Source of the DNA: Opitutia bacterium
Lineage (GTDB): Bacteria > Verrucomicrobiota > Verrucomicrobiia > Opitutales > Opitutaceae
Direction of reading: 5' to 3'
DNA length: 35,907 bases
NCBI GenBank assembly: GCA_947449835.1
Contig: CANFSZ010000024.1
Span: forward strand, 1 to 35,907
In this document: positions 1 through 35,907 of the stretch, in pieces
Numbering within the stretch: the stretch's first letter is position 1
How the letters are laid out: every line of letters begins with the position of its first letter
Notes under the pieces: generated by a model
The model's database searches: none
The model's input: only the letters and a program-made list of their open reading frames with translations
What the model was told of the DNA's origin: nothing
Made by a program: the position numbers and the translations under genes

Positions 1-765
1 CGCAACGTCGTCCAATACTCCGTCAGCCCCAACGGCGCGATCACCCTCAGCGGCTCCAGTACCCCCACGGGCACCTCGTTCGCCGCCATCCGCACCAAGG
101 CCCAGAACGACCTGCTCGCCGCGAAAAACAGCAACCTCTTCGAGACCGCCTTCTCCGGCCTCACTTCCAACGCCATCTCCGACAGCGCGCTCGTCTCCAG
201 CATCTTCGCGCAGACGGTGCCCTTCACCACCGCGTTCCCCAATACCGGCCTCGGCCAGCAACTCCGCACCATCGCACGGCTCATTGCTGCGGCCCCCCAA
301 CTCGGTCTCAAACGCCAAGTCTTCTTCGCGCGGATCGGCGGCTTCGACCTCCACGAATCCCAACTCGGCGCGCACGCGAATCTCATCGCTGATATCTCCC
401 GTAGCGTTTCCGCCTTCTATAACGCCACCGTCGAACTCGGCGCCGCCCAACAAGTCACCACGTTCACTGCCTCCGACTTTGGCCGTACCTTCAACACCAA
501 CGGCGACGGCTCCGACCACGCTTGGGGCTCCCATCACTTTGTCGTCGGCGGCGCCGTCAAAGGCGGCGACATCTACGGCAAAATGCCCACCCTCATCCGC
601 AGCGGCCCCGATGACTCCGGCACCCGCGGCAATTGGATTCCCACGACCAGCGTCGACGAATACAGCGCCACGCTCGCGACCTGGTTCGGCGTCAGCGCCA
701 CTAATCTTCCCACCGTGCTCCCCAATATCGGCCGCTTCTCGCGCGCCAACGTCGGTTTCCTCTAA
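1..765 (+). CDS. DUF1501 family protein, 3' part (5' end outside window)
   Basis: The reading frame is open from base 1 to the TAA at 763-765, giving about 254 residues of the C-terminal part of a larger protein. The hallmarks of DUF1501 are visible: a GGFDLHESQ segment (family form GFDTHxxQ), then SDFGRT, then a DHAWGSHHF stretch followed by GGAVKGG and an IYG element. The fold is related to the alkaline phosphatase/sulfatase superfamily, but no substrate is established. In Planctomycetes and Verrucomicrobia such proteins are usually exported, often by Tat, and sit next to DUF1800 genes; neither the signal nor a DUF1800 gene can be seen because the window starts inside the gene. It lies 53 bp upstream of a membrane-anchored GspG-like protein and the pseudopilin genes, so it may be a secretion client, but that is only inferred from position. 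Confidence 0.88.
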   Translation, partial: RNVVQYSVSPNGAITLSGSSTPTGTSFAAIRTKAQNDLLAAKNSNLFETAFSGLTSNAISDSALVSSIFAQTVPFTTAFPNTGLGQQLRTIARLIAAAPQLGLKRQVFFARIGGFDLHESQLGAHANLIADISRSVSAFYNATVELGAAQQVTTFTASDFGRTFNTNGDGSDHAWGSHHFVVGGAVKGGDIYGKMPTLIRSGPDDSGTRGNWIPTTSVDEYSATLATWFGVSATNLPTVLPNIGRFSRANVGFL

Positions 766-778
766 GTCTCTCCCGCCT

Positions 779-806
779 CGCGCGGGCGCTGCTCCACGCC
801 CGCGCG
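779..806 (+). terminator. strong GC hairpin after the DUF1501 gene
   Basis: A perfect 10-bp inverted repeat, CGCGCGGGCG at 779-788 and CGCCCGCGCG at 797-806, has an 8-nt loop. It sits 14 bp after the DUF1501 stop and 12 bp before the next start. There is no T-run after it, so it may be a pause, mRNA-stability or Rho-associated structure rather than a classical intrinsic terminator. Confidence 0.4.
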
Positions 807-818
807 CCCACGTCTCGT

Positions 819-1394
819 ATGACCACGCGCCGCCTGCTACCGGCCCTCGTCTGTTTGTTGTTATTGGGCCTTTTCGTGTGGTGGCTTTTGCCGCGCGCGC
901 CCGAGCCGGAAATCGAGCCGGCTCGCGCTCGTGCCTCCGCGATTCTCGTAGCTACTCCGGAAGTCGCCGACGCTCGCCGCGAAAAAAATTCCTCGCCCTC
1001 GCCGCGCGTTCTCACCGCCCCGTACGAAGCCCCGGCTTCCCTCGCCGCCGAATTGAACTCGCCGCGCTCCGACATCACGCGCGACCTCAACCTCATCAAC
1101 GACCTGTTCACCAACTGGCGCATCAATTTTCCCCGTCTCGGTCACCCGTTCGGCGAAAACGCCGAGATCACCGCCGGTCTCATCGGCGAAAATCCCTATC
1201 GCTTGCCCCTCATGCCGCGCGACCACCCCGCGATCAACGCCGCCGGCGAACTCACCGACCGTTGGGGCACGCCTTTTCTTTTTCACGCCCTCGCCAGCGA
1301 CCGCATGGAAATCCGTTCCGCCGGACCCGATAAAAAATTTGGCACCGCCGACGATGTGCGCCTCACGCCTCCCGGCCTTGATCCGCCTTTGTAA
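819..1394 (+). CDS. membrane-anchored protein with a GspG-like C-terminal domain
   Basis: This is a 191-residue protein with one N-terminal hydrophobic segment (about residues 6-24), preceded by two arginines, then an Ala/Pro/Glu-rich linker (25-80). The C-terminal part resembles the last portion of major pseudopilins. DRWGTPFLFH (147-156) parallels LDPWGEPYQY of the GspG encoded just downstream, and SAGPDKKFGTADDV (167-180) parallels its SKGPDKADGTEDDI, the loop that binds calcium in GspG. It lacks the prepilin peptidase site (G/A-FTLLE), so it is not itself a pseudopilin. Lying directly before gspG, it could be a periplasmic accessory that mimics or contacts the pseudopilus tip; that role is inference. 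The start is the ATG that places the hydrophobic segment at the N-terminus; no Shine-Dalgarno is visible. I do not know a named family for the whole protein. Confidence 0.8.
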   Translation: MTTRRLLPALVCLLLLGLFVWWLLPRAPEPEIEPARARASAILVATPEVADARREKNSSPSPRVLTAPYEAPASLAAELNSPRSDITRDLNLINDLFTNWRINFPRLGHPFGENAEITAGLIGENPYRLPLMPRDHPAINAAGELTDRWGTPFLFHALASDRMEIRSAGPDKKFGTADDVRLTPPGLDPPL

Positions 1395-1429
1395 ACGCAT
1401 ACCGCCCGCGCGGCGTTTTGGTGTTTTTT
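1393..1429 (+). terminator. possible intrinsic terminator before gspG
   Basis: AAACGC (1393-1398) can pair with GCGTTT (1413-1418). A further CGC/GCG pairing lies across a small bulge, and the stem is followed by TTTT and a run of six T (1424-1429). It overlaps the stop codon of the preceding gene. It could separate that gene from the gsp operon, which would then start from a promoter within 1430-1548. Confidence 0.35.
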
Positions 1430-1548
1430 ACGGGTCAGCAGCGGCCTCTTCGGCGGATCGAGCGCGTTTCCCTGCTATTTTCCTGCAACCTCTGGCCGCC
1501 GCCAGCGTCTCGACAACGACCCCAGTATCCCCAAATTTAATCTTCATC

Positions 1549-2037
1549 ATGTTCGCTACCCAACCCTCGTCCTGCTCGCGTTCGCGCTTTTCCGCTCGCG
1601 CCCGCCGCGCCTTCACGCTCCTCGAAATCCTCGTCGTGCTCGCCATCATCGGGCTCCTCGCCGGTCTCGCCATCAGCAACGTCGATAAAATCTTCGGCGG
1701 TGCGCAAGTCACCACGGCCTCGCTCTTCGTTAAAGAGAGCATGAAAACCTCGCTCACGACCTATCGCATCCACCTCGGCGATTATCCCTCGAGCGCCGAA
1801 GGCATCTTGGCCCTGGTCGCCGCTCCCGCCAACAAGGCCGACCGTTGGCGCGGCCCCTACATCGAAGGCGGCAAAGTTCCCCTCGATCCTTGGGGCGAGC
1901 CCTACCAATACCGTTATCCCGGCACCAAAAATAAAGGCGGCTACGACCTTTATTCCAAAGGCCCCGACAAAGCCGACGGCACCGAAGACGACATCGGCAA
2001 CTGGGATTCCACCGCGGCTGCTACGCCCGGAAAATAA
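1549..2037 (+). CDS. gspG: type II secretion major pseudopilin GspG
   Basis: This 162-residue protein is the major pseudopilin that assembles into the periplasmic pseudopilus of the type II secretion system. A 21-residue basic leader (RSRFSARARRA) is followed by the type IV pilin-like signature FTLLEILVVLAIIGLLAGL, with the required Glu at mature position 5 (E26). The C-terminal half has DPWGEPYQY (113-121) and the calcium-loop element SKGPDKADGTEDDI (136-149), both diagnostic for GspG. I chose ATG 1549 because it gives a normal leader; an in-frame start at 1339 would add 70 residues overlapping the previous gene. The residue before the cleavage site is Ala21, not the usual Gly. The next gene starts 3 bp after the stop, so it heads a packed operon. 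Confidence 0.95.
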   Translation: MFATQPSSCSRSRFSARARRAFTLLEILVVLAIIGLLAGLAISNVDKIFGGAQVTTASLFVKESMKTSLTTYRIHLGDYPSSAEGILALVAAPANKADRWRGPYIEGGKVPLDPWGEPYQYRYPGTKNKGGYDLYSKGPDKADGTEDDIGNWDSTAAATPGK

Positions 2038-2040
2038 TTC

Positions 2041-2625
2041 ATGATCGAGTGCGGCCAGCAACCGGCGGCAGGCGGCCGGGCCGCGCGGGTGGGGCGCTTC
2101 GCTCCCTTCGTTTCCCGTGTATATCGCCGCGGCTTCACGCTGCTCGAGATGCTCCTCACGCTCGCGCTCATCGCATTGCTCGCGGGCGCGCTTATCGGCG
2201 GCTCCTCCGCGCTGCTCGCCGAGAAACCGCCTTCGGCGGACGATGTTTTTTGGAGCACCGTTCGCACCGCGCGCAAGACCGCTCTGAACGCTGAGCAAGA
2301 TCTCAACCTCCGCTACGACGAGAAAACCAAAGCCTTCCAGCTCACGCCGCCCGACGGCAACATCCAGTCGTTTCCGATCCCCGTCGCCGGCTCCGGCAGC
2401 GATCTCATCGTCGAATTTCTCGCCGCCCAAAAAACCGGCGGTTCCATTCTCCTCGGTGGCACCGTCGTCGAAACTGAGCCCTTGAGCGGCGGTGTGACAT
2501 TTTACGCCGATGGCACTTGCACGCCCTTCCGCCTGCAGATTCGCGTCAACGGCGGCGCGCACATCATCGCGCTCGACCCGTGGACGTGTTCGCCGGTGCT
2601 CACGCCACCAAAAGCCACGCCGTGA
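2041..2625 (+). CDS. gspH: type II secretion minor pseudopilin GspH-like
   Basis: This 194-residue protein has a prepilin-type leader of about 31 residues ending in YRRG, then FTLLEMLLTLALIALLAGALIGG (cleavage after G31, Glu at +5). The rest is a soluble beta-rich region of the size expected for a GspH minor pseudopilin. The C-terminal region is poorly conserved in this family, so the GspH label rests on the N-terminus and the order G-H-I-J-K. It starts 3 bp after gspG and its TGA overlaps the GTG start of gspI, which indicates translational coupling. GspH is thought to sit just below the I-J-K tip complex of the pseudopilus. Confidence 0.85.
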   Translation: MIECGQQPAAGGRAARVGRFAPFVSRVYRRGFTLLEMLLTLALIALLAGALIGGSSALLAEKPPSADDVFWSTVRTARKTALNAEQDLNLRYDEKTKAFQLTPPDGNIQSFPIPVAGSGSDLIVEFLAAQKTGGSILLGGTVVETEPLSGGVTFYADGTCTPFRLQIRVNGGAHIIALDPWTCSPVLTPPKATP

Positions 2626-3116
2626 TCTCGCCCGTTTTTTCTCTTTCCGCGCGCGCCCCGCGCTCCGTCGCCGGCTTCAGTCTGCTCGAAGTCCTCGTGG
2701 CACTGATGATCTTCGCGCTCTCGGCCATCGTGCTCGGCTCCACGTACGTTAATATCCTCAACAGCTACGAGGCCGTCGCCCGCGGCAACACGCGCGACGA
2801 AGACGTCGCCTTCGCCCGCGCCCAACTTCTCGCTCAACCCGACCGCGCCAAAGTCGAAGCGGGCGCGGAATTTGATTCGCTCGAAAACCGTCACGTCCGC
2901 TGGAGCGCGACGCTCGCCAGCACGGCGATGCCCGACCTTTTTGCCGTCACCTTTTTGTGCGAAGTCACCGATATGTCCAAGGGCGGCGACGCGCAAAAAA
3001 CCACTCAGACTTTCACGGTGTTGCGCCCCACGTGGTCCGATGCGGCCGAGAAAACCCAACTCCGCCAAGCCGTGCGCGACCGCATCGCAGAACTTCAAGG
3101 CACCAAGAAAAAATGA
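2622..3116 (+). CDS. gspI: type II secretion minor pseudopilin GspI-like
   Basis: This 164-residue protein starts with a short leader ending SVAG, then FSLLEVLVALMIFALSAIV, a typical GspI signature (cleavage after G18, Glu at +5). I chose GTG 2622, which overlaps the gspH stop as GTGA, because it yields a normal 18-residue leader. An in-frame start further upstream (2517) would add 35 residues translated from inside gspH. The C-terminal TFTVLRP element and overall length fit minor pseudopilin I, which in the family nucleates the I-J-K tip complex. Its stop overlaps the start of gspJ by ATGA. Confidence 0.88.
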   Translation: MISPVFSLSARAPRSVAGFSLLEVLVALMIFALSAIVLGSTYVNILNSYEAVARGNTRDEDVAFARAQLLAQPDRAKVEAGAEFDSLENRHVRWSATLASTAMPDLFAVTFLCEVTDMSKGGDAQKTTQTFTVLRPTWSDAAEKTQLRQAVRDRIAELQGTKKK

Positions 3117-3799
3117 GCCCGCGCCGCCACATTTTTTCTCCTGCCGCGCGTTGTGCGCGCCGCCGCGCGGGCTTTACTCTCCTCGAGATTTTGCTCTCGC
3201 TCGCGCTCGTCGCGTTGATGCTCGTCGCGCTCAACACCTTTGTGTTTTCCATGGGCGAACTCTGGGGGAAAAACACCGACATCCGCCTCTTCGAGCAACA
3301 CGTCCGCGCCGTCACCCGCGCCCTCGATCGCGAACTCCGCGCCGCCACCCTTCCGCCCGCCGCCCGCGCCAACGCCAGTCCCGTCGCGCCTCAAGAAATC
3401 CGCCCCAGCGGTGGCGTCACCGACACGTTGCTCACCTTTGAACTTCCCGCCGGCACCCGCCTGATTAGCTGGCCCGGTCCCGCGCTGCCCGAAGTCGTGT
3501 GCTCGCTCCAAGCCCGCCAAAACGAAGGCCTGATCCTACTGTGGCATTCCCGTCTCGAACCCCGCTTCGAAGCCGATCCTCCGCGGGAGACGATCCTGAC
3601 TCCTTTCGTCACCGCCATTGCTTACGATTACTACGACACCGCCTTGCTGCGCTGGACGACCGAGACGGCCGTCAAAAAAGACAACACCGGCAAATACACC
3701 GCACCGCAGCGCCTCCGCTTGAAATTCGCTTACGGTGCGTTCACCCGTGAGACCGTCGTCAATCTCGGCAACACCCCGCAAGGGTTACCCAATTTTTAA
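3113..3799 (+). CDS. gspJ: type II secretion minor pseudopilin GspJ-like
   Basis: This 228-residue protein has the leader MSPRRHIFSPAARCARRRAG, then FTLLEILLSLALVALMLVAL (cleavage after G20, Glu at +5). The ATG at 3113 overlaps the gspI stop (ATGA). The length and the beta-rich C-terminal part, with LRLKFAYG near the end, match GspJ, a component of the pseudopilus tip. gspK follows after 6 bp. An in-frame start upstream at 2957 would run through gspI and is not needed. Confidence 0.88.
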   Translation: MSPRRHIFSPAARCARRRAGFTLLEILLSLALVALMLVALNTFVFSMGELWGKNTDIRLFEQHVRAVTRALDRELRAATLPPAARANASPVAPQEIRPSGGVTDTLLTFELPAGTRLISWPGPALPEVVCSLQARQNEGLILLWHSRLEPRFEADPPRETILTPFVTAIAYDYYDTALLRWTTETAVKKDNTGKYTAPQRLRLKFAYGAFTRETVVNLGNTPQGLPNF

Positions 3800-3805
3800 C
3801 CGGCG

Positions 3806-4966
3806 ATGAAAGCACGCTCTCTTTCTTCCGTCCGCGCCAGCGTCCTCGTGATCGTGATGGTCACGCTGATTTTCACGGCTCTCGCGCTCACCGTCTTCCT
3901 TGAAAAAGCCTCCAACGACCTGATCGTCGAAGCCCGCGAAGCCGACACCCGCCGCCTCCGGCAAGAAGCTTATTCGGCCCTCGAGACCACGCTCTCTGTC
4001 CTAGAAGAATTTCGCCTCGTCACCAACGGCCTCCACACGCCCGCCGAAGGTTGGTCCGACCCTCTCGGTTTCGCCGGCTACGTTCCCACCGAGGGTCGCA
4101 CGGTCACGGTCACTTTTGAAGACGAGAGCGGTAAACTCTCCCTGCCGCAGACGGGCGCTAATCAGCTTCAAAACCTCTTTCTCGCCTTCGGCCTCACCAA
4201 CTACGACACCGAGAAACTCACCGACATCATGCTCGGCTGGATGAAGCGGAATCACACCTACACCACCGCTCAATCGCCCGATTACGAACACGCCGCCTTA
4301 GCCTACGCCGCGCCGCTGCGCTCGCTGCGTTCCTACAGCGAACTCGCCGCGATCGATTTTGCGCGCACCATCTTCTTCGACGAAGCCGGTCACCCCAACG
4401 ACCTCTACCGCCGCTTCGTCGAGAACGTTTCCCTGCTCAATTTCCAGCGCACTAACCTCAACGGCGCCAAATCCGACGTCCTCACCGCTCTCGGCGAATT
4501 CGACGAAACGCAGAAAACCAAGCTCTCCGACTACCTCGCCGGCACCGGCCAATCCGCCTACAACGGCCCCGGCTGGTTCACCGCCTCCAACGACGCCCGC
4601 AAATTTCTCGGCTCCGCCGGCCGCGCCAACACCTTCGGCACCACCATCAGCGCCCTCCGTATCCGCCTCGTTGTGCAAGAAGGCCGCGCCCAATACCGCC
4701 TCGATGTCGTCGTTTCCCCCCAAGGGGGCGGGGCAACCACCGTGCTGACGACCGCAACCAACACCCGCGCCAATACGTCTGACGAACAAGCCGCCAGTGC
4801 CGCCAACATCTCCACCACCTCCCGCCCCACGACCACCCCGTCCTCCGCCACCACCGCCGCCGCGGCCAGCACCCGGCTCAATTACCCGTTCACGATCCTC
4901 CAACTCGCCGAAAACGAGCCCCTGCCGCCGCCTCCACCGCCTCCACCGCCTCCACCCGCGCCCTAG
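3806..4966 (+). CDS. gspK: type II secretion minor pseudopilin GspK-like, with poly-proline tail
   Basis: This 386-residue protein starts with a basic N-terminus and a hydrophobic segment (about 12-32, SVLVIVMVTLIFTALALTVF) without the Glu at +5, as is usual for GspK, the tip pseudopilin. The cleavage position would fall after Ala11. The central region (about 110-300) contains the alpha-helical insert typical of GspK, for example LTDIMLGWMKRN followed by LRSYSELAAID. The C-terminus is odd: a Ser/Thr/Ala-rich stretch (about 320-365) is followed by LNYPFTILQLAENEPL and then eleven prolines and a final AP. That tail is encoded by a 9-bp tandem repeat (4928-4954) and is not a normal part of GspK. 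It lies 6 bp after gspJ. Confidence 0.87.
   Translation: MKARSLSSVRASVLVIVMVTLIFTALALTVFLEKASNDLIVEAREADTRRLRQEAYSALETTLSVLEEFRLVTNGLHTPAEGWSDPLGFAGYVPTEGRTVTVTFEDESGKLSLPQTGANQLQNLFLAFGLTNYDTEKLTDIMLGWMKRNHTYTTAQSPDYEHAALAYAAPLRSLRSYSELAAIDFARTIFFDEAGHPNDLYRRFVENVSLLNFQRTNLNGAKSDVLTALGEFDETQKTKLSDYLAGTGQSAYNGPGWFTASNDARKFLGSAGRANTFGTTISALRIRLVVQEGRAQYRLDVVVSPQGGGATTVLTTATNTRANTSDEQAASAANISTTSRPTTTPSSATTAAAASTRLNYPFTILQLAENEPLPPPPPPPPPPPAP
4928..4954 (+). repeat. CCGCCTCCA x3 tandem repeat in the gspK tail
   Basis: Three exact copies of the 9-mer CCGCCTCCA (4928-4936, 4937-4945, 4946-4954) encode Pro-Pro-Pro units at the extreme C-terminus of the GspK-like protein. Units are in frame, so copy-number change would lengthen or shorten the proline run without a frameshift. 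Confidence 0.9.
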
Positions 4967-5054
4967 TCGTCGCCAACCTTTTCGTTTTTTCGCTTAAACG
5001 TTCTCCCTTTCTCGGCCATTCTCCCTTTTTCTCCTCTCGCCAACCTATTTTCCG

Positions 5055-6227
5055 ATGAGCGATTCGCCCCTCCACTTTCTCCGCGCCGGCCCCCCGCCGC
5101 CCAAGGTCTGTCTCTTGCCCGACGCGCTCTTCTTCACCCGCGCCATCCCGATCGCCGCCGAAACGCCCGCTGCGGACGTCGCCTCGCAGGTCGAACTTGC
5201 TCTTGAGTCCCTCGCGCCGTTCCCCGTCGCCCAGCTTTATTACGGTTACTATTATCCGCCCGGTGCCAGCGCCGCGCTCGTCTTCGCCGCTTATCGCCGC
5301 CGCGTCACGGCCGAACAATCTGACCTTTGGAACGAAGCGGATCTCGTCCTTCCGACCTTTGCGGCTCTGCTTGGCGCCCCGCTCGCTGCCGGCACCACGT
5401 TAATCCTTACGCACTCAGACAGCCTCACGGCGCTCCACGCTGCCGCCGAGGGCCCCGTGCAGATTTTCACCACGCCGTTCGCCCCGGCCACCGACGACGT
5501 CCCCGCCCACGAGGCCGCTCTCGCCGCCGCTAAAGTTGAACTCCTCCGTGTGGTCGGCGGTAGCACCAACGTCCTCGATCTCGCGACGCTGCCCGTCGCT
5601 CAAGCCGCCGCCCGCGATGGCGATTTCACCTTTGTCGCCGGCGAAATCACCTCGCGCCTGCCCGCCGTGATCGCCGCCGATCTCGACGTCCGCGACAAAG
5701 CCGCCCTCTTGGCTCGCCGCCGTGGTTTCGCCCGCGACGTCATGTTCTGGCGTGTCGCCGTCGGCTGCGTGCTCGCGCTTTTGTTCATGGGTCTTGGGGA
5801 GATTTCCCTCGGCGCCGCTCGCGCCACCTGGCAAAAAGTCCGTCTCACTCAGCTCTCCGCCCAGCGCCCGACCGTCGAGAAAATCATGAACGCGCAGGCT
5901 CTAGCTACGCGCATCGAAGACCTCTCCACCAAACGCCTGCTCCCGATGGAGATGATCTCCGTCGTCGCCGCCAAGATTCCCGGCACGATTCGTTTCTCGC
6001 GCGTTGTCACCGACGCCAAAGACCTCGAACGCGTCACCATCGACGCGCGCACGGATAACAGCGGCGAGATCACGCTGTTTAAAACCGCCCTCGAAGCGCT
6101 CCCTGAAGTCTCGCACGCCGAGATCAGCGGCCAACGCAACGCCCCCGGCTCGCCCACCACTACCTTCACCCTCACGACCACCTTCAAAGCCGGCGCCGTC
6201 AAACCCGCCGCCACCGCCGCGCCATGA
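5055..6227 (+). CDS. GspL/PilM-PilN-like inner-membrane assembly protein of the type II secretion system
   Basis: This is a 390-residue protein. Residues 1-225 form a soluble region that would lie in the cytoplasm, with the actin-like GspL/PilM shape suggested by VELALESLAPFP near the N-terminus. A single membrane segment follows at about 230-250 (MFWRVAVGCVLALLFMG), then a coiled stretch (about 255-290) and a small periplasmic ferredoxin-like domain (about 300-375). This cyto-TM-peri plan matches GspL, which links the secretion ATPase GspE to the pseudopilus platform. Sequence conservation is low, so the name rests on architecture and on position between gspK and a GspM-like gene. Its TGA overlaps the next start as ATGA. 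The 88-bp leader before it (4967-5054) is very pyrimidine-rich and has no Shine-Dalgarno. Confidence 0.72.
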   Translation: MSDSPLHFLRAGPPPPKVCLLPDALFFTRAIPIAAETPAADVASQVELALESLAPFPVAQLYYGYYYPPGASAALVFAAYRRRVTAEQSDLWNEADLVLPTFAALLGAPLAAGTTLILTHSDSLTALHAAAEGPVQIFTTPFAPATDDVPAHEAALAAAKVELLRVVGGSTNVLDLATLPVAQAAARDGDFTFVAGEITSRLPAVIAADLDVRDKAALLARRRGFARDVMFWRVAVGCVLALLFMGLGEISLGAARATWQKVRLTQLSAQRPTVEKIMNAQALATRIEDLSTKRLLPMEMISVVAAKIPGTIRFSRVVTDAKDLERVTIDARTDNSGEITLFKTALEALPEVSHAEISGQRNAPGSPTTTFTLTTTFKAGAVKPAATAAP

Positions 6228-6754
6228 TCCGCACCCTCCGCGCCCTATTCCTCGCCCGACTTTTCCGCGAGAAACTTCTCCTCGTCGCGTTCGCCGTCCT
6301 CGGCGTGGTGATGTGGTTTTCTGGCTTCAGCACTCGCGTCGGCACCTTCTGGCGCGAGCAACGCTCCACCAGCATTTCTCTCGCCGAGCAGAAGCAATGG
6401 CTCGCCAACCGCACCGCCATCGATGCCTCCGCGCAGAAAGCTGCCGCCCGCCTCGACGCCGCCCAGACGCTCGACGCCACGCGCCTCTACGCTGAGGTCG
6501 ATAAACTCGCCCGCGCCGCCGGCGTCACTCCCGGCCTCGGCGAGCAACGCGACGTCACCGGCGACCAGTTCTCCGTGCACTCGCTCCAAGTCACCATCAC
6601 CAAAGTCGATTGGGAGGCGTTGAAAAAATTCTACCTCAACCTCCAGGCGCGCTCCCCGTATATCAGCATCGAGCAATTTACGCTCAACGCGCCCCCCTCG
6701 GGCACGCCCCTCACGGCGGTGCTCCGCGTTTCCTCGGTCGAAGTCGCCAAATAA
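6224..6754 (+). CDS. GspM/PilO-like inner-membrane protein of the type II secretion system
   Basis: This 176-residue bitopic protein has a short basic cytoplasmic N-terminus, one membrane segment (about 18-36, LLLVAFAVLGVVMWFSGF), a helical periplasmic region rich in Ala/Leu (about 45-105) and a C-terminal small alpha/beta domain (about 110-175). This is the GspM plan; GspM pairs with GspL to hold the inner-membrane platform. It overlaps the GspL-like gene by 4 bp (ATGA), so the two are almost certainly co-translated. It is the last gene of the packed secretion operon. The gene 94 bp further on belongs to a different functional group. The name is by position and topology, not by strong sequence identity. 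Confidence 0.7.
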   Translation: MIRTLRALFLARLFREKLLLVAFAVLGVVMWFSGFSTRVGTFWREQRSTSISLAEQKQWLANRTAIDASAQKAAARLDAAQTLDATRLYAEVDKLARAAGVTPGLGEQRDVTGDQFSVHSLQVTITKVDWEALKKFYLNLQARSPYISIEQFTLNAPPSGTPLTAVLRVSSVEVAK

Positions 6755-6847
6755 ATAGCGGCTTTCAGCTGCTGGCTGGTCGTGGGTTCGTGTTCGTCGT
6801 TCGGCTTGTTTAAGATCCCGATTCGATTACTCTCATTTTATCATCCG

Positions 6848-7996
6848 ATGACACCGCGTCCGTCTCCCGCCCTGCTCCTCGCCGCCGCTCTCGCCGTCCT
6901 CGCGCCTCGGGGCGCTTGCGCCGAGAATTCCGTCGCCTACAAATGGTCCGATTACCGCGAATCCGGCGGTCGCGTCGCCGTTGAGACGCAGACCGCGCTC
7001 ATCGAGCACGACATCGGCACGGATTATCACGCTCGCATCACCGGCACGCTCGACGCGATCACCGGCGCCACGCCCACCGGCGAACCCGCCCCCAAAGGCA
7101 GTGACCAAGTCCGCCTCACCGATCTTCACGATCGCCGCAAAGCTTGGAACGCCGATTTCTCCCGCCAGTTTGCCCGCGTTAATCTCGCCCTCGGCTTCGG
7201 CAACTCCCGCGAGAGCGACTACGTTTCCAACGGCTGGTCCCTCAACGCCCTCACCGATTTCAACCAAAAGAATACCACGCTTCTCATGGGCGTCGCCGGC
7301 ACCGACGACGACGTGAAAGTCTTCTTCCAACCCAACCGAGTCAAAAAACGCTCCAACGACGTCATCGTCGGCGTCACCCAACTCCTCGACCCCCGCACCT
7401 CCGTCACGCTCAACGCCACTTGGGGCCGCACGACCGGATACATCAGCGACCCCTACAAGCTCGTCGAAAAAAACGTCGAGCTACTGCCCGGTATTTTTCT
7501 CAGCCAGACCTTCGGTGAAAATCGCCCCGGCGAGCGCGACAAGTGGATCGCCCTTGCGTCCCTCAACCGCGCCTTCCCCACGCTCCGCGGCGCCCTCGAC
7601 TCTAGCTACCGCTACTACCGCGACACCTTCGGCACCAGCGCCCACACCGTGGAGACCGCGTGGTTCCAACGTCTCGGCGAGAAATTTATCCTCCGTCCCG
7701 GCTTCCGTCTCTACCAACAAAGCGCCGCCGATTTTTATTACTACAACCTCGACCGCACGCCGATCCTCCCCGGCCGCCGCCCCAATCCCGCCGGCCCGTT
7801 CTATTCCTCCGATTACCGGCTGTCAGCTTTCCGCTCCTACAACACCGGCTTGAAGCTCATCTTCAACGCTACCGACGCGCTGCAATTCGACGCTGCCCTC
7901 GAGCGCTACGACATGCGCGGCCGCGACGGCGTCACTCCCGCCAGCGCCTACGTCCGCGCGACCATTCTCACCCTCGGCGCCCGCTTCGCTTGGTAA
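6848..7996 (+). CDS. DUF3570 outer-membrane beta-barrel protein, candidate flavoprotein
   Basis: This 382-residue protein has a clear signal peptide (h-region ALLLAAALAVLAP, cleavage expected after GACA, about residue 25). The remainder is made of alternating polar/hydrophobic strands and ends in an aromatic residue (RFAW), as outer-membrane barrels do. The family call DUF3570 rests on the N-terminal region with DAITGATPTG and on the following ApbE, thioredoxin and DUF4266 genes, a recurring neighbourhood for this family. DAITGAT at residues 69-75 fits the ApbE acceptor consensus D-x-x-[ST]-G-A-[ST], so Thr75 is a candidate site for covalent FMN. I chose ATG 6848 for its signal peptide; a GTG at 6782 would add 22 residues before it. 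The biochemical role is unknown; a flavin-bearing outer-membrane redox protein is my inference. Confidence 0.85.
   Translation: MTPRPSPALLLAAALAVLAPRGACAENSVAYKWSDYRESGGRVAVETQTALIEHDIGTDYHARITGTLDAITGATPTGEPAPKGSDQVRLTDLHDRRKAWNADFSRQFARVNLALGFGNSRESDYVSNGWSLNALTDFNQKNTTLLMGVAGTDDDVKVFFQPNRVKKRSNDVIVGVTQLLDPRTSVTLNATWGRTTGYISDPYKLVEKNVELLPGIFLSQTFGENRPGERDKWIALASLNRAFPTLRGALDSSYRYYRDTFGTSAHTVETAWFQRLGEKFILRPGFRLYQQSAADFYYYNLDRTPILPGRRPNPAGPFYSSDYRLSAFRSYNTGLKLIFNATDALQFDAALERYDMRGRDGVTPASAYVRATILTLGARFAW
7052..7072 (+). other. predicted FMN-attachment motif codons in the DUF3570 gene
   Basis: These seven codons encode Asp-Ala-Ile-Thr-Gly-Ala-Thr. In NqrC, RnfG and FMN_bind proteins the last Thr/Ser of this pattern is esterified by ApbE with FMN. 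The site lies soon after the signal peptide and immediately upstream in the operon of an ApbE gene. That modification occurs here is a prediction. Confidence 0.6.
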
Positions 7997-8033
7997 GTTA
8001 ACTTTTCTCCCGCGTTCGCTCCCGCCTTCGTCC

Positions 8034-9023
8034 GTGGCCCTCGTCCTCCCTAGTCACCGCGCCCCACCACCCCCCGCCGCTACGTCGGCGACGGACATCC
8101 CGCTGCGCGTGCTCACGTGGTCCGCCCTCGGCACCCGTTGCGAAGTCCAATACGCTGCGACTTCCGCCGCCCAAGCCCAGGCCTTTGAAACCGCCGCCGT
8201 CGCCTGGGTCGCCGCCTTCGAAGCGAAATATTCCCGCTTCCGCCCCGACAGCCTCATCTCGCGCATCAACGCCGCCGCCGGCCGCGCGCCCGTCGCCATT
8301 GACGCCGAGATGGAAGGCCTTCTCGCCCTGTGCGACCGCCTTCATTTCATGACGCAAGGCGTGCTCGATCCCACCGCGCTGCCGCTGCTGCGCCTCTGGG
8401 ATTATAAAGCCCCGTCTCCTCGTCTCCCCACCGACGCCGAGCTCGCCGCCGCGCAACGCCTCGTCGGTTGGAGAAAAGTTCAACGCACGCCCGGCCACGT
8501 GTTTTTGCCCGAGCCCGGCATGGCCCTCGATTTTGGCGGCTTCGGCAAAGAATGGGCCGTCGATATCGTCGCCCAGATCGCGCGTGACCTCGGCCTCACC
8601 GCCGCGCTCGTCGATTTTGGCCACGACCTCCGCGCCGTCGGACTCCCGCCCGGTCGCCCCGCGTGGCACATCGGGCTCGAAGACCCTGCCGCCCCTGGCG
8701 CGCTCAAAGGTTCGCTCGCGCTCACCCGCGGCCAAGGTGTCGCTTCCTCAGGCGATTACCTGCGCCGCGTCGTCATCGACGGCGTTCGCTACGGCCACAT
8801 CGTCGACCCGCGCACGGGCCGCCCCGTCGCCAACGGTTGCCGCCAAGCCACCATCATCGCGCCGACTTGCCTGCAAGCTGGCGTCCTCAGCACGGCCGCG
8901 TTCGTCCTCGGCGTGAAAGCCGGACTCGAGCTCATCCAAGCGCAACCCGGCGCCGAAGGCCAACTCCTCACCGATTCCACCCGCGCCCAAACCCGCGGTT
9001 TCTGGAACTACGTCGCCACCTAA
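8034..9023 (+). CDS. apbE: FAD:protein FMN transferase, ApbE family
   Basis: This 329-residue protein matches ApbE, which moves FMN from FAD onto a Thr or Ser of target proteins. Visible family elements are SLISRINAAAG (73-83), LDPTALPLLRLW (111-122), the DFGGFGKEWAVD box (166-177), SSGDYLRR (238-245), HIVDPRTGRP (255-264) and AGVLSTAAFVLG (282-293). Two points are unusual. There is no signal peptide after the GTG start at 8034, and no in-frame upstream ATG, GTG or TTG would add one. The metal-ligand segment reads AGVLST where canonical ApbE has ADALST, so the Mg-binding Asp is Gly283. It starts 37 bp after the DUF3570 gene, which carries a matching acceptor motif, so the two probably act together. 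Alternative: a divergent or inactive ApbE. Confidence 0.9.
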   Translation: MALVLPSHRAPPPPAATSATDIPLRVLTWSALGTRCEVQYAATSAAQAQAFETAAVAWVAAFEAKYSRFRPDSLISRINAAAGRAPVAIDAEMEGLLALCDRLHFMTQGVLDPTALPLLRLWDYKAPSPRLPTDAELAAAQRLVGWRKVQRTPGHVFLPEPGMALDFGGFGKEWAVDIVAQIARDLGLTAALVDFGHDLRAVGLPPGRPAWHIGLEDPAAPGALKGSLALTRGQGVASSGDYLRRVVIDGVRYGHIVDPRTGRPVANGCRQATIIAPTCLQAGVLSTAAFVLGVKAGLELIQAQPGAEGQLLTDSTRAQTRGFWNYVAT

Positions 9024-9035
9024 AAATTTCCTTCC

Positions 9036-9530
9036 ATGCGCTCCGTTTTTTTCTTCGCCCTCGTCCTCACGTTTTCGACCAGCGCCGCGCGCGCCGACAT
9101 CAAAGTCGGAGACGTATTCCCCGCGCTCGCCACCGCCGGCCTCACCGGCGGCACCGTGCCCGCGACCGAGGGCAAAATCCTCGTCGTTGATTTCTGGGCC
9201 TCGTGGTGCGCGCCGTGCAAAGCGTCGTTTCCCGCGCTCGGCAAAATCAACGCCGACTACGCCCCGCGCGGCGTCGTCCTGGTCGGCGTGAGCGTCGATG
9301 AAAAAGCCTCGGCCTACGCTGCGTTCGTGAAGAAACAAGCCCCGCCGTTTCCCGCGCTCCACGACGCCGCGCAACAACTCGTCCGCGCCGTCGTCGTCCC
9401 CGCGATGCCCACGACGTATGTGATCGGCCGCGACGGTAAAGTCCGCTCCCTCCACGCCGGTTACCACGGCGCCACCACCGATCAACTCCTCCGCGCCGAA
9501 CTTGATGCCCTCCTCGCCGAGAAATCCTAA
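9036..9530 (+). CDS. periplasmic thioredoxin-like TlpA/ResA-type protein
   Basis: This 164-residue protein has a signal peptide (cleavage expected after AARA, residue 20) and one thioredoxin fold. The active site is WCAPC (Cys58 and Cys61) preceded by VVDFWAS, and the cis-proline element is VPAMPTTYV. This is the TlpA/ResA/DsbE arrangement of extracytoplasmic thiol-disulfide reductases. It starts 12 bp after apbE and ends 26 bp before a small lipoprotein with a Cys-Gly-Cys tail, which is an obvious candidate partner. The substrate is not known. The leader AAATTTCCTTCC before the ATG has no Shine-Dalgarno. Confidence 0.92.
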   Translation: MRSVFFFALVLTFSTSAARADIKVGDVFPALATAGLTGGTVPATEGKILVVDFWASWCAPCKASFPALGKINADYAPRGVVLVGVSVDEKASAYAAFVKKQAPPFPALHDAAQQLVRAVVVPAMPTTYVIGRDGKVRSLHAGYHGATTDQLLRAELDALLAEKS

Positions 9531-9556
9531 AGCATTTCCCCTTTCTCCCAAATCCC

Positions 9557-9787
9557 ATGCGCTCCCGCCTCCTCCTAGCCTTGCTGCTCGCCGCCACCGC
9601 GCTCGTCTCTGGCTGCGCCACGACCACCGCCCGCGTCCAACCTTGGGAGCGCGCCACGCTCGCCGATTACACGATGCGGCCTGACCGTGATCCGCTCGCG
9701 CTCGCTCTCGCCGAACACGTTTATTTCTCGCGCGAATCCGCCGCTGGCGGCCGCGGCGTGGGTGGCAGCGGTTGCGGCTGTAACTGA
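9557..9787 (+). CDS. DUF4266 small lipoprotein
   Basis: This 76-residue protein has a lipoprotein signal with lipobox LVSGC (lipidated Cys20). The mature part, only 56 residues, has the DUF4266 pattern: VQPWERATLADYTM, then DPLALALAEHVYFSRE, a Gly-rich stretch, and the C-terminal Cys-Gly-Cys-Asn. The two C-terminal cysteines could form a disulfide or bind a metal and may be handled by the thioredoxin-like protein encoded just upstream. DUF4266 genes recur beside DUF3570, ApbE and thioredoxin genes; the function is not established. It is the last gene of this four-gene block; a 75-bp gap follows. Confidence 0.88.
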   Translation: MRSRLLLALLLAATALVSGCATTTARVQPWERATLADYTMRPDRDPLALALAEHVYFSRESAAGGRGVGGSGCGCN

Positions 9788-9862
9788 GCGCACGGTTTCG
9801 CGTCACTTTTTCTGATTTAGTAACTTTGTCATGTCGCTGCTGTCATCGGCCTTCTCCTGACC

Positions 9863-11710
9863 ATGTCCTTTTCCGCTGCCCTCCATCGCCGCCTGCATTG
9901 GCTGAATCTCCCCGGCGCGCTGCTCATCGCGCTGCTCCAGCGGACCCCGATCATCCGCGTCGCCGCGACCGCGGGGGATTACGTTCTCAGCTCCACCGCC
10001 GGCAACGTCCTGAAAGCCGCCGCCACCACGCTCGGCGCCCTCGGCGCGGTGCACAGCATGGCGGGTGCGACCACTTTGAGCGCATCGACCCCGAGTCCGG
10101 CCAGCGGGACTGTGGGAGTGGTTTTCAACACGGTGGTGTTCTCCGTGAAAGGTGCGCAATCCGCAGCGAGCTCCTGGACGGTCAACGGCGGTGTCCCGCC
10201 TGGCCTCTCCCTCAAAGCGTATGGCACCACCACCACTGGAGTCACCAGCGGACTGATTAACAACGCATCCACTCTACAACTCGACGGCACACCCACTTCC
10301 GCGGGACAATTTTTACTTTCGCTCACCGCGTGGGAAAGTGCCGGTGCTAAAAACACCTCCACAACTTTTACCTACGTCATCAACATCGCCGCCGCGCCCA
10401 ACTCCGCGCCGACGATCTCCACGCAGCCCACTTCGAAAACCGTCGCCGCCGGAGGCACGGCTCAATTTATCGCCGCGGTCTCCGGTTCACCTACCCCCAC
10501 GCTGCAATGGTTCAAAGGCTCCAGCCCCATCTCCGGCGCCACCAGCACGATCCTCACCATCTCCGGCGCTACCTCGGCTGACGCCGCCACTTATACCCTC
10601 GTAGCCACCAACTCACAAGGTTCCGCCACCAGTAACGCGGTAACATTGACTGTGACCGGCGGGGTCACGGCACCTACGATCACTACGCAACCGAGCGCGA
10701 GCGCTGTGTCCGTCGGGAGCGCCGCGAGTTTCACGGTGGTTGCCAGTGGCAGTTCACCGCTCACTTACGATTGGAAAAAAGACGGCACGTCGATCAGCGG
10801 CGCGACCAACGCGACCTACACGATTGCCTCCGCGGCCACGAGTGACGCCGGTAGCTACACGGTGGTGGTTTCCAATAGCGCGGGATCGGTCACTAGCACT
10901 GCCGCCAGCCTCACCGTCACCGCGACGAGCACCACGGCGCCGCGCCTCTCCAACCTCTCCGTCCGTACCGCCCTCACGGCTAATCAGATCGTGATCGTGG
11001 GCTTCACTATGAGTGGTGGCTCGAAGCGCGTGTTGCTCCGGGCGGTCGGACCCACGCTCGCTGCCTTCGGTGTGCCCGACGTCATGGCTAACCCGATGCT
11101 CGATCTCTACGCCGGTGCCATCAAGGTAGACTCCAACGACAATTGGGGCGGGAGCGCGGCGTTGAGTGCTTCCTTCCAATCTGTGGGCGCATTCAGCTAC
11201 GCGGCGAGCACCAGCCTCGATGCGGCGCTGGTTACAACCATCGAAGGAGGTCGCACGCTCCAAGTTTCGGGTCCTGCCGCCGGCACCGTGCTGGTCGAAG
11301 GCTACGATGCGGGCACGGGCGACACGCCACGTTTCACCAACTTATCCGCGCGGAATAAAGTGGGCACTGGCGCCAACATTCTCATCGCCGGTTTCACGCT
11401 CGCCGGCGACGGTGCGCGTAATCTTTTGATCCGCGCGGTAGGACCCAAACTATCCGAATTCGGCGTCACTGGCGTGCTGACCGATCCCAAACTCGAGATC
11501 TACAGCGGCAGCACCAAAATCGCCGAAAACGATAACTGGTCCGCTACGCTGGCGGCCACCTCCGCATCCGTCGGCGCTTTCGCGCTCACCGCAGGCAGCA
11601 AAGATGCCGCGATCACCGTCTCCCTGCCGGCAGGTGGTTATACGGTTCAAGTCTCCGGCGCCGATGGCGGCGTGGGCGAGGCGATCGTTGAAATCTACGA
11701 ACTCCCGTAA
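9863..11710 (+). CDS. large Ig-like-domain protein with C-terminal tandem repeat domains
   Basis: This 615-residue protein is likely exported or surface-attached. Residues 1-70 form an unusual N-terminal module (LNLPGALLIALLQRTP at 14-29, then an Ala-rich amphipathic stretch ending SMAGAT) that does not look like a standard signal peptide. Residues 71-175 resemble a putative-Ig (He-PIG) domain with GVPPGLSL and LDGTPTSAGQFLLSL. Two Ig-like domains follow at about 180-265 and 268-352, each with the P-x-I-x-x-Q-P start and an AATYTLVATNSQGSAT-type end. The C-terminal 255 residues are two copies of a repeat of about 125 residues (about 358-485 and 490-615), each with LSNLSxR or TNLSAR, GF, LLRAVGP or LIRAVGP, and NDNW. 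No catalytic motif is visible. It is convergent with the LEA14-like gene 21 bp away. Confidence 0.85.
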   Translation: MSFSAALHRRLHWLNLPGALLIALLQRTPIIRVAATAGDYVLSSTAGNVLKAAATTLGALGAVHSMAGATTLSASTPSPASGTVGVVFNTVVFSVKGAQSAASSWTVNGGVPPGLSLKAYGTTTTGVTSGLINNASTLQLDGTPTSAGQFLLSLTAWESAGAKNTSTTFTYVINIAAAPNSAPTISTQPTSKTVAAGGTAQFIAAVSGSPTPTLQWFKGSSPISGATSTILTISGATSADAATYTLVATNSQGSATSNAVTLTVTGGVTAPTITTQPSASAVSVGSAASFTVVASGSSPLTYDWKKDGTSISGATNATYTIASAATSDAGSYTVVVSNSAGSVTSTAASLTVTATSTTAPRLSNLSVRTALTANQIVIVGFTMSGGSKRVLLRAVGPTLAAFGVPDVMANPMLDLYAGAIKVDSNDNWGGSAALSASFQSVGAFSYAASTSLDAALVTTIEGGRTLQVSGPAAGTVLVEGYDAGTGDTPRFTNLSARNKVGTGANILIAGFTLAGDGARNLLIRAVGPKLSEFGVTGVLTDPKLEIYSGSTKIAENDNWSATLAATSASVGAFALTAGSKDAAITVSLPAGGYTVQVSGADGGVGEAIVEIYELP

Positions 11711-11731
11711 GTCCACGCGCGGTGGGCGGGC

Positions 11732-12235
11732 TTAGCGCGCGCCGGTGCCGGCGACAAGCGGCCGCAGATCCACGTTGCCGGTGCCGGTGGTTTTGATGTC
11801 CAACTTCTCCTCGACGCTGGTGACGAGGAGCACGCTTTCGATTTTATAAGCGGCGGTGTTTTGGCCGGCAGCTGCCACGAGCTGTTGCAGGCGCGCGAGA
11901 TTTTCAAATTTCACCGTCACGTCTTGATTGATCGCGCTCAGCGGGGCCAAACCCAAGGGCTGTTCTTCGCTTAGAGTTTTGCCTGCGTAGACGCCGTTCA
12001 GGTAAAGTTTGTGATTCGAGCCCGAGAGACCGATTGGGATCACATTTTCGCTGGTGTAGCGCAAGGTCATCACCGCAGTGGTTTCCAATTTGCTCGAGGT
12101 GGAGGGTTTAAAACCGACGATGCTCACGTTGACCCCGGTGAGTTTGAAACCATTGCCGCAACCCGCGACGAGCGCGACGAAGGCGAGGGCGAGCGTGATA
12201 CCGAGGCTACGAGAAAAAAGGCGAAGGGGCGTCAT
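11732..12235 (-). CDS. LEA14-like lipoprotein
   Basis: This 167-residue protein has a lipoprotein signal peptide ending LVAGC (lipidated Cys26). The mature part resembles the LEA14/WHy beta-sandwich: LTGVNVSIVGFKPSTSSKL at the start, then a second strand set around LYLNGVYAGKTLSEEQPLGLAPLS and a final LDIKTTGTGNVDLRPLV. Related bacterial proteins are periplasmic and of uncertain function, often linked to desiccation or stress. I chose the ATG at 12235 because it puts the lipobox at a normal distance; a longer in-frame start at 12322 adds a stretch overlapping the upstream small gene. The next upstream gene, on the same strand, ends 44 bp away. Confidence 0.75.
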   Translation of the reverse strand: MTPLRLFSRSLGITLALAFVALVAGCGNGFKLTGVNVSIVGFKPSTSSKLETTAVMTLRYTSENVIPIGLSGSNHKLYLNGVYAGKTLSEEQPLGLAPLSAINQDVTVKFENLARLQQLVAAAGQNTAAYKIESVLLVTSVEEKLDIKTTGTGNVDLRPLVAGTGAR

Positions 12236-12279
12236 GCGCACCACGCAAGGCGTTCCGGCCGCCGACGGCAAGGCCGCGC

Positions 12280-12432
12280 TCAGAAAATTGAAAGCGCCTG
12301 CGCACTTTCCAACGCAAACCACGCCACCCCAGCGATCGCCGCCGCGACGAGCGCGTGCCGTAAGAGTTTCCGCCCACGTAACACAGTGTCCTGTAGGTCC
12401 GTATCGAGCGTCTTGCGGTTGTTCTGCGCCAT
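12280..12432 (-). CDS. small single-span membrane protein
   Basis: This predicted 50-residue protein starts MAQNNRKTLDTDLQDTVLRGRK, followed by one hydrophobic segment (about 27-41, HALVAAAIAGVAWFALE). I chose the ATG at 12432, which leaves 179 bp to the divergent lysA for promoters. A longer reading from a TTG at 12573 would give 97 residues, but its extra N-terminus has irregular codon use and would leave only 38 bp to lysA. It is probably co-transcribed with the LEA14-like lipoprotein. I do not recognise a family and give no function. Confidence 0.5.
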   Translation of the reverse strand: MAQNNRKTLDTDLQDTVLRGRKLLRHALVAAAIAGVAWFALESAQALSIF

Positions 12433-12611
12433 GAAACTCACAAACCGAGGATCGCGCAACCGACTACCCCGCCGATCCCGCGCCAATCCGAAACGGATCG
12501 CCGGGCGATGGAGCAGTTTTTGGATGAAGCGGAGCACGCTGATGAAAACGTAATTTTGGATTGGTTTTTTCAAGGCGAAACTCGCACCGTTTCTATCTTT
12601 CCCTCATTTTT

Positions 12612-13916
12612 ATGCACCACTTCCACTACGTCGGCCAAAACTTACACTGCGAGTCCGTCGATCTCGCCGAAGTCGCCCGCCTCTACGGCACCCCGACTTA
12701 CGTCACCAGCGCCGCCACGATGGCCGATAATTACAACCGCCTCGCCAACAGCCTCACCGGGCTCGACGTGCAGCTTTGTTACGCGATGAAGGCCAATTCC
12801 GGCCTCGCCGTGCTCCGGCATTTCGCGCGCCTCGGCGCGGCGTTTGACCTCGTGAGTGGTGGCGAACTCCGCCGCGTGCTCGCCGCTGGCGCCGATGTGA
12901 AACGCAGCGTCTTCGCTGGCGTCGGCAAGACCGAGGCCGAGATCCAGCTCGCGCTTGAGAGCGGCATTTTCTCCTTCCACGTCGAGAGCGAGCCCGAACT
13001 TGCCCGCATCAATCACGTCGCCGGCAAAATGGGCGTGAAAGCGCCCATCGCCATCCGCATCAACCCCGACGTCGACGCCCACACCCACGCCAAAATCACC
13101 ACCGGCAAGAGCGACAACAAATTCGGCATCCCGCTCAAATTTGCCGCCGCCGCTTACGAGGCCGCTTCGAAATATCCCCACATCCAACTGCGCGGCGTGC
13201 AGATGCACATCGGCTCGCAGCTCACGGAAATCGGGCCCTTCGCCGAAGCCGTCGCCAAGGTGGCGCCCTTTGCCGCCGAGTTGAAAGCCAAGTATGGTAT
13301 CACGTATTTCTCCATCGGTGGCGGCATCGGCATCGTTTACAAAGACGCGCTCGCTAGCGGCAGCGCTGCTTGGTGGGACGCGCAGCCCGCGGCCACGCGC
13401 CCGCTCACGCCCGAGGCTTACGGCGCCGCGCTCGTGCCGTTGCTCCAACCGCTCGGCCTCAAAATCCTTCTCGAACCCGGCCGCTACATGGTCGGCAACG
13501 CCGGCGTCCTCCTTACGCGCGTCGAGCACCTCAAACGCGGCTCTGGAAAAAATTTCCTCATCGTCGACGCCGCCATGAACGACCTCGTGCGCCCCGCGAT
13601 GTATGAAGCGTTTCACGAGATCGTCCCGCTCCACCGTGACACCACGCGCCGCGCGCTCGTGGCGGATGTCGTCGGCCCGATCTGCGAGAGCGGCGATTGC
13701 TTCGCGAAAGACCGTCAACTCCAAGAAGTCGGCGAAGGCGAATACATCGCGCTCATGAGCGCCGGCGCCTACGGCTCCACGATGTCGAGCCGCTACAACA
13801 CCCGCGCCCTTCCAGCCGAGGTCATGGTCCAAGGCAGCGCCTTCGAACTCGTGACCGCGCGCGAGACGTTTGAGTCGATGATCGCTCACGAAAAAATCCC
13901 GGCGTTCCTCAAGTAA
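12612..13916 (+). CDS. lysA: diaminopimelate decarboxylase
   Basis: This 434-residue protein is a fold-III PLP-dependent decarboxylase that converts meso-diaminopimelate to lysine, the last step of lysine synthesis. The PLP lysine is Lys60 in CYAMKAN. Other markers are DLVSGGELRR, GVQMHIGSQL, the SIGGGIGI glycine loop that holds the phosphate, EPGRYMVG, CESGDCFAKDR (catalytic Cys region at the dimer interface) and GAYGSTMSSRYNTR near the C-terminus. Length is normal for the family. I chose ATG 12612 (MHHFHYVGQN) over an upstream in-frame start at 12561. It is followed by a likely intrinsic terminator, then gpsA. Confidence 0.96.
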   Translation: MHHFHYVGQNLHCESVDLAEVARLYGTPTYVTSAATMADNYNRLANSLTGLDVQLCYAMKANSGLAVLRHFARLGAAFDLVSGGELRRVLAAGADVKRSVFAGVGKTEAEIQLALESGIFSFHVESEPELARINHVAGKMGVKAPIAIRINPDVDAHTHAKITTGKSDNKFGIPLKFAAAAYEAASKYPHIQLRGVQMHIGSQLTEIGPFAEAVAKVAPFAAELKAKYGITYFSIGGGIGIVYKDALASGSAAWWDAQPAATRPLTPEAYGAALVPLLQPLGLKILLEPGRYMVGNAGVLLTRVEHLKRGSGKNFLIVDAAMNDLVRPAMYEAFHEIVPLHRDTTRRALVADVVGPICESGDCFAKDRQLQEVGEGEYIALMSAGAYGSTMSSRYNTRALPAEVMVQGSAFELVTARETFESMIAHEKIPAFLK

Positions 13917-13949
13917 TGTCCGTGCCTTCGCCAACATCACCGTTCTTGG

Positions 13950-13979
13950 AAACGCGCAGCTGCGGCGTTTTCTTTTTTG
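13950..13979 (+). terminator. probable intrinsic terminator after lysA
   Basis: AAACGC (13950-13955) pairs with GCGTTT (13965-13970) around the palindrome GCAGCTGC, with one bulged G. The stem is followed at once by TCTTTTTTG. It lies 33 bp after the lysA stop and 44 bp before gpsA. Confidence 0.65.
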
Positions 13980-14013
13980 TGTCTTTGGCGAGTTTCGTGG
14001 TTAACCTCTGCCC

Positions 14014-15015
14014 ATGAAATTCTGCGTCGTCGGAGCTGGAGCCTGGGGCACTGCGTTTGCGGTGCATCTGGCGCGTCTGGGTCGGCCGGTGACGCTCGTG
14101 CCGCGCCGCGCGGAGCAAGCTGCGGCCTTGCTCGCGGCGCGCGAGAATCGGGAATATCTTCCGAGCATCGCGCTCCCGCCCGCCCTCGGGGTGACCGCGG
14201 ATCTCGCGGCGGCGTTGGCGCCGGCGACCGTGGTGTTACTGGCGTGTCCGTCGCAGGCGTTGCGCGAGACGACGGCGCGCGTGCAAGCCGCGCGCGGCGC
14301 GGCGGCGCCGTTGCGCTTGATCGTGAGTTTAGCCAAAGGCCTCGAAGTCGGTTCGCACTTGCGCCCGACGCAAGTGATCGCCGCCGTGCAGCCCGAAGTG
14401 CCCGTGGGCGCCATCACCGGCCCTACCAACGCCGGCGAAGTCGCGCGGGGTTTGCCCGCGGTGATGGTGCTCGGCGCGGCGCGCGGCAGTGAGGCGTTGA
14501 TCGCGGAAATCCAGACCGCCATTAGCGGCCCGACGTTGCGCGTGTACACGAGCGACGACCTCGCGGGCCTCGAATACGGCGGTTGCTTGAAAAATATTTA
14601 CGCCATCGCTGCTGGTTGCGCGGCGGGCCTCGGACTCGGCGACAACGCCAACGCCGCGCTGCTCACGCGCGCGCTCGCCGAGATGGTGCGCGTCGGCGTA
14701 GCGCTCGGCGCTCGGCCGGAGACGTTTTATGGCCTGAGCGGTTTCGGCGATCTCGTGGCGACGTGTCACGGCGCCTGGAGCCGCAATCGCGAATTTGGCC
14801 AACGCATCGGCGAAGGCCAGAAAGCCGCCGAGCTCATCGCGCACCGCAAGACCGTCGTCGAAGGTTACCGCACGACGGAATCGTTTCACGGCTTGTGTGT
14901 GGAACGCGGCATCGAAGCGCCGATCTTGCGCGAGATGCACGAGATTCTGTTTGGCGGCAAAGCTCCGGCCGCGGCGTTGAACGCGCTGATGACGCGCGAG
15001 CTCAAGCGCGAGTAA
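14014..15015 (+). CDS. gpsA: NAD(P)-dependent glycerol-3-phosphate dehydrogenase
   Basis: This 333-residue protein makes sn-glycerol 3-phosphate from dihydroxyacetone phosphate for phospholipid synthesis. The N-terminal Rossmann motif is VVGAGAWGTAFA (5-16). Family markers follow: SLAKGLE, GPTNAGEVARGLPA, the catalytic-lysine segment EYGGCLKNIYAIAAG, GLGDNANAALLTRALAEM, and GLSGFGDLVATC. Length is typical. Compared with lysA upstream, codons end far more often in G (many GCG alanines), a composition shared with aat just downstream. It lies 25 bp before aat and the two are probably co-transcribed. Confidence 0.96.
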   Translation: MKFCVVGAGAWGTAFAVHLARLGRPVTLVPRRAEQAAALLAARENREYLPSIALPPALGVTADLAAALAPATVVLLACPSQALRETTARVQAARGAAAPLRLIVSLAKGLEVGSHLRPTQVIAAVQPEVPVGAITGPTNAGEVARGLPAVMVLGAARGSEALIAEIQTAISGPTLRVYTSDDLAGLEYGGCLKNIYAIAAGCAAGLGLGDNANAALLTRALAEMVRVGVALGARPETFYGLSGFGDLVATCHGAWSRNREFGQRIGEGQKAAELIAHRKTVVEGYRTTESFHGLCVERGIEAPILREMHEILFGGKAPAAALNALMTRELKRE

Positions 15016-15040
15016 ACGCTCGCGCGCGAACCCGAGCGCG

Positions 15041-15721
15041 ATGACGCCGACGCTGAATTTGACGTTTCCCCATCGTCGCGAACTCACGCGCGGGCGCGAA
15101 GTCGTGGCGGTGACGGGTGATGATGCGTTGACGGTGGAAAATTTACGCGCCGCGTATGCGCGCGGGATTTTTCCGTGGCCCGGCCGACCCGAGGAGGCGA
15201 TTCCGTGGGCGTGTCCGCGGCGGCGCGCGGTATTGGTGTTTGATGAATTCACGCCGGGGCGGACGTTGGAAAAAACCGCGCGGAAACCGGGTTGGAGTTT
15301 TTCGATTGATCGTAATTTTCCGGCGGTGATCGCGGCGTGTGCGGCGGCGTCACGGCCGGGGCAGGAAGGCACCTGGATCAGTCCGGCAATGATCGCGGCG
15401 TACACGGCGCTCCACTGCGCGGGCGCAGCGCACAGCGTCGAAGTTTGGAAAAACGACGCGCTCGTGGGCGGGCTTTATGGCGTCGATGCGGGCGGTTTTT
15501 TCGGGGGCGAGAGTATGTTTCACCTCGAGGATAATGCCTCGAAATTGGCGATCTGGTTTATCGCCGGTTATCTCCGCGAGCGCGGTCAGGCGTGGCTGGA
15601 TATCCAGCAACTTACGCCGCATATGGAACGCCTCGGCGCGAAAGAAATCACGCGGGCGACGTTTCTCGCCGAGCTCGAAAACGAGCTCAGCGCGGGGCGG
15701 ACGTTGTTTCCAAAATTTTGA
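15041..15721 (+). CDS. aat: leucyl/phenylalanyl-tRNA--protein transferase
   Basis: This 226-residue protein attaches Leu or Phe to proteins with N-terminal Arg or Lys, marking them for the N-end rule pathway (ClpS/ClpAP). Family markers are AYARGIFPWP, IPWACPRRRAVL, TWISPAMIAAYTALH, AHSVEVW, LVGGLYGV, FFGGESMFH and NASKLAIW, with DIQQLTPHMERLGA near the C-terminus. Length is normal. The N-terminus carries a short extra extension before the conserved core. It follows gpsA by 25 bp and is convergent with the symporter gene, 22 bp apart. Confidence 0.95.
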   Translation: MTPTLNLTFPHRRELTRGREVVAVTGDDALTVENLRAAYARGIFPWPGRPEEAIPWACPRRRAVLVFDEFTPGRTLEKTARKPGWSFSIDRNFPAVIAACAAASRPGQEGTWISPAMIAAYTALHCAGAAHSVEVWKNDALVGGLYGVDAGGFFGGESMFHLEDNASKLAIWFIAGYLRERGQAWLDIQQLTPHMERLGAKEITRATFLAELENELSAGRTLFPKF

Positions 15722-15743
15722 AAACGCGCAGGCGCGCGGTGGC

Positions 15744-17576
15744 TTAATGCCCGGCGCCGGCTTGGTGGTCTTGGATGTATTCCTGTTTGAGACCGAGTTT
15801 TTCGGGTGCGTGCAGGACGAGCATCTTCATGCGAATATCGGCGGGCACCTGGGCGGCGGTCGCTTTGGAGACGACGATCATGAGCGTGATCGCGAGCGGC
15901 ACGCTCCAGATCGCGGGCTGTTCACATAGGATGCGGAGTAGCGGATGTTCGGCCCAGAAGCCATTGAGCGGGGCGAAGCTCGCGAAGATTTTGCCCATCG
16001 GGCCCTTGTCGAGGGCGAGCGTGCCGAGGTTGGTGAGAGCGGCGGCGCCGAGCGCGCAGAGGCCGCCGGTCAACATGCCCGTGGCTGCGCCTTTCATCGT
16101 CATGCCGCGCCACCATACGCTCATAAAGAGCAGCGGGAAATAACTCGCGGCGGCGATTGCGAAGGCTTGGCCAACCATGAAGTTGATCTCGAGTGGCTCG
16201 ACGAAGCAACCCAGCGTAACGGCCACAGCGCCGATTAGAATGGCGGCAAGTTTGAACGCGACCATGCGTTCGGTGGATGAAGATTTTGGCCGTAACATGC
16301 GCCCGTAGACGTCGTGGGCGAGCGCGCCCGTCATCGAGACGAGCAGGCCGCTGAACGTGCTCATGAACGCCGCGAACGCGCCAGCGCAGGTGATGCCGCT
16401 CAAGATCGAGCCGACGACGCCGTACTTGGCGCTGATGAGCGTGGGCAATTCGAGCACGACCTTGTCCGTGCCCTTGGCGCCGACGCCGCTGTAGAGTTCC
16501 GGCATGAGATTGCGTCCGATCACGCCAAACACCGGCGGAAACACGTAAAACACGCCGATCAAAATCATGACCCACATCGTGGTTTTTTTCGCGGCGACGC
16601 CGTCGGGGTTGGTGTAAAAACGCACGAGAATGTGCGGCAGTCCGGCCGTGCCGCAGACGAGCGCGATGATGAGCGAGTACGTATAAACGAGCGAGTAGGG
16701 CTTCTGGTGCTCGGCGAGGAACGCGGCTCGTTGCTCCGCGGGCAGTGCGGCGGCGGCGGCGTTGACGGCCTTGGTCGTGAGCGGGCCAAACGGCGCGATC
16801 CACGCGGTGTCCGCGGGGGCTTTTGCGACGAGTGGTTTGCGTTCGATGCTGGTGGAAGACGGGGCGCTCGCTTGACCGGCAGCCGCAGCGAACGCGGTTT
16901 CGCCTGGGGCGACATTGGCGCCGACTTGGCCGTTGTAGAAACCGACGACCGCCATGAGCACGAACACGGGCACCGTGATCGCGAAGAGCTTGATCCAATA
17001 TTGGACCGCTTGGACGAGCGTGATGCCCTTCATGCCGCCGAGGGCGACGTTGAGCGTGATCACCGCGCCGACGAGCACAACACCAACCCAATACGGCAGG
17101 CCGGGGAAAATATACGCGAGCGTGACGCCCGCACCTTTCATCTGCGGCATCGTGTAAAAGAAACCGATGAACAACACGAAACAGACGGCGATCTTGCGGA
17201 ACATCGGCGAATCAAACCGACCCTCGGCGAAATCCGGGATCGTGTAAGCCCCGAAGCGCCGCAGTGGCCCGGCGATAAACAACAGCAGAAAAAGATAACC
17301 GCACGCGTAACACACCGGATACCACAACGCATCGTAGCCCGATGACATCACCATGCCGGCGATGCCCATGAACGATGCCGCCGAAAGGTATTCGCCCGAG
17401 ATCGCGGAGGCGTTCCAACCCACGGAAACCGAACGCCCCGCGACGAAGAAGTCGCTGGCCGTCTTGGAGGTTTTCGCGGAGCGGAAACCCATCCAAAGCG
17501 TGACCGCGACCGTGATGAAAGAAAACGTGAAGATCCAAGGATCGACGCCGCCGAAGAAAGCGAGAGGGAGATTCAT
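15744..17576 (-). CDS. actP: sodium:solute symporter, cation/acetate (ActP) type
   Basis: This 610-residue membrane protein of the SSS family has about 13 predicted transmembrane segments. The N-terminal core shows SDFFVAGRSVSVGWNASAISGEYLSAASFMGIAGM and YPVCYACGYLFLLLF, then FYTMPQMKGAGVTLAYIFPG, which are typical of acetate/glycolate permeases rather than proline or glucose carriers. An Ala-rich loop of about 80 residues (near 225-300, GANVAPGETAFAAAAGQ onward) separates two membrane segments; similar but shorter loops occur in ActP proteins. The gene starts 12 bp after the DUF485 gene, reproducing the yjcH-actP pair known from Escherichia coli. Acetate is the likely substrate but pyruvate or another short monocarboxylate cannot be excluded. 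Confidence 0.85.
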   Translation of the reverse strand: MNLPLAFFGGVDPWIFTFSFITVAVTLWMGFRSAKTSKTASDFFVAGRSVSVGWNASAISGEYLSAASFMGIAGMVMSSGYDALWYPVCYACGYLFLLLFIAGPLRRFGAYTIPDFAEGRFDSPMFRKIAVCFVLFIGFFYTMPQMKGAGVTLAYIFPGLPYWVGVVLVGAVITLNVALGGMKGITLVQAVQYWIKLFAITVPVFVLMAVVGFYNGQVGANVAPGETAFAAAAGQASAPSSTSIERKPLVAKAPADTAWIAPFGPLTTKAVNAAAAALPAEQRAAFLAEHQKPYSLVYTYSLIIALVCGTAGLPHILVRFYTNPDGVAAKKTTMWVMILIGVFYVFPPVFGVIGRNLMPELYSGVGAKGTDKVVLELPTLISAKYGVVGSILSGITCAGAFAAFMSTFSGLLVSMTGALAHDVYGRMLRPKSSSTERMVAFKLAAILIGAVAVTLGCFVEPLEINFMVGQAFAIAAASYFPLLFMSVWWRGMTMKGAATGMLTGGLCALGAAALTNLGTLALDKGPMGKIFASFAPLNGFWAEHPLLRILCEQPAIWSVPLAITLMIVVSKATAAQVPADIRMKMLVLHAPEKLGLKQEYIQDHQAGAGH

Positions 17577-17577
17577 G

Positions 17578-17595
17578 ACTTAGGAGACTTAGGAG
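17578..17595 (-). repeat. 9-bp tandem duplication at the DUF485-actP junction
   Basis: Plus-strand ACTTAGGAG occurs twice in direct contact (17578-17586 and 17587-17595). In the coding direction this reads CTCCTAAGT twice, with the DUF485 stop codon inside the first copy and the actP ATG 1 bp after the second. Deleting one copy would bring the actP start 9 bp closer without changing either protein. Confidence 0.85.
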
Positions 17596-17894
17596 CGGCG
17601 GAGTTCTTGGACTTCGGCTTCTTCGAGGCGCAGCGAGCGCTTGATGAAGACGTACGAGATGATCCAGACGAAGGGGAAAAATAGCACCCCGAGGATGAGC
17701 CAACTTAGGGTGAACCCGGCGACGCGGGTGGCCATGAAGGCCGGGGCGAAATAGTTGAGGAGCGGCAAGCCGAGCAAAGCCACGAGGAACGTGGCCGCGC
17801 AAGCGATGGAGAGGGCGAGTTGGCGGCGCATCAAGGAGCGTAGAAACGGCTCGCTGTGCACCACATCGTCGTGGTTCGGGGTAGGCGAAGACAT
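17589..17894 (-). CDS. DUF485 inner-membrane protein (YjcH-like)
   Basis: This 101-residue protein has two hydrophobic segments (about 27-45 ALSIACAATFLVALLGLPLL and 60-85 LSWLILGVLFFPFVWIISYVF), flanked by an acidic N-terminus and a charged C-terminal helix ending EEAEVQELRRS. This is the DUF485 pattern of small proteins encoded directly upstream of acetate symporters, as here. Members are thought to associate with or modulate the symporter, but the mechanism is not settled. The gene has its own upstream gap of 96 bp, so a promoter for the pair probably lies in 17895-17990. Confidence 0.88.
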   Translation of the reverse strand: MSSPTPNHDDVVHSEPFLRSLMRRQLALSIACAATFLVALLGLPLLNYFAPAFMATRVAGFTLSWLILGVLFFPFVWIISYVFIKRSLRLEEAEVQELRRS

Positions 17895-17990
17895 GCTCTG
17901 CTAATGATGCGACCGTGCCGCAACGTGACAACCCTGTTTCCCGTTAGCTCGGTTCCTCGACGGATTCGGCGCAGATGGGCGCTGCTAAGT

Positions 17991-18440
17991 CTAGCGTTTC
18001 ACCTGTTCGATCGATTCGACCTGACGGGCTTTAAAGTTAATGCGGATGCGTTCGTCGACACGGTCGCGGTAGACGCTGCTGTAAACAGGTTCGTAGATGA
18101 CGACGGCTTGTCGGGTCTTGGGGTCGATCACGACGTATTGCCTATAACCGGTGTGGGCGCTGCCGAGGTATTCTTGACGGTAACTGTTATAGATCCACGT
18201 CTCGTTGGTGCCGGTCGTAGAGGTTTTGGTGAGGCGTTCGTCGGGCGTGCCGAGGGCGATGTAGACCAGATCGGGCGAATAGCCGACTTCGACGCGCCCG
18301 AGCCGAATTTTATTTTGGATATCGGCGTCGAGGGCCGAGAAAGCCGCCGATTTTTCCTCGATGCGGCTGCTGATTGTGCTGCAACCGCCGAGAAGCAAAG
18401 CGAGACAGGTCAGGGCGAAGAGACGGTGCATTTTGAACAT
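17991..18440 (-). CDS. lipoprotein with a BamE-like N-terminal region
   Basis: This 149-residue protein has a lipoprotein signal peptide ending LLLGGC (lipidated Cys20 if counted from the first ATG) followed by a Ser/Thr linker. The part that follows has IQNKIRLGRVEVGYSPDLVYIALGTPDERLTKTSTTGTNETWIYN, which has the G-x-s-x-d-V-x-x-x-l-G-x-P-d helix pattern seen in BamE/SmpA-like domains. The C-terminal half is charged (VYRDRVDERIRINFKARQVESIEQ). A BamE-like role in outer-membrane assembly is possible but not shown. A second ATG three codons later is an equally good start. It stands alone: 96 bp from DUF485 and 101 bp from the EamA gene. Confidence 0.7.
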   Translation of the reverse strand: MFKMHRLFALTCLALLLGGCSTISSRIEEKSAAFSALDADIQNKIRLGRVEVGYSPDLVYIALGTPDERLTKTSTTGTNETWIYNSYRQEYLGSAHTGYRQYVVIDPKTRQAVVIYEPVYSSVYRDRVDERIRINFKARQVESIEQVKR

Positions 18441-18541
18441 ATAAAAAAGCGCTCGAGCTTGAGACTAGCTTAACATCTCCCCTGCCGCAAGTGACGGATA
18501 AGATCGAATACCTGGTCACCCTCTTTTAAAAGCATCACCTA

Positions 18542-19483
18542 TTATGCGACACTTTTCTTCTGGGGTTTTTCTGCGGGTTTAGATTTCTCCAGCGTGATCA
18601 ATACGACCGAGGCGATGATGATTGCGGAGGCGATGATCGTGCGCGTGCTGATTGGTTCGTCGAGGATCAGCCAGCCGAGGAAGACCGCGACGATGGGGTT
18701 GACGTAACCGTAGGTGGCGACGTGGGCGGGCGCGCAATTTTTCATGAGCCACACAAACGTCGAATAACCGACCAACGAGCCGATGCCCACGAGGTAGACA
18801 AACGCCAGCCACGAGCGTGGGCTCACCGCGTGAACATCGAAGCGGGCGAAGTCCCCGTGCAGGCCCGCGGCGAGCAGCAGCGCCGCGCCACCGCCGAGCA
18901 TCTGCAATGCGGCCGCTTGCGCGGGTGTGGCGCCGTGTTGCGCATGGCGCGAAGTGATGGAGCCGAGCGCCCAAGCCACGCAGCCGATCAGAATCGCGAT
19001 CACCCCGCCGAGGTGCAGGCCGCCGTGGGCGGTGTTTTGCCACGGGGCGGCGAGCCAGACGACGCCGGTGAAGCCGAGGAGCATTGCACCAAATGTACGA
19101 GCCGTCGGCCGCAGCCCGCCGGGCCACGCCCACTCGGTCAGTACGATAAACAGCGGGCCGATGCCGATGAGCAATGCTATGATCCCCGAAGGCAGATATT
19201 GCGACGCCCAAACGACGGCGCCGTTGCCACCGAGCAGAAGAAAGGCGCCGATGAGGGTGTTGACGCGCCACTGGCGCAGGCTGGGCCTGGGCGCACCACG
19301 GAATTTTAAAAATATAAAAAGCAATGCGCCCGCGACGAGGAATCGCGCCGCGGCCATCAGGAAGGGCGGCATCGTCTCGACGGCGATGTGCATGCCCAAA
19401 TAGGTGCTGCCCCACACGAGATAAATCGTGGCGAAGGCGCCGATGAGGGCCGGGCGTGAGGGAGTGGCGGCGGAGGCGGGCAT
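18542..19483 (-). CDS. EamA-family drug/metabolite permease (YedA-like)
   Basis: This 313-residue protein has about ten transmembrane segments arranged as two EamA repeats (roughly residues 12-145 and 160-300). Repeat 1 begins IYLVWGSTYLGMHIAVETMPPFLMAAARFLVAGALL, the typical start of the family; repeat 2 ends with VGYSTFVWLMKNCAPAHVATYGYVNPIVAVFLGWLILDEP, the typical final signature. Such proteins export amino acids, drugs or other metabolites; the substrate cannot be read from sequence. The C-terminus is a Lys-rich tail. The start ATG at 19483 is divergent from the response regulator 253 bp away. Confidence 0.9.
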   Translation of the reverse strand: MPASAATPSRPALIGAFATIYLVWGSTYLGMHIAVETMPPFLMAAARFLVAGALLFIFLKFRGAPRPSLRQWRVNTLIGAFLLLGGNGAVVWASQYLPSGIIALLIGIGPLFIVLTEWAWPGGLRPTARTFGAMLLGFTGVVWLAAPWQNTAHGGLHLGGVIAILIGCVAWALGSITSRHAQHGATPAQAAALQMLGGGAALLLAAGLHGDFARFDVHAVSPRSWLAFVYLVGIGSLVGYSTFVWLMKNCAPAHVATYGYVNPIVAVFLGWLILDEPISTRTIIASAIIIASVVLITLEKSKPAEKPQKKSVA

Positions 19484-19736
19484 GGAGTGCAGAGCGTGGT
19501 TTGCCTCAACCTCGTGACCGAACCGAGCTCATAATCATTCTGCGGTGAAGCGGGCAGGACTTATTGTTATTTCTTTCCGCCGAACTGAAAACGAGAAACG
19601 TCCAATTATAGTGAACGGCGGCGGCGAGTTTGCATTATCAGCTGCGCTGAATCGGAGTAGTTTGGTGGGCAATAAGATATAAGGCATACGTTATGGGCTT
19701 GAAAGAAGGCTCCGCGCCTCGCTAGGTAGTTTTACT
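19484..19736. promoter_or_regulatory. divergent intergenic region, EamA permease / response regulator
   Basis: These 253 bp are more AT-rich than the rest of the window and must hold the promoters of both genes. I see no convincing -35/-10 pair, no riboswitch and no small gene. An inverted repeat CCGCCG ... CGGCGG flanks an A-rich stretch with AAACGAGAAACG (about 19579-19622), which could be an operator, but this is weak. Confidence 0.35.
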
Positions 19737-20420
19737 GTGGCTAAACGGGTGGTTATCATCGAAGATAATACGGTCTTTCGTAAGATGCTGTCTATGGCAT
19801 TGGTCCGCGTGCGCGGGGTCGTCGTGAGTGCCGCGTTTGATTCGGGCAAAGAAGGTTTGGAGTATTGCCTGCGGACGAAACCGGATCTTTTGGCGGTGGA
19901 TCTTTTTTTGCCGGACTTGCACGGGTTGGAGATCGTGCGCGAGGTGCGTGCGCGCTTGCCGGCGACGCGGATTTTGGTGCTCACGGGTCATCCTGATGGA
20001 GATCTGCCGGCGCGCTTGGTGGCGCAGGGCGTCCATGGTTTTGTCGATAAGGCGGCTCCGTTGAGCTACATCATGCAGGCGATGGAATCGTTGATGGAGG
20101 GCGGGATGTTTTTTGCGACGCATGTGGCGCCGAAGGGCGCGACGCCTTCGGCGCAAGCCGCGTTGCCCAAGGTAGCGGCGGGAGTCCGGAGTGATCCCGA
20201 GGCTTTTTCGCTGGAGGCGGTGAAGGTGCTTTCGGCGCGCGAGATCGAGGTGGCGCGGTTTGTCGCGGAGGGATTTTCTTCGAAGGAACTGGCGGCGCGT
20301 CTGGACTTGAGCGTGCGCACCGTCGAGAAACATCGCGCCAACATCATGGAAAAAGTCGGCGTGCATGAAGTGGCTAGTCTGGTGCGCTGGTGCGTGCAGA
20401 CCGGCCTGGTGAAAATGTGA
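19737..20420 (+). CDS. NarL/FixJ-type response regulator
   Basis: This 227-residue protein has a receiver domain (1-120) and a LuxR-type HTH DNA-binding domain (about 163-225). Receiver residues are all present: acidic pair Glu9/Asp10, phospho-acceptor Asp55 in LLAVDLFLPD, Thr83 in VLTGH and Lys105 in VDKAA. The HTH reads LSAREIEVARFVAEGFSSKELAARLDLSVRTVEKHRANIMEKVGV. The start is the GTG at 19737 since it begins directly before the first strand (VVIIEDN). There is no kinase next to it, but a free-standing Hpt protein is encoded convergently 63 bp away, which suggests a phosphorelay. Codons favour G at third positions, like gpsA and aat. Target genes are unknown. Confidence 0.93.
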   Translation: MAKRVVIIEDNTVFRKMLSMALVRVRGVVVSAAFDSGKEGLEYCLRTKPDLLAVDLFLPDLHGLEIVREVRARLPATRILVLTGHPDGDLPARLVAQGVHGFVDKAAPLSYIMQAMESLMEGGMFFATHVAPKGATPSAQAALPKVAAGVRSDPEAFSLEAVKVLSAREIEVARFVAEGFSSKELAARLDLSVRTVEKHRANIMEKVGVHEVASLVRWCVQTGLVKM

Positions 20421-20483
20421 GCTCGCCGTCCCCGCGCAGGGTGTGGCGCGAGGCTCAGGTCGATGCGCGAGCGTGACGTGGAC

Positions 20484-20834
20484 TCAGCCGCGGACGAAGC
20501 TCGTGAGCAGTTGGTGGATGCGTTGGTAGTCGGCGCGGAGCGCGTCGACTTCGGCGCGCGTGGGACTGTCGCCAGCGGACTTGAGGCGGAGTTCTAAATT
20601 ACGGGCGCGCTTGGAGAGTTCGTAGGCGCCTATGAGGTGTGCGGTGCTTTTTAGATTATGCGCTGCGATCAAATGGGGGCTCGGCGTGATGGCGGTGCTG
20701 TGGGGCGCGGCGAGCGTATCGATGAGGCCGGCGGTATCTTGCAAAAAGACGCGGGCGAGAGCTTGGGCTTCGCTTTGGCCAATCATCGCAGCTAATTCGG
20801 CGAGGGCGGGGGTGGGAGGAAGCGCTTGGGGCAT
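20484..20834 (-). CDS. Hpt-domain phosphotransfer protein
   Basis: This 116-residue all-helical protein carries the histidine phosphotransfer motif HNLKSTAHLIGA with the phosphorylatable His59 (H-x-L-K-S/G pattern), followed by SKRARNLELRLK, the usual amphipathic helix. Nothing else is in the protein, so it is a stand-alone Hpt that would shuttle phosphate between a hybrid kinase and a response regulator. The NarL-type regulator encoded tail-to-tail 63 bp away is an obvious but unproven partner. It is the last gene of a minus-strand series and starts 24 bp after the epimerase-like gene, so it may be co-transcribed with it. Confidence 0.88.
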   Translation of the reverse strand: MPQALPPTPALAELAAMIGQSEAQALARVFLQDTAGLIDTLAAPHSTAITPSPHLIAAHNLKSTAHLIGAYELSKRARNLELRLKSAGDSPTRAEVDALRADYQRIHQLLTSFVRG

Positions 20835-20858
20835 TTTATGAGCCGACGGGGCGCAGAG

Positions 20859-21722
20859 TCAGTTGCGTACGGAGCCGAAGGTGTAACGCAGCGTCCATGT
20901 TCGGGTGGCGCCGGGCGCGAGTTCGGTGACGAGGTAGGGCTCGATGCTCCAGGTGTTGCTGTTGCCCCAGATCGGGCAAAAATCGGGCGTGAAATCGGCC
21001 GAGAACGTGAGGCCGCTCAGGTGCGGATGCGAGAGCTGGACGCGGAGGGGTTGGCCGGGGGCGATGCGGAGGGGTTCGAAGTGGCCGTCGAGTTCGTTTT
21101 CGAAGCGGCGTTTGAACGACAGCCGGTTGCTGGCGTCGAGGGCGTAGCCGGGATTTTCGGGAAAGCTATAACCGGCGGGCAATTCGCAGGTGAGCAGGCG
21201 ATCGGTGAGAGCGAAAAAAGGATGCGCAAACCAATGCAACGGCAGAACACGCCCCCCGGTGTTAGTGAGTCTCGTGGTGGAAATGAGCGTGCGCCCTTCG
21301 AGGGCGACGCGGCGGGTGAGCTCGGTGCCGTAGCCGTCGCCGGATTGATCGGTGCGAAACTCGAGGGCGGTGGCGGCGGGCGTGATGCGCCACGAGCAGG
21401 GTTCGGTCACGACAGGTTTGCCGTCGGCGCCGGGAGCGACGTGGCCGATGCCGATGATCCAGCCGTGGCCGTCGCGGAGCATGAGCGGGCGTTGGGTGCC
21501 GAATTCGGCGTAGCGAAACGATTCCGGGAGGCCTTGGCCGTTGAAAGCTTTGGGCGTCGGATGGGGCCATTCGGGGCCGGCCAGCAGCGGACCGCCGCGG
21601 GGATCTTGGACCTGCCAGATGTAGCCGCCCCAGCAGAAACGGATGCCTTGGTGCGCGCGATCCGCCGGGTCGGCTGGGTCGAGGAGTTCTACCGAAAGTT
21701 CGGCGTTGGCGAGGGTGAGCAC
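20859..21722 (-). CDS. aldose 1-epimerase-like protein
   Basis: This 287-residue beta-rich protein has the galactose-mutarotase-like fold. Supporting segments are IRFCWGGYIWQVQD near the N-terminus, LTRRVALEGRTLISTTRLTNTGGRVLPLHWFAHPFFAL (a conserved His in the HWFAHP element), LDGHFEPLRI, and the C-terminal NSNTWSIEPYLVTELAPG with a conserved Glu-Pro. Family members interconvert sugar anomers or act on related carbohydrates; the substrate is not clear here. The start is a GTG at 21722. It follows the secreted unknown gene by 61 bp on the same strand and precedes the Hpt gene by 24 bp. It may serve the sugar genes further right, but that is distant. Confidence 0.75.
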   Translation of the reverse strand: MLTLANAELSVELLDPADPADRAHQGIRFCWGGYIWQVQDPRGGPLLAGPEWPHPTPKAFNGQGLPESFRYAEFGTQRPLMLRDGHGWIIGIGHVAPGADGKPVVTEPCSWRITPAATALEFRTDQSGDGYGTELTRRVALEGRTLISTTRLTNTGGRVLPLHWFAHPFFALTDRLLTCELPAGYSFPENPGYALDASNRLSFKRRFENELDGHFEPLRIAPGQPLRVQLSHPHLSGLTFSADFTPDFCPIWGNSNTWSIEPYLVTELAPGATRTWTLRYTFGSVRN

Positions 21723-21783
21723 GGGGCCGGGGGTGGGGGCGCGCGGTGCGTGGTGCGTGCAGCGACGTGACGGGCGGGTTGGG

Positions 21784-22311
21784 TTATTTCACGCGGCGGA
21801 CGCGCAGGGTGGTGTTCTTGCCATCGACGCTCAAGGCAAAGGCGCCGGCGGGGCGGGGTTGGATTTCCACTTCGCGGCCGACGAGTTCGACAGTGATGGG
21901 TTCCACACCTTCCCAAACCTGGCCGTTGTCGAGGGCGAAGCTGTTGCCGCCGACCCAGCCCGTGGCACGGGCTTTGAGGATGGGTTCATTTTTCCAGTCG
22001 CCGTTGAAAGAGGGGAGCCCGAAGCGTTCGAGGCCGCTGCGTTTACGCTCGGTGGCGATGACCGCGGTGGTAGCGGCGCCAACTTGCTCGGCGGCTTTGC
22101 GCTCGGCGGCGACGCTGACGTTGGCCCGGAAGTGGCGGATGAGGGCGGCGTCGATCACGCCGATCTGGTCGGACGTTAGGCGGTCGAGGCCGGCGCGGGC
22201 GTAGTCATCGGCGGTCATGATGACTTTGAGGCCGGGGAAGTCGTCGGCGCGGACGACAATTAACGAGAGCAACACAAACGCGATGAAGCGGAAGGAGCTG
22301 AGGGTTTTCAT
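21784..22311 (-). CDS. secreted protein of unknown function, coupled to an ABC exporter
   Basis: This 175-residue protein has a signal peptide (FIAFVLLSLIVVRA, cleavage near residue 22). The mature part starts DDFPGLKVIMTADDYARAGLDRLTSDQIGVIDAALIRHF, continues with an Ala/Lys/Glu-rich helix, and ends in a beta-rich portion (FALDNGQVWEGVEPITVEL, then SVDGKNTTLRVRRVK). I do not recognise a named family. The TSDQIGVIDAALIRHF segment is reminiscent of a helical motif that recurs in uncharacterised verrucomicrobial proteins, but I cannot name it. Its ATG overlaps the TGA of the ABC exporter gene by 4 bp, so the two are translationally coupled. Whether it is a partner or a cargo of that exporter is unknown. 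Confidence 0.8.
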   Translation of the reverse strand: MKTLSSFRFIAFVLLSLIVVRADDFPGLKVIMTADDYARAGLDRLTSDQIGVIDAALIRHFRANVSVAAERKAAEQVGAATTAVIATERKRSGLERFGLPSFNGDWKNEPILKARATGWVGGNSFALDNGQVWEGVEPITVELVGREVEIQPRPAGAFALSVDGKNTTLRVRRVK

Positions 22312-24113
22312 GAGGAGTACGTGGGAGGAAGAGCCGAGGGAGGGGGAAGTAAGGACGGGGTTTCGGCTTTGATGAAATCGGCTCCGATGGTCTGTGCAGT
22401 GATGAGTTCGGCGAAGGCGCCGCCGCGGGCGAGCAGCGTGGTGTAATCGCCTTCTTCGAGCACGGCACCGTCGCGCAGGACAACGATGCGGTCGGCGTTT
22501 TTGATGGTACTGAGGCGGTGCGCGATCGTGATGACGGTGCGGCCTTGAGCGAGGCGGTCGAGGGCTTGTTGGATGAGGCGCTCGCTCTCGTAATCGAGGG
22601 CGGAAGTGGCTTCGTCGAGGATGAGCACGGGCGGATTGCGCAATATCGCGCGCGCGATGGCGAGGCGTTGGCGCTGGCCACCGGAGAGCGTGACGCCGCG
22701 CTCGCCGATGGGTGTTTGATAGCCTTGCGGCATTTTTAAAATAAATTCCTCGGCGTTGGCGAGGCGGGCGGCGGCGCGAACTTCTTCGTCGGTGGCGCCG
22801 GCGTGGGCGAAGCGGATATTTTCATCAACCGTGCCGGAAAGCAGAATGCTTTCTTGCATGACGACGGCCATCTGGCGGCGGATCCAGCGCATGTCCCATT
22901 CGCTTTGCGGGACGCCGTCGATGAGGATCTGGCCGGCGGTCGGCGCGTAGAGGCCGAGGAGGAGATTGGCCAACGTGCTCTTGCCGGAGCCCGAGGGGCC
23001 GACGAGGGCGATGTTTTCGCCGGGGCGGATCGTAAGGGAAAACGATTCGATCACGCGTTTCTCCGTTTCGGGATATGTAAACGAGACGCGATCGAAGACG
23101 ATGTCCCCGGAGAGACGTTTTTCGCGCCGCGCGCCGTGCCATTCTTCGACGTAAGGCGAGTCGATGAGTTCTTTGATACTTGCGTAGCTTTCCCGGCCGG
23201 CGAACCACGGTTCGCTCAAGCCGATCACCATCTGCACCGGCGCCAAAATCACCGGCAGGCCTGCGATAAAAGCCACGAGCGTACCGACGGTCATTTGGCC
23301 TTGGATCGCGAGGATCGCGCCACCGGCGACGACGAGCGCAGCGATGGCTTGCGTGCTAACGTAGGTGAACGTGCCAAAAACCGCGCTTACCCACGATTGA
23401 TCGACACGGCTGCGCGCGAAGTCGCCGCTGCTGCGGTCGAGGAGTTGCTCGGCCTGTTTTTCTTCGCCGAAGCTGCGCACGAGGCGAAGCGCGGAAATGA
23501 ATTCGCTCGCGGTGCCGGTGAGTTTTTCCTGCGCGAGGCGGGCTTCGTGGTTAGTGATTTGAAGCTTCGCAAAAAAGCGCCACTTCGCGAACGCCCACAC
23601 GGGCAACGCGAGCACGAGGATCGCCGTGAGCCGCCAATTCAGAAAAGCCAGCACCAGAAACACTCCCGTGCTGTACAAAATCACGGGCAGGAATTGGTTC
23701 AACACCGAGTACAGCAACGACTCAATTTTCTGCGTATCAAACGCATATTTTGAAAGTAGGCGGCCGGTTTTCTGCCGATCAAGATAACTGAAACTCAGAA
23801 ACTGCAGGCGGAAAAAAATGCGGCTGCGCAACTCGACCATCAGGCGAGCCATGACCTTGGCCAGCTCATTGGCCCCGAGGATGGAGAACACGTAATGCAT
23901 CCCCAGCAACGAAGCGAAGAGCGCGGTATACAACAGCACGCTGCGCGTGTCGCCCGCCGGCACCGATTGATCGATGATGCGTGCAAAAATCAGCGGGCAC
24001 GGCGCGATCGCGAGGCTCCGCAACAACGCCAGTCCGACGCCCGGCGCCAGCGCGCGGCGGGCGCGCCAGAGGTAGCCGAGGAGGCTGGGGGAATTGAGCG
24101 GCTCGATGGACAT
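22308..24113 (-). CDS. ABC exporter, fused permease and ATPase (MsbA-like)
   Basis: This 601-residue half-transporter has six transmembrane segments in residues 1-310 and a C-terminal ATPase domain. The ATPase carries all canonical elements: Walker A GPSGSGKST (about 370), Q-loop MQES, signature TLSGGQRQRLAIA (about 476), Walker B VLILDEATSALD (about 501) and the switch His in AHRLS. This is the exporter type that acts as a homodimer or heterodimer; substrates include lipids, peptides and drugs. The C-terminus has a Pro/Ser-rich extension beyond the usual end. A partial Shine-Dalgarno (AGGGAA) lies just before the ATG, one of the few in this window. Its TGA overlaps the ATG of the secreted unknown protein. 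Confidence 0.92.
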   Translation of the reverse strand: MSIEPLNSPSLLGYLWRARRALAPGVGLALLRSLAIAPCPLIFARIIDQSVPAGDTRSVLLYTALFASLLGMHYVFSILGANELAKVMARLMVELRSRIFFRLQFLSFSYLDRQKTGRLLSKYAFDTQKIESLLYSVLNQFLPVILYSTGVFLVLAFLNWRLTAILVLALPVWAFAKWRFFAKLQITNHEARLAQEKLTGTASEFISALRLVRSFGEEKQAEQLLDRSSGDFARSRVDQSWVSAVFGTFTYVSTQAIAALVVAGGAILAIQGQMTVGTLVAFIAGLPVILAPVQMVIGLSEPWFAGRESYASIKELIDSPYVEEWHGARREKRLSGDIVFDRVSFTYPETEKRVIESFSLTIRPGENIALVGPSGSGKSTLANLLLGLYAPTAGQILIDGVPQSEWDMRWIRRQMAVVMQESILLSGTVDENIRFAHAGATDEEVRAAARLANAEEFILKMPQGYQTPIGERGVTLSGGQRQRLAIARAILRNPPVLILDEATSALDYESERLIQQALDRLAQGRTVITIAHRLSTIKNADRIVVLRDGAVLEEGDYTTLLARGGAFAELITAQTIGADFIKAETPSLLPPPSALPPTYSS

Positions 24114-24242
24114 TCTTCCCTAAAACTGACTGAGCTACGCGCGACGCCAAGGGATTTTGTTTCCCTGGAAACGGTCATTAGCCGGCCACGCAGAGCGCGA
24201 CAGTTGGCGCGTGCTGGTTTGGGCTGCGCCAAAAACCTTGGA

Positions 24243-25343
24243 TTATTTCGCCGCGCGTCGCGGGGTACCGTCGCCGTGGAGTGAGTTATAATATGGATCG
24301 CCCGCGACGATGCTGCCGCGCTTGACGGGCTGGCCGGTGAACGCGCTCTTGTACAGCGAGGTCAATAACTCGAGCGTGCGGCGGGCTTCGGGGCCGCTCA
24401 GGAGTGGGCGGCGGTTGGCATCCATGTCGCTCACGAGCGTTTCGAGTTGCGCGGCGTGGGTGGACCCGACGTCGGCGGGAAAATTTTGCCAAGCTTGCGT
24501 GAGCGCATCGCTCTCGGGCGCGGGTGCGGCCGGAGTGAAGCGCCAGTTGTCGCGGTTGTAACTGTAAAGGTGCGTGAGCTCGACGGTGGCGCGTTGGTAG
24601 TCGAGGCGGATGTAGGTCTCTTGGCGCGGGCTAAGGGCGCTGTTGACGACGGAGGCTTGGGCGCCGTTAGCAAATTGGATGAGCGCCATCGACACGTCTT
24701 CGACTTCGATCGCGCGGTCTAGGGTGGCGGCCATGGCGCGGATCTCGGCCCAATCGCCGAGCAAGTGAAGGAGATGATCCATCGCGTGGATGCCGAGGCC
24801 CATGGTGGGTCCGCCGAGTTCGGTGGCCCATTTGCCGCGCCAAGGCACGGCGTAATAAGCTGCGTCGCGGAACCAGACGGTGTTACAGACGGCGACGAGC
24901 GGGCGTCCGAGGAGGCCTTGATCGGCGAGGCTGCGCAGGTGCGCGGTCGACGAGGCGAAACGCATCTGGAAGACGCACGAGGCAAATTTGCCGGTGCGGC
25001 GCTCGGCGGCTTCGATCAGATCGAGCTCGGCGAGTGAGGCGCAAAAGGGTTTTTCACAAAGGACCCAAGCGCCGGCTTCCATGGCGGCGATGCTCATCGA
25101 GGCGTGGAGCGACGGCGGCGCGGCGATGAAAACGAGATCGGGTTTCTCCGCGGCGAGGGCGGTCGCGTAGTCGGTGTGGGCGCCGGCGATTTTGTATTTG
25201 TCGCTGAAGGTCCGCACGCGCGTGGCGTCGATATCGACCGCGGCCGTGATCACGACCCGACCCTTGGTGGCTTCAGCGGCACGGACGTGCGCGTCAGCAA
25301 TGCCGCCGGTGCCCACGAGAATGGCGCGATAAACTTTGCTCAT
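24243..25343 (-). CDS. Gfo/Idh/MocA family NAD(P)-dependent oxidoreductase
   Basis: This 366-residue protein has the N-terminal Rossmann motif AILVGTGGIADAH (7-19) and the EKPF motif (about 97, CEKPFCASLAE) whose Lys is catalytic in the family. A C-terminal alpha/beta domain follows, with GGPTMGLGIHAMDHLLHLLGDW and VEDVSMALIQFANGA. Members oxidise or epimerise sugars, inositols and related polyols. The substrate is not deducible. It sits between a divergence region that holds a candidate promoter and the ABC exporter gene. A 129-bp gap separates it from the exporter, so they may or may not share a transcript. Confidence 0.9.
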   Translation of the reverse strand: MSKVYRAILVGTGGIADAHVRAAEATKGRVVITAAVDIDATRVRTFSDKYKIAGAHTDYATALAAEKPDLVFIAAPPSLHASMSIAAMEAGAWVLCEKPFCASLAELDLIEAAERRTGKFASCVFQMRFASSTAHLRSLADQGLLGRPLVAVCNTVWFRDAAYYAVPWRGKWATELGGPTMGLGIHAMDHLLHLLGDWAEIRAMAATLDRAIEVEDVSMALIQFANGAQASVVNSALSPRQETYIRLDYQRATVELTHLYSYNRDNWRFTPAAPAPESDALTQAWQNFPADVGSTHAAQLETLVSDMDANRRPLLSGPEARRTLELLTSLYKSAFTGQPVKRGSIVAGDPYYNSLHGDGTPRRAAK

Positions 25344-25640
25344 GATGAGACGCCGGTGGCGGTGAGAGAACGCGCAGTGGAACGGGACATTCGGTTAAAA
25401 AGAGCGGGCAGGGGCTTCGCGGGCAAGGCGTGATTGCGGGATTATTCAAAAAATTTCACGCAGGAGCGAGCCGCTCACCTTGGCTATTCTAACAGGAAAT
25501 TTCAGCCGTAAAGGGCGCTTAATTCTGAATTTTCGGAGTGAAAAATGGGCTGTCTCGACGGCATCTTGCACTCATTTGGCGCCAACTCGTGGCGCCGGGC
25601 ACATGGGCCTCGAGCGCATGAGCTGCTCGGGCCTCAAATC
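25344..25640 (-). promoter_or_regulatory. upstream region of the MocA-like gene, with hairpins at the left end of the ferritin-like gene
   Basis: This 297-bp gap has no gene that I can support. Its centre (about 25435-25545) is AT-rich; in the minus-strand direction a TAGAAT -10-like hexamer lies at 25501-25496 with a weak TTTACG 15 bp before it, a candidate promoter for the MocA-like gene. Closer to the ferritin-like gene stop are two hairpins. One is GGCC-t-CGAGC paired with GCTCG-GGCC (25606-25633), and the other is GGCGCCA-ACTCG-TGGCGCC (25578-25596). They may end the upstream transcript, but no T-run follows. Confidence 0.35.
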
Positions 25641-26969
25641 TTAGGCCACGCCGGCGAGGCGGAGGATTTTCTCGCCGGTGAGGCGGCGCTCCGGCGTCAG
25701 GGAATGCGGGGTGCGGTTGCCGTGGATGGCGGCGACGGCTTTGAATTTTTCCTGCGTGGCTTTCACGAATTCATCGACCGGGCGCGTCTCGCCGCAGAGC
25801 GCCATGATCTCGGGGAGCCAGCGGTGGCCGTAGCGGACATGGTTTTGTTCGTCGTTACGGTCGAAGGCGAGGAGCGTGTCGGCTTCGAAGTCGTTGAGCT
25901 CGCGCACGCGGTCCATGACGTGGGCTTTGGCGGGGAAACTGCCGGCTTCAAATTCCATCGTCATCATCGCGTAGCGCTCGTGGGGCGGCATCTGGACGAG
26001 GATGTTGTAGAGGTCTAGCGAGTGCTCGACGGTCATGAGATCGACGCCGAGCTTGGGCAGTTGGCGGAAACCGAATTGGCTGTGGCGCGATTCATCCCAG
26101 AGGTGGCGCGCCATGTCGTGATGCAGATCAAAAGGCGCTTGCGGCGTTTCGAAAAAGACGGTCGCTAGGTAATCCACGGCGTCCATTTCCATCATGAGCC
26201 AGACGTAAACCATGAGGCGGATGACGCGGGCATCGGTCTTGGGGTCGACGAGCCAAGGGCGGACGATCGGCGTCTCGGTGGCGTCGTAACTAAACACGCT
26301 TGAGCACGTCGGGTATTTGCCGCGGTTGCAGGTGGCGGGATGCGTGAAGGGAGTTTTCGCGTGTTGCCAGACGTAGCTGGCGGCGAGGGGCAGGCGGGTT
26401 TCTTGGCCGAGCCAACCACCGAGATCGTCTAGGGCTTGGGTGAGATGGAGCGACCATTCGCGGGCATCGGTGCCGGCGAGGTAGGGGGCAATCTCACGAG
26501 TGTGGCGTTCTTCGTCGGCGATGAATTCTTCAACGAGTTTTTTGGACGGCCAATCGGCGAGCGGATCGGTGACTTTGAGGTAGTGCCGATAAGCGGACAA
26601 CAGCGCAGGCTTCAGCACTTGGTAGAAGCCGGCGGTGAGCATGAGCGCGTCTTGGGCGTTGGTGCCGACGGCCTCGGTAAAGATTTTTTTAACGCTATCG
26701 CGTACCGTCTCGGTCGAGCCAAACGACGTGAGTTCACGGCCGCGCTCGCGCAAGAAGCGGGCGTGGCCGGCGGATTCCCAAGCGTGTTGGCAGAGGAGAT
26801 ATTTTAACTCCGGATCGCCGACGCGGTAGATGAGCGTGGTCACCGTGCGCAGGAACTCGCGCTCGACCTCGAACAACAGCCTGAGCAAACGCGCCATGTC
26901 GTTGACCGCGGCCATGCGGCCGGAGGCGGGGCGGGTGGCTGGAGTTGGGGCGGCGGTTTCGGTGCTCAT
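25641..26969 (-). CDS. ferritin-like diiron protein with two sets of ligand motifs
   Basis: This 442-residue all-helical protein has Glu/His patterns typical of carboxylate-bridged diiron proteins. In the C-terminal half: Glu261 (LMMEMDAVDYLA), E293xxH296 (WDESRH), Glu339/341 (MEFEAGSF) and E374xxH377 (DEQNHVRYGHRW), the canonical E, ExxH, E, ExxH order. The N-terminal half has a partial second set: Glu34/36, Glu65 (HAWESAGH), Glu147/148 and E153xxH156 (DEERH). This suggests two tandem ferritin-like bundles, of which at least one could bind a diiron centre and activate oxygen. It lies 34 bp downstream of the phytanoyl-CoA-dioxygenase-like gene and is probably in the same transcript. I cannot name the family or the substrate. 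Confidence 0.75.
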   Translation of the reverse strand: MSTETAAPTPATRPASGRMAAVNDMARLLRLLFEVEREFLRTVTTLIYRVGDPELKYLLCQHAWESAGHARFLRERGRELTSFGSTETVRDSVKKIFTEAVGTNAQDALMLTAGFYQVLKPALLSAYRHYLKVTDPLADWPSKKLVEEFIADEERHTREIAPYLAGTDAREWSLHLTQALDDLGGWLGQETRLPLAASYVWQHAKTPFTHPATCNRGKYPTCSSVFSYDATETPIVRPWLVDPKTDARVIRLMVYVWLMMEMDAVDYLATVFFETPQAPFDLHHDMARHLWDESRHSQFGFRQLPKLGVDLMTVEHSLDLYNILVQMPPHERYAMMTMEFEAGSFPAKAHVMDRVRELNDFEADTLLAFDRNDEQNHVRYGHRWLPEIMALCGETRPVDEFVKATQEKFKAVAAIHGNRTPHSLTPERRLTGEKILRLAGVA

Positions 26970-27003
26970 CGAGGTGGGTAAGGCGGGCGACGCGGCAAAA
27001 TTT

Positions 27004-27924
27004 TTAGCAGATGCGGCCGCGTTTGCCGGCGAGGGTGTGTCCAGGGGGATTCACGCCGACCCAACGCTCATCGATGGGCTCACTGGCGCGTTGAAAACGG
27101 GCGTCGCTGGAGATTCGGAGTCGGTTTTCGGTGCGGTTGTCGAGCGAGGCGTGCACGAGGAACATGCCGAAGGTGATGAAGTCGCCTGCTTCGAACTCGG
27201 TCGTGAGCCAGCGGCCGCCGAATTTATTTACGACGGCGGGCGGGTTGTGCGAGAGCGTGCCCGTGAAGGACCATTTGCCGGCTTTGGCGGCCTCAGCGTC
27301 TTTGGGTTTGTTTTCACAGAAGGCGTCGACGTCGCGGTAAACGTAGTTTTCGAGGAGATCCATGCGCTTGTGCGAACCCTCGAGGACCATGAGGCCGCCG
27401 AGCTCGTAGGAGATGTCGCCGTAAGGGAGCCAGCACGTCATGTGTTTGTGCGTGCCGCGGCCCATGTAAGGAAGATCGCAATGAGGGTTAGTGCCTTTGC
27501 CGGGACCGATGGCGCGCAGCCAAGTGAAGTCGTAGTGGCGGATGTCTTCGCCGTAAAACTGGCGGTAAAAATCGGGGAGGCGGCCCGAGTAGAGCAGATT
27601 CTGGATGCGCGGGTTGTTGTTGGTGAGCTCTGGTTTGAAGACGTAGCCGGAGCCGGGTTTGCAGATGCCGTCGATCCGCGGGAAATTTTCATCGAGGACG
27701 CCGGCTTCCGCGAGGCCGTCGGTCAGGCTGGCGCGAGCGTCGAGGACTTGCTCGCGATCGAGGTAGCCCTTCATGTAGAGGTAACCATCGGTGTCGAAGC
27801 GGCGGCGCAGCTCGACGAAATCCGTGGCGGCGTCGGACGAATCGCGCAGGAGGCCGAACTTATCGTCGCTCATCTCGAGTTGATGACCGTAGGACCAGAT
27901 TTGGGGCAGCGTGGCGGTGCTCAT
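27004..27924 (-). CDS. phytanoyl-CoA dioxygenase (PhyH) family Fe(II)/2-oxoglutarate enzyme
   Basis: This 306-residue protein has a jelly-roll dioxygenase core. The metal facial triad is visible as His148-x-Asp150 (NPHCDLPYMG) and the distal His258 (FLVHASLDN), with Arg264/268/270 available for 2-oxoglutarate. FDTDGYLYMKGYLDREQV (43-60) is the usual N-terminal element, and MVLEGSHKRMDLLE the conserved GSH segment. PhyH-type proteins hydroxylate diverse small molecules, so the substrate is open. I chose ATG 27924 (MSTATLPQIW), which begins the folded region; an in-frame start at 28155 would run through the divergent AraC promoter and its 5' coding region. It is transcribed away from the AraC regulator, the likely controller, and precedes the ferritin-like diiron gene. 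Confidence 0.87.
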   Translation of the reverse strand: MSTATLPQIWSYGHQLEMSDDKFGLLRDSSDAATDFVELRRRFDTDGYLYMKGYLDREQVLDARASLTDGLAEAGVLDENFPRIDGICKPGSGYVFKPELTNNNPRIQNLLYSGRLPDFYRQFYGEDIRHYDFTWLRAIGPGKGTNPHCDLPYMGRGTHKHMTCWLPYGDISYELGGLMVLEGSHKRMDLLENYVYRDVDAFCENKPKDAEAAKAGKWSFTGTLSHNPPAVVNKFGGRWLTTEFEAGDFITFGMFLVHASLDNRTENRLRISSDARFQRASEPIDERWVGVNPPGHTLAGKRGRIC

Positions 27925-28044
27925 GTGTAATGTGGCAAGATTGTGGGGAGTGGCGGCAACAATGCAACCAGACTCATAGTACACCGGAAAGTATGCCGAC
28001 AAAATGGTTGTAATGGGATTTGGCATGTAGATTTTGGTTCCACG
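27925..28044. promoter_or_regulatory. divergent control region, PhyH-like gene / AraC regulator
   Basis: These 120 bp separate the two divergent starts. TGTAATG occurs twice in the same orientation (27926-27932 and 28009-28015). An imperfect inverted repeat CAATGCAACC (27960-27969) and GGTTGTAATG (28006-28015) matches at 7 of 10 positions. Such sites are plausible AraC-type binding boxes, but no promoter hexamers are convincing. Confidence 0.4.
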
Positions 28045-28884
28045 ATGCCGACCCCCTTTCGGACCCAACCTTGGCTGACGAGCGCGGTGCGCACGCCGCT
28101 GGGCGAACTCCAGTTGGCGGGTTCGCTCAAAGATGCCCGCGGGCTTGATCCGCAAGCAATGCGGGTGCTCGGAAGTTATTCGCTCATCTACATGGTGGAT
28201 CTGGAGGGTTATTATTGCGACGCCAACGGCGTGAAACGCGATCTGGTCTCGGGTGATCTCGTGTTGATTTTACCGGAGCTGGCGCACGCCTATGGGCCGA
28301 AGCGCGGGGGAGGGTGGAATCAGATCTACTTTGTGTTTGATGGGCCTGAATTCGATTTCTGGCGGGAGCGCGGTTTGCTCACGGCAGAGCGACCGGTTTT
28401 GCATTTGGAACCGGTGGATTATTGGCGGCGGCGTTTTGAGGAAGTCGTGGGCGCAGAATCGCGGCACGGCGCGGGCGCGTCGTTGCGGGCGATGGGCCGG
28501 TTTCTCCATCTGCTAGGCGACATTTTAGCGGCCAACGCCGATGCGCGCGGCCACCGCGAGGCGTGGCTGGAGCAGGCTTTGCAACTGCTTGGTAATCCCG
28601 GTGACAACGGCTGGCCGACGCCCCAACATGTGGCGCGGACGGTCGGGCTGAGTTACGATAATTTCCGAAAACAATTCGCCGCGCGCACCGGCGTGTCACC
28701 GGGCCAACACCAGAAACGTCAGCGCATCGAGCGCGCCTGCGCCGCGCTTTATCAAGGCAACGAAGGGTTCAAGGAGTTGGCGGAGCAGTTGGAATTCTGC
28801 GACGTGTTTCACTTCTCAAAAGCGTTCAAACAAGTCGTGGGCCTCACGCCGTCGGAATTTCGACGCAAGGTCCGCGGCGGTTAA
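28045..28884 (+). CDS. AraC-family transcriptional regulator
   Basis: This 279-residue protein has an N-terminal cupin-like ligand-binding half (about 40-100, with DLVSGDLVLILPELAHAYGP) and a C-terminal double HTH (about 190-275). The HTH region shows PTPQHVARTVGLSYDNFRKQFAARTGVSPGQHQKRQRIERA and the signature FCDVFHFSKAFKQVVGLTPSEFRR. The ligand is probably a sugar or related small molecule. I chose ATG 28045 (MPTPFRTQPW); an in-frame start at 27943 lies in the control region. It is divergent from the PhyH-like gene, which it probably regulates with the genes downstream of it, and convergent with the glycoside hydrolase gene 21 bp away. Confidence 0.93.
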   Translation: MPTPFRTQPWLTSAVRTPLGELQLAGSLKDARGLDPQAMRVLGSYSLIYMVDLEGYYCDANGVKRDLVSGDLVLILPELAHAYGPKRGGGWNQIYFVFDGPEFDFWRERGLLTAERPVLHLEPVDYWRRRFEEVVGAESRHGAGASLRAMGRFLHLLGDILAANADARGHREAWLEQALQLLGNPGDNGWPTPQHVARTVGLSYDNFRKQFAARTGVSPGQHQKRQRIERACAALYQGNEGFKELAEQLEFCDVFHFSKAFKQVVGLTPSEFRRKVRGG

Positions 28885-28905
28885 ACGTACCGCGTGCGGG
28901 TGAGT

Positions 28906-31224
28906 TTAGTTAAATTTCGGCCACGTCGTGCCGGGGGCGGGGAGCCACATCGTGTCGGCGGGGATGTGGGGTTTGCGGTTCCGGTATTTCTTCATGAGCC
29001 GGATTTTCGTGAGCAATAATTCGGGCAGATCTTCGCCGTAGAAGAACGTGTTGTTGCCGACGGAAGAGATGGCGGTGACCTCGGTCTTCGCGGTCGTGAG
29101 CAACGCATGGAGCGCGGCGGTGTTGGCGAGCTCGAGGTCGATGGTGGCTTGGAGCGATTGCTCGTGACGCGTGCGCTCGGTGGCTTTGGTCGCGGCGAGG
29201 TAGCCGTAGACATCGGCGCACCACGCGCAGACGCTGCGCAACGAGCCGCACCAATAACGATACGCGCGGGCGCGGTCGTGGAGATCGACGAACACCGCCT
29301 GCGCGGCCGGCTTCGTTGCGGTGGCGGTGATGAGTTGGGCGAGTCGCGCGATGAGTTTATCGAGGCGCGGGAAGACGTTGCGATCGAAGTAACGCGTGCT
29401 GTTCGTGCCGTGTTCGCGGCTGATGAGGTCGAAGAGCACATCTTTGCCGAGGTCGAAGAGGCTCGGGTTGTTGAATTGGAAGCAGCCGTGCTTCTCGTAA
29501 TAGGCTCGGTCGTTGGCCGGAATCGCGGCGATGTCGGGCACGATCGGGCGATCCCACGTGCGCTGCCAACAGAAGCCGAACGCGGTAAAAAGCGGCACCG
29601 TCGGTTGCCACGATACGGCCTCTTCAAACGAATCCCACGCGGCGACGAGCGCGGGCGCGTGCTTCGCGCCGACGTGACGTTGCGCGTAGGCGAGTAGAAT
29701 GTCGGCGATGGGAGTTTCTGGAAAAAATTGCGCGGCGCGAATGGCCTCGGGATTGGGCCAGTACGGCGTGGCGGTGGTGTTGGCCAGACCGCCGAAGGCG
29801 CTGATGCGCGTGATCCCGGTGTCGCGGACGGCGAGAAGTTTTTGGTGGAGCGCGCGTGGGAACGGGATGCCGAGAAGCGGCTCTTGGTTCATCACCGGGC
29901 CGGGCGAATAATAAAGCACCGGCTCGACGCCTTGGGCGCGCGTCTGCTTCAGTGCTTCCGCTTCGCCGGCATCCATCGTGGATTGAAAAATCGAACCACC
30001 GACGCCGGCTTGCTCGGGATAACGCGGGTGGTTGTAGGGCACGTGGTAGCCCTTGACCATGAGCGACGGCGCTTCCCAGCCGACGTGTCCGCCGAGTGCG
30101 GCTTTGATGTGTTCGTGTTCCACTTTGAACGGCTCGATGCGGAGCAAGACGTCGAAATCGGGATTCACAGCCGCGGCGGCGCTCTGGAGGTTTTTGAGGA
30201 AATGCGCGATGCTCACTCCGGCGGCGGCGGCGACTTTGTCGTGGTTGCGCCATTCGCGAATCATGTAAGGCCCGCCGTTGCGCCCGACGTAGAGTGAGGC
30301 GGTGTGTTCGAAGCCGGCGCCGCTGTCATTCGTCCAGACCGACATGTAACTGAGATCGGGCACCGCGCGGACGAGTTGGCCGATGGCGGCGCGGTAATGT
30401 TCGACAGAAATCGGGTGGTCTTGTGCGAGGGTGTAACGCGGCAGGCGCGAGCGGAACGGATGGTCGATGCGCGCGCCGCGGAGCGTAGGATATTTTTGAA
30501 ACAGACGTTCTGGCATCGAGCGTGGTTCAAACATGCACGCGCCAGGGCGCAGGCCGTAGCGGCGGCCGATGTCGGCGAGTTTTTTCAGGTGGTTGAGATT
30601 GGCTTCGAGGTACATCTCGGGCCAGAGCCCGCGCGTGAGCGGCGTGGCGAGGAAGTGGTTGAAGCCCGGCGCGTAGGTGTAGAATTGCGGGTAATATTCG
30701 TCGGTGACGAGGTCCTCGTAGGGCATGTGCGCTTGGAGGCCGTTGACTTCGCAATGAGTGAAACCGCTCTCTGCGAGCGTGGCGGCGTATTGCTCAGGAT
30801 CGAAGCCGCGGGCGGAGCGCCAGTATTGGGTATTGCAACCATCCCAGTGCGGGCGGTGCCAACCGAAGCTGGCCGCGATGAATAGGCCGCGCTCAAGTTG
30901 CTCGCGGGTGGTATCGCTGAGGCCGTTGACGAGCAAGCGCACGGCGGCGAAGAGCAGCGCGGGTTCATCGGCGGTGATTTCGCCGGCGCCATCGGCGATG
31001 CGGAGCCACATCCAACCGCGTCGGTCGCGAGCGGCGGCGGGCAATTTTTTCGCCCACCGGCGGGAAGCGAGAGCGACGTTCACGCCGCCGCCGGGGCGGG
31101 CGGCGAGGGAGATTTTGGCACCGGTGAGTAAGGCGAGCTCGCGGGCGGCCGTGTGTTCGACGGGTACGGCGGCGGTCGAGATGTGCAGGGAGCGAATGCC
31201 TAGGGAAGCGAGGGTAGGGGCCAT
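28906..31224 (-). CDS. putative glycoside hydrolase, alpha-glucuronidase-like architecture
   Basis: This 772-residue protein begins with a small alpha/beta domain (about 1-110) of the type found before the barrel in hexosaminidases and alpha-glucuronidases (ARELALLTGAK, then EPALLFAAVRLLVNGL). A long barrel-like region follows (about 115-520) with WTNDSGAGFEHTASLY, LLRIEPFKVEHEH and GITRISAFGGLANTT, each offering acidic residues as candidate catalysts. The remaining part is helical. The order of domains resembles GH67 or GH115, but none of the signature segments that I know is present, so I do not assign a family. No signal peptide is obvious from ATG 31224; an in-frame ATG at 31347 would add 41 residues with a weak hydrophobic stretch but has untypical codons. 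It is divergent from the GH88 fusion gene. Confidence 0.65.
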   Translation of the reverse strand: MAPTLASLGIRSLHISTAAVPVEHTAARELALLTGAKISLAARPGGGVNVALASRRWAKKLPAAARDRRGWMWLRIADGAGEITADEPALLFAAVRLLVNGLSDTTREQLERGLFIAASFGWHRPHWDGCNTQYWRSARGFDPEQYAATLAESGFTHCEVNGLQAHMPYEDLVTDEYYPQFYTYAPGFNHFLATPLTRGLWPEMYLEANLNHLKKLADIGRRYGLRPGACMFEPRSMPERLFQKYPTLRGARIDHPFRSRLPRYTLAQDHPISVEHYRAAIGQLVRAVPDLSYMSVWTNDSGAGFEHTASLYVGRNGGPYMIREWRNHDKVAAAAGVSIAHFLKNLQSAAAAVNPDFDVLLRIEPFKVEHEHIKAALGGHVGWEAPSLMVKGYHVPYNHPRYPEQAGVGGSIFQSTMDAGEAEALKQTRAQGVEPVLYYSPGPVMNQEPLLGIPFPRALHQKLLAVRDTGITRISAFGGLANTTATPYWPNPEAIRAAQFFPETPIADILLAYAQRHVGAKHAPALVAAWDSFEEAVSWQPTVPLFTAFGFCWQRTWDRPIVPDIAAIPANDRAYYEKHGCFQFNNPSLFDLGKDVLFDLISREHGTNSTRYFDRNVFPRLDKLIARLAQLITATATKPAAQAVFVDLHDRARAYRYWCGSLRSVCAWCADVYGYLAATKATERTRHEQSLQATIDLELANTAALHALLTTAKTEVTAISSVGNNTFFYGEDLPELLLTKIRLMKKYRNRKPHIPADTMWLPAPGTTWPKFN

Positions 31225-31491
31225 GGAGGTTTTGGGACTGAGTTGGATTGGTATCCGCCGCGGGCTAGCCGCAAGCGCAAAGGCCATCGCGAGCCAGTGC
31301 AGACCAAGATTTTCCCAAATCGCACATGCCACGGCTGGAAATTTCATCGCAGGGCTTCGACATGTGCGCTCGATTGAGTTAATGATGTAAGCCGCAGGCG
31401 CGTTGAAACGCGCGCTTTGCATTCGCAGTCTCATTTTTTGCTGAGTTAACCCCACCCACTTTAAGACCTGTTTGTGAACCCCTGTATCATC
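31225..31491. promoter_or_regulatory. divergent control region, glycoside hydrolase / GH88 fusion gene
   Basis: These 267 bp contain several repeats. The inverted pair CGCACATG (31321-31328) and CATGTGCG (31361-31368) is exact, with centres 40 bp apart, about four helical turns. A short palindrome GCGCGT-TGAA-ACGCGC lies at 31398-31413 and resembles LacI-family operator halves. TGAGTTAA occurs in the same orientation at 31375-31382 and 31442-31449. These are candidate operators for control of both genes; no definite promoter can be called. Confidence 0.45.
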
Positions 31492-34400
31492 ATGTCCTCG
31501 CTCGCTCGCTTATCACTCTGGTTTGCCGTTTTATCGGTTCCCGCCCTCGCTTCGGCTGAAGTGGCCGCTCCTCAACCGGAGCTGCGCATGGTGATCGACC
31601 AAGCGTTGCACACCTCAGCGCAACAATACGAGTGGATGATTGCCCACCTGCCGACGCAGGATCGCATGCCGCGAACCTTGGAGAAAGGAAAACTCGTCAC
31701 CGTGCGCGAGCGCGATTGGACGGTCGGATTTTTCCCCGGTGCGCTCTGGTATCTTTACGAAGGCACCCAAATGCCAAACTGGCGTGCGGCGGCGGAACGC
31801 TTCACGCGTTTGCTTGAGTCGGAGCAGCTCAACACCCGGACGCACGACGTCGGTTTTATTTTAAACAGCAGTTACGGCAACGGCCTCCGGCTTACTGGCG
31901 ACACGTCCTATCGCCCCGTGTTGCTCAAAGGCGCGCAGTCCTTGGCCACGCGCTTTTCGCCCGTGGTCGGCTCCATCAAATCGTGGGACCGCAGCCCCGA
32001 GGAATACACCTTTGCGGTCATCATTGATAATTTGATGAACCTCGAATTGCTGACCTGGGCCGCGCGCAACGGCGGTGAATCCCGGCTCCGGGATATCGCG
32101 ATCGCGCACGCCGACACTACGTTGGCGAATCATTTCCGGCCCGATAGTAGCACCTTCCACGTCGTGGATTATGATACTGCCACGGGCCGCGTGCTGCGCC
32201 GCATCACGCATCAAGGCACGGCCGATAGTTCTGCTTGGGCGCGCGGCCAAGCGTGGAGTCTTTACGGTTACACGATGATGTTTCGGGAAACTCGCGAAGT
32301 CCGCTACTTGGAAACCGCGGAAAAAGTCGCGCGCTTCATCATGAATCATCCGCGTCTGCCGGCCGATAAAATCCCTTATTGGGATTTCGACGCGCCGGGT
32401 CAGCCCAACGCGCCGCGCGATTCCTCGGCGGCGGCGATCATGAGTTCGGCGCTCTTCGAACTCTCCGGCCTCACGCTCGATCCGGCCGCGGCGACGCGTT
32501 ACGCTGCCTTTGCCGAGGCGCAATTACGCAGTCTGGCCTCGCCGACGTATCTGGCTGAACCCGGCACTAACGGCGGCTTTATCCTCAAGCACGCCACCGG
32601 TAATTTCCCGAAAAACAGCGAAATCGACGGGCCGATCAATTACGCCGATTACTACTTTCTTGAAGCGCTCATGCGCGCGCGCGCCTTTGCGAGTTCGTCC
32701 TCCAAGCCGGCGACCGCGGCGGTGGAACTCGGTCTTGAAGCCGGAAAAATCACCGGCAAATATTCGCCGCTCGAGATCAGGCTCACGGTCCCACTTGATA
32801 AAAAATCCGTTGAGCTGCGCTTCCGCAGCGCGCGCAACCGCAACATAAGCAAGATCACCGACATCGCGCCGAATCATCCTGCGCCGGAGACCGTGCTGCC
32901 TTCGCCCAAACCCGATAAAGAAATCTGGTACCCTGTCGTAGATCTCGGCCTCAACGCCGGCATGAACGGCGTGTTGCGTTGGCAAACCGCGCCGCGGGTG
33001 GTCGCGGTGAATCATCATTTTCACGGACAAGTAGAAACCGGAAAAACTGAAATGCCCGTGGCCGCTGAGATCCTCGAGTCGTGGGAAAACAGCATTTATT
33101 GCGAGCCGGCTGTGGCGCTGCAGGATTTTTATTTGGCGGCGCGCGTGCCGGTCATCAACGGCGCCTTGAAATATTCCGTGGCCTCGCTCGCCGAAACGTG
33201 GGCAGGCACCGTCACGATGATGGATACTGCCACGGGGCAGGAAATCGAAGTGCTGCGCATCGAGCCCAAGCCATTTGTCTCCGCGCAGGTCGGCGGTGCG
33301 CCCGCCATTGCGTTGACGACGCCTAATCTTGAGCGCGCCTTGATGGATTCGGTGAATTACCTTCTGCGTGCGCAAAATCGTAATCCCGCGAGTCCCACCG
33401 CCGGCGGCCTGCATCTCTTTTATGATCTCGATGCGCAGACGTATCGTTCTTCTCACTGGATCTGGGGCGCGGGCCCGGCGGTCTCAGCTTTGCTTGAGGC
33501 CGAAAAAATACCAGTGATTGCTCGGCAATTTTCGCCGCGTTTTTTAACCAACCGGGCCGACGAGATCGGGCGCAGCGGACTGGCGCTGCGGATTCTCGAT
33601 CCCAAACATCCTGCCTACGGCGTCTCGCTTTCACGTTGGCGTCGGGCGATTGATCTACCGTTTGGCTACGAGCAATGCGCGGCGGTGTCCGATGCGCTCT
33701 TTTTGTCCGGTTGGTCGTGGATTCCTCTATATCAAGCCACGGGTAACGTCGAATATCTGCGCGCGACGGAACTCCTCGCCGCTTCAACGGCGCGTTTGAT
33801 GAAGGAGTACGAGCTGGTGCCCCAAGATTATTACGTGGATCGCCGTGAATGGTCTGAACACACGATCGATGAATCCGGTTTCGGCGTGGAAGGTCTACGC
33901 GCGCTCTACGCCACGACGAAAGATCCGCGTTATAAAAAACAAGCCGACGACTATATGAAGCAACATCTCGCCAAGCTCTCGCGCGACGACGGCTTGTGGG
34001 AACGCGGTTGGAACCGCCGCACGGGCGTCATGCCGACGATCCGCATGACGCGGGGTTTGGGCTGGGCGATGGAAGGATTGCTCGCTGCGCACGAGGCGGT
34101 GCCGGAGGGCGATTATCTGACGCGAGCGAAGCGCTTGGCCGACTCGATGATGAAGTGGCAACGGGCGGACGGCTCTTGGGTTTTCATCGCGGATCAAGCA
34201 GTGGAGCGCTACGGCATCAGCGAGAAAGGCACGGCCTTATGGTCGTTGTTGTTTTACCGGCTTTATCGCGCTTCCGGCGACGCGCGCCATCTCGCGGCGG
34301 CACGTCAGGCGCTTTCCTGGTGCATCGCCAACCAATACCGCGGGCCGGATCCTGAAGCGCATGGTGGCATTGTCGGTATGACCGAGCATTCGGCCGTCGG

Positions 34401-34512
34401 CGCAGGCCACCGCGCTTGGTACAAAGTGGCGTGCGCCTATACGACCGGCTTCGCGGCGCTCGCGACCATCGAAGAGCTCAAAATCCAAGCGCTCGACGCT
34501 AAGACCAAATAA
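31492..34512 (+). CDS. GH88 unsaturated uronyl hydrolase fused to a second alpha/alpha-toroid domain
   Basis: This 1006-residue protein has a signal peptide (LWFAVLSVPALASA, cleavage near residue 22). Residues 30-405 are a full GH88 domain, which hydrolyses the unsaturated glucuronyl or galacturonyl end left by polysaccharide lyases. Both key aspartates are visible: Asp119 in THDVGF and Asp179 in IIDNLMNLELL, 60 residues apart as in the Bacillus enzyme. HQGTADSSAWARGQAW and GFFPGALWYLYE also fit. About 410-600 is a beta-rich linker region. From about 610 to 1000 there is a second helical domain (YLLRAQNRNPASP, EKGTALWSLLFYRLYRASGD) that looks like another six-helix toroid of GH88/GH105 or GH127 type. 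Ordinary GH88 enzymes are only about 400 residues. I chose ATG 31492 for its signal peptide over GTG 31474. Confidence 0.88.
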   Translation: MSSLARLSLWFAVLSVPALASAEVAAPQPELRMVIDQALHTSAQQYEWMIAHLPTQDRMPRTLEKGKLVTVRERDWTVGFFPGALWYLYEGTQMPNWRAAAERFTRLLESEQLNTRTHDVGFILNSSYGNGLRLTGDTSYRPVLLKGAQSLATRFSPVVGSIKSWDRSPEEYTFAVIIDNLMNLELLTWAARNGGESRLRDIAIAHADTTLANHFRPDSSTFHVVDYDTATGRVLRRITHQGTADSSAWARGQAWSLYGYTMMFRETREVRYLETAEKVARFIMNHPRLPADKIPYWDFDAPGQPNAPRDSSAAAIMSSALFELSGLTLDPAAATRYAAFAEAQLRSLASPTYLAEPGTNGGFILKHATGNFPKNSEIDGPINYADYYFLEALMRARAFASSSSKPATAAVELGLEAGKITGKYSPLEIRLTVPLDKKSVELRFRSARNRNISKITDIAPNHPAPETVLPSPKPDKEIWYPVVDLGLNAGMNGVLRWQTAPRVVAVNHHFHGQVETGKTEMPVAAEILESWENSIYCEPAVALQDFYLAARVPVINGALKYSVASLAETWAGTVTMMDTATGQEIEVLRIEPKPFVSAQVGGAPAIALTTPNLERALMDSVNYLLRAQNRNPASPTAGGLHLFYDLDAQTYRSSHWIWGAGPAVSALLEAEKIPVIARQFSPRFLTNRADEIGRSGLALRILDPKHPAYGVSLSRWRRAIDLPFGYEQCAAVSDALFLSGWSWIPLYQATGNVEYLRATELLAASTARLMKEYELVPQDYYVDRREWSEHTIDESGFGVEGLRALYATTKDPRYKKQADDYMKQHLAKLSRDDGLWERGWNRRTGVMPTIRMTRGLGWAMEGLLAAHEAVPEGDYLTRAKRLADSMMKWQRADGSWVFIADQAVERYGISEKGTALWSLLFYRLYRASGDARHLAAARQALSWCIANQYRGPDPEAHGGIVGMTEHSAVGAGHRAWYKVACAYTTGFAALATIEELKIQALDAKTK

Positions 34513-34533
34513 CGCCCGAACCTAAACTCACCT

Positions 34534-34556
34534 CGTGTCGCGCCCAGCGTGGCACG
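34534..34556 (+). terminator. weak hairpin after the GH88 fusion gene
   Basis: CGTG (34534-34537) pairs with CACG (34553-34556), with an inner CGC/GCG pairing. The hairpin is followed by TTTATATTT. It could be a weak terminator or an mRNA structure between the GH88 gene and the TonB receptor. Confidence 0.25.
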
Positions 34557-34593
34557 TTTATATTTCCCGAAATTTTTGAAAACCAAGAACCCG

Positions 34594-35907
34594 ATGAACT
34601 ACCAACCCTTGTTAAACTCGTTGAAATAGACCGCCTGCGGTCTGCTTCTGATTAGCGCGTGTGTCCACGCGCAAACCGCAACCAATCTTCCCGCCGATTC
34701 CGAAACCATTAAGCTCTCGGCGTTCGAAGTTAAAACGGAGTCGAACCGTGGCTACACGTCTTCCGAGACGATGACGGGCAGCCGAGTGAAGACCCAAATC
34801 GTTGATCTACCTTACACGGTCAATGTCATGACGAGTGAGTTCCTCGAAGACTTCGGTTTGCTCGAGCTTTCCGATAATTTGTCCCATGTCGGCGGCTTCA
34901 CCGGTCTTGATATCGGCGGTAATTTTTTCCTACGCGGGTTCTCGGCCTCTTATCAATTGCGCGACGGATTTTTCCGTCTCGGGCGTTATGGCTCCAGCAA
35001 TGTGGATCGCATTGAAATCATCAAAGGTTCCAGCGCCGCCATCTATGGGCGCACCTCGCCCGGCGGCATGATCAATATGATCTCGAAGCAACCCAAAGCT
35101 GAGAAGAATCAAAAGCTCTCTTTCAACTATGGCGATTACGGCACGCAACGTGTCACGCTTGAAGCGACCGGTTCGCTCTTTCCGACGGTTTTGGGTAAGA
35201 CCAACTACGTTCTCACCGCCAGTCACTACCAGCGCGACTTCGACATGGAGTACGCTCGGAATCGCAATCAGGAGTACTACCTCGCCATCGATCACGTGTT
35301 TGCGGATGGCTCAAAATTATTTTTGTCGGGCGAATATTTCTTTCAACTCCGTCACGCCCCGCTTTCAGCTGCGGCTTTGATCGTGGACCAAAAGGGCACC
35401 GCATCCACCGCAGACGACAAGGCCGTGGGTTATGCGCTCAATCTCGCTAAGTACAGCGCTTCGGGCCCCAACAGTGAACTCAATCGCGGCAACGACTCAG
35501 TCACGGCGTTTTATGATAAGAACATTAACTCTATTTTTAACCTGCGGGTCTCGGGTAACTATTACCGCGGCCGTCGTTGGGACTATAACATCACGACGAA
35601 TTGGCCTACGATTAACATCAACCCCGCGGTCGCTGCGGCGCCTTCTTCTTTGCGCGCTGCGACCCCGCAACGTGGCCGCATCTTTCAAGATGGCGGCGGC
35701 TCCCAAGTGGATTTGCTGGCCCACTACTTCACGAATGGCGGCAAGGTTGAACACCGCACACTTCTCACGTTTGATTTCAATGATTTCTACAATTGGAATC
35801 CTACGCTGAGCTACGTCGGTAGCGCCGATTTAGCCGCTTGGAATGTGCCGCGCCGCGTCACCCTAGATTCGAATTATAATCCTGCGAGCCCGATCGCTTA
35901 TTTCCCC
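34594..35907 (+). CDS. TonB-dependent outer-membrane receptor, partial, with an in-frame TAG near its start
   Basis: The reading frame from ATG 34594 begins MNYQPLLNSLK and then meets TAG at 34627-34629. Beyond it the same frame stays open to the window edge (about 426 codons). It continues with TACGLLLISACVHAQ, which completes a signal peptide ending at an AQ cleavage site, then a plug domain: IKLSAFEVKTESNRGY, DLPYTVNVMTSEFLEDFG, FFLRGFSASYQLRDGFF, VDRIEIIKGSSAAIYGRTSPGG and MINMISKQPK. Barrel strands follow. This is a TonB-dependent receptor of the ferric-siderophore or carbohydrate type. The stop splits the signal peptide; the first in-frame ATG after it is at 34828, inside the plug. Either the gene is broken, the base is a sequencing error, or the stop is bypassed. 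It follows the GH88 gene by 81 bp and may import the sugars released. The 3' end is outside the window. Confidence 0.85.

Follow-up and report, generated by a model that had tools for sequence, protein, structure and literature searches.

A leaderless ApbE subfamily linked to a predicted outer-membrane barrel in an Opitutaceae DUF3570 cluster, a probable variant of a known flavin system

The window, that is, the whole stretch of 35,907 nucleotides of Opitutia bacterium DNA that was analysed, carries a row of four genes on the + strand at 6848-9787, according to the ORF calls. The first gene (6848..7996, +) encodes a DUF3570 protein (PF12094, 218.3 bits, cut-off 25), a predicted outer-membrane β-barrel and predicted FMN acceptor with a signal peptide at approximately residues 1-25, as judged by eye. 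It is followed by an ApbE-family FAD:protein FMN transferase with a GTG start (8034..9023, +; PF02424, 241.5 bits, cut-off 25.6), a TlpA/ResA-like secreted thioredoxin with an SWCAPC motif (9036..9530, +; AhpC-TSA/Redoxin, 71.8/70.1 bits), and a DUF4266 lipoprotein with a lipobox Cys20 and a Gly-rich tail (9557..9787, +; PF14086, 79.8 bits). All four Pfam scores were well above the cut-offs, and the families named in the first-pass annotation were thus confirmed. The CXC motif described there for the lipoprotein is present, but it is not the terminus, since the protein ends in GCGCN, i.e., Cys-Gly-Cys-Asn. Among 80 named relatives, 57 had the full gene order DUF3570-ApbE-thioredoxin-DUF4266, in agreement with the recurring neighbourhood proposed earlier; 6 had the first two genes only, 6 had no ApbE in between, and 11 had other or cut arrangements. 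Chance or mis-annotation as the source of the four-gene row was ruled out by the Pfam matches together with this recurrence. Type II secretion pseudopilin genes were seen upstream, with GspK/L/M homologues in 31-33 of 110 loci, and were taken as neighbours only, as was DUF1501.

The motif DAITGAT (codons at 7052..7072, +) was found at residues 69-75 of the product starting at ATG-6848, as stated earlier, with Thr75 (Thr50 of the mature protein) as the predicted acceptor. The window protein and 113 others, after removal of identical C-termini, were aligned. Retrieval of the 80 named relatives used patterns confined to the C-terminal half, and the Pfam model supplied the remaining rows, so the motif was not the sole selector of rows. 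The acceptor column held T in 101 and S in 12 of the 114 rows, with a gap in one, i.e., T/S in 113, and the motif is therefore conserved in DUF3570 homologues. The strict form [DN]xx[STA]G[AST][ST] was satisfied in 103 rows; the remaining 11 had V at position 4 (five rows), SSAS (three), AGNT (one), a truncation (one), or a misaligned fragment (one). The window protein has a single [ST]GA[ST] site, and a second site, (K/R)AGAT, was seen in only some relatives (e.g., L149, L155, L160, and L163). The expectation that the motif occurs mainly beside ApbE did not hold in its simple form, as it is kept at loci without an adjacent ApbE (L081, L089, L105, and L110). In the one genome of this kind that was looked at (G032), another contig encodes an ApbE of the window's subtype.

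The AlphaFold2 model of DUF3570 had 18 strands with a mean pLDDT of 94.9 and a pTM of 0.89, and the protein is thus predicted to form a closed, even-stranded outer-membrane β-barrel, as had been suggested. When the model was compared with the PDB, all of the matches listed (50 of 949) were outer-membrane proteins, with TM-scores that were low (0.24-0.56 by query), indicating a general barrel resemblance only. The odd-to-even loops comprised 4, 13, 2, 8, 7, 5, 4, 36, and 11 residues and the even-to-odd turns 2-4 residues. Mature Thr50 was placed by computation at the top of strand 3, at a height of 0.94 and with lumen parity; in the model, the acceptor Thr is therefore predicted to face the lumen near the extracellular mouth. 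With residue facing taken from the same alignment that was used for conservation scoring, conservation increased toward the extracellular end on the lumen side (Spearman 0.35, p = 8 × 10−5) and decreased with height on the lipid side (Spearman −0.20, p = 0.03). No difference in loop conservation was found between one side of the barrel and the other (p = 0.24).

The ApbE of the window belongs to a leaderless, module-type subfamily, here called class I, while the DUF3570 clusters with a leader-bearing ApbE are called class II. Leaders were scored by a hydropathy scan, in which a score of at least 1.9 was considered leader-like; the absence of a leader is thus a hydropathy call and not that of a trained predictor. 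Leader-like segments were detected in 85 of 99 scored DUF3570 rows, 78 of 81 thioredoxins, and all 88 DUF4266 proteins, and in 1 of 87 class I ApbEs (5, 2, 0, and 1 rows unscored, respectively), the single positive (L118) being a frame artefact. The scan showed neither a signal peptide nor a lipobox in the window ApbE, while its partners and two other ApbEs of the same genome (L057 and L059) were positive. A third paralogue, L060, appeared leaderless by eye yet has canonical residues, so the lack of a leader is by itself nothing unusual. In class II, leaders were scored for L166 and L169 and seen by eye in L164, L165, L201, and L211; the L166 score reflects a misplaced domain start, although its leader is visible by eye as well. 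A class I ApbE of Vibrio is leaderless too, and a DsbD gene (PF02683, 289 bits) adjoins it. In tblastn searches of plasmids, matches came from Vibrio and Hymenobacter only.

Two substitutions mark the subfamily. At the place of the metal-site-1 Asp of canonical ApbE (D280 of E. coli Ftp), Gly was found in 87 of 88 module rows and a gap in one (Gly283 in the window; 8880..8882, +), and a neighbouring Gly of other aligned ApbEs was Glu in all 88 (Glu173 within GKEWAVD; 8550..8552, +), this Glu being half of the subfamily signature. The catalytic His of HI[IV]DP was retained in 88/88 rows and the Thr ligand in 86/88. As an Asp ligand of metal site 1 is absent, the activity of class I ApbE could be altered or lost; judging from the alignment, the new Glu may stand in for it.

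The distribution of the subfamily was surveyed in 288 genomes of the same phylum, 30 of which contain DUF3570. The Glu half of the signature, searched as a DNA pattern, was present in 24 genomes, all of them among the 30 DUF3570-positive ones, and the reversed control gave none; the genomes and loci share kinship, so these counts are not independent. Together with the missing leader and the altered residues, this tracking of DUF3570 by the signature suggests flavin loading ahead of export. DsbD does not track the module: in the window's own genome it lies outside the cluster on another contig, no DsbD-family match was found in G004, which has the module, and G014 and G016 have such a match without DUF3570.

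Downstream of the four genes, an Ig-domain protein is encoded (9863..11710, +), which is found in many Opitutaceae and may be a frequent fifth member of the cluster. For its conserved N-terminal segment of about 80 residues (LLQRTP...HSMAGAT; 9866..10102, +), no Pfam or NCBIfam family was found. The segment ends in [AST]GA[TS] in 61 of 65 copies, in the window as H64-S-M-A-G-A-T70 (10052..10072, +), and from the sequence this motif may be either a further flavin acceptor or nothing more than a site for signal peptidase. Signal peptidase I prefers a hydrophobic run followed by one of A/S/T/V at −3 and by A at −1, and the segment reads as a signal peptide. Of the 30 DUF3570-positive genomes, 15 lack the segment, so the system can work without it. 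For these reasons, we give a little less than an even chance to the motif serving only as the AxA site at which an extended signal peptide is cleaved from an ordinary surface protein accompanying the cluster. On the other hand, relative to the putative cleavage, G occupies −2 in 64 of 65 copies and T/S occupies +1 in all 65, as counted with a profile whose seeds were picked by the motif and then cut ahead of it; we know of no signal peptidase requirement for G at −2 or for T at +1. The segment was detected in 15 of 288 genomes, every one DUF3570-positive, and its place is taken by a cytochrome c domain in one relative. The −3 residues of DUF3570 and the Ig protein were associated across 56 loci (A/V vs. 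S/T, [[31,0],[19,6]], p = 0.005), but with two mis-registered rows (L118 and L124) and kinship uncorrected, this tie carries little weight.

Taken as a whole, we modestly favour the view that the cluster represents a variant form of the DUF3570/ApbE flavin system already published, with loading before export and a flavin/thiol relay to the surface. The leaderless, presumably cytosolic ApbE would flavinylate the DUF3570 precursor at Thr75 ahead of Sec export, and the barrel would then insert into the outer membrane with FMN within its extracellular mouth. An inner-membrane thiol donor of the DsbD type, encoded elsewhere, would reduce the secreted WCAPC thioredoxin, which would pass electrons to the DUF4266 lipoprotein through its CXC tail, a tail that could reach into the barrel lumen. 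From the tail, electrons would flow via FMN to a cell-surface acceptor, with the Ig-domain protein as a possible intermediary. That ApbE flavinylates DUF3570 here is probable by analogy with a published homologue (PMC8238504). Counting against this view of the cluster, there are two acceptor sites in the published test protein and one in the window protein. A bolder version, which we consider doubtful, has the cytosolic ApbE loading both the barrel and the acceptor segment of the Ig protein ahead of their export; these two, with the thioredoxin and with the CXC-tailed lipoprotein threading the barrel, would form a haem-free flavin/thiol wire reaching the cell surface, in which the flavin segment could be swapped for cytochrome c.

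The same flavinylated barrel could also arise if ApbE were exported unseen by the hydropathy scan and loaded the unfolded chain in the periplasm, as in standard systems. Most bacterial ApbEs are apparently secreted, according to the text available of PMC12052999, and class II clusters do carry leader-bearing ApbEs; however, 86 of the 87 scored class I rows lack a leader-like segment while their partners score high, the exception is artefactual, and the Vibrio protein is leaderless as well, so that we regard periplasmic loading as unlikely. Still less probable, in our estimate, is a class I ApbE without transferase activity, acting as a chaperone or FAD-binding factor, with the motif kept as a structural turn. 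The Gly in 87/88 rows fits such a loss, as the 2015 paper (PMC4767422), in the part consulted, states that in Treponema Ftp no enzyme residues other than the metal ligands were found to be critical for transfer. Against it speak the retained His and Thr, the coupling of the Asp loss to the possible replacement by Glu in 88/88 rows, and the acceptor of DUF3570, which is still T or S, the latter in 12 of the 114 rows.

Our preferred reading, loading before export, would be of consequence in two respects. Exported proteins are generally taken to be covalently flavinylated outside the cytoplasm; if the reading is true, the tie of a leaderless ApbE to an exported barrel (signature 24/24 in the sample) means that FMN can be attached ahead of Sec export. 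It would also define a haem-free electron route over the outer membrane, with the extracellular mouth as the site, the CXC tail as the carrier, and a candidate surface partner. In porin-cytochrome conduits such as MtrCAB, electrons cross the outer membrane via a barrel and multihaem cytochromes; the barrel here would likewise pass electrons, but with flavin and thiol carriers in place of the cytochromes. The cytosolic ApbE of Klebsiella pneumoniae is described in the available part of PMC12052999 as likewise without a signal peptide, but it acts on a soluble fumarate reductase, whereas the linked target here carries a signal peptide and is predicted to fold as a barrel. The periplasmic E. coli ApbE/Ftp, as far as covered in the consulted part of PMC4767422, belongs to the same family and shares the catalytic His and the Thr ligand, while in the window ApbE D280 is replaced by Gly, the Gly after K/E of GxG[KE] is replaced by Glu, and no leader is present.

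The closest comparison is with Meheust et al. 2021 (PMC8238504). As far as the consulted text goes, a cognate ApbE, of class I or other, flavinylates a Chlorobium DUF3570, and labelling was lost only when both acceptor Ser residues were changed, which bears out the earlier proposal that DUF3570 is an ApbE acceptor. The same source names the DUF3570/ApbE/thioredoxin/DUF4266 clusters as 'DsbD systems' and proposes electron transfer among thioredoxin, DUF4266, and flavin, which overturns the earlier view of an undescribed system. The first-pass interpretation was thus right on the acceptor, the barrel, and the neighbourhood and wrong on novelty, and it had missed the leaderless ApbE, its altered active site, and the fifth gene. 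The clusters of Meheust et al. and ours unite the same four families, with DUF3570 as ApbE substrate in that work and a conserved CXC end in DUF4266, and the lack of DsbD in the window cluster is matched by 316 clusters without linked DsbD counted there. In contrast, their DUF3570 has two [ST]GA[ST] sites and ours one, and their thioredoxin is of the PF13899 family and ours of the AhpC-TSA/Redoxin type. The main text, in the part consulted, makes no mention of a barrel or porin, a cytosolic ApbE, or immunoglobulin/Ig-like proteins. The core system is thus already known, if little studied, and what the present analysis adds to it is the barrel model, the leaderless ApbE subfamily, and the fifth gene.

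All four genes described in the first-pass annotation are present on the + strand of the window: DUF3570 (6848-7996; open reading frame and family match), ApbE (8034-9023, GTG start as called), a thioredoxin carrying SWCAPC (9036-9530) and DUF4266, whose C-terminus reads GCGCN (9557-9787). A type II secretion pseudopilin run (1339-6754; GspG, three N-methyl pseudopilins, GspK, a probable but unmatched GspL and a weak GspM) lies immediately upstream, and a DUF1501 protein (1-765) occupies the 5' end. Of 110 loci, 31-33 have GspK/L/M homologues. The genome that contributes the window as its contig 24 has 3.0 Mb in 156 contigs and is 86.7% complete.

Named relatives were retrieved with patterns from the C-terminal half of DUF3570, and the best 80 of at least 593 matching stretches were analyzed. 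The closest were Opitutae or Opitutaceae MAGs. Among these 80, the order DUF3570-ApbE-thioredoxin-DUF4266 was kept in 57, DUF3570 and ApbE stood alone in six, ApbE was missing from between in six, and 11 had other or cut arrangements. In genomes drawn from the phylum, taken as Verrucomicrobiota from the named relatives, DUF3570 occurred in 30 of 288 and, in a larger draw, DUF4266 in 42 of 387. The 42 included 29 of the 30 DUF3570-positive genomes, the exception (G226) having a weak DUF3570 match, and none scored DUF3570-negative in the 288, which do not necessarily all fall within the 387. At two loci the DUF3570 gene is in broken frames, in two pieces (L118:5484-7592) and three pieces (L156:5982-7390), possibly through assembly errors. 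Another locus (L099:3475-8364) has ApbE-thioredoxin-DUF4266 followed by a full module, the first set having no recognised DUF3570 in the retrieved stretch.

The earlier proposal that the DUF3570 barrel is the acceptor of ApbE was right, the evidence being the Chlorobium luteolum homologue: PMC8238504 reports its flavinylation by the cognate ApbE in E. coli, abolished only when both of two acceptor serines were changed. This is already published and not new. In our 114-row alignment the acceptor column, Thr75 of the window's precursor, holds T in 101 rows, S in 12 and a gap in one, and position -3 holds A in 54, S in 30, T in 24, V in five and a gap in one, so that a strict [S/T] at this position would pass over many rows. 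Among the partners, WCxxC stands in 88 of 91 thioredoxin rows and, in DUF4266, a lipobox-like stretch in 95 and a GCGC[NYF] terminus in 97 of 98 rows.

Two classes of DUF3570 can be told apart. In class I, the window type, [DN]x[IV]xG[AS][ST]P closes strand 3, while class II (L164-L166, L201, L202) has DxVSSAS at the end of that strand and [ST]GAS about 14 residues on. A Hymenobacter DUF3570 (L169) has SSAS and no [ST]GA[ST] site; its ApbE bears a leader. Class II ApbE leaders were scored in L166 and L169 and judged by eye in L164, L165, L201 and L211. The canonical KG and D are retained in L164-L166; the L201 ApbE keeps KG, its D not being found by a pattern search, and Hymenobacter ApbEs have QG, with D present in L211.

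Class I ApbEs are predicted by a generous hydropathy scan, in which all possible starts were considered, to be without a leader. Only one of 87 scored rows (L118; L168 was outside the scored set) reached the threshold of 1.9, because the broken frames bring the leader of DUF3570 into the ApbE reading. Among scored partners the threshold was reached by 85 of 99 DUF3570, 78 of 81 thioredoxin and all 88 DUF4266 rows. The window's genome encodes three other ApbEs: two (L057, L059) score as leader-bearing, and the third (L060, contig 27), outside the scored set, appears leaderless by eye and retains the canonical KG/D residues. For class I, the missing leader suggests that FMN may be loaded in the cytosol before Sec export.

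The class I enzymes also share an active-site signature. According to Table 3 of PMC4767422, metal site 1 of E. coli Ftp is ligated by the side chains of D280 and T284 and by the backbone of T166. In alignments with solved ApbEs, the window's Gly283 falls on a conserved Asp, which corresponds to D280 since the spacing to the Thr fits. Gly occupies this place in 87 of 88 module rows (one gap). Directly after the lysine position all 88 have Glu; the eight other aligned rows have Gly. A metal ligand may have moved. A 45-row tree, sampled by taking every third named row and adding others, puts its 38 class I rows in one group (support 93/86, not starred). Searching for GxGKE[YW]A[VI]D at the DNA level covers only the Glu half of the signature; the pattern matched 24 of 288 genomes, all 24 DUF3570-positive, and its reversed control matched none of the 288. 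The six DUF3570-positive genomes missed were class II G113, G173 and G262, class I G223 and G233, which have KEF or KEH instead, and G226. One genome (G032) has a DUF3570 locus lacking ApbE and a leaderless class I ApbE on a different contig.

The AF2 model of DUF3570 (86-row alignment) is an 18-strand barrel with a mean pLDDT of 94.9 and a pTM of 0.89, and among its 949 PDB matches the 50 listed come from outer-membrane proteins, their TM-scores being modest. If both termini are taken as periplasmic, one side has loops of 2-36 residues and the opposite side turns of 2-4. The motif ends strand 3, and the acceptor (mature Thr50) has lumen parity and would lie near the extracellular end, an orientation that follows from general barrel rules. 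Toward that end conservation rises on the lumen side (Spearman 0.35, p 8e-5) and falls on the lipid side (Spearman -0.20, p 0.03); between the two barrel sides, loop conservation in this model and alignment did not differ (p 0.24). Strands hold 24 of the 40 most conserved residues, and 17 of these 24 are in the outer half, where 123 of all 239 strand residues lie. In a class II model (pLDDT 86.8), QSGAS is located in the loop that follows strand 3 and is itself mostly below pLDDT 50. Some class I relatives have two sites; their second, (K/R)AGAT, is likewise between strands 3 and 4. In L149, L150, L151, L155, L160 and L163 this site is carried by a long low-complexity loop.

A fifth gene, for an Ig-domain protein (9863-11710 in the window), often follows. 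Large Ig-type ORFs form one cluster (n=75) in 64 of the 110 loci, and 52 of 70 placeable ones share the strand of DUF4266 and start from -200 to 600 bases downstream of it. Their shared N-terminal segment of about 80 residues matched no family in Pfam or NCBIfam. A profile built from 25 motif-bearing seeds, cut before the motif, gave 72 matches, of which 65, in 61 loci, extend to the profile end; [AST]GA[TS] stands there in 61 of the 65, the other four having VGAT (twice), VGAS and SAAT. This motif could be a further FMN acceptor, but a signal-peptidase site fits too, and we rate the two about equal. With at most 19 candidates scored per genome, the segment was found in 15 of 288 genomes, all 15 DUF3570-positive. 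The DUF3570-positives carry it in 11 of 11 cases in the window's family, in four of five in the rest of the class and in none of 14 in the rest of the phylum. A separate same-family test found it in six of six DUF3570-positive and none of ten negative genomes. In a single case (G280, L152:8328-13019), the Ig/cadherin/TIG protein after DUF4266 has a cytochrome c domain at its start in place of the AGAT segment; PF00034 matches at 23.5 bits against a cut-off of 21.3, and two related models stay below theirs.

Within the open-licence literature searched, including the main text of PMC8238504, DUF3570, DUF4266, PF12094 and PF14086 are named only in that paper, and neither the leaderless ApbE subtype nor the reading of DUF3570 as a barrel nor the Ig gene was found in print. 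A later paper with author overlap, PMC11334425, lists the outer membrane among the sites where flavinylation substrates are located; its passages on this do not mention DUF3570. The direction of electron flow and the final acceptor are matters that we infer. DsbD-family proteins were found in seven of eight genomes searched, including the window's own and two DUF3570-negative ones, and not in the module-bearing G004. PMC8238504 counts DsbD-containing clusters with DUF3570 (227), PF13899 thioredoxin (183) and DUF4266 (221), and a further 316 ApbE/DUF3570/thioredoxin/DUF4266 clusters without DsbD; in a Vibrio class I module, a DsbD gene (PF02683 289 bits, PF11412 87 bits) adjoins ApbE.
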